From contig CABZHO010000004.1 of NCBI GenBank assembly GCA_902525595.1, forward strand, positions 1 to 57,659: a stretch of 57,659 nt of DNA, written 5' to 3'. The notes under the pieces are model-generated. The model saw nothing but the letters and a program-made list of their open reading frames with translations, made no database searches and was not told the origin of the DNA. Positions 1 through 57,659 of this stretch are shown here, in pieces (the stretch's first letter is position 1; each line of letters begins with the position of its first letter). Source of the DNA: an uncultured Pelagibacteraceae bacterium (GTDB lineage Bacteria > Pseudomonadota > Alphaproteobacteria > Pelagibacterales > AG-422-B15). The position numbers were made by a program, and so were the translations under genes.

Positions 1-1
1 T

Positions 2-304
2 CCGATTGCAGTTATAAGAAGTTTAATAATTTATTTAAAACGTATTCAAGCTACAAAAATACATATGAAACAAGGTGCAGATTTTGAAGTTGCAATTAAA
101 AACTTAAAACCCCCTGTTTTCTGGAAGGAAAAAGATAGCTTTAAAATTCATTGTCAAAAATGGCCACTAAAAATCATTGAGAAAAACTTGTCTGATCTTT
201 TGGACGCAGAAGTACAATGTAAGTCAGATAGTAACTTAGCAAAAATAATTTGTGAGAGATTCATCACTGAAATTTCCTATAGAGGAAGTCAATATTATCA
301 ATAA
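2..304 (+). CDS. holA: DNA polymerase III subunit delta, C-terminal fragment (cut by window edge)
   Basis: The reading frame is open from base 2, so the gene enters from the left; an internal ATG at 65 is not the true start. The visible 100 codons match the C-terminal helical domain of HolA, the clamp-loader subunit that opens the beta clamp. The PPVFWKEKDSFK segment and the following DAEVQCKS segment are family landmarks. Its position next to parB is the usual alphaproteobacterial order. The stop codon (302-304) directly abuts the convergent parB stop (305-307), so no terminator fits between them. The N-terminal AAA+ part lies outside the window. Confidence 0.85.
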   Translation, partial: PIAVIRSLIIYLKRIQATKIHMKQGADFEVAIKNLKPPVFWKEKDSFKIHCQKWPLKIIEKNLSDLLDAEVQCKSDSNLAKIICERFITEISYRGSQYYQ

Positions 305-1165
305 CTAATTTTTCAATTTTTGAGAAACAAGTTCTAGTTGATCTAGACTCTTGTATTCAATCTTCATATAACCACCTTTTTTTCCACGGTGATTGATTAA
401 AACATTTAAACCAAGTTTTTCAGATATTTTTTCTTCTAAATCAATTGTATCTGGATCCTTTAATTTTATCTTTTGCACAGTACTTTTTCTACTTTTAGCA
501 AGGCTTTCAGCCTCTCTTACACTGAGATTTTCGTTTATTATTTTTTCAGCAAGTTGTTCTGGGAAAGCACTATTCATTATGGCTCTCGCATGGCCCGAAG
601 AAATTTTTCCCTCAGAAATCATATCCTGAATTGATTGAGGCAAAGTTAATAGTCTTAATATATTAGCAATATGGCTTCTGCTCTTTCCAACAATTTCAGA
701 GAGAACTTCTTGGGTATGACCATGATTGTCAATTAATCTTTTATATCCAGCTGCTTCTTCAATAGGTGACAAGTCTGAACGTTGAATGTTTTCAATAATT
801 GCAATTTCAAGCGCTTCAACATCGTCTAAATTTTTGATAACTGCAGGGATTTTATGTAGCTGTGCTATTTGAGCAGCTCTCCATCTTCTTTCACCAGCAA
901 TGATCTCGTATGAATCTTCATCTGTCTTTGAAGGTCGAACTAATATTGGTTGAACTAAGCCTTTTGATTTTATTGACTCGGCCAATTCATTAATACTATT
1001 TTTATCAAACAACCTTCTTGGTTGAGAAGGACTGGGTTTTAATGCAGCAATTGAAATTGTAACTTCAGAACTTTTTACTGTGTTATCAGTTGAATTAATA
1101 TTGGTATCGCCCATTAGAGATGATAGTCCTCGACCTAGTCCTTTTTTTGGAATGTTAGTTTTCAT
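305..1165 (-). CDS. parB: Chromosome partitioning protein ParB
   Basis: This 286-residue ParB/Spo0J protein is a CTP-dependent DNA clamp that loads at parS and spreads to build the segregation complex. The N-terminal ParA-contact region has GLGRGLSSL (9-17). The CTP-binding fold has GERRWRAA (91-98) and ENIQR (125-129). A helix-turn-helix lies around 148-172, and a C-terminal dimerisation domain follows. Its ATG overlaps the parA stop by one base (TAATG), which suggests translational coupling. A perfect parS lies about 1.4 kb upstream in rsmG, so the cis site and its binding protein share one operon. Confidence 0.97.
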   Translation of the reverse strand: MKTNIPKKGLGRGLSSLMGDTNINSTDNTVKSSEVTISIAALKPSPSQPRRLFDKNSINELAESIKSKGLVQPILVRPSKTDEDSYEIIAGERRWRAAQIAQLHKIPAVIKNLDDVEALEIAIIENIQRSDLSPIEEAAGYKRLIDNHGHTQEVLSEIVGKSRSHIANILRLLTLPQSIQDMISEGKISSGHARAIMNSAFPEQLAEKIINENLSVREAESLAKSRKSTVQKIKLKDPDTIDLEEKISEKLGLNVLINHRGKKGGYMKIEYKSLDQLELVSQKLKN

Positions 1166-1950
1166 TAAGCGGCCTCTTTTTCTTTATTTTGTTTTATTAT
1201 TTCGTTAGCTAAATTTAAATAAGCCTGACTACCTGATGCATTTTGATCATAAATTAATGCAGGCATACCAAATGATGGTGCTTCAGATACTCTTACATTT
1301 CTTGGAATAATTGTTTGGTAAACTTGTTCTTTCAGATGAGACCTAACATCATTTGCAACTTGAGAAGATAATTTATTTCTTCCATCAAACATTGTTAGAA
1401 CTATTCCATCAATAGAAAGACTCGGATTTAAGTTTTGTTTAACCCTATCTATTGTTTTAATTAATTGACTTAAACCTTCGAGAGCAAAAAATTCACACTG
1501 CAAAGGAACAATAATAGAATTAGCTGCAGTCATGGCCATGACAGTTAATAAACTCAAAGCAGGAGGACAATCTAAAAAAATATAATTAAAATTATTAATG
1601 TCTTCACTCTCTAATATTTTTTTTAAAGTGAAAGCTCTATCACTAACATCTGCTAATTCAGGTTCGATGCCTGAGAGATCAACAGTTGATGGGATAATAA
1701 ATAAATTATCAATAGATGTATTTTTTATGGATTGATCAATTGAAGTATTTCCTGACAGTACATCATAAATAGAGTTTTGACGATTTTCATAGTCAATACC
1801 TAAGCCTGTACTTGCATTGCCTTGCGGATCGAGATCAATAAGTAATACTTTTTCCCCAGAAGCAGCTAGGGCTGTGGATAAGTTTATTGCTGTAGTGGTT
1901 TTACCTACTCCTCCTTTCTGATTCGATATAGCGATTATTTTATTTTTCAT
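1165..1950 (-). CDS. parA: Chromosome partitioning ATPase ParA (Soj)
   Basis: This 261-residue Walker-type ATPase forms the nucleoid-bound gradient that moves ParB-parS complexes to the cell pole. The deviant P-loop KGGVGKTT is at residues 12-19, and an aspartate-bearing LIDLDPQGN segment is at about 37-45. The length is typical of chromosomal Soj/ParA, without the N-terminal HTH of plasmid ParA. The start ATG overlaps the rsmG stop by one base, and its own stop overlaps the parB start by one base, so the three genes read as one tightly coupled unit. Confidence 0.97.
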   Translation of the reverse strand: MKNKIIAISNQKGGVGKTTTAINLSTALAASGEKVLLIDLDPQGNASTGLGIDYENRQNSIYDVLSGNTSIDQSIKNTSIDNLFIIPSTVDLSGIEPELADVSDRAFTLKKILESEDINNFNYIFLDCPPALSLLTVMAMTAANSIIVPLQCEFFALEGLSQLIKTIDRVKQNLNPSLSIDGIVLTMFDGRNKLSSQVANDVRSHLKEQVYQTIIPRNVRVSEAPSFGMPALIYDQNASGSQAYLNLANEIIKQNKEKEAA

Positions 1951-2573
1951 TAAGTACTTGATTTTATTATATTTTTTATCTCTATAATATATGATCTCTT
2001 GTTTTTTGGATTTTCATGGAGTTTATATTCGAAATTCCAACATTTAGTAGCTATAATTAATTCACTATCTATATTTACACCTTTATGTAAAAGCAATGTA
2101 GTATTTTTTTTGCATAGTTTATAACTTATTGATAATAAATGATTTAATTGACTAACTGCCCTTGCTAAAATAAAATCAAACTTTCTATTTTCTATCTTTT
2201 CAGCCTTGGTGGGAATCACTTCTGTATTTATAAGCTCTAAATTAGCGATACATTTTCTTAGAAATGATGATCTTTTTGTCCTATTTTCACACAAAAAAAT
2301 TCTATTTTTCCCACCATAGACTATTGATATTGGTACACCTGGGAGCCCAGCACCACTCCCGATATCAATAATGTCATTATCATTACTTTTTATAAACTCT
2401 AATATTCTAAGAGAGTCATAGAAATGCCTTTTCCATAGAGAATTTATATCATTTTTGGATATTAAACTTTGATCTTCAGCTAAAATCATTTCCTTATATT
2501 TCGACAATTTTTCAATTGTTTCACGTGAAACATTTGGCAAAAGCTCTTTAAGAGCCTCGGGCGAATCAATCAT
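1950..2573 (-). CDS. rsmG: 16S rRNA (guanine527-N7)-methyltransferase RsmG (GidB)
   Basis: This 207-residue class I SAM methyltransferase modifies G527 of 16S rRNA. The SAM-binding loop IGSGAGLPG is at residues 71-79. NVSRET (14-19) is conserved in many RsmG proteins, and here its codons spell a perfect parS palindrome, so the same bases serve protein coding and chromosome segregation. The gene follows mnmG with a 9-bp gap and overlaps parA by one base. Loss of RsmG gives low-level streptomycin resistance in other bacteria (family knowledge). Confidence 0.95.
   Translation of the reverse strand: MIDSPEALKELLPNVSRETIEKLSKYKEMILAEDQSLISKNDINSLWKRHFYDSLRILEFIKSNDNDIIDIGSGAGLPGVPISIVYGGKNRIFLCENRTKRSSFLRKCIANLELINTEVIPTKAEKIENRKFDFILARAVSQLNHLLSISYKLCKKNTTLLLHKGVNIDSELIIATKCWNFEYKLHENPKNKRSYIIEIKNIIKSST
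2517..2532. promoter_or_regulatory. parS: parS centromere site, perfect palindrome
   Basis: The 16 bases TGTTTCACGTGAAACA are identical to the universal bacterial parS consensus and perfectly palindromic. They lie inside rsmG, encoding the NVSRET residues, about 10 kb from the predicted oriC and in the same operon as parA and parB. ParB is expected to load here. I saw no second full match in the window. Confidence 0.95.
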
Positions 2574-2582
2574 AAGTTGATT

Positions 2583-4451
2583 TTATGCTAATTTTTGAGA
2601 TTTTACCTTGGTTTTTATGTAAGATAAAATAACACTTAGAGCTGCAGGTGTCACACCATCAATTCTTGATGCCTGGGACAAATTTTTAGGTTTAATTTTT
2701 GTTAGTTTTTCAACAATTTCTGTTGATAAACTTGGAATTAGTCCATAATTAATATTATTTGGAATTTCAACTTTTTCCTCTTTAGTAAGTGAAATAATCT
2801 CAGTTTCTTGCTTCTTTATATAACCTTTATAGTGAGCCTCGGTTGATATTTGATCAAGTATTTCCCTGCTATATTTCTTTAGATTTAAACCAAAAATTTT
2901 ATCAATTTTATCCATATCAATATTGGGATAAGCTAGTAAATCAAAAGCTGATCTTTTTTTGCCGTCTTGGTTAATTTGAATGCCAATCTTTGAAAGCGCA
3001 TTTGGTGTAACGTATTGATTTTTAACAATATTATTTAATTTGTCCAAATTTTCTTTTTTATCTGAATATTTTTTAAATCGATTGCTACCTACAAGACCTA
3101 AATTATATCCAGTCTCAGTTAACCTTAGATCAGCATTGTCTGCTCGTAATAAAAGTCTGTATTCTGCCCTTGAAGTAAACATTCTATAGGGTTCTGTAAC
3201 CCCTTTAAGTGTTAAATCGTCAATCATAACACCAATATATGAGTCATTTCTTGAAAAAACATATTCCTTATTATTGAGCGAAATTGCTGCATTCAAACCT
3301 GCCACAAGTCCTTGCCCTGCAGCTTCCTCATAACCTGTAGTTCCATTAATTTGACCAGCAAGGTAAAGACCTTTTATTTTTTTTGTTTCTAATGTTTGAT
3401 AAAGTTCTTGTGGATCAATAAAATCATATTCGATGGCATAACCATGCCTTACTATTTTAGCATTCTCTAAACCATTGATTTTACTTATAAATTCATTCTG
3501 CACTTCTGGTGGCAGTGATGTTGAGATACCATTTGGGTATATTAAATCACTATCAAGTCCTTCCGGTTCTAAAAATATTTGATGTCTCAATTTATCTGCA
3601 AATTTAACCACTTTGTCCTCTACAGAAGGGCAATATCTAGGCCCTGTTCCACTTATTTTACCAGAGTAAATAGCTGATTTTGTTATATTTTTTTGAATAA
3701 TGTTATGAACAGACTCATTTGTATAAGTCATATGACATGGCAGTTGTTCATTATGAGTTTTTTTGGTTAAGAATGAGAAATAAGAATGCTCATCATCTGC
3801 ATACTGTTTTTCGAGTTTAGTAAAATCTATTGTATTTTTATTAAGTCTTGCTGGTGTTCCAGTTTTTAGACGTCCAATATTAAAGCCAGTTTTATAGAGT
3901 GAGTTTGCAAGCCCAATTGAAGCTGAATCACCGTGTCTTCCAGCTGGGATAGTTTTGTCGCCTAAGTGAATTAACCCATTCAAAAATGTCCCAGTTGTAA
4001 TGATAACTTTTTTAGTCGATATTTTTTTGCCACTCGCACAAGTAACACCAGCAATTTGTTTATCATTGTCAAAAATCAAATCTTCTACTGGATCAAATAA
4101 GAGATCGAGATTTGTTGTATTTCCAATCTCCTCTTGCATATGTTTTTTATAGAGCTTTCTATCCGATTGAGCTCTTGGCCCTCTTACTGCAGGGCCTTTT
4201 GTTCTATTAAGCAATCTGTACTGGATGCTTGATAAATCAGCTATTCGCCCCATTATTCCGTCAAGTGCGTCGATTTCTCTTACTAAATGACCTTTACCAA
4301 GACCGCCAATGGCAGGATTGCAAGACATTTCTCCAATAGTATCAAATTTATGGCTGATCAAGAGGGTTTTCGCACCAACACGTGCAGATGTAGTCGCAGC
4401 CTCACAGCCAGCATGACCTCCCCCGACTATTACAACATCATAACTAGACAT
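2583..4451 (-). CDS. mnmG: tRNA uridine-5-carboxymethylaminomethyl modification enzyme MnmG (GidA)
   Basis: This 622-residue FAD protein works with MnmE to add the carboxymethylaminomethyl group to wobble U34 of several tRNAs. The dinucleotide-binding motif GGGHAG is at residues 10-15. The central region has the family segment around CPSVEDK and the GTTGYEEAAGQG FAD site, and the helical tRNA/MnmE-binding tail is intact. The length fits the family. It follows mnmE after a 48-bp gap holding an AT-rich 21-bp palindrome. Gene order mnmE-mnmG-rsmG-parA-parB is classic for origin regions. Confidence 0.97.
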   Translation of the reverse strand: MSSYDVVIVGGGHAGCEAATTSARVGAKTLLISHKFDTIGEMSCNPAIGGLGKGHLVREIDALDGIMGRIADLSSIQYRLLNRTKGPAVRGPRAQSDRKLYKKHMQEEIGNTTNLDLLFDPVEDLIFDNDKQIAGVTCASGKKISTKKVIITTGTFLNGLIHLGDKTIPAGRHGDSASIGLANSLYKTGFNIGRLKTGTPARLNKNTIDFTKLEKQYADDEHSYFSFLTKKTHNEQLPCHMTYTNESVHNIIQKNITKSAIYSGKISGTGPRYCPSVEDKVVKFADKLRHQIFLEPEGLDSDLIYPNGISTSLPPEVQNEFISKINGLENAKIVRHGYAIEYDFIDPQELYQTLETKKIKGLYLAGQINGTTGYEEAAGQGLVAGLNAAISLNNKEYVFSRNDSYIGVMIDDLTLKGVTEPYRMFTSRAEYRLLLRADNADLRLTETGYNLGLVGSNRFKKYSDKKENLDKLNNIVKNQYVTPNALSKIGIQINQDGKKRSAFDLLAYPNIDMDKIDKIFGLNLKKYSREILDQISTEAHYKGYIKKQETEIISLTKEEKVEIPNNINYGLIPSLSTEIVEKLTKIKPKNLSQASRIDGVTPAALSVILSYIKTKVKSQKLA

Positions 4452-4454
4452 GAA

Positions 4455-4475
4455 TAAGTTAATTAAATTAACTTA
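4455..4475. repeat. Perfect AT-rich 21-bp inverted repeat upstream of mnmG
   Basis: Two 10-base arms (TAAGTTAATT and AATTAACTTA) are separated by one base in the short mnmE-mnmG gap, just upstream of the mnmG start codon. It could be an operator or a weak hairpin in the transcript. It is not a terminator: there is only one G or C per arm and no adjoining T-run on the transcribed strand. Function is unknown. Confidence 0.5.
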
Positions 4476-4499
4476 AACTAATTGCAATCAATTATTTTT

Positions 4500-5795
4500 T
4501 TATTTACCGATACAAAAATCTTTAAAGATAACTTCCAAATATTCTTCAACATCTACATGGCCGGTTATTTTTCCAATTTCTTGAATAGCTAATCTTAACT
4601 CCTCAACCATAAGTTCAGAATTAACTTTTAAATCGATGCTTCGTGCACTTAGTAAACTTTGCACAGAATTTTGAACGCCTAATATATAGCGTGTCTTTGT
4701 AGGTATAGTGTCTGTGTAACCTATAAATTTATTTGATACCTGCTCAGCAATTTTATTGATTAAATTATCAATACCTTTGCCTCCTAAAACTGAGATATTT
4801 ATACAGCCTTCTTGTTTAAAATTGTTATGCAAGTCGCATTTATTTAAAACTGTAAGACGATCCTCGTATAGTTTAACATTATTTGGATCATCAAATAACT
4901 CTAAGACTAAATTTGCTTCTTTAATTTTATTTTGCGTTATCTCAATTCCTTTTTTTTCAATTTCATCTTCTGTGTCTCTTAAACCAGCCGTATCTGTAAA
5001 AATGACTGGAAATCCAGCTATATTTAATCGAACTTCAATAGCGTCCCTTGTTGTTCCCTCCCTATCAGACACAATGGCAACGTCACGATTTGCAAGTGAG
5101 TTAATCAAACTTGATTTACCAACATTTGGAGACCCAATGATAGCAACTTTATAACCATCCCTTAATATCTCTCCTTGATTACGTTGTTTCAAATGTTCAT
5201 TCATTTCATCTAAAAGTTTTTCAATTTTTGAATTAATATTATTGAGAACATTTTCAGGAATGTCTTCTTCAGCAAAATCTATATCTGCTTCAAGATACGC
5301 TACTAATTCTACTAAAGATTTTCTCCACGATAAATATAGTTTGTTTAGTGAGCCATTCATTTGAGACAGTGCTTGGTTGTGTTGTATTTCAGTTTGCGCA
5401 TTTATTAAATCACCCATGGCCTCAATTGCTGTTAAATCCATCTTATTATTGATGAATGCTATTTTTGAAAATTCACCAGGTTGCGCTAGTCTCAACTGAT
5501 CAATATTTGAAAGTGATTTAAGTAAAAGTTGAACTGTAGTACTTCCACCGTGCACATGAAACTCGACAACATCTTCACCTGTAAAACTTTTAGGCTTCGA
5601 AAAAAATACAGCAAGACCCTTGTCAATTAAATTGCCAGTTTCTGGATCATAAAATTCTGATTTTGTTAAAACATTTGGATCGAAGTGACTTTTGCGAGAA
5701 ATAGTTTTAAGAGCTGTAAGCGCTAAGTGACCAGATACACGAACTACAGCCAGACCTGCAACTCCGCTTGCTGTTGATAGTGCAAATATTGTCAT
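4500..5795 (-). CDS. mnmE: tRNA modification GTPase MnmE (TrmE)
   Basis: This 431-residue G protein is the partner of MnmG in wobble-uridine modification. The order is an N-terminal tetrahydrofolate-binding domain (1 to about 115), a helical domain, and an inserted G domain with P-loop GSPNVGKSS (221-229) and a DREGTTRD switch. It ends with the C-terminal CIGK tetrapeptide whose Cys is needed for modification. Complete and of normal length. It is the first gene of the leftward mnmE-to-parB operon; the 34-bp gap to the nitroreductase gene upstream shows no clear promoter. Confidence 0.97.
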   Translation of the reverse strand: MTIFALSTASGVAGLAVVRVSGHLALTALKTISRKSHFDPNVLTKSEFYDPETGNLIDKGLAVFFSKPKSFTGEDVVEFHVHGGSTTVQLLLKSLSNIDQLRLAQPGEFSKIAFINNKMDLTAIEAMGDLINAQTEIQHNQALSQMNGSLNKLYLSWRKSLVELVAYLEADIDFAEEDIPENVLNNINSKIEKLLDEMNEHLKQRNQGEILRDGYKVAIIGSPNVGKSSLINSLANRDVAIVSDREGTTRDAIEVRLNIAGFPVIFTDTAGLRDTEDEIEKKGIEITQNKIKEANLVLELFDDPNNVKLYEDRLTVLNKCDLHNNFKQEGCINISVLGGKGIDNLINKIAEQVSNKFIGYTDTIPTKTRYILGVQNSVQSLLSARSIDLKVNSELMVEELRLAIQEIGKITGHVDVEEYLEVIFKDFCIGK

Positions 5796-5829
5796 AATAA
5801 ACTATGTGATTGCCGTTTAATCTAGATGA

Positions 5830-6387
5830 TTAATCCCATTTAGTCACAAAGTCGCTTAATTCTAATTCAGGTATCCTTTTTTCAGATCCTTCTGGTGTGC
5901 CGACGTATAAGTAACCAAGGACTTTCTCATTTTCTCGAAGTCCTAAATAAGAGGAGATTTTTTCATTTAGAGCTAAAGCACCCGTTCTCCACATTCCTCC
6001 AAATTTAAGAGCGCTGAGTGCCAATAAAATATTTTGTGCTGCAGCTGCTGTTGACATAATTTGTTCTATCTCGGGCACTTTTGGATGTTCTTTTATATGG
6101 GATATTAAGATTATTATCATTGGTGCTCGGAAAGGTGCGTTTTTATACTTTTCAACTTTTTGTTGATCACCTCCTGCAATATGATCATTAGCAAATTGAG
6201 AGAATATTTCAGATAATTTTCTAATTCCATCGCCTGTAACCTCAATGAACCTCGATGGTCTCAACCAGGCATGATCTGGTGCTCGTAAGGCTGCTTTGTA
6301 TACAAGCTGCATCTGTTCATCTGATGGAAGAGGCTCCGAGAGCACTCTTGGTGAATTTCTTGAAATAATATTTTCTAATGCATCCAT
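5830..6387 (-). CDS. Nitroreductase-family FMN oxidoreductase (YdjA-like)
   Basis: This 185-residue single-domain nitroreductase resembles the short YdjA/RibBA-type group, and is expected to bind FMN as a homodimer and reduce nitro or quinone compounds with NAD(P)H. The N-terminal part has the ISRNSPRVLSEP motif for FMN phosphate contacts and a PDHAWLRPSRF segment in place of the usual P-S-W-N. The C-terminal part has a GGMWRTG loop. The natural substrate cannot be read from sequence. The start codon lies only 21 bp from the preferred start of the divergent ogt gene. Confidence 0.85.
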   Translation of the reverse strand: MDALENIISRNSPRVLSEPLPSDEQMQLVYKAALRAPDHAWLRPSRFIEVTGDGIRKLSEIFSQFANDHIAGGDQQKVEKYKNAPFRAPMIIILISHIKEHPKVPEIEQIMSTAAAAQNILLALSALKFGGMWRTGALALNEKISSYLGLRENEKVLGYLYVGTPEGSEKRIPELELSDFVTKWD

Positions 6388-6408
6388 ATGATATACCTTA
6401 ATGTATAC

Positions 6409-6864
6409 ATGAGTTCTTATGTTTTCAAATCATTGATTGGCAATATTAAAATTATCTCAGAAAATAATAAAATTACTGGTATTAGCCTAACTCGAAAAGC
6501 CATTACCAACACTAAAGATAAACTATTACTTCGAGCAGCTTTTCAGATTAACTCCTATCTAACACGCAAGCGAAGATCACTATCTTTTCCTACAAGACAG
6601 ATGGGAACTCGTTTCCAAAATCGGGTTTGGAACCATTTGAGATGTGTTCCCTACGGCCATACTACAAGCTACGGTCAAATAGCCAAAAAGTTAAGGACAT
6701 CACCGCGAGCAGTTGGCGGAGCTCTAGGGCGAAATAATTTAATGATGTCGGTACCATGCCACCGAGTCGTATCCAGAAACGGCAAGCTTACAGGGTTTAC
6801 ATCGGTCGGTGGGATTATAACAAAAAAGAAATTATTAGACGTTGAACAAAAGACTCACAAATAA
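6409..6864 (+). CDS. ogt: Methylated-DNA--protein-cysteine methyltransferase
   Basis: This suicide DNA-repair protein moves the methyl group from O6-methylguanine to its own Cys. The acceptor motif PCHRV and the upstream GTRFQNRVWNHL and PYGHTTSYG segments are all present, with the helix-turn-helix arginine finger region around RAVGGALGRNN. I chose ATG 6409 (151 residues) because it aligns with the usual Ogt N-terminus; ATG 6388 would add seven residues and abut the divergent nitroreductase start. The 3' end overlaps apt by 23 bp. It is the single-domain Ogt type, with no Ada regulatory domain. Confidence 0.92.
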   Translation: MSSYVFKSLIGNIKIISENNKITGISLTRKAITNTKDKLLLRAAFQINSYLTRKRRSLSFPTRQMGTRFQNRVWNHLRCVPYGHTTSYGQIAKKLRTSPRAVGGALGRNNLMMSVPCHRVVSRNGKLTGFTSVGGIITKKKLLDVEQKTHK

Positions 6865-7381
6865 GTTAAAAAAAAATATTCGAGTAATTCCCAACTTTCC
6901 AAAGAAAGGAATTCTTTTTCAAGACATTACTTCCATTACTGATGACAAAAAATTATTTAACGAAGTAATTAACGAAATTTCAAAATATGCTAGTGAGCAG
7001 AAATTTACTAAAGTTGCAGGCGTTGAAGCAAGGGGTTTCATTTTCGGCGTTGCAGTTGCTTTTAATTTGGGCCTTCCTTTTGTTCCGATTAGAAAAAAAG
7101 GAAAGCTTCCTGGAAAAGTTCTGCGGCAAAAATATTCTCTTGAGTACGGCAACGACGAAATCCAAATTCATAGTAATTCGATAACTTCACGAGATAGGGT
7201 TTTAATAATTGATGACTTAATTGCAACCGGTGGTACAGCTATAGCTTCAGCAAAGCTTATCTCCAAGTGCAAGGTAAAAAGAATCGAATTTTATTTTATA
7301 ATCGATCTCAAAAATGTTGGGGGTTCACAAAAATTAAGAAAAAAATTTAGACTGTCTTCAATTTTAGAGGCTGAAGGGTAA
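6842..7381 (+). CDS. apt: Adenine phosphoribosyltransferase
   Basis: This 179-residue purine-salvage enzyme makes AMP from adenine and PRPP. The PRPP-binding motif VLIIDDLIATGGT is at 120-132, and the N-terminal IPNFPKKGILFQDIT is the Apt signature. The start is TTG at 6842, inside the end of ogt; no ATG gives a complete N-terminus. Overlap of the two genes suggests co-transcription. Ten bases separate it from the downstream exported deiminase. Confidence 0.93.
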   Translation: MNKRLTNKLKKNIRVIPNFPKKGILFQDITSITDDKKLFNEVINEISKYASEQKFTKVAGVEARGFIFGVAVAFNLGLPFVPIRKKGKLPGKVLRQKYSLEYGNDEIQIHSNSITSRDRVLIIDDLIATGGTAIASAKLISKCKVKRIEFYFIIDLKNVGGSQKLRKKFRLSSILEAEG

Positions 7382-7391
7382 TAGGTAAAAA

Positions 7392-8510
7392 TTGAAAAGT
7401 AAAATTTGGTTTCTCTTCCTTACATTGATATTTATTATGATGAATATCAATATTCAAGCCGCTGAAGAAGCAACGCATGGGGTTACACGTGTTCCAGCTG
7501 AATGGGAACCCCAAGAGGCAATATGGATGCAATGGCCAGGTTTTTGGGAAAAAAGTTATGAACCAACTTTTGCGAAGATGGCTGATATCATTTCAAGATA
7601 CGAAAAATTACACATTCTCTATCATTCAGATCAGATTTATGCAGAAGCCCAAAAGTCCATTTTAGATGTAGACTCAGACCCACTGCAAAACAATATTTAC
7701 TGGCATAAAGTGCCCAATGATAATGCTTGGATGAGAGACAATGGGCCTGTTTATGTTTTTAATGATAATGAGCTAAGAATTCAAAATTGGAATTTTGATG
7801 CATGGGGTGGTGCTTTTGGTTCAGATGTCTCTTTTGTTTTAGATAATGAAGTTCCAAATAGAGTTGGTGAGATTTTAGATTTGCCTGTAGATCACGTCGA
7901 CATAGTACATGAACGAGGTAACCTAGAATTTAATGGATTAGATACAGTTATATTAAACTGGAGTACCATTAGTGACCCAAGCAGGAACTTAAACTACAGT
8001 AAACGGCAAGCAGAAATTGATCTTAAAAAATACTTCGGTGTATCTAAAGTCATTTTTATTGAGGGTGTTCCGGACGGAGATCTTACCAAAGGACACACTG
8101 ATGGCATTGCACGCTTTATAGATCCAAAGACTGTCGTTGTCGTTCAATGTACAACGCAGTCATTATGTCAACCAAGTAGTAATGATGCTGAGATTTATGA
8201 TAAGGCGGCTAAAGTTATTCAAGAGTCAGGGTTTAATGTAATAAGAGAACCTATAGAAGGTTATGTTCAATTCAATGGTCAAGTGTTTGATACAAATTAC
8301 ATGAACTGGTTAGTAGGGAATGGATTTGTAATTGTGCCAAGTTTTGGAAATCCGGATACTGACATCCCAGCAAAATCTCGCATAGAGAAATATTTTCCGA
8401 ATCGTGATGTGCATTTAGTAGACGTGTTAAGCTCTTGGGCAGCTGGAGGTGGGATACATTGTCATACAAATGATCAACCAGCTTTTTCACTTTTAAAGAC
8501 TGAAGGGTAA
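7392..8510 (+). CDS. Exported agmatine deiminase / peptidyl-arginine deiminase family protein
   Basis: This 372-residue guanidino-group hydrolase has a clear signal peptide (hydrophobic residues about 5-17, cleavage near 24) after a TTG start. The catalytic features of the agmatine deiminase/PAD_porph family are visible: WMRDNGP (113-119), GHTDG (234-238) and the nucleophilic Cys357 in GGGIHCHTN. The usual EGG segment reads HERGN here. Cytoplasmic AguA normally lacks a signal peptide, so this copy probably acts in the periplasm on agmatine, or on free or peptide arginine. No putrescine-pathway partner gene (aguB) is adjacent. Specificity between agmatine and arginine is undecided. Confidence 0.85.
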   Translation: MKSKIWFLFLTLIFIMMNINIQAAEEATHGVTRVPAEWEPQEAIWMQWPGFWEKSYEPTFAKMADIISRYEKLHILYHSDQIYAEAQKSILDVDSDPLQNNIYWHKVPNDNAWMRDNGPVYVFNDNELRIQNWNFDAWGGAFGSDVSFVLDNEVPNRVGEILDLPVDHVDIVHERGNLEFNGLDTVILNWSTISDPSRNLNYSKRQAEIDLKKYFGVSKVIFIEGVPDGDLTKGHTDGIARFIDPKTVVVVQCTTQSLCQPSSNDAEIYDKAAKVIQESGFNVIREPIEGYVQFNGQVFDTNYMNWLVGNGFVIVPSFGNPDTDIPAKSRIEKYFPNRDVHLVDVLSSWAAGGGIHCHTNDQPAFSLLKTEG

Positions 8511-8522
8511 TTGTTGTTTCGA

Positions 8523-9782
8523 TTACTTATTCATTGATTGAAAGAAATCAGCGTTATCTTTGGTTTCTTTCAGTTTACCGAGCAAAAATTCGATAGAATC
8601 CATAGTACCCATTGGGTTAAGTATACGTCTTAGAACATACATTTTTTGCAGCTCATCTTTATCAAGAAGGATCTCCTCTTTTCGAGTACCAGATTTGGTT
8701 ATATCAATCGCTGGATAAATCCTCTTATCGGCGACTTTTCTATCCAATATAATTTCTGAGTTACCTGTACCTTTAAATTCCTCAAAAATAACTTCATCCA
8801 TTCTACTTCCTGTGTCAATTAAGGCAGTAGATATAATAGTTAAAGAACCGCCATCTTCGATATTCCTTGCAGCTCCAAAAAATCTCTTCGGTCTTTGCAG
8901 TGCATTGGCATCAACACCACCAGTTAAAACTTTTCCTGAACTTGGAACAACTGTGTTGTATGCACGACCTAATCTCGTGATAGAGTCGAGCAAGATGACA
9001 ACATCTTTTTTGTGCTCTACTAATCTTTTAGCTTTATTAATGACCATCTCAGCAACTTGCACGTGACGTGATGCTGGTTCATCAAATGTTGAACTCACTA
9101 CTTCACCCTTCACAGAGCGTTGCATGTCTGTTACTTCCTCAGGTCGTTCATCAATTAACAACACCATTAAGTAACATTCAGGATGATTATCTGTAATGGA
9201 GTGTGCAATATTTTGCAGCAATACTGTTTTACCTGTTCTTGGAGGTGAAACGATGAGAGCTCTTTGACCTTTACCAATGGGTGAAACTAAATCAATTACT
9301 CGTGCGCTTTGATCTTTGTCAGGTTTTTCTGTTTCAAGCTTAATTTGTTCATCGGGATATAGAGGTGTTAGGTTGTCAAAGTTAATTTTATTTCTACTTT
9401 TATCAGTAGCCTCATAATTGATTGTATCAATCTTTAATAAAGCAAAATATCGTTCTCCTTCTTTAGGAGCTCTAATGGGTCCTTCAACTGTATCCCCCGA
9501 TCTTAATCCAAATCTCTTGATCTGACTGGGACTAACATAAATATCATCTGGACCAGGTAAATAATTTGCTTCCATTGATCTAAGGAAACCAAAACCATCT
9601 TGTAAGACCTCAAGAACACCTTCCCCATCTATATCCTTCTTGTTTGCTGCAAGAGATCGAAGTATCTCAAACAACATATCTTGAGTTCGCATAGAACTTG
9701 CGTTTTCAACACCGGTTTCTTCAGCGTATTTTAGAAGCTCTTGTGGAGTTTTTTTCTTAAGTTCTCTTAGTTTTAAGCTCAT
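8523..9782 (-). CDS. rho: Transcription termination factor Rho
   Basis: This 419-residue hexameric RNA helicase terminates untranslated transcripts. It has an N-terminal helical domain, a cold-shock-type RNA-binding domain with GFGFLR (63-68), and an ATPase core with P-loop SPPRTGKT (179-186) and the Q/R loop regions intact. The length is typical and there is no inserted disordered domain. It reads towards the deiminase gene with a 12-bp gap. Given how little space convergent genes leave for hairpin terminators here, Rho is probably the main terminator in this genome. Confidence 0.98.
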
Positions 9783-9855
9783 ACTTTTTGAATATAGAAT
9801 TAATTTTTTTTTTTTGGAAAGTGTAAAAGAGAACGTTTTCTAACTTTAATTTTTT

Positions 9856-9864
9856 ATTATAGCA
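9856..9864 (-). promoter_or_regulatory. Putative rho promoter (extended -10)
   Basis: On the minus strand these bases read TGCTATAAT, a perfect extended -10 element, 74 bp upstream of the rho start codon in the 179-bp hemG-rho gap. The expected -35 position (9879-9884) is weak, as is usual for extended -10 promoters. The leader then crosses an imperfect palindrome near 9828-9841 and, on the template, a 12-base T tract (9804-9815). The rest of the gap is AT-rich with nothing else recognised. Confidence 0.4.
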
Positions 9865-9961
9865 AGGAATAAATCTATTAAATAGGGTAGATATGTTGGA
9901 ATAATTAATTTAAATAATTGAAATTATTGAATAAAATATAGCAATATTTAAATTCTAACTA

Positions 9962-10486
9962 TCAAATTTCTGATACCTTTTTAGCAAATTGCTCTACTTT
10001 TTTCCAATTTGTAAAGTCATATGTATTAGACAAGTCGGTAGGTCCTGAAGTTAGCCACATAATAAAACGAATTATGTGCTTGTCAAAAAAACCGTATCTT
10101 GGATAGTCGATTTTGCCAGCGAACACAGATATTTCCTTTGGGTTCCATTGAGAAAGCTTTAAAAATTTTTTTGTGTAGGGGTTTGTCAGTGGTGTACACT
10201 TCTCTGAATTTCTTGCTACAGCATTCACACTGAAGAAGGCGTTCTTTTTAGTTTCAAGTACTGAAATATTTTTTTTTATAAATTTGTAAAGTTCCTTCTT
10301 ATGTTTTCCGTATCTAATGCTCGCGCCTATAACTATCCTATCAAACATCATGAGATTTTCATCAAATGCCTGATTTAAACTTATGAGTTTTGTATGAGAT
10401 GAGTCATTTAGGATGCTGACAATGTGATCACAAATTTTTTTTGTATGACCGTCTGTTGTTGAATATATAATCAAGTACTTTTCCAT
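9962..10486 (-). CDS. hemG: Menaquinone-dependent protoporphyrinogen IX oxidase, HemG type
   Basis: This 174-residue flavodoxin-like protein resembles E. coli HemG (181 residues), which oxidises protoporphyrinogen IX and passes electrons to quinone. Visible features are the FMN phosphate loop STTDGHT (9-15), GASIRYG (54-60), the HemG-specific long loop beginning NAVARNSEK (88-96), and a matching tail through YPRYGFFDKH. It follows hemH by 6 bp, and heme context supports the role. Most alphaproteobacteria have the unrelated membrane protein HemJ at this locus instead. Confidence 0.85.
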   Translation of the reverse strand: MEKYLIIYSTTDGHTKKICDHIVSILNDSSHTKLISLNQAFDENLMMFDRIVIGASIRYGKHKKELYKFIKKNISVLETKKNAFFSVNAVARNSEKCTPLTNPYTKKFLKLSQWNPKEISVFAGKIDYPRYGFFDKHIIRFIMWLTSGPTDLSNTYDFTNWKKVEQFAKKVSEI

Positions 10487-10492
10487 GGTATT

Positions 10493-11497
10493 TTACATTA
10501 CTGAAATATGTTCGTTCAACAGTGTATTAATAAAATTGATTTGCTCATCTGAGTCATTTAGACATGGTATATAATGAAATTTATTACCACCTGCATTTAA
10601 AAAAATTTCTTTATTTTCTTCATCGATTTCTTCGATTGTTTCTAGACAATCAACACTAAAAGCCGGAGCAATTACCATGATGTCCTTTATGCCTTCAGAA
10701 GGAAGTCGTTCCATAGTTTCACTTGTGTAAGGCTTCAGCCACTCTGCTGGTCCAAAACGAGATTGAAAAGTTGTAATGTATTCTTCTTCTTTTAAGTTTA
10801 ATTTTTCAGCAACTAGGCGTGTAGTTTTTTGACAAAAGCATTGGTAGGGATCGCCCAATGTGAAATTTCTCTTAGGTATGCCGTGGTACGTAAAAATTAT
10901 TTTTTGTGGCATGTGATTAGAGATTTTATTTTTTATTGTTGCTACCAAGCCCGATATATAACCTTCATGATCGTGGTAGCTGTTTATGAAATTAAGAGCA
11001 GGAACCCATCTCCACTTTGAAAGAACTCGGGTTACCTCGTCAAAAACACTACCCGTTGTTGTTCCCGAATACTGAGGAAACAAGGGGAGAATTATAAGAC
11101 TTTGACAATTCTTATCCTTAAGTGAAAGAAGTGCTTTTTCCATGTTGGGCTTCCCGTAGCGCATCGCTAGTTCAATTTCTATATTTTCTGTAACGGTTCT
11201 CTTTAGCTTTTCTAATATTCTCTCAGAGTAAACAAGAAGTGGTGATCCCTTGTCTGTCCATACTGACTTATAAAGCTTTGCTGATTTTGCTGGACGAAAA
11301 GTAAGGATTATTCCGTTTAAAATGAACCACCAAATAAACTTTGGAATTTCAATGACCCTGCCGTCTGATAAAAATTCTTTTAAAAAACTTCGTACGTCGC
11401 GAGTTTGATAACTTTCTGGTGTCCCCAAGTTACAAATAAGAACTCCAATTTTTTTTCGTCTTCCGTGTTCATAGTCTTGTGTACCAACAAATTTCAT
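10493..11497 (-). CDS. hemH: Ferrochelatase
   Basis: This 334-residue enzyme inserts Fe2+ into protoporphyrin IX, the last step of heme b synthesis. The metal-binding His205 lies in TYHGIPKRN, followed by GDPYQCFCQ. The catalytic acidic segment CLETIEE is at 284-290. The PQYSGTTTGS porphyrin-contact segment is present at about 141-150. The length is normal. There is no obvious C-terminal membrane helix or 2Fe-2S cysteine cluster. It sits between hemE (9-bp gap) and hemG (6-bp gap) in a leftward operon that starts at oriC. Confidence 0.96.
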   Translation of the reverse strand: MKFVGTQDYEHGRRKKIGVLICNLGTPESYQTRDVRSFLKEFLSDGRVIEIPKFIWWFILNGIILTFRPAKSAKLYKSVWTDKGSPLLVYSERILEKLKRTVTENIEIELAMRYGKPNMEKALLSLKDKNCQSLIILPLFPQYSGTTTGSVFDEVTRVLSKWRWVPALNFINSYHDHEGYISGLVATIKNKISNHMPQKIIFTYHGIPKRNFTLGDPYQCFCQKTTRLVAEKLNLKEEEYITTFQSRFGPAEWLKPYTSETMERLPSEGIKDIMVIAPAFSVDCLETIEEIDEENKEIFLNAGGNKFHYIPCLNDSDEQINFINTLLNEHISVM

Positions 11498-11506
11498 TTT
11501 TTTCTT

Positions 11507-12490
11507 TTAGTTGTTTCTTACCTTTTGTACAAGTCTCTCTACATTATTTATTGGCGTCCCAGGAAGAACGCCATGACCCAAATTAAAAATATGCGGGTAA
11601 TCACGAAAGGCAAGTAATATTTCTTCAAGACCTCTATCCATTTCATCGCCTCCATTTAAAAGAAGTTTTGGGTGTAGGTTTCCTTGATATGAGATATTTG
11701 GATTTAATAAGTTAAGTTGTCGTAAATTAAAATTATAATCTAAACAAATGCAATCGAGCTGGTTAATAAATGAGTAATTTTTATAACCGCTTATATTGGC
11801 ATTTCTAGGGAATCCAATTATTGGTATATCGGATTTGTTTTTGATTTTTTTTACTATTTTCAGGGTTGGATTTACAACCCATTTCTCAAAGAGATAATCG
11901 TTAAGATCACCAGCGGCAGATTCAAATATTTGAAACACATCTATGCCGGCGTTTACTTGTTGCATTGCGTAATTAGAAATTATACCCGTGAGTTCATCGA
12001 TGTGATCGTCTATTCTTTTTTTGTTTCGATTAATTAGGTCTTCGTTTATCTGTGACCTCTCTTCTTTATCAAATAAACAATATAATAATGTTGTCCAGGG
12101 CCCGCCCGCAAAGCCTATCAAAGGGGTGCTCGATATCTTTTTTATGTTTTCTATACCCTTTGTAACCGGGTCCAGCTTGTGCGACTTAAAATTAAATTTA
12201 TCGTTGAATTTTACCTGAGGGCCAATACCTTCTCTAAAACTGACATCACATCCAGATGCATAAGGTATCATAAGTATATCTGAAAACACTATGCAGGCGT
12301 CAAGTCCGTACCTTTTTACTGGTTGAAGTGAGATTTCAGCTATCACGTCAGGATTAAGAAACATTTCCATTAAGTCTGTGTGTCTTTGTCTAATATTAAT
12401 GTACTCTGGTAAATGTCTTCCCGCTTGTCTCATTAACCAAATGGGAGTTTTTGTTTTGTTGCCTTTTAGTGTTTCTATAAGAATACTCAT
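11507..12490 (-). CDS. hemE: Uroporphyrinogen decarboxylase
   Basis: This 327-residue enzyme converts uroporphyrinogen III to coproporphyrinogen III. The N-terminal signature RQAGRHLPEY is at 21-30, with the catalytic Asp region downstream (VFSDILMIPYA) and the C-terminal NLGHGVLPGTP. It is the first gene left of the predicted origin and is transcribed away from it, as in Caulobacter and other alphaproteobacteria, where hemE marks one edge of oriC. Its promoter must lie inside the origin region, so initiation and hemE transcription may affect each other. Confidence 0.97.
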   Translation of the reverse strand: MSILIETLKGNKTKTPIWLMRQAGRHLPEYINIRQRHTDLMEMFLNPDVIAEISLQPVKRYGLDACIVFSDILMIPYASGCDVSFREGIGPQVKFNDKFNFKSHKLDPVTKGIENIKKISSTPLIGFAGGPWTTLLYCLFDKEERSQINEDLINRNKKRIDDHIDELTGIISNYAMQQVNAGIDVFQIFESAAGDLNDYLFEKWVVNPTLKIVKKIKNKSDIPIIGFPRNANISGYKNYSFINQLDCICLDYNFNLRQLNLLNPNISYQGNLHPKLLLNGGDEMDRGLEEILLAFRDYPHIFNLGHGVLPGTPINNVERLVQKVRNN

Positions 12491-12501
12491 ATAATATATA
12501 T
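12488..12501. repeat. Left copy of a 14-bp direct repeat flanking oriC
   Basis: CATATAATATATAT occurs here and again at 12721-12734. The left copy includes the complement of the hemE start codon. The two copies bracket most of the origin region and may be unwinding elements or recurring AT-rich sequence. Confidence 0.5.
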
Positions 12502-12534
12502 ATAAGGTAGTATTAGTTTATGTACCTGTGATGA

Positions 12535-12543
12535 TGTGTATAT
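12535..12543 (-). promoter_or_regulatory. Candidate weak DnaA box near hemE
   Basis: The minus strand reads ATATACACA, one mismatch from the consensus at the first base. This AT-rich sequence could occur by chance. Confidence 0.3.
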
Positions 12544-12612
12544 ATAAAAACCTCTTATTTGCCCACAAATCAATACACACATATAACAAGGATATTTAGA
12601 TTGTTCCTTATA

Positions 12613-12621
12613 TTGTTCACA
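12613..12621 (+). promoter_or_regulatory. Candidate weak DnaA box
   Basis: The bases TTGTTCACA differ from the TTWTNCACA consensus at one position. They lie 22 bp before the consensus box, a spacing of about three helical turns from start to start (31 bp). Confidence 0.5.
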
Positions 12622-12643
12622 GGGTAGAATTATAGTTTAATCA

Positions 12644-12652
12644 TTATCCACA
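12644..12652 (+). promoter_or_regulatory. Consensus DnaA box
   Basis: The bases TTATCCACA match the high-affinity DnaA box exactly. They overlap an inverted repeat with arms ATCCAC and GTGGAT (12646-12659), so a second, poorer half-site faces it on the other strand. Confidence 0.8.
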
Positions 12653-12720
12653 GGTGGATGAAAAGCTAGAAAATATAGGATAAAAAGACCAAAATATTGT
12701 AAATGTTTAAATACAGTAAA

Positions 12721-12734
12721 CATATAATATATAT
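12721..12734. repeat. Right copy of a 14-bp direct repeat flanking oriC
   Basis: This is an exact copy of the repeat at 12488-12501. It is followed immediately by a CCACA motif that completes a near-consensus DnaA box. Confidence 0.5.
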
Positions 12735-12739
12735 CCACA
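12731..12739 (+). promoter_or_regulatory. Candidate weak DnaA box near maf
   Basis: The bases ATATCCACA differ from the consensus only at the first base. They directly follow the right-hand AT-rich repeat. Confidence 0.45.
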
Positions 12740-12765
12740 CTAATTACCCAGTTTGTTAATAGCTT

Positions 12766-13368
12766 ATGAACACACAAATAATACTAGCCTCTAAAAGCCA
12801 AACACGCTCAAGACTGTTAAAAAATGCAAAAATAAAATTCAAAACAGTTGATCATGGCGTTGATGAGGATGAAATTAAATTATCCATGTTTGAAAGGTCG
12901 CCTGAAGAAATTGTTACAAAGCTGGCCGAGATGAAGGCTTTGAAGGCATCCATATCGAATGAAGGTTTGGTTATAGGCTCGGACCAAGGACTAGACCTAA
13001 ACGGAAAACTGGTCAATAAAGCAAGAAACCTTGATGAAGCTTATGAACAACTAAAAAGCATGAGTGGCAAAGAGCATACACTTATAACAACCACAGTCGT
13101 AGCCAAAGAAAACAACATTATTTGGAAATATGTAGATAGAGGCAAAATGAAAATGAGAACCCTTAATGAAAAAACTATCAAAGAGTACTTGGAGAGTGTT
13201 GATGAAAAAATACTTGGCTTGGTTGGCGTTTATGCAATTGAAGAAGAAGGCATTAAATTATTCGAGCATGTAGGAAGCGATTTATTCTCAATACAAGGAT
13301 TATCAATGATGCCATTAACTCAATTTTTATGGGACAACGGATTGTTGTTTAAAAATAATGGTCATTGA
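12766..13368 (+). CDS. maf: Maf-family nucleotide pyrophosphatase
   Basis: This 200-residue Maf/YhdE-type protein hydrolyses non-canonical or modified nucleoside triphosphates such as dTTP/UTP or m7GTP. The N-terminal ILASKSQTRSRLL is the family phosphate-binding signature, and GSDQGL is at about 72-77. The subfamily (YhdE dTTPase or YceF m7GTPase) cannot be fixed by eye. It is the first rightward gene from oriC, overlaps aroE by 11 bp, and starts the maf-aroE-coaE-dnaQ operon. Confidence 0.92.
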   Translation: MNTQIILASKSQTRSRLLKNAKIKFKTVDHGVDEDEIKLSMFERSPEEIVTKLAEMKALKASISNEGLVIGSDQGLDLNGKLVNKARNLDEAYEQLKSMSGKEHTLITTTVVAKENNIIWKYVDRGKMKMRTLNEKTIKEYLESVDEKILGLVGVYAIEEEGIKLFEHVGSDLFSIQGLSMMPLTQFLWDNGLLFKNNGH

Positions 13369-14185
13369 TAAAACGGCTGTTATAGGATTCCCAGTCGATC
13401 ACAGTCTTTCACCGGCTATCCATAATTATTGGATCAAAAAACTAGGACTGGACATAAAGCCATACGAAAAAATAAATGTGAATCCAAATACATTTGAAGA
13501 GCAGATCAATAGTTTAAAACAAGATGGCTTTGGAGGATTAAACGTTACTGTTCCACTGAAAGAGATTGCTTTTAACATAAGTGATGAAACGTCTGGCGTT
13601 TCAAAAAAACTTAGGTCGGCCAACACCCTTACTTTAGGTTCAGACAAAATAAACGGAGATAATACTGACGCCGTTGGTTTTATTAATTCTCTAGATAAAA
13701 AAACAATAGAGGAAAACATTGCCAATAAAAAAACACTTGTTTTGGGGGCCGGTGGTTCCGCTAGGTCTGTAGTTTACGCATTAAACCAATTGGGAGGCCA
13801 TGTGAGACTATTTAACAGAACTACTGAAAAAGCTGAGATTTTACTTAATGATTTATCAATAAACTCAAGTCCCATTGGGACAGAAGAGCTTGATGACTAT
13901 GCCAACTCCTCTTCGTTCATTGTTAACACAACTAGCCTCGGGCAAAAGGCAGGAGAGCACAATAATATTTTGAGTTTTGAAAATATAAAAACGGAGACAT
14001 TTATTTATGATTTAATTTATAATCCTAAGCGATCGAGTTTTTTAGAAAAAGCTGTAGCAAAAGGTTTAAGGGTTCAAAACGGATTACGCATGCTAATTGA
14101 ACAGGCGGCTTGCTCTTTTCAGATATGGCACGAAATTAAAGTTGATGCTAGTGATGAGTTAATATCACTGTTGGAGAGCATGTAA
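13358..14185 (+). CDS. aroE: Shikimate dehydrogenase (NADP+)
   Basis: This 275-residue enzyme reduces 3-dehydroshikimate in aromatic amino acid synthesis. The shikimate-binding HSLSPAIHN is at 15-23, the catalytic Lys lies in NVTVPLKE (62-69), NTDAVGF is at 102-108, and the NADP-binding GAGGSA is at 130-135. Complete, of normal length. The start overlaps maf, and the stop shares one base with the coaE start (TAATG). Confidence 0.96.
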   Translation: MVIDKTAVIGFPVDHSLSPAIHNYWIKKLGLDIKPYEKINVNPNTFEEQINSLKQDGFGGLNVTVPLKEIAFNISDETSGVSKKLRSANTLTLGSDKINGDNTDAVGFINSLDKKTIEENIANKKTLVLGAGGSARSVVYALNQLGGHVRLFNRTTEKAEILLNDLSINSSPIGTEELDDYANSSSFIVNTTSLGQKAGEHNNILSFENIKTETFIYDLIYNPKRSSFLEKAVAKGLRVQNGLRMLIEQAACSFQIWHEIKVDASDELISLLESM

Positions 14186-14808
14186 TGTTGTTGATAGGCG
14201 TAACAGGATCTATTGGCATGGGAAAATCTACGGTGGCTAAGATGTTTACTGAATATGGTTTTGGTCTTTACAATGCAGATGATACTGTTCATTATATTTA
14301 TGAAAATGATGAAGAGGTAATTAATAAAATTGAAGAGTCTTTTCCTGGAACAAAATCAGAAGGGAAAGTAAATCGAATTGCGCTTAGAGATATACTTAAT
14401 AAAGAACCTATGAAGTTCAGAGATCTTGAAAAAATAGTTCATCCAGCTACAAGGCGGTACCAAATTGTATATATTGAGAAATTAATAAGTGACGGTAGCC
14501 CAGGATGCATACTGGATATTCCCTTATTATTTGAAACGGGTGGTGAAAAATATATCGATGTTTCTGTTGTGGTTACAGCATCAGAGGAAAAACAAAAAGA
14601 AAGAGTTGTTTCAGAAAGAAAAGTCCCTCTGGAAATTTTTAATTCTATAAAGAATCAACAAATGCCAGATCGAGAAAAATTAAAGAAAGCAGACTATATA
14701 ATTTCAACTGATCAAACACTAGACGAGACAAAACTTGAAGTAAAAGATGTTGTGTCTAGAATAAAACTAATTAATCCTAAGGCATGGAATGCCTTTTACA
14801 AGAAATGA
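14185..14808 (+). CDS. coaE: Dephospho-CoA kinase
   Basis: This 207-residue P-loop kinase phosphorylates dephospho-CoA in the last step of CoA synthesis. The P-loop GVTGSIGMGKST is at 5-16, ADDTVH carries the catalytic Asp at about 31-36, and IVHPATRR lies in the lid region. It is translationally coupled to aroE (TAATG) and dnaQ (ATGA), a conserved alphaproteobacterial trio. Confidence 0.96.
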   Translation: MLLIGVTGSIGMGKSTVAKMFTEYGFGLYNADDTVHYIYENDEEVINKIEESFPGTKSEGKVNRIALRDILNKEPMKFRDLEKIVHPATRRYQIVYIEKLISDGSPGCILDIPLLFETGGEKYIDVSVVVTASEEKQKERVVSERKVPLEIFNSIKNQQMPDREKLKKADYIISTDQTLDETKLEVKDVVSRIKLINPKAWNAFYKK

Positions 14809-15491
14809 GAGAAATTGTTTTAGATACCGAGACAACAGGCCTCAGACCATCAGATGGTCATAGAGTAATTGAGATAGCAGCTATTGAAATTATTGACTTT
14901 TTACCAACTGGAAAGACTTACCAGCAATATATTAATCCCGAAAGAGATGTACCTGAGACATCTTTTAAGGTCCACGGTTTGAGTTATGATTTCTTAAAAG
15001 ACAAACCACTTTTTGATAAAATTGCTAACGAATTTATTGAATTTATCGGTGATGCTACAATCATCGCGCACAATGTAGACTTTGATTTAGGATTTTTAAA
15101 TTATGAACTTAATATGTGTGGTAGAGAGTCCATAAAAAATAATAAAATTGACACTGTATCGATTGCCAGGGAAAAATTCCCCGGACAAAGTGTGTCCTTA
15201 GATGCACTGTGTAGACGTTTCTCTATTGATAACAAACAAAGAGAAAAACACTCAGCAACTCTAGATACGGAGTTACTAGCAAGAGTTTATATTGAGTTAA
15301 TGGATGCGCGGGAACCCAGTCTGAATTTAGACACTCAAAAAAAGACTGAGATTGCTGAGTCTAAATTTGATATTGCCAAGCTAAAAGATAGGTCTTTGCC
15401 TATACGATTAACTGATGAAGAAAAAATAAAACATAAGAATTTTATTAAAACATTAGGTGAAAAAGCAATTTGGAAAAAAATAAATATTTAA
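14805..15491 (+). CDS. dnaQ: DNA polymerase III subunit epsilon (3'-5' proofreading exonuclease)
   Basis: This 228-residue DnaQ proofreads for the replicative polymerase. ExoI motif DTETTGL starts at residue 7, ExoII is HNVDFDLGFLN, and ExoIII is HSATLDTEL, so the metal and catalytic residues are present. The C-terminal tail should bind PolC/DnaE. I chose ATG 14805 because it overlaps the coaE stop as ATGA and gives the standard MREIVLDTETTGL start; ATG 14784 would add seven unrelated residues. Confidence 0.96.
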   Translation: MREIVLDTETTGLRPSDGHRVIEIAAIEIIDFLPTGKTYQQYINPERDVPETSFKVHGLSYDFLKDKPLFDKIANEFIEFIGDATIIAHNVDFDLGFLNYELNMCGRESIKNNKIDTVSIAREKFPGQSVSLDALCRRFSIDNKQREKHSATLDTELLARVYIELMDAREPSLNLDTQKKTEIAESKFDIAKLKDRSLPIRLTDEEKIKHKNFIKTLGEKAIWKKINI

Positions 15492-16307
15492 ATGAGTGAA
15501 TATAAAATTAATCATACCCTTCACAAAAAACGAGAAACTCAGGATAAACCAATCCCTGCTGCCTCTGTAATGCTGGTTCGCGATCATGATAATAAGGTTG
15601 AAGTATTTATGATTAAACGGTCAATGAAAACTAATTTTGGTGGTGCCTGGGTTTTTCCAGGAGGAAAAATTGATAAAGCTGACGATGCCAAAAATTATGC
15701 TAGATACAGCCACTTACTAGACGATGTCACAGCTTCCCAACGATTGGGAACCGAGACTAATGGTCTCGCTTATTGGATTGCATGTATTAGAGAATGTTTT
15801 GAAGAAAGTGGAATATTGTTAGTCAACGAAACAGATGGAAGTAAGCAAAAAACTAAATTTACAGACAATGAGTTAAAGATAATTAACCAATATAAAGAAA
15901 AGCTTTTAAGTGGTGATTGTGTTTTTAATGAACTTCTAGACAAACTTAATTTCTCTCTCGCTACAAATGAACTTGCATATATTTCACACTGGATAACGCC
16001 AAAAATCGAAAAACGAAGATATAGCACAAGATTTTTTGTAGCGAGAACTACACATCAAGAAGCAATTCATGACGGTTCAGAGGGAGTTGAAAGTCAATGG
16101 ATAAATCCTCAAGCAGCTTTAAATCTATATAATACCGGAAATTACCCAATGATAATGCCTACGATTAAAAACCTCGAACTTATAAAAGATTTTTCTAATG
16201 CGAATTCTCTGTTAAAAGCAATGAACAATAAAGAAGAGAATGAAATTCCTCGTATAGAGCCTATTTTTAAAATCAGAAATGGTAAACCTAAGCTTATTAG
16301 TTATTAG
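15492..16307 (+). CDS. NUDIX hydrolase of the NUDT19 type
   Basis: This 271-residue protein has a NUDIX fold: FPGGKI (55-60) begins the box and RECFEESG (100-107) holds the catalytic Glu residues. The two halves are separated by about 40 residues, as in eukaryotic NUDT19/RP2 (a CoA diphosphatase), rather than the usual compact 23-residue box. The substrate may be CoA or acyl-CoA, but that is inferred. The ATG directly follows the dnaQ stop, and the 3' end overlaps the convergent secB by 11 bp. Confidence 0.85.
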   Translation: MSEYKINHTLHKKRETQDKPIPAASVMLVRDHDNKVEVFMIKRSMKTNFGGAWVFPGGKIDKADDAKNYARYSHLLDDVTASQRLGTETNGLAYWIACIRECFEESGILLVNETDGSKQKTKFTDNELKIINQYKEKLLSGDCVFNELLDKLNFSLATNELAYISHWITPKIEKRRYSTRFFVARTTHQEAIHDGSEGVESQWINPQAALNLYNTGNYPMIMPTIKNLELIKDFSNANSLLKAMNNKEENEIPRIEPIFKIRNGKPKLISY

Positions 16308-16725
16308 CTTTTTGCTTTCGGTTTTTATAAAGTTCAGCGAAATTAACAGGGTCTAACATTAACGGTGGGAGCGAACCGTCTGCGTGTAGATCATATATAA
16401 TTCTTCTTGCAAATGGAAATAATTGTCGAGGGCACTCAACCAATAGATACGCTTCTTTAATATCATCGGTTAGATTTTGAATTTCAAAGAGACCAACGTA
16501 TTTTAAATCAATAATATAAAGACTCTTATCTTCACGTACTGCAGCTACATTCACATTTAGTTCAATTTCATAAATATCTGTATCTTTTCTATTTTTTGCT
16601 TTGACATCTACATTGGCATTAACGGCAGGGCGTTCGCTTCCTGATTGGAATGAGGCAGGGCCGTTTGGATTTTCAAAGGATAAATCTCTTACGTATTGAG
16701 TAATAATTTTAGCACTTACATCCAT
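16297..16725 (-). CDS. secB: Protein-export chaperone SecB
   Basis: This 142-residue tetrameric chaperone holds preproteins unfolded and passes them to SecA. Family segments are YVRDLSFENP near the N-terminus, the NVNVAA strand, VECPRQLFPFARRI with the GSLPPLML peptide-binding edge, and DPVNFAELY near the end. It begins right after the fxsA stop. The dnaQ-secB-fxsA-Tim44 neighbourhood is the normal alphaproteobacterial context. Confidence 0.95.
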   Translation of the reverse strand: MDVSAKIITQYVRDLSFENPNGPASFQSGSERPAVNANVDVKAKNRKDTDIYEIELNVNVAAVREDKSLYIIDLKYVGLFEIQNLTDDIKEAYLLVECPRQLFPFARRIIYDLHADGSLPPLMLDPVNFAELYKNRKQKANN

Positions 16726-17166
16726 TTATTTGTTATCTCCTTCAGACTCATCGATTTCAAAGTAATCGGCTTCAATTGTATCGTCTGCTTTTTTCTTATG
16801 AACACCATAACGAGAAAGAATAAATGTTGCTACCAACTTTATAAAAAAAATTCTTGTGAATGGAATCAAACCTAAAAATCCAATTGCATCTGTAAAAAAG
16901 CCAGGAGTGATTAAAAGGACTCCTGACAACAAAATGACAAGTCCCTCACCGACCGTCTGAATTGGAGTTTCTAATTTCTGTATTTGATTTGCTAGTCGTT
17001 GAAAGGTACTTAACCCTTGCTGACGAACAAAATAAACACCAATAATGGCTGTTAAAAATATAAGACAAATGGTGTTAAAGGAGCCAATATTACTACCTAT
17101 CTCAATAAAAAGGCTTATCTCAATGATAGGAATAAGTATAAAAACTGTTACTAATAAAAAAAACAA
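16726..17166 (-). CDS. fxsA: FxsA family membrane protein
   Basis: This 146-residue protein has about four hydrophobic segments (roughly 2-20, 27-47, 75-95, 98-115) and the FxsA hallmarks EISLFIEIG and the GLLLI-like LLSGVLLITPGFFTD stretch. In E. coli FxsA eases phage F-exclusion, but its cellular role is unknown. It is first in a two-gene leftward unit with secB, with no gap between them. The 67-bp upstream gap is shared with the divergent Tim44-domain gene. Confidence 0.9.
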   Translation of the reverse strand: MFFLLVTVFILIPIIEISLFIEIGSNIGSFNTICLIFLTAIIGVYFVRQQGLSTFQRLANQIQKLETPIQTVGEGLVILLSGVLLITPGFFTDAIGFLGLIPFTRIFFIKLVATFILSRYGVHKKKADDTIEADYFEIDESEGDNK

Positions 17167-17198
17167 AATAGCTATAAATGTTGAAACTTTAGTTTAAA

Positions 17199-17233
17199 TA
17201 CCTACATAAAGTATTCTATAATAAAGTACAGAT
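17199..17233 (+). promoter_or_regulatory. Putative promoter of the Tim44-domain gene with a very short leader
   Basis: A perfect -10 TATAAT (17217-17222) with a -35-like TTTAAA (17193-17198, 18-bp spacer) lies just before the ATG at 17234. Transcription starting about 7 bases after the -10 would leave roughly five leader bases, so the mRNA may be nearly leaderless. Confidence 0.4.
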
Positions 17234-17848
17234 ATGAGTGAAGCCTTTCAATATATTGACATACTAATCCTTGCAATCATTGCTGGTATTGTGCTCCTAA
17301 GGTTGCGTAGTGTCTTAGGTAAAAGAACTGGGCATGAAAAAACCGATAAAACTTCTTACAACTATGAGGCTCCACGTCAGTCTCAGACTGAAAAAGTTAT
17401 CCCGATAGGACCAGAAAAATCGTCAAGTTCAACTACTGATAGTTGGTTTGATAACGACGACTTCTTAAGAGGGGCATCAAATGCTTATGAGATGATTGTG
17501 ACAAATTTTGAAAACGGTAACAAGGATGCATTAAAATCTCTTCTGTCAGAAGATGTCATGAATAGTTTTTCTTCAGTGATTGATGAAAGAAATAGCAAAA
17601 ATGAAACTGTTGAATTTAATTTTATCGGAATCGAAAAATCGGAAATTGTTCATAAAGACTTAAAGAAAAATCCGATGGAAGTAAGTGTAAGGTTTATATC
17701 TGAAATGATCACGTGCATCAAAAATAGCAAAGACGAGGTTATTTCTGGTAGTTTGAATCAAGTGCAAAAAATCACAGATATCTGGACTTTTGAAAAGTAC
17801 AGCAACCGCAAAGGTTCAAATTGGTTGTTAGTCGCCACTTCGGATTAA
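17234..17848 (+). CDS. timA: Tim44/TimA-domain inner-membrane-associated protein
   Basis: This 204-residue protein has one N-terminal transmembrane segment (about 8-23) and a C-terminal Tim44-like domain (about 75-203; the segment beginning LSEDVMNSF and ending in WTFEKYS is typical). Alphaproteobacterial TimA is the ancestor of mitochondrial Tim44 and is thought to act at the inner membrane in protein transport or assembly; its exact role is unsettled. It faces the fxsA/secB pair. Its stop shares a TTAA with the convergent thioesterase gene. Confidence 0.88.
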   Translation: MSEAFQYIDILILAIIAGIVLLRLRSVLGKRTGHEKTDKTSYNYEAPRQSQTEKVIPIGPEKSSSSTTDSWFDNDDFLRGASNAYEMIVTNFENGNKDALKSLLSEDVMNSFSSVIDERNSKNETVEFNFIGIEKSEIVHKDLKKNPMEVSVRFISEMITCIKNSKDEVISGSLNQVQKITDIWTFEKYSNRKGSNWLLVATSD

Positions 17849-18273
17849 TCAATTAAATAGTTATTTAATTTTTCTTTGATTTCGTTTGGAAGCGATGCAG
17901 ATTTCATAGTGGTTTGTTCAGTATTAACCCATGTAATGTATGCTTCATTTAAAAGATCGTTAGTCTCGGATTTATATATTTCTTGAAAAAATTTAATGCT
18001 GGAATTTCCTATTTTTTTTATTGAAGTATAAACTTCAAGGTTGTCATTTAATTCTGCTGGTTTTTTAAAATTCATTTCAACACCCACTGTGTGAAAGTCA
18101 TTATTTGTCTCACTCACGTATCTAGATTGATCAAACAAGCTGTCAAGCATTTCACTGAGCGAAATATCATAATAAGTTAGGTAATGTGAATTATAAACAA
18201 TCTTTTGGCAATCAACTTCAGAGTAACGGACTTTGATTCTGTTAATGTGAGATTTGCTATTTTTTAATGTCAT
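17845..18273 (-). CDS. Acyl-CoA thioesterase, 4-hydroxybenzoyl-CoA thioesterase (hotdog) family
   Basis: This 142-residue hotdog protein begins with the YSEVDCQKIVYNSHYLTYYD segment, matching the family pattern in which Asp acts as the catalytic base (here D19 or nearby). It resembles FadM/YbgC long-chain or short-chain thioesterases; the substrate cannot be assigned. It follows hslU by 2 bp and ends on a TTAA shared with the convergent Tim44-domain gene. Other alphaproteobacteria often have mltA and an Smr gene at this place. Confidence 0.82.
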   Translation of the reverse strand: MTLKNSKSHINRIKVRYSEVDCQKIVYNSHYLTYYDISLSEMLDSLFDQSRYVSETNNDFHTVGVEMNFKKPAELNDNLEVYTSIKKIGNSSIKFFQEIYKSETNDLLNEAYITWVNTEQTTMKSASLPNEIKEKLNNYLID

Positions 18274-18275
18274 TA

Positions 18276-19580
18276 CTATAGAATATACTTTGTAAGATCT
18301 GTATCCTTCGACAATTCGCTGACATTATTTTTAACATACTCTGCATCAATTGTAATTTTTTCACCACCTTTATCTGCAGCTGTGAAACTAATATCCTCAA
18401 GCACTCTCTCTAAAATTGTGTGAAGTCTTCTTGCACCAATATTTTCAATTGTCGAATTAATGTCAACAGCCAGTGTCGCAATTGCATCAATTCCGTCTTC
18501 ACTGAAATTAATCTTTACATCTTCAGTATTTAGAAGCGCCTCATACTGTTTGATCAAGCTGTACTTTGGTTCCTTTAAAATTCTTTTAAAATCATCTTGT
18601 GTCAGCGCTTTGAGGCTAACTCTTATTGGTAATCTGCCCTGTAATTCAGGCAATAAATCCGAAGGCTTTGAGAGTTGAAATGCTCCAGATGCTATGAATA
18701 AGATATGATCTGTTTTTATAGTACCGTGTTTAGTATTTACAGTAGTTCCTTCAATTAAAGGCAAGAGATCTCTTTGAACTCCTTCTCGAGAAACATCTCC
18801 TCCAACACGCTCAGATCTTGCGCAAACCTTATCGATTTCGTCAATAAAAACTATTCCATTATCTTCAACAGATCTTTTAGCTTCATTAATAATTTGATCT
18901 GTATCTATTAATTTATCTGACTCTTCATTTACCAGGATTTCATAAGACTCACCGACAGTTGTCTTTTTCTTTTTCGTTTTTGGACCCATAGCTTTTCCTA
19001 GCATGTCATTAAGGTTGATCATTCCAATGCCTGCCCCTTGCCCACCTTGTAAGTCTATTGTTGGAAAAGATCCGGTATCCTGAACAGCTATTTCGATTTC
19101 CTTGTCATCAAGTTCGTTGTTCCTTAATTTTTTTCTAAAGCTCTCGCGCGTAGTAGGTCCTGCTCCAGGGCCAACTAAAGCATCTAACACTCTTTCTTCT
19201 GCAGCTAATTGAGCCTTTGCCTTGACCTCGTTTCTTTTAATTTCTCTAACCATCGTAATCGCTATCTCAATTAAATCACGAACGATTGACTCAACATCTC
19301 GACCCACATAACCAACTTCTGTAAATTTAGTTGCTTCAACTTTTATGAACGGAGCTTGAGCAAGTTTTGACAGCCTTCTTGATATTTCTGTTTTTCCTAT
19401 ACCAGTAGGACCAATCATAAGAATATTTTTTGGTAAAACTTCTTCCTTCATATCGTCAGAAAGTTGTTGTCTTCGCCATCGATTTCTAAGAGCAATAGCT
19501 ACAGATTTTTTTGCGTCGTCTTGACCAATTATGTATCTATCAAGTTCGGAGACAATTTCTCTAGGTGAAAATGATTGCAT
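18276..19580 (-). CDS. hslU: ATP-dependent protease ATPase subunit HslU (ClpY)
   Basis: This 434-residue AAA+ unfoldase feeds substrates to the HslV peptidase. Walker A is GPTGIGKT (57-64). The family-specific inserted I domain lies at about 110-235 with a [10 protein letters not shown] segment. Walker [10 protein letters not shown] and the sensor region in QGRLPIRV are present. The HslV-activating C-terminus ends TKYIL. It lies 3 bp downstream of hslV, in the order hslV-hslU-thioesterase. Confidence 0.97.
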
Positions 19581-19583
19581 TGA

Positions 19584-20135
19584 TTAATACTCAATCTTTT
19601 CTAAGGTGATATTACTATTAGTGAATACACAAATTTCACCAGCAATTTTAAGCGACTTGAGCGCTATTTCTTCAGCAGACAAATCCGTATCGATTAATGC
19701 TTTAGCAGCTGACAATGCATAATTTCCACCACTACCAATACCAATTATAGATCCCTCAGGATCCAGTACGTCTCCCATACCTGTGATTAAAAGAGAAGTA
19801 GAAGAGTCGGCAACAGTTAGCAAAGCTTCTAATCTTCTTAAGTACTTATCTGTTCGCCAATCTTTCGCAAGTTCGACGCAAGCTCGCGTCAATTGTTTAG
19901 GGTGTTTTTCCAGTTTTGCTTCAAGTCTTTCAAATAAAGTAAATGCATCAGCTGTAGCGCCGGCAAAACCAGCAATAACACTTCCATCTCCAATTTTTCG
20001 AACTTTTTGGGCGGTGCCTTTTATTACAGTATTACCTAAACTTACTTGACCATCCCCAGCAACAACAACTTGATTTCCTTTTCGGACACTTATAATAGTG
20101 GTTCCATGCCATGATGGATTTTGATTATTATTCAT
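19584..20135 (-). CDS. hslV: ATP-dependent protease peptidase subunit HslV (ClpQ)
   Basis: This 183-residue proteasome-like peptidase has the N-terminal catalytic Thr (residue 12 of the precursor, in HGTTIISVR) after a short propeptide, [11 protein letters not shown] with the conserved Asp and Lys region, and a [13 protein letters not shown] strand. An 11-residue propeptide before the Thr is usual in alphaproteobacteria, whereas E. coli removes only Met. It is the first gene of the unit, and a CTTGAA element upstream suggests heat-shock control. Confidence 0.97.
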
Positions 20136-20142
20136 TACATCT

Positions 20143-20173
20143 ATTATGTGGACATTTATTTATCAACTTCAAG
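20143..20173 (-). promoter_or_regulatory. Putative heat-shock (sigma-32-like) promoter of hslVU
   Basis: The minus strand reads CTTGAA (20173-20168), the sigma-32 -35 core, then CACATAAT (20150-20143) as a -10 like the CCCCATNT element. The spacing of about 17 bases is on the long side. A start about seven bases downstream would lie next to the hslV start codon, giving almost no leader. Confidence 0.4.
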
Positions 20174-20184
20174 GCCCTAATTTT

Positions 20185-20212
20185 TTGAAAAATAATGTTT
20201 TTTATAGATAAT
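20185..20212 (+). promoter_or_regulatory. Putative sigma-70 promoter of the his operon
   Basis: TTGAAA (20185-20190), a 16-bp spacer and GATAAT (20207-20212) each match the housekeeping consensus at five of six bases. This predicts a leader of about 30 bases before hisB. I see no leader peptide with His codons and no attenuator hairpin. Confidence 0.45.
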
Positions 20213-20248
20213 TCAGATATTTATTGATAGAAACCCAGTTGATTTTGT

Positions 20249-20848
20249 ATGAGAAAAGCTGCTTATAACAGAGAAACGAAAGAAACCTCAATCGCTGTCG
20301 ATATCAATATCGATGGTACAGGTAAATATGACATTGATACAGGTATTGGGTTTCTGGATCATATGTTGGAACAGCTATCCAAACATTCACTGATTGATCT
20401 AAAAGTAAGAGCAACGGGTGATACCCATATTGATTATCACCACACTACTGAGGATACAGGTATTGCAATTGGAGAATGTATAACCAAGGCACTTGGCAAT
20501 CGTCAGGGAATTACTCGCTACGCACATTCCTATATTCCGATGGATGAGACATTATCACGGGTTGCATTAGACTTATCAAATAGACCCTATTTAATTTGGA
20601 AAGTGAAATTCAGTGCTCCAAAAATAACTTCAGCTCAAGGTGACTTTGATACTGAATTATTTAAAGAGTGGTTTCAAGCATTTGCACAGGCCAGTGGAAC
20701 AACTCTACATGTCGAAAATATTTATGGAGAAAATAATCATCACATTATTGAATCATGTTTTAAAGCTTTAGCAAGAAGCCTTAGGAATGCTGTTATTATA
20801 AGCGATCGCGAAGAAAAGAACATTCCTTCAACAAAAGGAAAATTATAA
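20249..20848 (+). CDS. hisB: Imidazoleglycerol-phosphate dehydratase
   Basis: This 199-residue monofunctional HisB catalyses step 6 of histidine synthesis. The two Mn-binding halves each carry a His-rich site: DHMLEQ with [13 protein letters not shown], and [19 protein letters not shown]. No fused phosphatase domain is present, unlike in E. coli. It opens an eleven-gene rightward run in which gaps are a few bases or negative. Confidence 0.97.
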
Positions 20849-20850
20849 GA

Positions 20851-21309
20851 ATGATTAAAGAGGGTCAAAAGTTACCATTATTTAAACTTAAGAATCAGAA
20901 CGGTGATGAAATCAAACTTCCTACCAAGGAAGACACAGTTATATACTTCTATCCTAAAGCTGATACTCCTGGTTGTACAAAAGAGTCATGTGACTTTCAG
21001 AGCAGTTTACGCAAGTTTAATAATTTGAAAGTAAAAGTTTATGGTATTTCAAAAGATCCAGTAAATAAACAAAGTAAATTTGCTGATAAGTATAAATTAA
21101 AGTTTGATCTTCTTTCAGATGAAAATGAAAAAATTTGTGAAAAGTTTGGAACTTGGGTAACTAAGAGTATGTATGGTAAGACCTATAAGGGAATTGAAAG
21201 ATCTACATTTCTTATTTCAAAAGGTAAAGTAATTAAAGTGTGGAGAAAAGTAAAAGTTAATAATCATGTTGAGGAAGTTGTTGATACTATTAAGCTAATG
21301 AATAAATGA
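20851..21309 (+). CDS. bcp: Thioredoxin-dependent peroxiredoxin, Bcp/PrxQ type
   Basis: This 152-residue peroxiredoxin reduces hydroperoxides. The peroxidatic Cys42 in TPGCTKESCDF and the resolving Cys47 five residues later define the atypical 2-Cys PrxQ class. The YFYPKADTPGC segment and the later RSTFLI strand are typical. It starts 2 bp after hisB and overlaps hisH by 4 bp, so it is embedded in the his operon, which is not a standard his gene order. Confidence 0.94.
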   Translation: MIKEGQKLPLFKLKNQNGDEIKLPTKEDTVIYFYPKADTPGCTKESCDFQSSLRKFNNLKVKVYGISKDPVNKQSKFADKYKLKFDLLSDENEKICEKFGTWVTKSMYGKTYKGIERSTFLISKGKVIKVWRKVKVNNHVEEVVDTIKLMNK

Positions 21310-21944
21310 ATTTAGTAATCATTAACTACGGTTCAGGAAACTTACATTCAGTACATAAAGCATTTGAGGCAGTCAATAATGAATTATCCAAACCTTTTGA
21401 AATTATAGTAACCAACAAATCCAGTGACATTGAGAAAGCTGACAAAATAGTTCTTCCTGGAGTGGGAGCCTTTCAGGATTGTAAAAATGCAATTTTGAGA
21501 ACTAATGGTTTATACGAAAGTCTTGAAAAAATGGTCATTGAGGAGAAAAAACCTTTTATGGGAATTTGTGTTGGTATGCAATTGCTAGCTGAGAAATCAT
21601 ATGAATTTGGAGAATGTGAGGGATTTGGCTGGATTCCAGGAGAGGTTATTAAATTAGACGCGTTAGACGATTGCAAAATTCCTCATATGGGATGGAATGA
21701 AATCATTTCGCAAAAGCATGTATTATTTAATGATATCTTGCAAGGGACAGACTTTTATTTTGTACACAGTTACTACTTTAAAACAAAAACTGCTGATCAT
21801 TGTATTGCTACTACAAACTATCCAAATTCAATAACAGCCGCCGTATGCAAAGAAAATATATTTGGGACGCAGTTTCATCCAGAAAAAAGTCATAAAAATG
21901 GAAAGAAAATAATAGATAATTTCCTTAAATGGGAAACTGTATGA
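21306..21944 (+). CDS. hisH: Imidazole glycerol phosphate synthase, glutamine amidotransferase subunit HisH
   Basis: This 212-residue class I amidotransferase supplies ammonia to HisF. The nucleophile Cys88 lies in GICVGMQLL, the His and Glu of the triad lie in QFHPEKS near the C-terminus, and PGVGAFQDC forms the oxyanion region. The start overlaps bcp, and the stop overlaps hisA as ATGA. Confidence 0.97.
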   Translation: MNLVIINYGSGNLHSVHKAFEAVNNELSKPFEIIVTNKSSDIEKADKIVLPGVGAFQDCKNAILRTNGLYESLEKMVIEEKKPFMGICVGMQLLAEKSYEFGECEGFGWIPGEVIKLDALDDCKIPHMGWNEIISQKHVLFNDILQGTDFYFVHSYYFKTKTADHCIATTNYPNSITAAVCKENIFGTQFHPEKSHKNGKKIIDNFLKWETV

Positions 21945-22663
21945 TTTTATTTCCAGCCATTGATTTAAAGGAAGGTAAATGTGTTCGGTTAAGACAAGGA
22001 GATTTTGAAGACTCAACGATTTATAATACATCACCTCTTGATCAAGCAAAAATATTTGAGGGTTTAGGAATTGAATATTTACACTGTGTTGATTTAGATG
22101 GTGCTTTAACCGGAAACTTTGAAAATATTAAATCAGTAGAAGATATTAAAAAAAATACAAATCTTAAAATTCAATTTGGAGGTGGAGTTAGAGATATTCA
22201 GAGTGTTAAAAGATTAATTAACATAGGTATCAGTAACGTGATTCTTGGAACATCAGCCTACGATAATAAAGAATTCTTAGAGGCCTCTGTAAAAATGTAT
22301 CCATCACAAATATCAATTGCTCTTGACATAAAAAAAAATCAAATTGCTACAAAAGGATGGAGAGAATTAAAGGAACTAAATGTTTCTGATTTTTTGAATA
22401 GTTTACAAAATATGAATATTAATTCAATTATATGTACAGATGTTATGAAGGATGGGATGAAAGAAGGGATTAATTTTAAATTGCTTGAGGATGTAATGGG
22501 ACAAACTAATTTTGAATGTGTTGCATCAGGTGGTGTTTCAAACATCTCGGATATAATTCACTTGAAAGAGAAAAATTACTCTAAGATTAAGGGTGTGATT
22601 GTGGGTAAAGCAATCTATGACAATAATATTGATATTACTGAGGCACTAAAAATACTTAATTGA
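21941..22663 (+). CDS. hisA: ProFAR isomerase (phosphoribosylformimino-AICAR isomerase)
   Basis: This 240-residue TIM barrel carries out the Amadori rearrangement in step 4 of histidine synthesis. The N-terminal [14 protein letters not shown] has the catalytic Asp, GGGVRD and CTDVMKDGM carry phosphate loops and the second acidic residue, and GGVSNISD is the C-terminal phosphate site. I chose ATG 21941, which overlaps the hisH stop as ATGA and gives the standard MILFPAIDL start; the in-frame ATG at 21929 adds four unrelated residues. Confidence 0.96.
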
Positions 22664-22664
22664 A

Positions 22665-23423
22665 ATGTTAAAAAAAAGAATCATACCCTGTTTAGATGTT
22701 GATCAAGGAAGAGTCGTAAAAGGTGTAAACTTCGTTGATTTAGTTGATGCTGGCGATCCAGTTGAGCAAGCAAAAATTTATAATGCTGAGGGGGCTGATG
22801 AACTATGTTTTCTTGACATTACTGCTTCTAGTGATGACAGAGAAACGTTGTTTGAGGTCGTAAAAAAAACCGCAGAAAATTGTTTTATTCCTCTTACAGT
22901 TGGGGGCGGGGTAAGGTCTTTAGATGATATTTCCCGTCTGCTACACTATGGAGCAGATAAGGTTTCGATAAATACAGCTGCTGTTGAAAATATTGATTTA
23001 GTTGCGAAAGCATCAAAAAAATATGGTTCTTCAACAATTGTAATCGCTGTTGACGCAAAAAAAACTGGTGATCATAAATGGAGTATATTCACACATGGAG
23101 GCAGAAAACAGACTGAAATTGATGCAGTAAAGTATTGTGAAGAAGTGGCTAATCTTGGTGCAGGTGAGATACTGTTAACTTCAATGGATAGGGACGGAAC
23201 AAAAATGGGCTTTGACAATGATTTATTAAGCAATGTTACATCAACCGTTGATATACCCGTAATCGCATCAGGCGGTGTAGGTACATTAGAACATTTTTTG
23301 GATGGCGTAATTGTTGGAGGAGCTAACGCGTTATTAGCTGCTTCTATTTTTCATTTTGGAGAATATAGTATCAATGATGTTAAAAGATATCTTGCTGAGC
23401 AAAATATAGCAGTTAGGATTTAA
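22665..23423 (+). CDS. hisF: Imidazole glycerol phosphate synthase, cyclase subunit HisF
   Basis: This 252-residue TIM barrel forms the imidazole ring and AICAR with ammonia from HisH. The catalytic Asp lies in [12 protein letters not shown], the second Asp in [13 protein letters not shown], and the phosphate loops are GGGVRS and [11 protein letters not shown]. Its start is one base after the hisA stop. Complete, of usual length. Confidence 0.97.
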
Positions 23424-23425
23424 TC

Positions 23426-23713
23426 ATGAAGGGGTATTGGATTGTAAAAGTGAATGATTTGCACCCAGATAAGCAAAAGATATACAAAGAGCTTGCAACT
23501 GAGACAGTTAAAAAATTTAATGGTAGATTCTTAGTTAGAGGCGGAAAAAATATAACTATGGAAGGCAGAGAATTTGAGAGAAATGTCATAGTTGAATATG
23601 AAACTTTTGATCTAGCTAAACAAGCTTATAATTCAGATGATTATCAAAATGCAAAAAAAATATTAGGTGAAGATAAAGATAGGTTATTTGCAATCGTTGA
23701 AGGAGTTGAATGA
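23426..23713 (+). CDS. DUF1330 family protein
   Basis: This 95-residue dimeric alpha-beta barrel protein of the DUF1330 group begins MKGYWIVKVNDLHPDKQKIY and has the RGGKN and VIVEYETFD strand. The family's role is unknown; similar folds act as small oxygenases or isomerases. It lies between hisF (2-bp gap) and hisE (ATGA overlap), so it is co-expressed with histidine synthesis, but no histidine role is established. Confidence 0.85.
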   Translation: MKGYWIVKVNDLHPDKQKIYKELATETVKKFNGRFLVRGGKNITMEGREFERNVIVEYETFDLAKQAYNSDDYQNAKKILGEDKDRLFAIVEGVE

Positions 23714-24021
23714 GTAGTAAAAAAATTGATGTACTGGTCAGGTTATTTGATACAATTGTATCACGTTCTGGCGATGACCCTTCTAAGTCTTATACAGCGA
23801 GACTAATATCAGAAGGTAAAGAAAAATGTATTAAGAAATTAAAAGAAGAGTCATTAGAAACCGTTGAAGCAGCCGAGCAAGACGATGTAAAACAGATTAT
23901 TTACGAGTCAGCAGACTTAATTTATCACTTGTTAGTATTACTAAAAAAGTTCGATATTACTCCTGATCAGGTCTATGAAGAGCTGGAAAATAGGGAAGGT
24001 AAATCAGGTTTTAAAGATTAA
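23710..24021 (+). CDS. hisE: Phosphoribosyl-ATP pyrophosphohydrolase
   Basis: This 103-residue MazG-like all-helical enzyme removes pyrophosphate from PR-ATP in step 2 of histidine synthesis. The metal-binding acidic helix reads LKEESLETVEA, followed by ESADLIYHLLVLL. It is monofunctional, without a fused HisI domain; hisI is not in the window. The start overlaps the DUF1330 stop, and the stop overlaps the HIT gene by one base. Confidence 0.95.
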   Translation: MSSKKIDVLVRLFDTIVSRSGDDPSKSYTARLISEGKEKCIKKLKEESLETVEAAEQDDVKQIIYESADLIYHLLVLLKKFDITPDQVYEELENREGKSGFKD

Positions 24022-24410
24022 TGGCTTACGATAAAGAAAATATTTTTGCTAAAATATTAAGGGGTGAAATACCTTGCGATAAAATTTATGAGGATGATTA
24101 TGTTTTATCATTCAGAGATATTCGACCTCAAGCTCCTTCACATGCTTTAATAATTCCTAAAGGTGAATATGTAGATATAAATGACTTTAGCGCAAATGCT
24201 TCTGACCATGAAATTGTAGGATTTAACAAAGCTATTTCAAAAGTGGCTGATATGCTGGGCATAAGTGAAAGTTCTGGTGGTGGAGGATACAGATTAATTG
24301 CCAATGCAGGTAAGGATGCCCATCAAGAGGTACCACATTTACATTTTCATTTACTCGCAGGAAGACCTTTGGGACCTATGGTTTTTCGTGAAAAACAAGA
24401 ATATAAATAA
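24021..24410 (+). CDS. hinT: HIT-family nucleotide hydrolase (HinT-like)
   Basis: This 129-residue histidine-triad protein has HLHFHLLAG as the catalytic H-x-H-x-H motif, and IPCDKIYEDD plus LIIPKGEY as the nucleotide pocket. HinT proteins hydrolyse adenosine phosphoramidates and adenylated side products. The start shares one base with the hisE stop. In many alphaproteobacteria a different gene follows hisE here. Confidence 0.9.
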   Translation: MAYDKENIFAKILRGEIPCDKIYEDDYVLSFRDIRPQAPSHALIIPKGEYVDINDFSANASDHEIVGFNKAISKVADMLGISESSGGGGYRLIANAGKDAHQEVPHLHFHLLAGRPLGPMVFREKQEYK

Positions 24411-24415
24411 TTGAT

Positions 24416-24877
24416 ATGAACGAACAAATGTCTGATTCCGATCTCATTAAGCTATTTAATAAGAATAAATTATTTGATTTATTTAATATGACTGTGCTGG
24501 AGGTTGATACTAAAATTGGTAATATCAAAGTAGAGTTCGATGTTGACAAAAAGTTTTGTAATCCTGCTGGTGATGTTCAAGGAGGAATTGTGAGCGGCAT
24601 GGTTGATGATGCAACAGCTTTAGCCTTTATTTTTCAAAACCATTTTAAAAAAAGACCACCTACTATTGAACTTAAAACAAATTTTTTATATCCAACTAAG
24701 CCAGGAAAGGTAATTGGCTACGGTCATGTTGTTAAGTCAGGAAAAAATATTGTATTTTTAGAGGGAAGGTTAGAACAAAATAATAGGACAGTAGTAACAG
24801 CAACATCAACATGTGTTAGTGTGGATATGCCACAAATAAATTTTAAAAAAATGATGGGAGATGAAAATGAAAAATAA
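24416..24877 (+). CDS. PaaI-family hotdog thioesterase
   Basis: This 153-residue hotdog protein has NPAGDVQGGIVSGMVDDATALA, the PaaI-type active-site helix with Gly-Gly and the acidic catalytic residue, followed by a TIELKTNFLYP strand. It probably cleaves an aromatic or medium-chain acyl-CoA; the substrate is not inferable. It lies 5 bp after the HIT gene and overlaps the next gene by 11 bp. Confidence 0.82.
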   Translation: MNEQMSDSDLIKLFNKNKLFDLFNMTVLEVDTKIGNIKVEFDVDKKFCNPAGDVQGGIVSGMVDDATALAFIFQNHFKKRPPTIELKTNFLYPTKPGKVIGYGHVVKSGKNIVFLEGRLEQNNRTVVTATSTCVSVDMPQINFKKMMGDENEK

Positions 24878-25883
24878 ACAATGGATTTTAAAAAATTTCC
24901 CAGTTGGCGATATTAGTGAAGGGGACTTAGTCTTAGAAGAAAATGAAGTATCAGAGCTGTTAGATGACCAAGTCTTAATCAGAAACATATATCTTTCTTT
25001 AGATCCAGCAAATAGAGGATGGATGAGTGGACAAAAATCGTATGTTGATGCTATGAAGACAGGAGATATTATGAGGGGTGGAACAATTGGTATTATTGAA
25101 GAAAGTAAAAATGATAAATTTAAAAAAGGAGAGATTGTTAACTGCATGGGTGGTTGGCAGGAATACTTTATAAGTGATGGAAAAGGCGTAAGGCAGATCC
25201 CTCAAGGAACAGGATTTCCACTTGACAGTTATATGAGTGTATTAGGTATGACGGGTCTTACCGCATACTTTGGTTTATTGGATGTAACAGATCCGCAGCA
25301 AGGTGAAACATTAGTTGTTTCAGCTGCTGCAGGTGCTGTTGGATCTATAGTTTGCCAAATAGGTAAAATTAAAGGGTGTAAAGTTGTTGGTATCGCCGGT
25401 TCCGATAGTAAATGTGAATGGCTCACTCGTGAATTAGGAATAGATGCCGCAATAAATTATAAAACTGATAATCTTCGTCAACGTCTTAAAGAAGAATGTC
25501 CTGATGGAATAGATATTTATTTCGAAAATGTTGGTGGGTCAATAACTGAAGCAGTTTTAACTCGGATGAATATTAATGGAAGAATAAGTTTATGCGGCTT
25601 AATCTCTGTTTATAATTCTAAGTCTTTAGCATCTGGGCCAGCTTGGGGAAATCTATTAGTAAAAAGAATTAAATTGAAAGGATTCATAGTTTTTGATTAC
25701 TTCAAGCGTTATATGGAAGCATATCTTGATTTAACTAAATGGATGAAAGAAGGTAAAATTCAATATAAAAACCATATAATACCCGATATAGAAAACGCTG
25801 GTTTAGCAATAAAAAAATTGTTCTCTGGTGAGAATGAAGGAAAGTTAATAATTCAAGTATCTGAGAACTCAACTAAAAATTGA
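24867..25883 (+). CDS. Zinc-independent medium-chain reductase, CurA/prostaglandin-reductase-like
   Basis: This 338-residue MDR protein of the NADP-dependent leukotriene/curcumin reductase group probably reduces alkenal or enone double bonds. The N-terminal WILKNFPVG and LSLDPANRGWM are family marks. The Rossmann region has the VSAAAGAVGSIVCQIGK segment and GIAGSDSKC; no structural or catalytic zinc Cys set is seen. I prefer ATG 24867 because a GGGAG ribosome site (24856-24860) is correctly spaced for it and too close to ATG 24861. Confidence 0.88.
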   Translation: MKNKQWILKNFPVGDISEGDLVLEENEVSELLDDQVLIRNIYLSLDPANRGWMSGQKSYVDAMKTGDIMRGGTIGIIEESKNDKFKKGEIVNCMGGWQEYFISDGKGVRQIPQGTGFPLDSYMSVLGMTGLTAYFGLLDVTDPQQGETLVVSAAAGAVGSIVCQIGKIKGCKVVGIAGSDSKCEWLTRELGIDAAINYKTDNLRQRLKEECPDGIDIYFENVGGSITEAVLTRMNINGRISLCGLISVYNSKSLASGPAWGNLLVKRIKLKGFIVFDYFKRYMEAYLDLTKWMKEGKIQYKNHIIPDIENAGLAIKKLFSGENEGKLIIQVSENSTKN

Positions 25884-25887
25884 GTGA

Positions 25888-26868
25888 ATGAAAAAAATTC
25901 TGATTTTTAGTAATGGCGAGCAAATTGGTGACGGTATTTTAAAACTCGTTTTAGTATATCAATTGAGAAATAGATTTCCTAAACATGAAATACATTGGGC
26001 AACTGACAAAATTAAAACTGTTTATGACACAATACTTAAATCATTTGTCTCAGATTATATTGATGTAATTTGGAGCCAGTCAAATCTGAGTCCTTTTTTT
26101 TGGAATAATATTTCAGATAAGTATGATTTTCAAAATTACGAATTTGATATTGTTATTGATACTCAAAATGCTGTTCCAAGAACAATTGCGCTTAAAAGAA
26201 TTAAATCAAAAAATTTTATCTCTGCGACAGCTAATTGGATATTCTCAGACGTAAGACCTGAGAAAAAAATTATTAAGCATCCTTTTTATGTACGTAATAT
26301 AATACAAATGTTTGATTTAATCTCCACATTCACAGAAGAAAGAAAATTTAAATTTGATATACCAGAACGACTTAAACAAAAAGTTTCAAAATTATTTAGT
26401 AGTAATGAAAAGTATATTGGTTACGCTCCTGGTGCTGGGCAAGAAAAAAAAATATGGCACTTAAATGCGTACCTAACAATAGTTAAGCATTTTGAGTCAA
26501 AAGGAATCAAATCCGTATTTTTCCTTGGTCCTTCAGAAAAGGGGCTAAAATCGCAAATACTTGAAAGATCAAAGACAGCGATTTTCCCTGAGGACTTCAT
26601 TACTGATGTGACTGGGGTTGAGATAGTAATGGCTACCACAGAATTTCTAGATTGCGCTATAGGTAATGATAGTGGAACATCAAATATGTTATCTACAAAT
26701 TTATGTCCACTACTAAAGTTATGTGGACCAACTAGTCCACAAAAATTTATTAACGATGATTTTGAAAATGTGCACTTTATCTCATCCAAGGAATTTGGTG
26801 GTCAAGATATTAATCTTATTCCAACAGAAGTAGTCATTAATAAAGTTGAAAATCTACTAAAAACCTGA
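25888..26868 (+). CDS. Glycosyltransferase family 9 (heptosyltransferase-like)
   Basis: This 326-residue GT-B protein resembles ADP-heptose:LPS heptosyltransferases. The N-terminal KKILIFSNGEQIGDGIL replaces the usual G-(D/E)-x-(I/V)-x-x-x-P acceptor loop. The C-terminal half has GYAPGAGQEKKIWH and the nucleotide-sugar site FLGPSEKG then IGNDSGTSNM. It is the last gene of the his-led run and overlaps the convergent SDR gene by 12 bp. No LPS cluster adjoins it, so the acceptor is unknown; the atypical N-terminal loop argues against plain WaaC or WaaF. Confidence 0.8.
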   Translation: MKKILIFSNGEQIGDGILKLVLVYQLRNRFPKHEIHWATDKIKTVYDTILKSFVSDYIDVIWSQSNLSPFFWNNISDKYDFQNYEFDIVIDTQNAVPRTIALKRIKSKNFISATANWIFSDVRPEKKIIKHPFYVRNIIQMFDLISTFTEERKFKFDIPERLKQKVSKLFSSNEKYIGYAPGAGQEKKIWHLNAYLTIVKHFESKGIKSVFFLGPSEKGLKSQILERSKTAIFPEDFITDVTGVEIVMATTEFLDCAIGNDSGTSNMLSTNLCPLLKLCGPTSPQKFINDDFENVHFISSKEFGGQDINLIPTEVVINKVENLLKT

Positions 26869-27705
26869 GCGTTTTTGGATCATTCGGTCTAACATTCTGT
26901 CACTGATAGTCATTGGAACAGTCCAGTACATCATTTTATTTGGAGTAATAGTGTATCTGGTTTTTCTATTTGGGTTATGAAGAGCATTAAATATGAGTTT
27001 GCCAACCTCGATGGCAGGAAAAGCTATTTTGAGCGCGTTTTTATTTCTTTTAGGTATTAATTTTGCAGCCTTTGCATAGTCAGATTTTTTGAGACTCTCT
27101 AGAAATTTTTTATCCACCTTATTAAAAATTTCAGACTTGATCGGCCCAGGGCCAATGATAACAACGTCAACCCCGTATCTTAACAGTTCTCTTCTTAGTG
27201 ATTGACTCAATCCCTCCAATCCATGTTTTGATGCAGTATAAGCACCAAGCCCTGGCATGCCTATTTTGCCTGAGAGCGAGCTAATATTAAATATAACACC
27301 TTTTTTATAATTGTTATTTTTTTCAGCTCCACATAAAGGTGCAAAATATTTAATAACTCTAAATGCACCATTTAAATTAATATCAATTTGCTTTTCAAAA
27401 TCTTTTACTGATTGTCTTAATAAGGGACCTGGAAAAGAAGTACCTGCATTATTAACTAAAGCAAGAAGATTAGAGTCATTTAAATCTTTTTTTATAAATG
27501 CTGCAGCTTTTTTCAGTTGCGCCAGTTTCGTTACGTCAAAAATTATCGTTGTTAATTTGTCTTTATATATTCTTTTAAGTCTATTTGCATCTTTAGTACT
27601 GCGAACACTTCCGTAAACGTGGAAGCCCTTACTTACAAAATAATCAAGTGTTCCCCTTCCAATACCAGTTGAAATACCTGTAATCATAATAGATTTTTTG
27701 GTCAT
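26857..27705 (-). CDS. Short-chain dehydrogenase/reductase (classical SDR)
   Basis: This 282-residue SDR has the cofactor loop TGISTGIGRG (9-18), NNAGTSFPG, a catalytic Ser in NISSLSG and the Tyr/Lys pair in AYTASKHGLEG. The long C-terminal region resembles the SDR type seen in retinol/steroid-like reductases. The substrate is unknown. It overlaps the kinase gene by 4 bp as the last gene of the leftward grpE-led block. Confidence 0.88.
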   Translation of the reverse strand: MTKKSIMITGISTGIGRGTLDYFVSKGFHVYGSVRSTKDANRLKRIYKDKLTTIIFDVTKLAQLKKAAAFIKKDLNDSNLLALVNNAGTSFPGPLLRQSVKDFEKQIDINLNGAFRVIKYFAPLCGAEKNNNYKKGVIFNISSLSGKIGMPGLGAYTASKHGLEGLSQSLRRELLRYGVDVVIIGPGPIKSEIFNKVDKKFLESLKKSDYAKAAKLIPKRNKNALKIAFPAIEVGKLIFNALHNPNRKTRYTITPNKMMYWTVPMTISDRMLDRMIQKRSGF

Positions 27706-28655
27706 AATCGCGCTCCATATATTTGTATCACTTTAGACGCAAAACTTACTCCAGTTGCACCACAATTTTCCATACTTTCATTCTTTAAAAAACTAAGTAA
27801 GAATCCCGCAGCAAATAAGTCTCCAGCTCCTGTTGTATCAACAAGTCTCTCAATTTTTTCTGGTTTGATAAGAATTCTTCTATCTTGGTTGACAATCATT
27901 GCACCTTTTTCGCCAAGGGTTATTGCAAAAATTTTATTTTTTTTATTCAATATTTCTAAACACTCATCAAGGTGATTTTTTTCGTATAGTGATTTAATTT
28001 CTTCTTCGTTTGCAAATATAATGTCTGCTTCATTGTTTACGAGACTTAAGAAACTGTCTCGAAATCGCTCTATACAAAATATGTCAGACACACTAAAAGC
28101 AACAAGTTTGCCAGCATTCTTAGAAATTTTTATCGCTTTTTTAATCGCTTCTTGAGCGTCATCAAGATCCCATAGATATCCTTCTAGATAAGTAATTTTT
28201 GAGTTAGCAATTACATCATCATTAACATCACTGGCATTGAGTTTCTGTGAAATTCCTAAGTAAGTACTCATTGTTCTTTGTGCATCTGGAGTTACCATTA
28301 CCAAACATCTTCCTGTTTCACTCTCATCTGACTGTGCAGAGTTTTCGAATACAACTTTTTCATTTTTCAACCCTTTAATAAATGAGTCACCTACCTCATC
28401 GTTGCCAACTTTGCCAATAAATGCAGTGTTGATATTATTTTGAGCTAGAGCCACAATAGAATTAGCTACTGATCCACCAGAAACATTTGCTTTTATTTCA
28501 ATTTTTTTTGATAAAGATTTAATACTGTCTAAATCAACAAGTGACATTAATCCTTTTCTCAGTTCTTGTTGTTCAAGAAATTTATCATCCACGTCTGAGA
28601 TAACATCTACAATTGCATTCCCAATTCCAACAATATCGTATTCTTTACCTACCAT
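27702..28655 (-). CDS. PfkB-family carbohydrate kinase, adenosine-kinase-like
   Basis: This 317-residue ribokinase-fold kinase has GNAIVDV near the start, the GGSVANS substrate/lid segment and the C-terminal anion-hole motif DTTGAGDLFAAGF with the catalytic Asp. The closest group by appearance is the bacterial adenosine/nucleoside kinase type, but sugar kinases share these motifs. I chose ATG 28655, which overlaps the preceding SDR stop by 7 bp; a TTG at 28667 would add four residues. Confidence 0.87.
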   Translation of the reverse strand: MVGKEYDIVGIGNAIVDVISDVDDKFLEQQELRKGLMSLVDLDSIKSLSKKIEIKANVSGGSVANSIVALAQNNINTAFIGKVGNDEVGDSFIKGLKNEKVVFENSAQSDESETGRCLVMVTPDAQRTMSTYLGISQKLNASDVNDDVIANSKITYLEGYLWDLDDAQEAIKKAIKISKNAGKLVAFSVSDIFCIERFRDSFLSLVNNEADIIFANEEEIKSLYEKNHLDECLEILNKKNKIFAITLGEKGAMIVNQDRRILIKPEKIERLVDTTGAGDLFAAGFLLSFLKNESMENCGATGVSFASKVIQIYGARL

Positions 28656-29380
28656 GTCTCTACCCAAGGACGTAAATCCAATTCAAATGTCCACGCATTT
28701 TTTGGTTGATTATGTAGCACTAAATAGTTTTGTGCAATATCATCTGGTTTCATTAAACCATCGACTTTTTTCTTCTCTTTAACATATTCAGGAAAAAGCT
28801 TGTTAACCCAAGGAGTATCAATTGCCCCATCCACAATTATATGAGCAACATGAATGCCTTTAGGTGCAAGTTCTTTCGCCATGCTTTGAGCCAAAGCCCT
28901 CTTTGCTTGTTTCGCTCCAGAAAATGCTGCAAAACCCTCTTTTCCTCTTACACTTGCAGTGGCGCCAGTAAATATTATGGTACCTTTTTTTCTTGGTAGC
29001 ATTTTTCGTGCAACTTCCCTACCCATGAGAAATGCTCCAAAAGCTGCCATTTCCCAAACTTTATAATACTTTCTCGAGGTAGTTTCTAAAATATTGAAGC
29101 GTATATTTGCTCCAATATTATAAACAGCTACATTAATTTCCCCTATTTCATTTTCTATCATTTCAATGAAATTTATAACATCTTCCTCTTTGCGGGCATC
29201 CAGACTGAAACTCAAGCACTCTCCACCCTTACTCTCAATTTCTTCTTTTAGTGGTCCAAGCTCATCTCCATTTCTTCTTGCTACTACAGTAGTATAGTTA
29301 TCACTGGCAAAAACTCTTGCTATAGCTGATCCAAGACTGCTACCGGCACCAATAACAAGTGCTACTTTTTTTTGTGACAT
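28649..29380 (-). CDS. SDR-family protein with Phe in place of the catalytic Tyr
   Basis: This 243-residue SDR has the cofactor loop GAGSSLGSAIA, VYNIGANI in place of NNAG, and a TGATASVRG strand. The catalytic Y-x-x-x-K motif reads F-S-G-A-K (codon TTT at the Tyr position). The tail VDGAIDTPWV is intact. Without the Tyr, classical SDR chemistry is doubtful. The rest is well conserved and the gene is intact, so this looks like a distinct subfamily rather than decay. It lies 56 bp after nth and overlaps the kinase gene. Confidence 0.83.
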   Translation of the reverse strand: MSQKKVALVIGAGSSLGSAIARVFASDNYTTVVARRNGDELGPLKEEIESKGGECLSFSLDARKEEDVINFIEMIENEIGEINVAVYNIGANIRFNILETTSRKYYKVWEMAAFGAFLMGREVARKMLPRKKGTIIFTGATASVRGKEGFAAFSGAKQAKRALAQSMAKELAPKGIHVAHIIVDGAIDTPWVNKLFPEYVKEKKKVDGLMKPDDIAQNYLVLHNQPKNAWTFELDLRPWVETW

Positions 29381-29436
29381 CTTAGTTAGGTTATCAGCAA
29401 TCTTAAAACATATAAAGTCGTTTTCGTAGACTGTAT

Positions 29437-30090
29437 CTAAGCTTTTTTTGTTTTAATTGGCTTCTTTCTTTGAGGGTAACATGTTTTGCAGATTTTACAT
29501 TCAATTCCGTAACAGCTTCGAGCCTCACAATATTCTCTTCCGTAGAAGATAATTTGTAAGTGAAGTTTATTCCACAATTTTTCAGGAAATATCTTTTTTA
29601 AATCTATTTCAGTTTGTTTTACATTTTTACCGTTAGTCAACCCCCATCTTTGTGCAAGTCGATGAATATGTGTATCCACTGGGAATGCAGGATGCCCAAA
29701 CCCTTGAGACATGACAACACTTGCAGTTTTATGTCCCACACCAGGTAAGGACTCTAAATCTTCAAAATTTTCAGGTACTTTACCATCAAATTTTTTCATT
29801 AAAATTTTAGATAGTTTTGAAATCGCTTTTGATTTCTGAGGAGCTAGTCCACATGGTCTAACAATATTATATATTACGTTAATAGGAATGTTTTTCATTT
29901 TAGCAGGTGTATTTGCCTTCTTAAAAAGAAATGGCGTTACCTCATTTACTCGTTTATCAGTACATTGAGCGCTTAACAAAACAGAAATCAATAATTCAAA
30001 ATTATTCTTATGATTAAGTGGAATAGGTGTTTTGGGATAAATTTTGTTTAAAATACTTATTATTTTTTTTGCCTTTTCAGACCTTATCAT
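29437..30090 (-). CDS. nth: Endonuclease III (DNA glycosylase/AP lyase)
   Basis: This 217-residue HhH-GPD enzyme removes oxidised pyrimidines. The helix-hairpin-helix LPGVGHKTASVV carries the catalytic Lys, and the Asp lies in PVDTHIHRLAQRWGL. The C-terminal iron-sulfur region holds five Cys, but relative to the E. coli C-x6-C-x2-C-x5-C pattern the second ligand position is Gly, with extra Cys at offsets 5 and 13. It follows dapB by 11 bp. Confidence 0.92.
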   Translation of the reverse strand: MIRSEKAKKIISILNKIYPKTPIPLNHKNNFELLISVLLSAQCTDKRVNEVTPFLFKKANTPAKMKNIPINVIYNIVRPCGLAPQKSKAISKLSKILMKKFDGKVPENFEDLESLPGVGHKTASVVMSQGFGHPAFPVDTHIHRLAQRWGLTNGKNVKQTEIDLKKIFPEKLWNKLHLQIIFYGREYCEARSCYGIECKICKTCYPQRKKPIKTKKA

Positions 30091-30101
30091 TTTTTTGACT
30101 T

Positions 30102-30911
30102 TTAACTAATTCCAAGTACATCAGACATTGTAAACAATCCTGGTTTTCTACTAACGCCCCATTTTACTGCCTGTATTGCACCATTAGCGAAAATTCCTCT
30201 ATCCTTAGCACTATGTTTTATGATCACATTTTCATCCCCATTAGAAAAAATAATTTCGTGATCACCAATTACCTCACCTTTTCGAAATGATGACATCACA
30301 ATTTTATTTTTAAGGTTTTTTCCTCTAACATTAAGACGAGATACTTTTTTTATATTTTCAAAATTTTTATTTTTACCTTTTGCTGCAGCTTCTCCCATCA
30401 TTAGAGCAGTACCAGATGGCGCATCAATTTTATGTTTATGATGAGTCTCGTTGATCATTATGCTAAATTCATCATTCAAACTAGAAGAACTAAGACTAAT
30501 TAGTTTTTCAATCAAGTTGATACCTAAGCTCATGTTTCCAGATTTTATTATGGTTGCATGTTGAGCAGCATATCTAATCTTTTTTAATTGATGGCTTTTA
30601 AAGCCCGTTGTTCCAATGACATGTACTATCCTTGCTTGGGCTGCATACTTCGAGTGATTTATTGTTGCCTCAGGTGACGTAAAATCAATAACAGCGTCGG
30701 TCTTAGCAAATAGAGCAATGATATCATCAGTAACTTTTATTTTTACTTTTTTACTTTTCAATAATTTTCCTACGTCACTGCCAATCGAGCTATGTCCTTT
30801 TTTTTCAGTTGCACCAAATAAAATTAATGAGTTGTCTTGTAAAACTCGTTCTGCAATTTGTTTTCCCATACGGCCAGTTATGCCTGTAACAACAACTTTA
30901 ATTTTCTTCAT
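30102..30911 (-). CDS. dapB: 4-hydroxy-tetrahydrodipicolinate reductase
   Basis: This 269-residue NAD(P)H enzyme of lysine and diaminopimelate synthesis has the dinucleotide loop GITGRMGKQ at the N-terminus, TSPEATINH, the active-site ETHHKHKIDAPSGTA segment, and GNMSLGIN. It lies 39 bp downstream of dnaJ in the same leftward block; dnaK-dnaJ-dapB adjacency is common in alphaproteobacteria. Confidence 0.96.
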   Translation of the reverse strand: MKKIKVVVTGITGRMGKQIAERVLQDNSLILFGATEKKGHSSIGSDVGKLLKSKKVKIKVTDDIIALFAKTDAVIDFTSPEATINHSKYAAQARIVHVIGTTGFKSHQLKKIRYAAQHATIIKSGNMSLGINLIEKLISLSSSSLNDEFSIMINETHHKHKIDAPSGTALMMGEAAAKGKNKNFENIKKVSRLNVRGKNLKNKIVMSSFRKGEVIGDHEIIFSNGDENVIIKHSAKDRGIFANGAIQAVKWGVSRKPGLFTMSDVLGIS

Positions 30912-30950
30912 TAAATTAAGATAATTGAAATATTTGAAAAAGTAAGTTTT

Positions 30951-32087
30951 TTAAGCTTTTCTTTTCCAAAATTCTCTGGCTTTTTTAAAAAATGCTGAAC
31001 TTAAAGGACTTTCGTTCTTATCACTAGTTTCCTGAAATGATTTTAGAATTTCAATCTGTTTTTTATTTAAATTAACAGGTGTTTCGACTTTTGCTTGAAC
31101 ATATAAATCACCTAAATATCCATTTCGAACATCGGGCATTCCTTTTGATTTAAGTCTGAATTGATCTCCAGTTTGTGTTCCCTGGGGTATTTTTAACCTA
31201 GCTTTTCCGCCATCTATTGTTGGAATATCAATAGCTCCACCAACAGCAGCGTCGACCATAGAAATTGGAATTTCAGTAAATAAATTTTCATTTTCACGAG
31301 TAAAAATACTATGTTCATTTACATTTACAAATATATATAAATCGCCCTGTTGGCCTCCATTCAGGCCAGCCTCACCTTCACCAGAGAGCCTTATTCGAGA
31401 TCCATCATCAACTCCTTTAGGTATTTTGACCATTAAACTTTTAGATTTTTGTTTTCTGCCCGATCCATTACATGGGTTACAAGGGTCAGAAATAGTTGAA
31501 CCACTTCCTTGACATGTTGGACACGTTTGTTGAATTGAAAAAAATCCCTGCTGTGACCTGATTTGTCCTCTGCCTCCGCATGATTGACAAGTTATAGGTT
31601 GACTACCTTTTGATGCACCTGATCCAGAGCACGACTCACATTGAACTTGAGTTGGGATTGTTACTTTGAATTTTTTTCCATTAAAAGCCTCTTCTAGGTC
31701 TACCGTAATATCGTATCTTAAGTCTGATCCACGATTGTTTGCTTTTTGTCTGCGATTACTGCCGCCACCAAAAAAAGATGAGTCTCCAAAAAAGTCTTCA
31801 AAGATATCTTGGAAAGCAGATGAATTAAAATCAAATCCGAATCCACCCTGTCCCTGGTTACCATCTACCGCCGCATGACCAAATTGATCGTAAGCTGATC
31901 GCTTTTCTTTATCTTGAAGAACTGCATAGGCTTCACTGGCTTCTTTAAACTTAACTTCAGCATCTGCATCTCCCTGATTTCTGTCAGGGTGATACTGCAT
32001 AGCAAGTTTTCTATATGCTTTTTTTATTTCAGAATCGTCTGCAGTTTTGGAAACGCCAAGAACTTCATAGTAGTCTCTTTTTGACAT
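30951..32087 (-). CDS. dnaJ: Chaperone DnaJ (type I Hsp40)
   Basis: This 378-residue DnaK co-chaperone has a J domain (about 1-70) with the HPD tripeptide in MQYHPDRN, a Gly/Phe-rich linker (about 75-115), and four CxxCxGxG-type zinc repeats between about 150 and 215 (for example CESCSGSG and CPTCQGSG). C-terminal substrate-binding domains follow. It starts 12 bp after the dnaK stop. Confidence 0.97.
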   Translation of the reverse strand: MSKRDYYEVLGVSKTADDSEIKKAYRKLAMQYHPDRNQGDADAEVKFKEASEAYAVLQDKEKRSAYDQFGHAAVDGNQGQGGFGFDFNSSAFQDIFEDFFGDSSFFGGGSNRRQKANNRGSDLRYDITVDLEEAFNGKKFKVTIPTQVQCESCSGSGASKGSQPITCQSCGGRGQIRSQQGFFSIQQTCPTCQGSGSTISDPCNPCNGSGRKQKSKSLMVKIPKGVDDGSRIRLSGEGEAGLNGGQQGDLYIFVNVNEHSIFTRENENLFTEIPISMVDAAVGGAIDIPTIDGGKARLKIPQGTQTGDQFRLKSKGMPDVRNGYLGDLYVQAKVETPVNLNKKQIEILKSFQETSDKNESPLSSAFFKKAREFWKRKA

Positions 32088-32099
32088 AAGCTATCTCGC

Positions 32100-34025
32100 T
32101 TACGACTGCTTGTTATCTTCTTTGACTTCTTCAAACTCAGCATCAACAACTTTTTCATTTTTTTCTGATGCCTTATCTCCAGTAGCTTGTTCTTGATCGC
32201 TTGGTTGGGAAGCATCTTGTTGTTGAGATTTATACATTGCTTCACCTAATTTCATTGAAGATTGAGTTAGAGCTTCAAGACCGGATTTGATCTTTTCACT
32301 ATCATCAGAAGCAATAGCATCTTTTAAATTTTTAATGTCGTTTTCAATCGCATTCTTTTCTTGATCACTTACTTTGTCACCAAACTCTCTAAGATTTTTC
32401 TCAGCAGAGTGGATCATTGAATCTGCTTGGTTCTTTGCATCAATATCTTCTCTTTTCTTTTTATCAGACTCCGCATTTGCCTCAGCTTCCTTAACCATCT
32501 TATCTATTTCATCCTCACTTAATCCTCCAGAGGCTTGTATTTTTATTTGCTGTTCTTTGCCGGTTCCCTTATCTTTCGCAGAAACATTAACAATTCCATT
32601 GGCATCAATGTCAAAAGTCACCTCTATTTGTGGAACTCCTCTGGGTGCGGGAGGTATGCCGATAAGGTCAAAATTTCCAAGTAACTTATTATCCGCTGCC
32701 ATTTCTCTTTCACCTTGACAAACCCTAATGGTCACTGCTGTTTGATTATCATCTGCGGTAGAAAATACCTGACTTTTCTTTGTTGGTATTGTTGTGTTTT
32801 TATCGATTAACTTCGTGAATACTCCTCCGAGAGTTTCGATTCCTAAGGATAACGGAGTAACATCAAGTAGCAGAACATCTTTTACATCACCTTGAAGAAT
32901 ACCAGCCTGTATAGCTGCTCCTTGGGCAACAACTTCGTCTGGGTTAACACCTTTATTTGGCTCTTTACCAAAAAAGTTTTTTACTGTTTCTATTACCTTT
33001 GGCATCCTTGTCATTCCTCCAACAAGTACTACTTCGTCAATCTCACCCGCACTCAATCCAGCATCTTTTAATGCTGCTTCGCAAGGTTTAATTGTCTTTT
33101 CTATAAGATCATCAACTAAGGTTTCTAATTTTGATCTGGTAACTTTAATATTAAGGTGTTTGGGCCCCGATTGATCAGCTGTTATAAAAGGTAAATTAAT
33201 TTCAGTCTGAGAAGTAGAGGATAGCTCAATTTTAGCTTTTTCTGCAGACTCTTTTAATCTTTGTAAAGCTAATTTATCTTTTGTTAAGTCAATGCTATTT
33301 TCTTTTTTAAATTCTTCTGCAAGGTAATTAAGTAACCTTGAGTCAAAATCCTCTCCTCCTAAAAAAGTATCACCATTTGTCGATTTAACTTCAAATACTC
33401 CATCACCAATTTCTAATACAGAAATATCAAATGTCCCTCCACCCAAATCATATACAGCAATTGTTTTACCATCTTTTTTATCTAAACCGTATGCGAGCGC
33501 TGCTGCAGTTGGCTCATTCACGATTCTTTCAACTTCAAGACCTGCGATTTTACCAGCATCTTTTGTTGCTTGCCTTTGAGCATCGTTAAAGTAAGCAGGT
33601 ACAGTTATTACTGCTTTTTCAACTTTTTCACCCAGATATCTTTCAGCGTCTTCTTTTAATTTTTGAAGCACAAAAGCTGATACTTGAGAAGGTGAATATT
33701 TTTCTGAGCCCGACTCTACCCATGCATCGCCGTTTTCTGATTTAATAATTTTAAAAGGAACCATTTCAGAATCTTTTTGGACCATAGGATCGTCGAAAGA
33801 TCTTCCCATAAGTCTTTTTATTGCAAAGAAAGTATTTTCTGGATTTGTAACACCTTGACGTTTAGCGGGCTGTCCGACTAGTTTTTCATTATCACCATCA
33901 AAACTTATAATTGAGGGTGTAGTCCTTGAGCCCTCAGCATTTTCAATAACTTTAGGGTCCTTCCCATCCATTATGGATATACAACTGTTTGTTGTACCCA
34001 AATCAATACCAATTACTTTTGCCAT
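32100..34025 (-). CDS. dnaK: Chaperone DnaK (Hsp70)
   Basis: This 641-residue Hsp70 starts [17 protein letters not shown] (phosphate loop 1). It has the [10 protein letters not shown] ATPase loop, the conserved interdomain linker [15 protein letters not shown], and a substrate domain ending in a lid and acidic tail. The 108-bp gap from grpE contains only a weak sigma-70-like element (TTGTAC at 34080-34075, TATATA at 34058-34053 on the minus strand) and no CIRCE repeat. It is followed closely by dnaJ. Confidence 0.98.
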
Positions 34026-34133
34026 AAATATCTCTTTTTTTTGTATGTGATATATATAGGTAGTCGATTTTTCAGTACAACCCCCCGTTAAAAACTAATT
34101 TAAGTGAATTTGTAAAAATAATTTCGATTTATA

Positions 34134-34697
34134 TTACTGATTTTGTTCACTTTTTTTTTTAGAAACACCAACAAGTGCAGGTCTAAGAAGTCTTTCTCCA
34201 ATTGTATAACCTTCTTGAACAACCTCTGCAACAGTGCCTTCTTCAATATCATCTTTTTCTAATTCAAACATAGCTTGGTGCAGATTTGGGTCAAATTTTT
34301 CATTTATCGATTTAATTTTTTCAATTTTGAACTTCTCAAGTACATTAATTATTTGTTTTTCCGTTAATTCTATACCTTCAATTAATTGAGAATAATTTTT
34401 ATCTTCTTGACTAATTTTATCTGTATCAACAGTTTGCAATGCTCTTTCCAGATTATCTAAGACTGTAAGTATTTCTTTTGCAAAATTAGAAATAACATAA
34501 TTGCTAAGATCTTCTTTTTCTCGATCAAACCTTTTTCTTAAATTCTCGTTATCTGCTAATGATGTTAAAAGTTGGTTTTCAATTTCTTTAATTTTTATCT
34601 CTAAATCATTGCGAACTCTCTCTTCATCTTTTTGAGATAATTGATTTGATTTCTCGCTTTTCTTTTCAGAACTACTTTTTGTTTTATTTTTAGGCAT
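34134..34697 (-). CDS. grpE: Nucleotide exchange factor GrpE
   Basis: This 187-residue GrpE has a charged low-complexity N-terminus (about 1-30), a long dimerising coiled coil (about 30-90 including ADNENLRKRFDREKE), and a C-terminal beta domain with PNLHQAMFELE and VVQEGYTIGERLLRPALVGVSK. It releases ADP from DnaK. It heads the leftward grpE-dnaK-dnaJ block. The heat-shock repressor gene hrcA, often between rph and grpE, is absent. Confidence 0.96.
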   Translation of the reverse strand: MPKNKTKSSSEKKSEKSNQLSQKDEERVRNDLEIKIKEIENQLLTSLADNENLRKRFDREKEDLSNYVISNFAKEILTVLDNLERALQTVDTDKISQEDKNYSQLIEGIELTEKQIINVLEKFKIEKIKSINEKFDPNLHQAMFELEKDDIEEGTVAEVVQEGYTIGERLLRPALVGVSKKKSEQNQ

Positions 34698-34741
34698 TTT
34701 AAGTTTTGTTTTTTTAAATATGTAATGATCTATATTATTTT

Positions 34742-34747
34742 CGTCAA
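34742..34747 (-). promoter_or_regulatory. Candidate -35 of the grpE promoter
   Basis: The minus strand reads TTGACG, five of six bases of the -35 consensus, 45 bp upstream of grpE. The -10 expected near 34719-34724 (TACATA) is poor, so the assignment is weak. No sigma-32 -10 and no CIRCE element are seen. Confidence 0.3.
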
Positions 34748-34772
34748 TACATAGTATATTTAAATATATATT

Positions 34773-35486
34773 ATGAGAAAAAACAGAAATACTGACAACT
34801 TAAGAGAATTATCAATAATTCCAAATTATTACGAAAATCCAGAAGGTTCATGCTTAATTAAAACTGGTGACACTCATGTTCTATGTAACGTATCGGTTGA
34901 AACATCATTACCGAGATGGCTTAAAAATTCAAACATGGGCTGGATAACCGCAGAGTATGGTATGCTTCCAAGATCTACATCCGAAAGAATGACACGCGAA
35001 GCGTCTAGAGGAAAACAAAGTGGAAGGACACAAGAAATACAAAGGCTAATCGGACGATCAATTAGATCAGTGATAGATTTAGAAAAGATAAGAGATTTGC
35101 AAATTATTATTGACTGTGACGTACTACAAGCAGATGGAGGAACAAGAACGGCTTCCATCTCAGGTGCTTACGTAGCACTTGAACTTTGTATAAAAAAATT
35201 GCTAGAGAAAAAAATAATCAAGCATAACCCCATCAGAGAAAATCTTGCAGCTGTGAGCTGTGGGATTGTTAATGGTGTTCCTTTATTAGATCTTGATTTT
35301 AATGAAGATCAAAATGCAGATGTAGATGCAAATTTTGTTATTACTGAAAGTGGTAAAATTGTTGAAATACAAATGACTTCTGAAAAAAAATTATGTTCTG
35401 AAGAAGAATTTAATTCAATGTTTTTTTTGGCCAAAGAAGGCATAAAAGACATAATTCAACAGCAAAAAAATACGAGATCAAATTGA
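34773..35486 (+). CDS. rph: Ribonuclease PH
   Basis: This 237-residue phosphorolytic exoribonuclease trims tRNA 3' ends. The N-terminal MRKNRNTDNLREL, the SGRTQEIQRLIGRSIRS active-site arginines, and CDVLQADGGTRTASISGAY with the catalytic Asp residues are all present; LDLDFNEDQNADVDAN completes the site. It is complete, unlike the frameshifted E. coli K-12 copy. The stop overlaps the TTG start of rdgB. Confidence 0.97.
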   Translation: MRKNRNTDNLRELSIIPNYYENPEGSCLIKTGDTHVLCNVSVETSLPRWLKNSNMGWITAEYGMLPRSTSERMTREASRGKQSGRTQEIQRLIGRSIRSVIDLEKIRDLQIIIDCDVLQADGGTRTASISGAYVALELCIKKLLEKKIIKHNPIRENLAAVSCGIVNGVPLLDLDFNEDQNADVDANFVITESGKIVEIQMTSEKKLCSEEEFNSMFFLAKEGIKDIIQQQKNTRSN

Positions 35487-36085
35487 AAGATATTTTAATT
35501 GCGAGCCATAATGAGGGAAAGGTAAAAGAGATAAGTTCACTGTTGACTCCCATGGGTTATAAAGTTTATTCCGCAAAAAAATTTAATATAAATGAACCAA
35601 GAGAAGACGGTAACTCATTCATTGCAAATTCATTAATAAAATCAAAAAATGCAGCCTTGAAATCTGGTATACCATCCATCGCAGATGATAGTGGACTTTG
35701 TATCTTATCTTTAGGAAATCAGCCAGGCATTTATTCTGCTCGTTGGGCTGGGCGAAAAAAAGATTTTGATCTAGCGATGAATAAAATTGAATTAAAAATG
35801 TTAAAAAATAATTTAATTCATAAGTATCAAAAAAAAGCTTTCTTTTGTTGTGCTTTATCAATTTATTTTCCAAACGGTAAATACCGTGCATTTGAAGGTA
35901 AAATTTATGGATGCATTCAATTTCCTCCAAAGGGAAAAAATGGTTTTGGTTACGATCCTATTTTCGTACCTAATGGATATAGGAAAACATTTGGGGAGAT
36001 GAAATTTCGTTATAAAGAAAGTATTAGTCATCGTGCCATTGCGTTTAGAAAAATGTCGAAGTTTTTAAAAAAAATGTCTAATTAA
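35483..36085 (+). CDS. rdgB: Non-canonical purine NTP pyrophosphatase (RdgB/HAM1)
   Basis: This 200-residue enzyme cleans ITP, XTP and their deoxy forms from the nucleotide pool. The N-terminal ASHNEGKVKEI, the acidic site ADDSGLCI, PGIYSARWAG, and the C-terminal FGYDPIF with SHRAIAF are family marks. The start is TTG, overlapping the rph stop as TTGA. The stop shares a TTAA with the convergent LpoA-like gene. hemW, which often follows rdgB, is not here. Confidence 0.95.
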   Translation: MKDILIASHNEGKVKEISSLLTPMGYKVYSAKKFNINEPREDGNSFIANSLIKSKNAALKSGIPSIADDSGLCILSLGNQPGIYSARWAGRKKDFDLAMNKIELKMLKNNLIHKYQKKAFFCCALSIYFPNGKYRAFEGKIYGCIQFPPKGKNGFGYDPIFVPNGYRKTFGEMKFRYKESISHRAIAFRKMSKFLKKMSN

Positions 36086-37359
36086 TTAATTGGAATAAAT
36101 TTTTGATTTCTTATTTGAAAAATTTTTGGGTCCCGAATTACTTTTCCTGTCTCAGTAAATCGAAACCATCCATTTATACCAATAAAGCCAGAATTATTAT
36201 TTAGAATAGTACTATTAAAAATTGGTTCATTTAAATTTAAACTACTTAATAAGCCCACAAGGTCATAACTTAATGAGGAAATAGAATGTGACTTTTCATT
36301 GAATACTTCACTATAATCTTTTTCAAATTTTTTTCGGCTTAAAATATCTAGTGAGCTAAAATACGATTTATTAAGACCAGGTTCTTTTAGAGCAATTTCA
36401 CGTGCCCAAACAGAAGTACCCATGTATTGTATATTTTTCGGGTCGACGTCATAATACGGTAGTATTGAATTAAGATTTGATAAGTCACTAAATTTTTCAG
36501 TTATTATGATGATTGCTTCAAAGTCAAGTTCTCCATATGTATCTAACTTTTTTAATTTCTTGATTTCTTTTAGAGAATTGTCTGTTTTTAATTTTTCTAA
36601 TTCCCTTATTTTTTCTTCAAGATTTAACTGTCTAGTCTCATAGTCGCTAATGGTTCTTGAGACTCTATAAAAGTCAGGGTTAACTGTATCGTAAAATTCA
36701 TATTTAAAAAAAATTGAACTATCTTTGTTTTTTTGTTCTTCAATTTTTTTCTTCACACGTTGACCAAATTCATTATCAGGCAATACAACAGCGTATTTAT
36801 GAAGCCCTCGATTTATAGAATAATTTAGTAATTTATTAATCTCATCTTCTAATGTAAGTCCAAAAACGTAATAATTTTTCTCTTCAAGCTGAGAATTATT
36901 TGAGAAAGAAATAACAGTAATTTCTTCTTCATCAATAAGGTCTTTAAGTATTAGGCAATTATTAGTGAAAACTGGACCAATAATTATTTTTATACCCTTA
37001 TTAATTAATTTGTATGTATTTTGAACTAACTCTTCATCATTGCCCGTATCGACAATATGGAAACGTATATTTTCCTGATCAGTTTTTGATAAAGCAAGTT
37101 GCGCTGAATTTAATAATGATCTTCCAATTTTATAATGTTTCCCAGTTAGAGGAAGCATAATACCAATATTAATCATCTCATTATTTTTTTTTAGCATATT
37201 TGCGTCCAATGCCGTTATTATATTTGTTTCACTATCTATAGTATTAGATTGGTTATAAGATAAAAAATCGTTTGATTTTAATGGAGGTGTTTCACAATTT
37301 GCAAAAACGAACAAAGCCGTGGTAAGGACTATGAAAACTTTTATTTTACTTGATAACAT
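36082..37359 (-). CDS. LpoA-like penicillin-binding protein activator (probable lipoprotein)
   Basis: This 425-residue protein has an N-terminal export signal ending FANC (Cys21), probably a lipobox though Asn before Cys is unusual. A periplasmic-binding-protein type I fold (from about residue 62, NIGIMLPLTGKHYKIG) matches the C-terminal half of LpoA/YraM. It lacks the N-terminal TPR half of E. coli LpoA, as other alphaproteobacterial forms do. Divergent rsmI and a BON lipoprotein next door reproduce the yraL-yraM-yraP cluster. It contains a long coiled, charged insert (about 230-265). Confidence 0.82.
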   Translation of the reverse strand: MLSSKIKVFIVLTTALFVFANCETPPLKSNDFLSYNQSNTIDSETNIITALDANMLKKNNEMINIGIMLPLTGKHYKIGRSLLNSAQLALSKTDQENIRFHIVDTGNDEELVQNTYKLINKGIKIIIGPVFTNNCLILKDLIDEEEITVISFSNNSQLEEKNYYVFGLTLEDEINKLLNYSINRGLHKYAVVLPDNEFGQRVKKKIEEQKNKDSSIFFKYEFYDTVNPDFYRVSRTISDYETRQLNLEEKIRELEKLKTDNSLKEIKKLKKLDTYGELDFEAIIIITEKFSDLSNLNSILPYYDVDPKNIQYMGTSVWAREIALKEPGLNKSYFSSLDILSRKKFEKDYSEVFNEKSHSISSLSYDLVGLLSSLNLNEPIFNSTILNNNSGFIGINGWFRFTETGKVIRDPKIFQIRNQKFIPIN

Positions 37360-37362
37360 TTA

Positions 37363-38247
37363 ATGCCATTAAATATAAATTATATTTCAGATTTATTAAA
37401 TTACGAAAAATTGCAAAGTGCACTCTATATTGTATCAACTCCCATAGGCAACTTGAGCGATATTACTCTTCGCGCTTTGAAAGTTTTATCAAGTGTCGAC
37501 ATAATTTTATGCGAGGATACTAGAATTAGTAAAAGATTAACAATTAAATACGGTATTAACACAAAACTAATTCCTTTTCACAAATTTAATACAAGAAAAA
37601 TTATTCCAAGCATAATATCGAAATTAAGCAAAGGTTTTTCAGTTGCTCTTATATCGGACTCTGGTACCCCACTCATTTCAGATCCAGGTTCAGATTTAAT
37701 TAATGAATGTGTTAATAATGACTTCAAAGTAATCTCGATACCTGGTCCTTCTGCTACAACAGCTAGCATAGTTCTATCAACGTTCAATAATTCATCTTTT
37801 TCTTTTCATGGTTTTTTTCCTAGACAAAAAAAAGAAATAAATTTTGTGATTCAAAATCTCAAAAACAGTCTCTATCCATTGATTTTTTTTGAATCGCCAA
37901 AACGAATAATCAAGACTTTAAAAATAATTCAAAACGAAATTACAAATTGCCGTATAACTTTTGTTCGTGAACTAACAAAGAAATATGAGGAAATTATAAA
38001 TTCAACACTTACTGATGTCATTAAAGAATTAGATAAAAGAGAAAAAATTGTCGGTGAAATTACGTTTATCATTGAACCTTTATATAAAAAAACAAATTTA
38101 GATTTAAGTCGCCAGGAAATCATTATGCTTGCTAAAAAATTGCAAGATCAAGGTAAAAACATTTCATATATATCAAAAGATCTGTCTCAAAATTTTGGTT
38201 TATCTAAGCGTGAAATATATCAAATACTAATAAAAAATATGAAATAA
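37363..38247 (+). CDS. rsmI: 16S rRNA (cytidine1402-2'-O)-methyltransferase RsmI
   Basis: This 294-residue tetrapyrrole-methylase-fold enzyme acts on C1402 in the ribosomal P site. It has VSTPIGNLSDITLRAL near residue 23, CEDTRISK, SDSGTPLISDPG and the PGPSATTASI loop. The C-terminal helix bundle ends with an HTH-like LSKREIYQIL. Only three bases separate its ATG from the divergent LpoA-like gene, so each promoter must lie inside the other gene or its leader. yraN, usual next neighbour, is absent. Confidence 0.95.
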   Translation: MPLNINYISDLLNYEKLQSALYIVSTPIGNLSDITLRALKVLSSVDIILCEDTRISKRLTIKYGINTKLIPFHKFNTRKIIPSIISKLSKGFSVALISDSGTPLISDPGSDLINECVNNDFKVISIPGPSATTASIVLSTFNNSSFSFHGFFPRQKKEINFVIQNLKNSLYPLIFFESPKRIIKTLKIIQNEITNCRITFVRELTKKYEEIINSTLTDVIKELDKREKIVGEITFIIEPLYKKTNLDLSRQEIIMLAKKLQDQGKNISYISKDLSQNFGLSKREIYQILIKNMK

Positions 38248-38275
38248 TTGAAAACTGCTATATTATTTAATTTTT

Positions 38276-38866
38276 ATGATCAAAAAAAAACTATATTTAA
38301 TAATAATATTTTTATGCTTTTCATATCTATTTAGTGCTTGTGCACAAGTATTAACTGGTACCGCCGCCAAAGTTATTACTGTTGCAAAAGAAGATAGAAC
38401 TATCGGAGAGTTCGTTGACGATACTTTAATTAAGACTGTTATTAAAAACACATATTTTGATCAAAGTGGCAACTTATTCTTTAATGTGGATGTTGAGGTT
38501 TCTCAAGGAAGAGTATTATTAACCGGAACTGTTGAAAATATCGATCTAAAGATTGAAGCTACAAGAATCGCATGGGGTGTTGAAGATGTTAAGACTGTGA
38601 TTAATGAACTTCAAATAAGTAATTCAGATAATATTTTTAATTTTGCCGATGACCTTGTAATCAGTACAAAAGTATCTGGTAGACTGATACTTGAGGAAGA
38701 AGTTAACTCACTCAACTATAATATCGAAACAGTTAATAAAGTTGTTTATATAATTGGCATCGCTAAAAGCGAAGATGAACAAAAAAAGGTAATTGATATT
38801 GCAAGCGACGTATATGGCGTCGAGGGCGTTATTGATTATATTATTATAAAAGCTCAATTAAACTAG
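38276..38866 (+). CDS. dolP: BON-domain outer-membrane lipoprotein, DolP/YraP-like
   Basis: This 196-residue protein has a lipoprotein signal ending LFSAC (Cys22) and two BON domains (about 50-115 and 120-195), each with the alternating Gly-rich strand pattern (GRVLLTGTVEN and VVYIIGIAKSE). Two BON domains after a lipobox is the DolP layout, a lipoprotein that supports outer-membrane integrity. It lies 28 bp after rsmI and 8 bp before gshB. Confidence 0.88.
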   Translation: MIKKKLYLIIIFLCFSYLFSACAQVLTGTAAKVITVAKEDRTIGEFVDDTLIKTVIKNTYFDQSGNLFFNVDVEVSQGRVLLTGTVENIDLKIEATRIAWGVEDVKTVINELQISNSDNIFNFADDLVISTKVSGRLILEEEVNSLNYNIETVNKVVYIIGIAKSEDEQKKVIDIASDVYGVEGVIDYIIIKAQLN

Positions 38867-38874
38867 TTATATTC

Positions 38875-39795
38875 ATGAATATTGGATTTCAAACTGACCC
38901 AGTCGAAAATTTAAATTTTGAGACAGATAGTACACTTCCAATTATTCGTGAATCTCAGAATAGAAATAATAAAAACTACATTTATTTGCCTAATTCACTT
39001 ACATATAAAAACAATAAGGTTTATGGAGTTGTTACTGAAGTAAAATTCAAAACCCGACACTTAAACTCTATAGAATTAAAAAAGACCCGACATGTTTGCC
39101 TAGATATATTTGATAAGATTTTTATTAGACAAGATCCTCCGTATAATATGGAATACATTTCGTCTCTTCATATACTAGAACAGTGTAGGCAAAAAATTAA
39201 ATTTATAAATAGTCCCGTTGGTATTAGAAATGCGCCAGAAAAAATATCAATGTTGCAGTTCAAAGAAATTATACCTCCAACAATCATTACACGTTCAGTG
39301 AATGAAATTAAAAAGTTTACGTCGTTATATAGTAAATCAATTATTAAACCTTTGTATGGTAACGGTGGTGAGAGTATTTTTATGCTCGATATAAAGGATA
39401 AAAATTATAATCAGATTATTGAAAAATTTTTAAAGTCAAATAAAGAACCTTTTATCATCCAAAAATTTTTAGAAGAAATCAAAAATGGAGATAAGAGAAT
39501 AATTCTTGTAGACGGGGAACCAATTGCAGCTGTAAAAAGAATACCAAAAAAAGGTGAAATAAGATCAAATATTCATGTGGGAGGGGATTGCCAAAAAGTC
39601 GAGCTGTCCATTAACGACAAAAAAATTTGTAAAAGAATCAGTGGCTATCTTAAAAGTGAAGGTCTTTTTTTCGTTGGAATTGACATAATTGGTAATTATT
39701 TAACTGAGATTAATGTGACATCACCGACCTGTATTCAAGAAATAAGAAGACTTCATAAGATTGATATAGCTAAAATAATCTGGGATAAGATTTAA
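38875..39795 (+). CDS. gshB: Glutathione synthetase
   Basis: This 306-residue ATP-grasp ligase joins gamma-glutamylcysteine and glycine. It starts MNIGFQTDPVENLNFETDST, the prokaryotic GshB pattern. The ATP-binding KPLYGNGGESIF loop, EEIKNGDKRIILVDGEP strand, and the C-terminal ITEINVTSPT-like segment that binds metal are present. gshA is not in the window. The rsmI-to-gshB neighbourhood is common in proteobacteria. Confidence 0.95.
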   Translation: MNIGFQTDPVENLNFETDSTLPIIRESQNRNNKNYIYLPNSLTYKNNKVYGVVTEVKFKTRHLNSIELKKTRHVCLDIFDKIFIRQDPPYNMEYISSLHILEQCRQKIKFINSPVGIRNAPEKISMLQFKEIIPPTIITRSVNEIKKFTSLYSKSIIKPLYGNGGESIFMLDIKDKNYNQIIEKFLKSNKEPFIIQKFLEEIKNGDKRIILVDGEPIAAVKRIPKKGEIRSNIHVGGDCQKVELSINDKKICKRISGYLKSEGLFFVGIDIIGNYLTEINVTSPTCIQEIRRLHKIDIAKIIWDKI

Positions 39796-39800
39796 AAACT

Positions 39801-40763
39801 ATGAGTATAAGATCAAATTTATTAAATTATGTATTAAAAAGATATATAAAAAATGTTCAGCCTCCTGTAGAAGACCGCTCATATTTAGAAGCTAGAAAAA
39901 TGATGAATCAAAAAGGTTATGTCGACTCTAACCAGCCTGTGATTGCAAAATTTTTACAGCAAATCGTCTTTAATAATAAGAAAAGCAAAATCTCAATCAA
40001 TGAGATTAAATTAGGCTCAATAAGAACCCTAGACTTCTATCATTCAGACTTTAACTCTGAAAAATGCGTCCTATATTTTCACGGAGGAGGTTATGTTGCT
40101 GGATCTCCGGAAACACATCAAAATTTATTACTAAGCTTAGCCAAAAAATCTAATATTAGAATTTTTGCCATTGACTACTCATTATCTCCAGAAAGTACTT
40201 ATCCTGCAGCAATCGAGGATGCTATTGAAAGCTATCAAGCTCTTCGTGCAATGGGTTATAAAAGTAAAAATATTTATTTTGGCGGTGACTCAGCTGGAGG
40301 TAATTTAACTTTAGTAACAATACTAAAACTACAACAGATTTCAGAAGATTTACCTGGTAAATCATTTCTGCTCTCACCATGGACGGACTTAACTGGTGAA
40401 GGTAGAAGTATTAAAGAAAATTCTTTAACTGATCCTTACTTATCTTATGATGACTGGCTGAATACTGCCAAGTCAATGAAAAAAAATGTTGAAGAGTGGT
40501 ATGCTCCTAACGAAGATTATCATAACCCTTTAATATCACCTGTCTTTGCAGAATATAAGAATTTTCCTGAAACTTTAATTCAAGTAAGTAATATAGAAAT
40601 ATTACTTAGTGATTCAGTAGACGTTGCAGAAAGAATGAAGAAAGGGAATAATAATGTACAACTCAGTATCTATAAAAATTTACCGCATGTGTGGCAAATA
40701 TTTGGCTTCCTTCCGGAAGCTCAAAAAGCTGTAGATGAAATTGTTACTTTTCTAAAAAATTAA
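39801..40763 (+). CDS. Alpha/beta hydrolase, hormone-sensitive-lipase family
   Basis: This 320-residue esterase has the oxyanion motif HGGGYVAGS (94-102), the nucleophile Ser164 in GGDSAGGN, and a C-terminal His in LPHVWQIF; an acidic residue near LLSDSVD completes the triad. HSL-type (family IV) esterases hydrolyse short or medium acyl esters; the substrate is unknown. The hydrophobic tail shows no signal peptide, so it is cytoplasmic. Its stop shares TTAA with the convergent maeB. Confidence 0.9.
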   Translation: MSIRSNLLNYVLKRYIKNVQPPVEDRSYLEARKMMNQKGYVDSNQPVIAKFLQQIVFNNKKSKISINEIKLGSIRTLDFYHSDFNSEKCVLYFHGGGYVAGSPETHQNLLLSLAKKSNIRIFAIDYSLSPESTYPAAIEDAIESYQALRAMGYKSKNIYFGGDSAGGNLTLVTILKLQQISEDLPGKSFLLSPWTDLTGEGRSIKENSLTDPYLSYDDWLNTAKSMKKNVEEWYAPNEDYHNPLISPVFAEYKNFPETLIQVSNIEILLSDSVDVAERMKKGNNNVQLSIYKNLPHVWQIFGFLPEAQKAVDEIVTFLKN

Positions 40764-43027
40764 TTTTTATAGGCAGCTAGTGCTGCAAGGTTAACAATAT
40801 CAGAAACGTTAGCACCTAATGGTGCAATTTGAATACTTTCCTTAAAGCCAACTAAATAGGGTCCAACTAAATTACCACCACCCAGTTCTTGTAACATTTT
40901 TGTAGATATACTTGCGCTATGTATGGCTGGCATGATCAATAAATTTGCAGGACCAGATAGTTTACAAAAAGGATAAAGTTTCATTAAATTCTCATTAAGT
41001 GCAGTATTAGCCCCCATCTCACCATCATATTCAAAATCCACATTTCTTTCGTTAAGAATTTTTATAGCGTCTTTTATATAAACAGATCTCTCAGTAAAGG
41101 GCTTGCCAAAATTAGAATATGATACAAGAGCTGCTCGTGGTTCAATTCCAAATATCTCTTTTACAACCTCGGCACTTCCTTGTGTAATATTTGCAAGTTG
41201 CATAGCATTTGGCATATCATGTACATTCGAGTCAGCAACAAAAATAGTTCTTCCATTACATAACATCACTGTCATACCAAGAATAGTTTTGTTAGGAATT
41301 GGATCTAAAACATATTCAATACTCTCTAATGATGCAGCATAACTTCTCGTCAATCCACATATCATCGCATCAGCCTCTTTGAGAGATACCATACATGCAG
41401 CAAATACATTTCTTTCTCTAATAAGAAGATCAAGACAATCTTTCTTGAGAAATCCTTTTCTTTGCAATCGATCATATATATGATTTGCATATCTATCATG
41501 CTCAGTTTTATTTCTAGTACTGTGTATTTCCATTTGTTCAAAAAAGTCTAGACCCATTTCGTTCATTTTATTTTTTATGATTTCTTCTCTGCCAATTAAT
41601 ATAGGTATTCCCATTCCATTATTTAAAAAAATAGCAGCAGCTCTAATCATGTCTTCTTCTTCGCCTTCAGTAAATATAACTCTTTTAGGGTTTTCTTTGA
41701 CATCTTGAAAAATTTTTTGAAGCAAACCTGCAGACGGATTAAGCCGAGCTGATAGCTCGTTGGAATATCGTTCCATGTCAACTATTGCTCTTCTCGCAAC
41801 TCCTGTATCCATCGCAGCTTTTGCAACTGCTGGTGGCACTTTACTTATTAACCTTGGATCAAAAGGTGATGGAATAATATATTCAGGTCCATACTGAGGT
41901 CTTTCTCCAGGGTAAGCATTAGCAACTTCGTCTGGAACATCTTCTTTAGCTAACTCAGCAATAGCTTTTGCAGCAGCTATTTTCATTTCTAGATTAATTG
42001 TGGTGGCCCTCACATCGAGTGCACCTCTAAAAATATAGGGAAAACCAAGTACATTATTCACTTGGTTAGGGTAATCTGATCTACCTGTAGCAATTATTGC
42101 ATCCTTTCGACAATCCATAACATCTTCAGGTAATATCTCAGGTTCTGGATTTGCCATTGCAAAAATTATTGGATTTTTACTCATTGATAAAACCATTTTT
42201 TGGGAGATAATGTTACCAACTGATAGTCCAAAAAATATATCGGCATCTTTAAGAGCGTCTTCTAATGACCGACAATCTGTTTTAATTGCATGAGCAGACT
42301 TCCATTGGTTCATATTTTCTTTTCTTTCAGAATGTATTACACCTTTTGTGTCACACAAAATTGCATTTTCATTTGGTAAGCCCATTGCTTTTAGGAGTTC
42401 CAGACACGCAACTCCAGCTGCACCTGCTCCATTAACAACAATTTTTGCTTCTGAAATTTTTTTACCTGATAAATCAAGAGCATTTATCAATGCAGCTGCT
42501 GAAATAATAGCGGTACCATGCTGATCATCATGAAATATTGGAATATCCATTATCTCTCTCAAAGTATCTTCAATAATGAAACACTCTGGTGCTTTAATAT
42601 CTTCTAAATTTATACCACCAAATGATGGTCCCAAATGCTTTATGGAATTTATAAATTCTTCAGCATCTTCGGTATCAACTTCAAGATCAATCGAGTCGAT
42701 GTCAGAAAATCTTTTAAATAAAACAGATTTTCCCTCCATAACAGGTTTTGAGGCATGAGCACCAAGATTTCCCAAACCTAAAATTGCCGTGCCATTTGAA
42801 ACAACTGCAACAATATTACCTTTGCTTGTATAATCGTAAACAGAACTTACATCTTCAGCAATTGCATTCACAGGAGCTGCAACACCGGGAGAGTAAGCGA
42901 GCGAAAGATCTCTCTGCGTTTCAAGCGGCTTTGTAGCTTTGATCTCAATTTTTCCTGGCTTTCCCTGCGCATGAAAAACTAATGCTTCTTTTTCGCTAAA
43001 ATGTTCATTTCTTTGTTTTTTTGTCAT
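40760..43027 (-). CDS. maeB: NADP-dependent malic enzyme fused to a phosphotransacetylase-like domain
   Basis: This 755-residue two-domain protein has a malic enzyme part (about 1-425) with SPGVAAPVNAI, the metal site FHDDQHGTA and NGAGAAGVACLEL for NADP binding. The C-terminal part (about 430-755) resembles phosphotransacetylase (ILIGREEIIK, ALVSYSNFGKP and the GANVSDIVNLAAL tail). In MaeB the second domain regulates the enzyme through acetyl-CoA and is generally inactive as PTA. The enzyme decarboxylates malate to pyruvate and makes NADPH. Confidence 0.96.
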   Translation of the reverse strand: MTKKQRNEHFSEKEALVFHAQGKPGKIEIKATKPLETQRDLSLAYSPGVAAPVNAIAEDVSSVYDYTSKGNIVAVVSNGTAILGLGNLGAHASKPVMEGKSVLFKRFSDIDSIDLEVDTEDAEEFINSIKHLGPSFGGINLEDIKAPECFIIEDTLREIMDIPIFHDDQHGTAIISAAALINALDLSGKKISEAKIVVNGAGAAGVACLELLKAMGLPNENAILCDTKGVIHSERKENMNQWKSAHAIKTDCRSLEDALKDADIFFGLSVGNIISQKMVLSMSKNPIIFAMANPEPEILPEDVMDCRKDAIIATGRSDYPNQVNNVLGFPYIFRGALDVRATTINLEMKIAAAKAIAELAKEDVPDEVANAYPGERPQYGPEYIIPSPFDPRLISKVPPAVAKAAMDTGVARRAIVDMERYSNELSARLNPSAGLLQKIFQDVKENPKRVIFTEGEEEDMIRAAAIFLNNGMGIPILIGREEIIKNKMNEMGLDFFEQMEIHSTRNKTEHDRYANHIYDRLQRKGFLKKDCLDLLIRERNVFAACMVSLKEADAMICGLTRSYAASLESIEYVLDPIPNKTILGMTVMLCNGRTIFVADSNVHDMPNAMQLANITQGSAEVVKEIFGIEPRAALVSYSNFGKPFTERSVYIKDAIKILNERNVDFEYDGEMGANTALNENLMKLYPFCKLSGPANLLIMPAIHSASISTKMLQELGGGNLVGPYLVGFKESIQIAPLGANVSDIVNLAALAAYKN

Positions 43028-43106
43028 AAATACTTTTTTGAGACCTTATATAGTTTTTTACCTGCTATTCAAATTCAAAAGATATATATTGAGTATGTAC
43101 TTATTT

Positions 43107-43133
43107 TTGAAGTGATTTAAAACAAAATATAAG
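43107..43133 (+). promoter_or_regulatory. Putative murJ promoter
   Basis: TTGAAG (43107-43112), a 15-bp spacer and TATAAG (43128-43133) lie 16 bp upstream of the murJ ATG in the 122-bp maeB-murJ gap. The spacer is short, and the leader would be very short. The rest of the gap is AT-rich and featureless. Confidence 0.3.
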
Positions 43134-43149
43134 AGTAAATAACAAGAAT

Positions 43150-44688
43150 ATGAATGTTTTAAGGTCATCATTAATATACTCATTTTTTACTTTAATTAGT
43201 AGAGCGCTTGGATATGTAAGAGATATCTTAATTGCTATTTTTTTAGGAACTGGTGTACTGGCAGATATTTTTTTTGTTGCATTTCGTCTTCCAAACACAT
43301 TTCGAAGAATTTTTTCTGAAGGAGCTCTTAACTCAGCCTTTGTACCGATTTACTCAAAACTTCTTCTAAACAAACCCACTGACAATGCAAAAATCTTTGC
43401 TGGTAACACTCTTTTAGTTTTTTTCATATTCACTTCACTAGTTGTAATAGTCGTTGAAGTATTTATGCCTTACTTTGTTACGATACTCGCACCTGGCTTC
43501 CTAAATGATGAAAATAAATTTCAAGAGTTAATTAAGGTTTCAAGAATTATTTTTCCTTTTTTAATTCTTATTTGTCTCTCTTCTCTTTACTCTTCTATTT
43601 TGAACTCTCATAATAAATTTGCACTTTCTGCATCATTGCCAATATTTCTAAATATTGCATTGATAGCATCTTTAATAGTAGCTTTTTTTTTATCCAGTAA
43701 TTTTTTACTGTATTTATCTTGGGGTGTAATTATTGGTGGAATGATGCAATTAATTTTATTAATTTGTGCACTAACTTACAATAAAATTGAAATCAAATAT
43801 TTTTCGAAAGTTGTGAAAAATAATATGAAAAAATTTTTTCAATTATTTTCTATTAGTTTTTTTTCTTCTGGATTATTGCAGATTAATATTTTAATAGGAA
43901 CTATTATTGCTTCCTTTGAATCTGGAGCAATTTCATACTTATATTATGCTGATAGAGTATACCAATTACCATTAGCATTGATTGGAATAGCAATAGGTAT
44001 TGTTTTGCTTCCTGCAATTTCACTTAAAATTGAAAATAAAATGGAGGATGAGATCAGTCAAACAATTGAAAATACTCTAATTTTTGCTCTATTAGTATCA
44101 ATTCCAGCGTCTATAGGCATATTCATTCTACCTGAGCTAATTGTAGAGGTACTTTTTGAGAGGGGAGAATTTAATGAACTTTCGACATTAAATACTTCTT
44201 TAGTACTTAAATATTATAGTTTTGGGCTTGTAGCTTTTATATTAATGAAAATCTATAATCCTATTTTTTTTGCATACGAAGATGCCAAGCCAGCATTATA
44301 TGTGACATTAACTAACTTAATTCTTAATACGATTATAAGTATTATTTTATTTTTAAAAATAGGATTTATTGGTATTGCAATTGGTACTAGCGTATCAGCA
44401 TGGTTGTCAGTAATTATGATGCAATATTTTTTAAGTAAAAATAATTACTATAAAATTTCCTATAATTTTCTTAAGCCTTTATTTATTATTTTTCTCTCCT
44501 CAATTATTTTATATTTTTATCTGACTTATTTAGAAATATATTCATCTGAAATATTAGACGAATTTGAATTAAATAAAATTATATTTCTTTTGTTTTCAGT
44601 ACTTTCTTCGATATTTCTTTATTTCTTTGTTATTTCATTTTACAAGCCTTTCTCATATATAGAACTTAAGAAAGTCATAATTAAATGA
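43150..44688 (+). CDS. murJ: Lipid II flippase MurJ
   Basis: This 512-residue polytopic membrane protein of the MOP superfamily has about 14 transmembrane segments. The N-terminal TLISRALGYVRDILIAIFLG and RLPNTFRRIFSEGALNSAFVPIY with the essential Arg residues are the MurJ signature. It moves lipid II across the inner membrane for peptidoglycan synthesis. It overlaps trpS by 4 bp; murJ-trpS adjacency is typical for alphaproteobacteria. Confidence 0.96.
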   Translation: MNVLRSSLIYSFFTLISRALGYVRDILIAIFLGTGVLADIFFVAFRLPNTFRRIFSEGALNSAFVPIYSKLLLNKPTDNAKIFAGNTLLVFFIFTSLVVIVVEVFMPYFVTILAPGFLNDENKFQELIKVSRIIFPFLILICLSSLYSSILNSHNKFALSASLPIFLNIALIASLIVAFFLSSNFLLYLSWGVIIGGMMQLILLICALTYNKIEIKYFSKVVKNNMKKFFQLFSISFFSSGLLQINILIGTIIASFESGAISYLYYADRVYQLPLALIGIAIGIVLLPAISLKIENKMEDEISQTIENTLIFALLVSIPASIGIFILPELIVEVLFERGEFNELSTLNTSLVLKYYSFGLVAFILMKIYNPIFFAYEDAKPALYVTLTNLILNTIISIILFLKIGFIGIAIGTSVSAWLSVIMMQYFLSKNNYYKISYNFLKPLFIIFLSSIILYFYLTYLEIYSSEILDEFELNKIIFLLFSVLSSIFLYFFVISFYKPFSYIELKKVIIK

Positions 44689-45704
44689 GTTTAAAAAATC
44701 ATACTGTTTTATCTGGTGTTCAACCCTCCGGTGATTTACATATTGGGAATTACTTAGGTGCAATAAAAAATTTTATAAACATGCAGGATGATTTTAATTG
44801 TTATTTTTGTGTCGTAGATCTCCATGCTATAACCGTAAAACAAGATCCAGAATCATTACGTAGAAATACACTTGAAGTAGTTGCGACTTACTTAGCTTCT
44901 GGAATAGATCCAAAGTTAAGTGTAATATTTAATCAAAGTAGTGTCTCAATGCATGCTGAGCTTTCATGGATCTTGAATTGCGTAACAAGAATGGGTTGGT
45001 TAAATCGGATGACACAATTTAAAGATAAGGCAGGAAAAGACCGAGAAAATGTAAGCTCAGGTCTATTTATATATCCTAATTTAATGGCAGCTGATATTTT
45101 ACTCTATAAGGCAACACACGTACCAGTAGGAAATGATCAGAAACAACACTTAGAATTAACACGAGATATAGCTCAAAGGTTTAATAGAGATTATAATTGC
45201 GAGAATTTCTTTCCAAGCCCCGAACCAATAATTGACAATGATATATCAAGAATCATGTCACTTAAAAATGGTTTACAAAAAATGAGCAAGTCTGATCCCT
45301 CGGAGTATTCAAGAATTAGTTTAACTGATGACAATGATACAATTATCAAGAAAATCAAAAAAGCTAAAACTGCTGATGTACCAATGCCAGATAATTTAAA
45401 TGATGTTCTTGTATTGAGTGAAATTAACAACTTATTAAATATTTACTCAGGATTTTCTAGTATGAAAAAAGAACAATTAATCGATCAATATAAAGGTGAA
45501 AATTTTTCTAATTTTAAGTCTGAACTTTCAGACTTGCTCGTTTCTAAAATTGAACCTATTGCAATAGAAGTAAAGAAACTAATGAATGATAAATCATTTT
45601 TATTTGATGTTTTAAGTGATGGAAAAAAAAGGGCTACAGAAATTGCCACAAAAACATTAAATGATGTTTACGATATAGTGGGGCTTCTAAGATATGATTC
45701 ATAG
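44685..45704 (+). CDS. trpS: Tryptophanyl-tRNA synthetase
   Basis: This 339-residue class Ic synthetase has the HIGN signature (19-22) in SGDLHIGNYLGA, the KMSKS loop (199-203), and GNDQKQHLELTRD for tryptophan and ATP contacts. Complete. It is translationally coupled to murJ and overlaps the next gene by 11 bp. Confidence 0.97.
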   Translation: MSLKNHTVLSGVQPSGDLHIGNYLGAIKNFINMQDDFNCYFCVVDLHAITVKQDPESLRRNTLEVVATYLASGIDPKLSVIFNQSSVSMHAELSWILNCVTRMGWLNRMTQFKDKAGKDRENVSSGLFIYPNLMAADILLYKATHVPVGNDQKQHLELTRDIAQRFNRDYNCENFFPSPEPIIDNDISRIMSLKNGLQKMSKSDPSEYSRISLTDDNDTIIKKIKKAKTADVPMPDNLNDVLVLSEINNLLNIYSGFSSMKKEQLIDQYKGENFSNFKSELSDLLVSKIEPIAIEVKKLMNDKSFLFDVLSDGKKRATEIATKTLNDVYDIVGLLRYDS

Positions 45705-46170
45705 ATCGAAATTTTTAGTTATCGTAGATGACTCAGATGAGCTAAATGTAGCAATTAGATTTGCCGCAAAGAGAGCTCAAAGTACTAAGGGCGGTGTTAT
45801 ACTCCTAAATATAATTGAACAATTTGACCCGCAACAATGGCAGTCTATTGAGGAAATAATTCTTCAAGAGGCAAGGGATAAGGCACAAGAAAAATTACAA
45901 AAATGGTCAAAAGTTATTAATGATTTAACAGATATAGTTCCTGAAGTAATTGTTAAAGAAGGTATACCAAGTGAAAAAATAATCGAAACGCTAGAGTCTG
46001 ATAATGCTATTAGGTTTTTAGTTTTAGCTGCTGCTAATAGTGAACAGCCAGGTCCGTTAGTTTCACTTCTAGCAGGACAAAAAGCTGGTAAATTACCTGT
46101 CCCCCTCGTTATTATTCCACAAGGTCTCACGGATGATTTGATCGACGATTTAGCGTCAAGATCAGACTAA
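45694..46170 (+). CDS. Universal stress protein (UspA domain)
   Basis: This 158-residue single UspA-fold protein starts with SKFLVIVDDSDELNVAIRFA, the nucleotide-binding beta-alpha unit, and ends near VPLVIIPQGL. The G-x2-G-x9-G ATP loop is only partly recognisable (LAGQKAGKLPVPLVII), so ATP binding is uncertain. A Usp gene between trpS and nfuA is a conserved alphaproteobacterial arrangement. Confidence 0.88.
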   Translation: MIHRSKFLVIVDDSDELNVAIRFAAKRAQSTKGGVILLNIIEQFDPQQWQSIEEIILQEARDKAQEKLQKWSKVINDLTDIVPEVIVKEGIPSEKIIETLESDNAIRFLVLAAANSEQPGPLVSLLAGQKAGKLPVPLVIIPQGLTDDLIDDLASRSD

Positions 46171-46255
46171 AAAAAACAATAGTTTCAGTTACTTATCATA
46201 ATAATAATTGAAATCTTTAAAATTTAATGAATCTATCTATATAAATCTTTTAACT

Positions 46256-46816
46256 ATGTTTATACAAACTGAATCAACGCCAAATCCTAATTCTCTAAAG
46301 TTCATACTTGAAAATTACAAGCTATGTAGTGAGCCAAGGGAATTCAATAATTTGACAAGTAATAATTCAAAACTTGCAGAAAAACTTTTTAAAATCGAAG
46401 GCATTGAAAAGATTTTTTTTAATGAAAATATCATTTCTATAAATAAGAACAAATACAATTGGGATCAATTAAAAGCTTCAATACTTCAAGTTATCTCTGA
46501 TTTTATACATTCGGGTCTATCTCCAGTTGAAGATAGAGATCAAGAAATTAAAAATGATAATGAGATTAAGTTTAACGAGATTGACAAAGAAATAGTCAGT
46601 AACATAAATACTATTTTAGAAACAAAAGTCAGACCAGCGATTATGCAAGATGGTGGTGATATAAAATTCAAGAGTTACGATGAGGGTATCGTTTACTTAA
46701 CACTACAAGGAAGTTGTGCTGGATGTCCTAGCGCAACATTGACACTAAAAAATGGAGTTGAAAATTTACTAAAACACCATATTCCAGAAATTAAAAAAGT
46801 AGAACAAGTTGTATAG
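46256..46816 (+). CDS. nfuA: Fe-S cluster carrier NfuA
   Basis: This 186-residue protein has an N-terminal Nfu_N domain (MFIQTESTPNPNSLKF start) and a C-terminal NifU domain with the cluster-binding CAGC (154-157) after DGGDIKF. It carries 4Fe-4S clusters to target enzymes. ATG 46256 is chosen because it begins the conserved domain exactly; a TTG at 46208 would add a 16-residue extension with no match. The 85-bp gap before it is AT-rich without a clear promoter. Confidence 0.94.
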   Translation: MFIQTESTPNPNSLKFILENYKLCSEPREFNNLTSNNSKLAEKLFKIEGIEKIFFNENIISINKNKYNWDQLKASILQVISDFIHSGLSPVEDRDQEIKNDNEIKFNEIDKEIVSNINTILETKVRPAIMQDGGDIKFKSYDEGIVYLTLQGSCAGCPSATLTLKNGVENLLKHHIPEIKKVEQVV

Positions 46817-46818
46817 TA

Positions 46819-47781
46819 ATGAGCAAGATTATTAATTTATTCAAAGAAAATAGTAATATGAACTTAGTGATAAAAATATATTACCAAATTTTCTTTTTGA
46901 TAATATTTCTCGTATTGCTTTCATTAATTTTTAGCCAAAAAATTTATGATCTTGATACTAGTAGAGTATTTTCAGACAATGTCTTAAAAATAAAAAAGGA
47001 AAGTAACTTATATTCAGTAAAACTTTTAGAGGACAATTATTCAAATAATAATTTTAGTATTAGGAAAATTAGAGAAACTAATTTAGTTCCTAACATTATC
47101 ATACCAAAACTACCAAATGATTTAAAAGAAATTAGGTCAACAAACAATAGAAAAGAACTTTTTATAAAAATAACTCTGCCAATTATAATTAAGGAAAATG
47201 AGAGATTGATTTTTTTAAATAAAAAAATTAGCAGACTAAAAAATCAATTTAATTTAACTTCTAGAAGTGAAGCTATTTGGCTTAAAAATACAATGAAAGC
47301 TTATAAGGTAAACACCATTGATAGATTATTAATTAAGGTAGATGCGGTCCCAGTTTCTATTGCTCTTGCTCAAGCAGCGATAGAGAGTGGTTGGGGAACG
47401 TCAAGATTTGCTTATGAGGGTAATGCTTTATTTGGGCAATATATATGGAGTAAATCTGCAAAAGGCATTATTCCTAATGATCGAAACTCAAATGCAACAT
47501 ATAAAATTAAATCATTTGACAGTTTAAAAGACTCTGTTGCTTCTTACATGAAAAATTTAAATACAAATTCTCATTATGAGGAATTTAGGCTTAATAGATT
47601 CATTATGAAAAATAATAATGTAAAACCTATTGGAAATATACTTGCAACTTATTTATATAATTATTCTATTGAAGATGACTATCCTAGCAAAATTCAAGAT
47701 ATAATTAGAGTTAATAAATTTGAAGATTTTGAAACTGTCAAAATTATAAAAAAACCAATAAGTACGTTTGAAATTATTTAA
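46819..47781 (+). CDS. Membrane-anchored Bax/FlgJ-type glucosaminidase
   Basis: This 320-residue protein has one N-terminal transmembrane anchor (about 20-40) and a C-terminal glucosaminidase domain (about 160-300) with SIALAQAAIESGWGTSRFA, where Glu is the catalytic acid, then GNALFGQY and SYMKNLNTN. This is the layout of E. coli Bax. It probably cuts peptidoglycan GlcNAc linkages in the periplasm. It follows nfuA by 2 bp and overlaps the convergent deacetylase gene by 8 bp. Confidence 0.85.
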   Translation: MSKIINLFKENSNMNLVIKIYYQIFFLIIFLVLLSLIFSQKIYDLDTSRVFSDNVLKIKKESNLYSVKLLEDNYSNNNFSIRKIRETNLVPNIIIPKLPNDLKEIRSTNNRKELFIKITLPIIIKENERLIFLNKKISRLKNQFNLTSRSEAIWLKNTMKAYKVNTIDRLLIKVDAVPVSIALAQAAIESGWGTSRFAYEGNALFGQYIWSKSAKGIIPNDRNSNATYKIKSFDSLKDSVASYMKNLNTNSHYEEFRLNRFIMKNNNVKPIGNILATYLYNYSIEDDYPSKIQDIIRVNKFEDFETVKIIKKPISTFEII

Positions 47782-48817
47782 TTATAAATTGATATCCAAA
47801 CCAGTGCCATTTGTCTTCAATTTTCGTTGTACAATTTAGCCGCCCTCTGCCACTACTATATGCTTCTCCAAGTTGGATTTGAAAACGTTTACTTGTTATT
47901 TTGTTAATGATTTGTTTGTTCCATTTACCTCCTGGATTTGAAAAACAGTTCAAATCGCTATTTTTCAAATCATCGATTATTGTGAATTCTATATCTGGCT
48001 TTTTATTTTCAACTAAATACATTTCACTTGGAATAAAATCTTCAATTCTTAGTGAATATGCTTTAGCTGCAAAAATAAAACGATCAATTGTGCCAAAATT
48101 TTCATTTAGAGAAAATCGTGGAAGATAATAGTGATTGCTATAACTTGACGTAACTCCAGAGTGTTGTCCAAAGGAGTGATCTATACCAAATTCCCCCAAT
48201 ACATCAATAACTAGTTTGCTTGTTTCTCCATAGGGATAAGCAAATAATTTAGGAATAAATCCTAAGTGCTTAACAAAGCTTTTATGGGATTTTAAAATGT
48301 CTGATTTAATCGTTTCTTTATCATTCAATGGTAAATGAAGATGAGTCGATGTATGCTGGCCAACTGTTCCGCCTTCGTTTACAAAACTACTTATTTGATC
48401 CCAGTTCATATACCCCTTCATTTGTTTGTCTACACTGTCTGTAGAAACAAATAATGTTACAGGAATATTGTTTTCTCTAAATACAGGCCATGCAATATCA
48501 TAAAATGAGTGGTAAGCATCATCAACTGAAAATGCAATGAATTTCTTTTCAAAAGTATAATCACTCTTCATAATCTCAATCAATTTTTCTAAACTTATAA
48601 CCTCAATTTCGTTTGTAATGACAAAGTTGATATGGTCTAAAAACTGTTCTTTTGTCACACTTGTTGATGGGTATTTGCTTTCGTCAAATCGGTGATACAT
48701 AAAAGTTGAAACCCCAGGTTCATTATCTGCAAAAACGATTGAAGAAAATGCATTTACTAAAAAAATAAAAAATAGTAGGAGGAAACGTCTAAAAAAAAAT
48801 GAAAAATACTTATTCAT
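47774..48817 (-). CDS. Secreted polysaccharide deacetylase (NodB domain, CE4)
   Basis: This 347-residue protein has an N-terminal hydrophobic signal (about 5-30, cleavage near FA-DNE). The NodB domain has FSVDDAYHSF, in which the second Asp binds metal, and QHTSTHLHL with the metal His pair. AYPYGETS supplies a later motif. A C-terminal beta-rich tail (about 255-347) follows. Likely substrates are peptidoglycan or an exopolysaccharide with N-acetyl groups. It is convergent with the glucosaminidase gene, suggesting a shared cell-wall role. Confidence 0.88.
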   Translation of the reverse strand: MNKYFSFFFRRFLLLFFIFLVNAFSSIVFADNEPGVSTFMYHRFDESKYPSTSVTKEQFLDHINFVITNEIEVISLEKLIEIMKSDYTFEKKFIAFSVDDAYHSFYDIAWPVFRENNIPVTLFVSTDSVDKQMKGYMNWDQISSFVNEGGTVGQHTSTHLHLPLNDKETIKSDILKSHKSFVKHLGFIPKLFAYPYGETSKLVIDVLGEFGIDHSFGQHSGVTSSYSNHYYLPRFSLNENFGTIDRFIFAAKAYSLRIEDFIPSEMYLVENKKPDIEFTIIDDLKNSDLNCFSNPGGKWNKQIINKITSKRFQIQLGEAYSSGRGRLNCTTKIEDKWHWFGYQFIIK

Positions 48818-48858
48818 TAAACTTTATTTTTAATCTATATGTTTAAAATATCAATAAT

Positions 48859-49482
48859 ATGTTCTTAATATTAGATTTTACACGGGAAATGAATATGGCA
48901 CTGGTGACTAACAACCAGTGTTATTATAAAAAAAGATCAGCCCAAAATCAAATATCTGAATTACTTATCAACGAAATAGAAAAATTTATTTTGAGTTCAA
49001 AAAGAAAACTGAAGGACCTCACTGCAATATATGTGATAACTGGTCCTGGAAGCTTTACCGGAGTAAGATCAGCTCTAACTTATGCAAAAGTATTAAAACT
49101 CACTCTTCAAATAAAAGTCTTTGGTGTATCAAAGTTTGAGATACTTAATAATCTTGCTAAATTAGATAATAGGAAAAATAAATATATTATTATTCAAAAT
49201 AAAGAAAAAGATTTTTTTATTCAAAATTTTAATTTTAATAATCCCTCTGGACCTCCAAAATTAAGTAACTTTGATCAAGATATTTTAAAATTGAAAAAAG
49301 ACTCAACAATAATTTGTGATAGTGAAAATTTTAGAGTAAAATTTATTAAAAAAGGGTCTAGCACTACTCAAAGAGATCTTAATTATGTGAAATATAATTT
49401 AAAGATATTATCTCGAATATTAATTAATTTAAAAGAGTTTAAAAATGATCCAAAGCCACTATATATTTCTAATTATTATTAA
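48859..49482 (+). CDS. tsaB: tRNA threonylcarbamoyladenosine biosynthesis protein TsaB
   Basis: This 207-residue ASKHA-fold protein is TsaD's partner in t6A37 synthesis. The TGPGSFTGVRSALTYAKVL segment is the family hallmark. The N-terminal FLILDFTREMNMALVT matches the first strands, and the C-terminal half is divergent. TsaD and TsaE are not in the window. The acetyltransferase gene rimI, usually between tsaB and fur in alphaproteobacteria, is missing here. Confidence 0.92.
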   Translation: MFLILDFTREMNMALVTNNQCYYKKRSAQNQISELLINEIEKFILSSKRKLKDLTAIYVITGPGSFTGVRSALTYAKVLKLTLQIKVFGVSKFEILNNLAKLDNRKNKYIIIQNKEKDFFIQNFNFNNPSGPPKLSNFDQDILKLKKDSTIICDSENFRVKFIKKGSSTTQRDLNYVKYNLKILSRILINLKEFKNDPKPLYISNYY

Positions 49483-49490
49483 GTAGTAAC

Positions 49491-49904
49491 ATGGTTGATG
49501 TAAAAAAAATGTGTCAAGACAAGGGTCTTAGAATGACTGAGCAACGTAACATCATTGCTGATGTTATAAGTCAAATGAGTATAGAGGGTCATCCAGATGT
49601 AAACGAAATTTTTCTCAACGCAAATGCAAAAGATAAAAACATAAGTATTGCTACTGTTTATCGCACGGTTAAGTTATTTGAAGAGTATGATGTAATAGAA
49701 AAACATGAATTTAAAGACGGAAGATCAAGATATGAAGCAATTGAAGAACATCACCATGACCATCTTATAGATATTGAGTCAGGAGAGATTCATGAATTTA
49801 CTAATAATGAAATTGAGTCAATTCAAAAAGCTGTTGCAAAAGAACTAGGCTATAATCTTGTTGATCATAGACTCGAATTATACGGTATTAAAATAAAGAA
49901 ATAA
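49491..49904 (+). CDS. fur: Fur-family transcriptional regulator (alphaproteobacterial Fur/Mur type)
   Basis: This 137-residue DNA-binding regulator has a winged helix (about 1-85) with LRMTEQRNIIADVI and ISIATVYRTVKLF as recognition helix, and a metal-sensing half with EEHHHDHLIDIESGEIHEF. The C-x2-C structural zinc motif found in E. coli Fur is missing, as is usual in alphaproteobacterial Fur/Mur proteins, which sense Mn as much as Fe. It lacks the heme motif of Irr. It lies between tsaB and plsC in the rightward run. Confidence 0.92.
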   Translation: MVDVKKMCQDKGLRMTEQRNIIADVISQMSIEGHPDVNEIFLNANAKDKNISIATVYRTVKLFEEYDVIEKHEFKDGRSRYEAIEEHHHDHLIDIESGEIHEFTNNEIESIQKAVAKELGYNLVDHRLELYGIKIKK

Positions 49905-49905
49905 A

Positions 49906-50679
49906 ATGTCAGCAATAAGACTAATTCTCATTTTATTTTTACTGACAATTTTCATATTCATTTCGATACCTTTACAAATAATCTTTAATATTATTGGATT
50001 TAAGTTACGGAGAATATATCCATTATTTTTTTATAGAATAATCAAATTTATTACAGGAATTCAAATTAACTTTGATAAAAATTCTTATAACAAAAGAATA
50101 AAAGGAACTCTTTTTGTTGCCAACCATGTATCTTGGTTCGATATAATATGTCTGGGTACAATACTTAATGCTAGATTCATTGCTAAAAAAGAGGTTTCTG
50201 AAATGGGAATATTTGGATTTTTAGCAAAGCTTAGTAATACATTTTTTATTGATAATTCTAATAAAAACAAAATTATTGAATACAACAAACTTATTAAAAG
50301 TAAATTAGAGAAAGGTGAAAATTTTATAATTTTTCCTGAAGGTACAACTTCAGATGGCAATGGCGTAAATCAATTTAAGTCATCTATGTTAGAATGTGCA
50401 TTTAATAATAAAAATGACACCTTTGTACAACCCATATCTATTTGTTACTCAAAAAAAAATAATATACCAATGGGTTTATTTTTAAGAAGAAACATAGCTT
50501 GGGTTGGAGATACGCCCATGGTTGAAGCTATGGCCAACCTTCTAAGCAGCGGTCCCATCACAGTGGATCTTGTATTTCACCATGTTCTTGATATTAGAAA
50601 ATTTAATAATAGAAAAGATTTAACTTCATTTTGCGAAGAACAAATCCTTCAAGGTCTTAATAAAAAAATAAAAATTTAA
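49906..50679 (+). CDS. plsC: 1-acyl-sn-glycerol-3-phosphate acyltransferase
   Basis: This 257-residue membrane-bound acyltransferase makes phosphatidic acid. An N-terminal hydrophobic segment (about 5-28) anchors it. Motif I is NHVSWFDI (H-x4-D) and motif III is FPEGTTSDGN. The C-terminal half is typical for plsC of the fur-plsC-miaB neighbourhood; some related proteins are lyso-ornithine-lipid acyltransferases (OlsA), which is the main alternative. Confidence 0.91.
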   Translation: MSAIRLILILFLLTIFIFISIPLQIIFNIIGFKLRRIYPLFFYRIIKFITGIQINFDKNSYNKRIKGTLFVANHVSWFDIICLGTILNARFIAKKEVSEMGIFGFLAKLSNTFFIDNSNKNKIIEYNKLIKSKLEKGENFIIFPEGTTSDGNGVNQFKSSMLECAFNNKNDTFVQPISICYSKKNNIPMGLFLRRNIAWVGDTPMVEAMANLLSSGPITVDLVFHHVLDIRKFNNRKDLTSFCEEQILQGLNKKIKI

Positions 50680-50683
50680 AATC

Positions 50684-51991
50684 GTGAAAAATTATAAGTT
50701 TTTTATTAAATCATATGGTTGTCAAATGAATTTCTACGACAGTCAAAAGATAACCACAATACTTGAGAGTAAAGGTTACCAATTACAAGATAGTCCTGAT
50801 AAAGCTGACTTAGTTGTTTTTAATACATGCAACATAAGAGATAAAGCAGCTCATAAAGTTTATTCAGATATTGGAAGAGTTAATAAATTTGATAATAAAA
50901 AAACGATTGCAGTAGTTGGTTGTGTTGCTCAGGCAGAAAATAGCGAAATGTTTAAAAAGAACCATGCAATTGATATAGTGCTTGGGCCACAAAGTTATCA
51001 TTTATTGCCCCAGATGATCAAAGATCTTGAAAAAAAATCAAAATTAATAAATACAGAATTTATTGTAAATGAAAAATTTGACTACCTATCCGAACAACAT
51101 AGACCTCAGGGTATTTCTTCGTTTATAACTATTCAAGAAGGATGTGATAAGTTTTGTTCGTTTTGTGTTGTTCCCTATACTCGTGGACCAGAATATTCAA
51201 GATCAATTGAAGCAATATCAAAAGAAGCAGATTTGCTGACAAGCAAAGGAGCACGAGAAATTGTTTTACTGGGTCAAAATGTAAATGCTTATCAGGATTT
51301 ATCTTTGAACAAAGTAAAAAGATTAAATCATTTAATTGAAAATTTGAGTAAGAATGAGAATATAAAACGGATTAGATACACAACTTCACACCCTATAAAT
51401 ATGAATAAAGAGTTAATAGATTGTCACGCTGATAGTTCAAAGCTTATGCCATTTCTACACTTGCCAGTACAGTCTGGTTCTTCAACAATTTTGAGAAAAA
51501 TGAATCGAAAATATGACTCAAATTTTTATAAAGAGATAATTTATAAGTTAAAAAAAGCTAAACCCTCAATTCAAATTTCATCTGATTTTATTGTGGGCTA
51601 CCCAGGTGAAACAGATAAAGATTTTCAAGATACGCTTGACTTAGTTGATGAAATGAAATTTACTCAATCATATTCATTTATTTATAGTTCAAGACCTGGA
51701 ACCAAAGCAGCATCAGAGAGCGATGTTACGCCTCTTCATATAAAAAAAGAGCGCTTAAAGATTCTTCAGGAAAAATTAAGAAATATTCAGCTAAAATTTA
51801 ATAAAGGGTTTTGCAATAAAAATATTGAAGTATTAATTGAAAATAAAAGCGCAAGTAATCCAGAATATTTTTTTGGACGAACACCATACATGCAATCGGT
51901 ATATATAAAATCATCAAATCTCAAAGACGGCGATATTAAAAATGTAAGTATTTCGACTTGCAACCATAAGAGTTTGTATGGTAGTTGTTAG
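50684..51991 (+). CDS. miaB: tRNA-2-methylthio-N6-dimethylallyladenosine synthase MiaB
   Basis: This 435-residue radical SAM methylthiotransferase modifies A37. The N-terminal cluster Cys are 13, 49 and 80 (YGCQMN, NTCNIR, VGCVA). The radical SAM triad Cys154, 158 and 161 lies in GCDKFCSFC, and the C-terminal TRAM-like segment is present. The start is GTG at 50684; no ATG gives the conserved first strand. Confidence 0.97.
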   Translation: MKNYKFFIKSYGCQMNFYDSQKITTILESKGYQLQDSPDKADLVVFNTCNIRDKAAHKVYSDIGRVNKFDNKKTIAVVGCVAQAENSEMFKKNHAIDIVLGPQSYHLLPQMIKDLEKKSKLINTEFIVNEKFDYLSEQHRPQGISSFITIQEGCDKFCSFCVVPYTRGPEYSRSIEAISKEADLLTSKGAREIVLLGQNVNAYQDLSLNKVKRLNHLIENLSKNENIKRIRYTTSHPINMNKELIDCHADSSKLMPFLHLPVQSGSSTILRKMNRKYDSNFYKEIIYKLKKAKPSIQISSDFIVGYPGETDKDFQDTLDLVDEMKFTQSYSFIYSSRPGTKAASESDVTPLHIKKERLKILQEKLRNIQLKFNKGFCNKNIEVLIENKSASNPEYFFGRTPYMQSVYIKSSNLKDGDIKNVSISTCNHKSLYGSC

Positions 51992-52010
51992 TTAAGGAAA
52001 TTTATTACAT

Positions 52011-53030
52011 TTGAATAATAAAGTTATAAAAAAATCAGTTTTAGACAATAATCAACAGGAAGATATTACAACAGTTATTAATGTTGAAAATAATGAAGTA
52101 GTTGAGATATTTGGTATCAATAATGAAAATATAAATTATTTTCAAAAACTTCTATCTATCAAAGTCTTTCAAAAAGGTAATCAATTAAGTCTGAAAGGTA
52201 GTAGAAAAAATATTAACATTCTTCGCGATGCAATATCAAAAACACTTTATGAGAAAAAAATATATAAAGCTAAAAATATTCACAATCAAATTATGGAGAA
52301 CCTAAGAATGCAAATTCTTAATGAAAAAGAAAAAATTAAAAATATCAACGTTACCAAAACACAAAAATTAGATGTTATAGGTAAAAGTAAAATGCAAAAT
52401 TCTTATCTCGACATTTTGCAAAAAAAACAAATTATATTTGCTGTTGGACCTGCTGGTACAGGAAAAACATTTTTAGCCGTTGCCGCAGCAGTTTCACAAT
52501 TACTAGAAAATAAATTTGATAGAATAATTTTATCTAGACCCGCTGTTGAAGCTGGAGAAAAACTTGGCTTTCTACCTGGTGATTTGAAAGAGAAAGTAGA
52601 TCCTTATTTAAGACCTTTGTATGACTCGCTTTATGATTTGATGCCTGCAGACTTGGCAATTAGAAAAATTCAGTCCACAGAAATTGAAATAGCTCCACTC
52701 GCATTTATGAGAGGAAGAACTTTAAATAATGCGTTTGTAATTTTAGATGAAGCTCAAAATGCAACCCATAATCAAATTAAGATGTTTCTTACAAGATGTG
52801 GAAAGAATTCAAGAATGGTTGTAACTGGGGACCCATCACAAACTGACCTTAACAAAAGAAGCGATTCAGGGCTTTTAAAATCAATTCATATTCTGAAGGA
52901 TATTGATGATATTGCTGTAATTAATTTTGGTCATAAGGACATTGTAAGAGATGAAATGGTAACCAAAATCATAAATGCCTACGATTCATATGACGATCAA
53001 ATCAAAGATCTATTTGACCAAAAATCCTAA
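52011..53030 (+). CDS. phoH: PhoH-family ATPase (PhoH-like protein, YbeZ)
   Basis: This 339-residue protein has an N-terminal RNA-binding KH-like part (about 20-85) and a P-loop ATPase core with GPAGTGKT (146-153) and VILDEAQNA as Walker B. It is a YbeZ-type helicase that works with YbeY in ribosome and RNA maturation. The start is TTG at 52011, 19 bp after miaB. It lies 2 bp upstream of ybeY as in most bacteria. Confidence 0.96.
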   Translation: MNNKVIKKSVLDNNQQEDITTVINVENNEVVEIFGINNENINYFQKLLSIKVFQKGNQLSLKGSRKNINILRDAISKTLYEKKIYKAKNIHNQIMENLRMQILNEKEKIKNINVTKTQKLDVIGKSKMQNSYLDILQKKQIIFAVGPAGTGKTFLAVAAAVSQLLENKFDRIILSRPAVEAGEKLGFLPGDLKEKVDPYLRPLYDSLYDLMPADLAIRKIQSTEIEIAPLAFMRGRTLNNAFVILDEAQNATHNQIKMFLTRCGKNSRMVVTGDPSQTDLNKRSDSGLLKSIHILKDIDDIAVINFGHKDIVRDEMVTKIINAYDSYDDQIKDLFDQKS

Positions 53031-53032
53031 AA

Positions 53033-53479
53033 ATGGTTAGCTTAAGTTATAACGTTGATGAAAAAAAATGGCAAAAATCATTCCCTTTATTCAAAAAATA
53101 TATTAGTAAATCGGTAATCGAGACAATTAAGACAGTAAAAATAAATTTAAGTGAAAATTCTGAAATAAATTTCCTTTTAACTTCTGATAAAAAAATTCAA
53201 AAATTAAATTCTAAATATAGAAATAAAAACTTACCCACAAATGTATTATCATTTCCAATGATGAAAAAAGTTAATGGAGTAATGCTGATTGGTGATATTG
53301 CAATATCAAATGAAAAAATTCTCAAAGAGTCAAAAAATCTTAAAACAAATAAATATTCTTACTTATCTAAAATAACAATACATGGTGTTCTACATTTACT
53401 CGGATTCGATCACCAAACAGAAAAAGAATTTCAAATAATGAATCAATACGAAAAAAAAATTTTAAAAAGACTGCAGTAA
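53033..53479 (+). CDS. ybeY: Endoribonuclease YbeY (16S rRNA maturation)
   Basis: This 148-residue metallo-endoribonuclease has the zinc site HGVLHLLGFDH (117-127) with three His residues. TNVLSFPM carries the second motif. The protein is needed for 16S rRNA 3' processing and quality control. It sits between phoH and corC in the conserved phoH-ybeY-corC-lnt order. Confidence 0.96.
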   Translation: MVSLSYNVDEKKWQKSFPLFKKYISKSVIETIKTVKINLSENSEINFLLTSDKKIQKLNSKYRNKNLPTNVLSFPMMKKVNGVMLIGDIAISNEKILKESKNLKTNKYSYLSKITIHGVLHLLGFDHQTEKEFQIMNQYEKKILKRLQ

Positions 53480-53486
53480 AAAAATA

Positions 53487-54326
53487 ATGTTAAAAAAAAT
53501 ATTTAAAAAACACTTTTTTAAAAAAAAATTAGTTAATGGATCACTAAAAGAAAGTATTGAAACAGTATTAGACTCTCAAGGTAAGGGAACTGAAGGTATT
53601 TCAAAACAAGAACGATTAATGCTATCTAATATATTAAAAATTGATCAAATTAGATCATCAGATATTATGATCCCACGTACAGACATAGGAGCTGTTGAAG
53701 TTAACGATAACTTTAATAAAGTTCTTGAAGTTTTTATTAAAGAATCACATTCAAGGGTTCCAATATATGAAAAGAATTTAGATAATATTGTTGGCATGGT
53801 TCATATTAAGGATCTTGTGAAATACCAAAATAGTGAAAATAATAAAAGTAATTTTTTAAATTCAATTAAGAGAGAAATATTAAAAATACCTCCATCAATG
53901 CCAGCTCTTGATTTACTGCTAAAAATGCAAATTACCAGGTTGCATATGGGCGTGGTAATTGATGAATATGGTTGTACAGACGGTTTGATTACAATCGAAG
54001 ATGTTATTGAGGAAATTACTGGAGAAATTGAGGATGAGCATGATGAAAAAATTCTACCTATGTTAATTAAAACATCTTCAAATACCCTTGAAGCAAGCGC
54101 CCGAGTTGAAATTAGTGAGCTTCAAAAAATAACAAATATAAACTTTATCGCCGATTTAGAAAATGATGATATCGACACTCTAGGTGGTTTGATATTTTCA
54201 ATTACAGGCAGAATCCCACAAAGAGGTGAAATAATTAAACATCATTCAGGAACTAACTTTGAGATTAAGGATGCAGACCCTATGAAAATAAAGTCTGTTA
54301 AAATAGTCATGCCAAAGCTGAAATGA
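53487..54326 (+). CDS. corC: CorC/HlyC-family CBS-domain protein (YbeX)
   Basis: This 279-residue soluble protein has two CBS domains (about 55-180), with MIPRTDIGAVEV and HSRVPIYEKNLDNIVGMVHIKD, followed by the CorC_HlyC (transporter-associated) domain at about 195-275. The DEYGCTDGLITIEDVIEEI stretch is highly typical. Its role is linked to Mg/Co efflux and to ribosome quality control with YbeY. It lacks the membrane DUF21 domain. The stop overlaps lnt as ATGA. Confidence 0.95.
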   Translation: MLKKIFKKHFFKKKLVNGSLKESIETVLDSQGKGTEGISKQERLMLSNILKIDQIRSSDIMIPRTDIGAVEVNDNFNKVLEVFIKESHSRVPIYEKNLDNIVGMVHIKDLVKYQNSENNKSNFLNSIKREILKIPPSMPALDLLLKMQITRLHMGVVIDEYGCTDGLITIEDVIEEITGEIEDEHDEKILPMLIKTSSNTLEASARVEISELQKITNINFIADLENDDIDTLGGLIFSITGRIPQRGEIIKHHSGTNFEIKDADPMKIKSVKIVMPKLK

Positions 54327-55756
54327 GTTTTTTGGATATCAATTCCTCGAAAAAAAAATATCTTTTTATTATTTCGTTTCTTTTAGGGACTTCATTTTCA
54401 TTAAGTTTTGAACCGTTCTCGATACCTTTTTCTGCATTGGTTATTATTGGAATATTTTTTTCCCTAAATGACTATGTTTTCAAAAACTTTGCAAGTGCAG
54501 GAAGTACTTTTTTTGTTAATGGTATTTTATTTGGTTTTGGTTTTTTCATCTCGAGTATGTATTGGGTATCGAATTCAATTCTTGAATTTGATGATAATCT
54601 TCTTTATTTGATTCCAATACCATTAATTATACTTCCAATATTTCTATCTCTATTTATCGGTTTAATGCAAATTATTAACTTTTATTTATGGAGTAGGTCT
54701 AACTCAAGATTATTTTTTTTTACATCAACTTGGATCATATTTGAACTTTTAAGAAGTAATTTATTTACTGGATTACCATGGAATTTAATTGGGTATAGTT
54801 GGTCCTGGTCACTTAATTATTCTCAAGCAGTATCTATCTTTGGAGTTTATGGTCTAGGTCTAATTACAGTTTTTTGCGCAGGAAGCATATTTTTATTTTT
54901 TAATAATAAGAGAGAAAAAAAATATATTATTATTCCAGCTTTAATTCTTATCGTTATGAATATTTCTGGTTACAATAGAGTTAATAACTATGAAGAAGTT
55001 TATCTAGATCAAACAATTAGAATAATTCATACACATTACGATCAAGATAAAAAGTGGCTTAAAGAGTCAATCAAAAAAACTGCAGACATGGGTTCACCAG
55101 ATCTAGTATCTATCTTTCCAGAGTCTTCATTAGGTATTAATCCCGATACACCAAATAATTGGATATCAGGTTTCATAAGAAAAAATGAAAATAAATTTTT
55201 CAATTCTCTAAAGTATGATGGCTATATATATGATAAAAAAATTCTTGTTCCATTTGGAGAATATTTGCCTCTTTCAAATATTTTAGTGAAATATTTTCCA
55301 AATAAATCTTTTACGCAAAGCTTTTTATCTAAGGGAAAAAATGAACAAGAATTTCCCTCAAATATAACCCCATTAATTTGCTACGAGGTAATTTTTCCGA
55401 GTTTTGTTAGATCAGGGGTTTCAAAAGAAACTGATCTTTTGGTCAATATCAGTAATGATGCTTGGTTTGGTAAATTCAGTGGACCAAAACAACATTTTGT
55501 ACAAGCTTGGTTTAGATCAGTAGAGCTTGGAATTCCGATGGCTAGGTCATCTAATAGAGGCTATTCAGGATTAATTAATCCTATTGGTAAAATAGTATAT
55601 GAAACTTCTTCAGATAAAAATATCTATATAGATGTTGAAATACCTCAAAAATTAGAAAGTACATTTTATCGTAAATATGGCGATTCATTCGCGTATTTTT
55701 TAATAGTTTTATTTTTTATAATTGGCTATGCTACTCGAGAAAGCAAGGAAGGCTAA
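54323..55756 (+). CDS. lnt: Apolipoprotein N-acyltransferase
   Basis: This 477-residue protein has an N-terminal membrane part (about 1-215, roughly eight segments) and a periplasmic nitrilase domain. The catalytic residues are Glu267 (FPESSLG), Lys305 or 306 ([14 protein letters not shown]) and Cys353 (LICYEV), with NISNDAWFG supporting the pocket. It adds the third acyl chain to lipoproteins. The Glu-to-Lys interval is about 38 residues versus about 68 in E. coli Lnt (positions 267 and 335), so the domain is contracted. Confidence 0.93.
55745..55752 (+). promoter_or_regulatory. Strong Shine-Dalgarno site of metK
   Basis: AAGGAAGG lies inside the last codons of lnt, five bases before ATG 55758. 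It is one of the few strong ribosome-binding sites in the window and fixes the metK start over the in-frame ATG at 55722. Confidence 0.7.
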
Positions 55757-55757
55757 T

Positions 55758-56915
55758 ATGAGTAAGACATATCTTTTTACAAGTGAGTCAGTTTCTGAAG
55801 GTCACCCAGATAAGGTTTGTGATATACTTTCTGACTCGATAGTTGATGATTTTCTCTCTCAAGAAAATCCTGAAAATTCAAGAGTTGCAATGGAAACACT
55901 TGTTACTACTAATAAAGTTGTAATGGCAGGAGAGGTGAGAGGACCTGATAATTATTCTTGTAATTATGAAGAGCTTGCAAGAAATGCTGTTAAAGAAATT
56001 GGATATGAGCAAGAAGGGTTTCATTGGGAAAAATTTTCTTTTGACTGCTCGGGTGTACATAGCCAATCAGCAGATATAGCAATGGGTGTAGATGCTTCAG
56101 GGAATAAGGATCAAGGTGCTGGAGATCAAGGTATTATGTTTGGTTACGCATGTATAGAGACCCCATCATTAATGCCGGCTCCAATTTATTATTCTCACAA
56201 AATTCTTGAACAAATGGCTTTAGACAGAAAATCAGGTAAAACACCAGGCATTCAACCCGACTCAAAAAGCCAAGTGACCTTAAAATACAATAATGGCAAA
56301 CCTGAATATTGTACGAAAATAGTTGTTTCAACTCAACATGATGAAAATTTAGATCAACAAGGAGTAAGCGAGATAATTGTCCCAATTATTAAAGAGATTA
56401 TGCCTGAAGAGTGGATGAATAGTGAGACAGAGATACTAATAAATCCCACTGGCAAATTTGTGATTGGAGGACCGGATGGTGACACTGGACTTACAGGTAG
56501 AAAAATAATCGTAGACACATATGGTGGCGCCGCCCCTCATGGTGGTGGAGCTTTTTCAGGCAAAGATCCAACTAAGGTAGATAGATCAGCAGCATATATA
56601 TCGAGGTACATTGCTAAAAATATTGTTGCCGCAGGGCTCGCTGAAAAATGTACTTTACAACTTGCGTACGCAATAGGGGTGTCGGACCCACTATCAATTT
56701 ACGTTGATACACATGGGACTTCAAAAATGTCAGATGATGAACTTATTAAAAAAATTTCATCAAGTGTTGATCTTACTCCGCGTGGCATAAGAGACCTGCT
56801 TAATCTCCATAAACCAATATACAAAAAAAGTGCGGCTTATGGTCATTTTGGTAGAGAGCCAGGAGATGATGGATCTTTCTCTTGGGAAAAAACTGATATG
56901 GCTGAAAACTTATAG
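55758..56915 (+). CDS. metK: S-adenosylmethionine synthetase
   Basis: This 385-residue enzyme makes SAM from ATP and methionine. It has the N-terminal [15 protein letters not shown] with the ATP-binding His, the [12 protein letters not shown] signature and the P-loop-like [19 protein letters not shown]. The tail [14 protein letters not shown] is complete. The ATG 55758 is set by a strong ribosome site. No SAM riboswitch is possible, since lnt runs to within one base of the start. It precedes trmB, as in many alphaproteobacteria. Confidence 0.97.
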
Positions 56916-56921
56916 AATTTT

Positions 56922-57629
56922 TTGTTTACTTTAAAAAAAGAATGTCCTGAGTATTTCAGGTATCAAGGTAGAAGAATATCAAAAAAGTTGTCGGATACTA
57001 ATGTTAACTTATTAAATGAACATTATAACGAACATACGCTAGATAAGAAAATTATCGATTACTATAAAGTTAGAGATGACAAAAAAAAAATTAATTTTAA
57101 TAACAGCAATTTTAGTCAAATAAATCTTGAAATTGGTTTTGGTGATGGTGAATATTTATTGAGAAGTGCATATTCAAGACCCAAGGAATTATTTATTGGT
57201 GTTGATGTATACGTAAATGGAATTGCAAAGGTCTTAAAAAAAATTTTAGAACACAGTATAGAAAACATTATTCTGAGTAATATTAATTGCTTATTTTTTT
57301 TAGACTCTTTATCATCAAAATCTATAGATAACATAACAATCATCAATCCTGATCCTTGGAGTAAAAAAAAACATCACAAAAGACGATTAATTTCATTTCA
57401 AAATATTCAATTGTTTAATTATGTTACCAAATCTAAGCATTCAACAAAGATTACGACTGATTCAGAATCTTATGTTGAATCAATAAAAGAAATATTTCAC
57501 GAAAAAAAAGAATTTTTAGATGATTTAAAATTTGAAACACTTAATAAGAGCGATGAGTTATATGGAATTTCTCGTTATCAAAGAAAAGCAATAGAAAAAG
57601 GGCAGAAAATTTATCTATTAACAATTTGA
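56922..57629 (+). CDS. trmB: tRNA (guanine46-N7)-methyltransferase
   Basis: This 235-residue SAM methyltransferase modifies G46 of tRNAs. The SAM loop reads EIGFGDGEYLL, the acidic NPDPWSKKKHHKRRL is the TrmB signature, and the C-terminal LNKSDELYGISRYQRKAIEKG is complete. The start is TTG at 56922, six bases after metK; the first in-frame ATG would lose the conserved N-terminus. The remaining 30 bases of the window show no gene. Confidence 0.94.
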   Translation: MFTLKKECPEYFRYQGRRISKKLSDTNVNLLNEHYNEHTLDKKIIDYYKVRDDKKKINFNNSNFSQINLEIGFGDGEYLLRSAYSRPKELFIGVDVYVNGIAKVLKKILEHSIENIILSNINCLFFLDSLSSKSIDNITIINPDPWSKKKHHKRRLISFQNIQLFNYVTKSKHSTKITTDSESYVESIKEIFHEKKEFLDDLKFETLNKSDELYGISRYQRKAIEKGQKIYLLTI

Positions 57630-57659
57630 AATAATTGTTCTTTTCTGCTCTTGATTTAT

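Follow-up and report, generated by a model that had tools for sequence, protein, structure and literature searches.

A predicted DnaA-dependent chromosomal origin in the hemE-maf intergenic region of a SAR11 (Pelagibacterales) genome

The analysed stretch of DNA (57,659 nt; hereafter the window) is the entire contig C4 of a 1.0-Mb genome assembly that is 72% complete and consists of 40 contigs. The nearest named relatives are SAR11 single-cell genomes of the AG-333/AG-337 type ('Pelagibacteraceae'). Genes were assigned to families by profile match, except aroE, coaE, and dnaQ, which were named from reading the open reading frames, and are arranged in the order parB-parA-rsmG(parS)-mnmG-mnmE...rho-(flavodoxin)-hemH-hemE-gap-maf-aroE-coaE-dnaQ. 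The gap between hemE and maf had been put forward as the chromosomal origin of replication in an initial annotation that relied on DnaA box matches and the neighbouring hemE. Its flanking genes run outward, as had been described, and it is the longest gap of the window, provided that TTG starts are permitted. The main features of the locus are as follows.

305-1165, minus strand: parB (ParB_N, E=1.2e-35)
1165-1950, minus strand: parA (AAA_31, E=1.9e-64)
2517-2532, unstranded: perfect parS TGTTTCACGTGAAACA within rsmG, sole exact copy in the 1.0-Mb assembly
11507-12490, minus strand: hemE, uroporphyrinogen decarboxylase, left flank (PF01208, E=1.4e-72)
12491-12765, unstranded: predicted oriC, the whole hemE-maf intergenic region (275 nt)
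12766-13368, plus strand: maf, right flank (PF02545, E=1.1e-37)

In the window genome, parS and parAB lie ~10 kb from the hemE-maf gap, and of 13 further SAR11 genomes, 11 have parS at 7-17 kb from hemE. The maf gene occupies the flank that is held by ppsR/RP001 in other alphaproteobacteria. The ppsR gene (DUF299/COG1806, PF03618) is present in the sister family; in the window's genus, 40 genomes were searched and none yielded it. The gap yielded no Rfam match and no tRNA, and an RNA element and a tRNA were both rejected as explanations. The elements recognized in and at the edge of the gap are listed below, with their conservation among 36 sequences of the genus.

12476-12505, unstranded: AT-rich edge, predicted unwinding element, overlapping the hemE start (least stable 30-mer)
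12508-12516, plus strand: trio-like TAG TAT TAG (TAGTATTAG), predicted DnaA-binding triplets in single-stranded DNA
12517-12526, unstranded: spacer TTTATGTACC from the trios to the first TGTG core
12527-12535, minus strand: trio-proximal weak DnaA box ATCATCACA (CACA core only, 36/36)
12535-12543, minus strand: DnaA box ATATACACA (identical in 36/36)
12559-12567, plus strand: DnaA-box-like TTGCCCACA (identical in 35/36)
12613-12621, plus strand: degenerate DnaA box TTGTTCACA (at most 2 mismatches to TTATNCACA in 34/36)
12644-12652, plus strand: exact DnaA box TTATCCACA (CACA core in 12/36, AACA in 21 more)
12653-12661, minus strand: opposed degenerate DnaA box TCATCCACC, right arm of an inverted repeat (at most 2 mismatches to TTATNCACA in 35/36)
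12731-12739, plus strand: DnaA box ATATCCACA (CACA core in 35/36)

The exact TTATCCACA that had been reported at 12644-12652 is present, as are the three boxes described as one-mismatch sites at 12613, 12731, and 12535. Each of the three has one mismatch to TTATNCACA; against the strict TTATCCACA, those at 12613 and 12535 have two. The reported inverted repeat ATCCAC-AG-GTGGAT (12646-12659) also exists, but in relatives the palindrome is not exact, and what persists is two degenerate boxes in opposite orientation, 12644(+)/12653(-). In agreement with the initial annotation, the gap contains neither TTAA-N7-TTAA at up to one mismatch, the CtrA pattern, nor GANTC; it also has no exact IHF consensus and a few one-mismatch matches to it. 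Three elements had been overlooked, namely TTGCCCACA at 12559-12567, the trio-like TAGTATTAG, and the perfect parS at 2517-2532. The AT-rich edge at 12476-12505 has the lowest stability of the 57,630 30-mers in the window, as calculated with nearest-neighbour energies.

Box counts are near chance by themselves. Across the whole window, 15 sites match TTATCCACA with at most one mismatch compared with 19.5 expected from shuffles. The 275-nt gap holds four TTWTNCACA-like sites against a mean of 0.86, and 1.6% of window positions reach the same count in an equal-sized stretch, so boxes alone are insufficient and box counting was rejected as proof of an origin. Exact TTATCCACA occurs only four times in the 1.0-Mb assembly, against 15 occurrences of its reversed control, a hint that high-affinity DnaA boxes are avoided in this genome.

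Conservation was assessed on 45 loci of the genus, some of which are one genome fetched twice; together with G065 they make up 36 distinct sequences. Across congeners, the gap measures 271-277 nt, mostly 273-275 nt, with one outlier of 262 nt (L045), while identity to the window in the same loci drops to ~51-57% for hemE and 56-72% for maf. At 4-fold degenerate sites of hemE and maf, 21 deep congeners agree with the window at 30% of positions and are thus saturated; mean identity of the gap to these congeners is 0.56 vs 0.304 at the 4-fold sites. Conservation is concentrated near hemE. Every position of 12535-12550 shows at least 95% agreement among the 21 deep congeners, and the 15-mers 12535-12549 and 12536-12550 average an identity of 1.00, followed by 12516-12530 (0.92) and 12559-12573 (0.86). 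Within the AT-rich edge, 12498-12504 is at least 95% identical to L001 across the same set. The block GTTTATGTNCCTGTGN4TGTGTATATA (12516-12544) is single-copy and adjoins hemE in 39 of 43 genus genomes; all four genomes without it (G007, G031, G032, G034) also yielded no hemE, which makes assembly gaps likely.

The best-conserved sites are therefore 12535(-) and 12559(+), the latter unlisted in the initial annotation. In its CACA core, the exact box at 12644 is conserved more poorly than any other of the set save the 12653 arm, and this led us to reject the exact TTATCCACA as the key site. The trio-proximal box at 12527 is never within two mismatches of TTATNCACA among the 36 sequences. The pattern of three TAN triplets followed by N10-TGTG has a single occurrence in the window; the trios are degenerate in the deep half of the genus, which has TTG TAG TTG instead of TAG TAT TAG.

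The other SAR11 family (17 genomes) has the order hemE-gap-ppsR-maf with a gap of 238-292 nt, a hemE-gap-ppsR order that equals the arrangement in Caulobacter and Rickettsia (PMC1914354). When these gaps are aligned by their first box, T-A-N triplets recur in fixed phase at -16, -13, -10, and -7, followed by a 4-nt spacer and TGT[G/T]NATAA; since the anchor box was selected as the best match, its columns are partly conserved by construction, which does not hold for the triplet columns. The strict form of three TAN triplets, N4, and a box was found in 9 of 19 gaps and had no match in 1.2 Mb of sampled background. The window's trios TAG TAT TAG lie at -19, -16, and -13, in the phase and at the TGTG-core distance of the sister family. 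As judged by sequence comparison, the box/trio module of the sister-family gaps is homologous to that of the window.

The module resembles the basal unwinding system (BUS) of DnaA-boxes and DnaA-trios known from Bacillus subtilis and others (PMC6669920, PMC8287927), for which the criterion is a box with at most 2 mismatches at 0-16 nt from at least three NAN trios. Shared with that system are a box and, past a short spacer, TAN triplets, which lie on the strand that runs 3'->5' from the box outward; these features are clear in the sister SAR11 family. The window differs in having only three trios, which stand beside a weak box (three mismatches) at 10 nt, and the closest good box is 18 nt away from them, beyond the published limit of 16 nt. 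By the published BUS limits, the window is thus borderline.

In genus g2 (G036, G039; L127-L130), the homologous module lies in the arrangement rho-gap-ppsR-maf (350 nt), between ppsR and rho, with hemE elsewhere, ~600 kb from parS. The initial annotation had taken the hemE edge as the established location of alphaproteobacterial origins; the gap does adjoin hemE, but this edge is not diagnostic, as the g2 module has parted from it. The proposed search for a GC skew minimum was carried out on relatives, the window's own genome being in 40 contigs; from each chromosome or contig, 20 blocks of 20 kb were sampled. In G065, from the same genus, the minimum falls within 396-462 kb and the module is at 423.7 kb. 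With p-values that come from shuffling the 20 sampled blocks and serve only as a guide, the skew score at hemE of G048 is 1.032 vs a best score of 1.047 (p ~0.008), G037 fits best at 195-250 kb, while its hemE, at 67 kb, ranks among the top 5% of scores (p ~0.016), and the best fit in G036 of genus g2 is at 132-190 kb with the module at ~141.5 kb (p ~0.0001). The minimum is thus near the gap or its counterpart in G065, G048, and G036, and the fit is loose in G037. A contig of G014 is consistent, with a flat bottom at 180-290 kb that does not fix a point. Local skew inside the window was noisy and discarded as uninformative.

In G036, hemE is located at 718 kb, on the terminus side. Because the g2 module stays at the skew minimum while hemE went to the terminus, the module and not hemE marks the origin. 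This bears on whether the conserved blocks could instead be a divergent promoter or regulatory region of hemE and maf with no origin. Divergent genes on both sides, promoter-like AT-rich motifs, and the position of the strongest blocks closest to hemE would fit such a region, but the homologous module of g2 is flanked by ppsR and rho, ~600 kb from hemE, and the skew minimum tracks the module, the blocks consist of TGTG/CACA and triplet repeats rather than -35/-10 pairs, and the parS and skew data are left unexplained. We regard a purely regulatory role as very improbable.

It is equally improbable that replication starts in the parAB-hemE neighbourhood but outside the gap, for example by parAB/mnmG. 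Skew resolves only tens of kb, the minimum in G014 is broad, and a second exact TTATCCACA is found at 1873-1881 near the parA start, all of which would be compatible with a nearby site; however, the combination of boxes, trios, and AT-rich edge is located in the gap and its homologues, the 1873 box is part of a coding region, and only short gaps occur near parAB. Several independent lines of evidence, namely conservation far above the neutral rate, linkage to parS/parAB, the AT-rich edge, the skew of relatives, and the sister-family module, support the initial prediction, and this comparative evidence is stronger than the box matches and hemE edge on which it had been based. From these sequence comparisons, the hemE-maf gap is very probably the DnaA-dependent chromosomal oriC of this SAR11 (Pelagibacterales) genome.

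At the predicted oriC, DnaA would bind the box cluster 12535(-), 12559(+), 12613(+), 12644(+)/12653(-), and 12731(+). The tandem TGTG sites at 12527/12535 may then guide DnaA, presumably leftward, onto the TAG TAT TAG of the plus strand (12508-12516), which would open the AT-rich edge beside hemE at about 12476-12505, where the helicase could be loaded. After initiation, forks would exit both ways along the outward-pointing genes, and ParB at parS, 10 kb off, would segregate the freshly replicated origin.

Sites of this kind are well known; the arrangement in the window is lineage-specific. The E. coli oriC has more boxes and binds IHF and Fis. Its R1/DUE part is similar in polarity, TTATTAG...GC spacer...TGTGGATAA (L125), with the TGTG end toward the melting region, but the proximal box of the window is far weaker than R1. 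Origins of the hemE type are known from Caulobacter crescentus (Cori; hemE - origin - COG1806/CC0001) and from Rickettsia and Wolbachia (PMC1914354, PMC4285127). The window shares with these the position beside hemE, AT richness, a cluster of mostly degenerate boxes, and a gap of a few hundred bp, and its conserved CCCACA core resembles the six-base W-boxes (TCCCCA) of Caulobacter. Unlike Cori, it lacks the COG1806/ppsR flank, with maf instead, and has neither a CtrA site nor an exact IHF consensus, and its gap of 275 nt is shorter than the >400 nt of Cori and other hemE origins. Origins beside hemE without CtrA sites are reported from other alphaproteobacteria (PMC1914354).

The two SAR11 families differ in the prevailing box form. 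Gaps of the window's genus are enriched in TNNNCACA (4.0 per gap vs 0.75 expected) and also in CCCACA, and sister-family gaps (L046-L062) are strongly enriched in TTATNAACA, in which a C of the DnaA box is replaced by A (2.41 vs 0.14), with a first-order Markov model as control and relatives that are not independent. At a homologous box position of the sister family, the fourth base is G or T at 10:8, and this mix at one position speaks for AACA and CACA boxes being interchangeable. There is a single DnaA gene, in which R399, D433, H434, T435, and T436 are identical to E. coli; the DNA-touching positions of DnaA are those of the E. coli domain IV structure. Flanking residues differ between the families (GGRDHTT vs xNRDHTT). 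Altered DnaA specificity residues were rejected as the cause of the sister-family AACA boxes, with no change at the contact positions compared. In Mycoplasma hominis, TTATTAACA is annotated as a DnaA box (PMC2751442), which makes AT pressure a plain alternative to altered specificity; this annotated form corresponds to the TTATNAACA enriched in sister-family SAR11 gaps, and the window's genus differs in using a CACA core. A further reading, which we put forward tentatively and hold to be rather unlikely, is that SAR11 families switched box dialect (CACA in the window's genus, TTATNAACA in the sister family) while the DnaA contact positions compared stayed the same, and that the window's genus swapped most trios for an invariant lineage-specific GTTTATGTNCC-TGTG-N4-TGTGTATATA, a new form of origin core.

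SAR11 are among the most abundant marine cell groups, and estimating growth from the read depth of metagenomes requires a known replication start. We found no publication of a SAR11 origin sequence in the PMC literature, a coverage that leaves out most subscription journals. The predicted origin is given here with base-level coordinates, and its conserved elements are told apart from conspicuous, less conserved ones. With hemE on the terminus side in one SAR11 genus and the origin module still beside ppsR, hemE is an unsafe landmark, and the comparison with relatives illustrates the ways in which such origins change, up to separation from the gene that they normally adjoin.

A separate observation concerns the ferrochelatase beside hemE (10493-11497), which has 26% identity to that of G065 from the same genus (L126, 11752-12693). 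Most of its neighbours are 50-96% identical between the window and G065, and the ferrochelatase is possibly a replaced gene.
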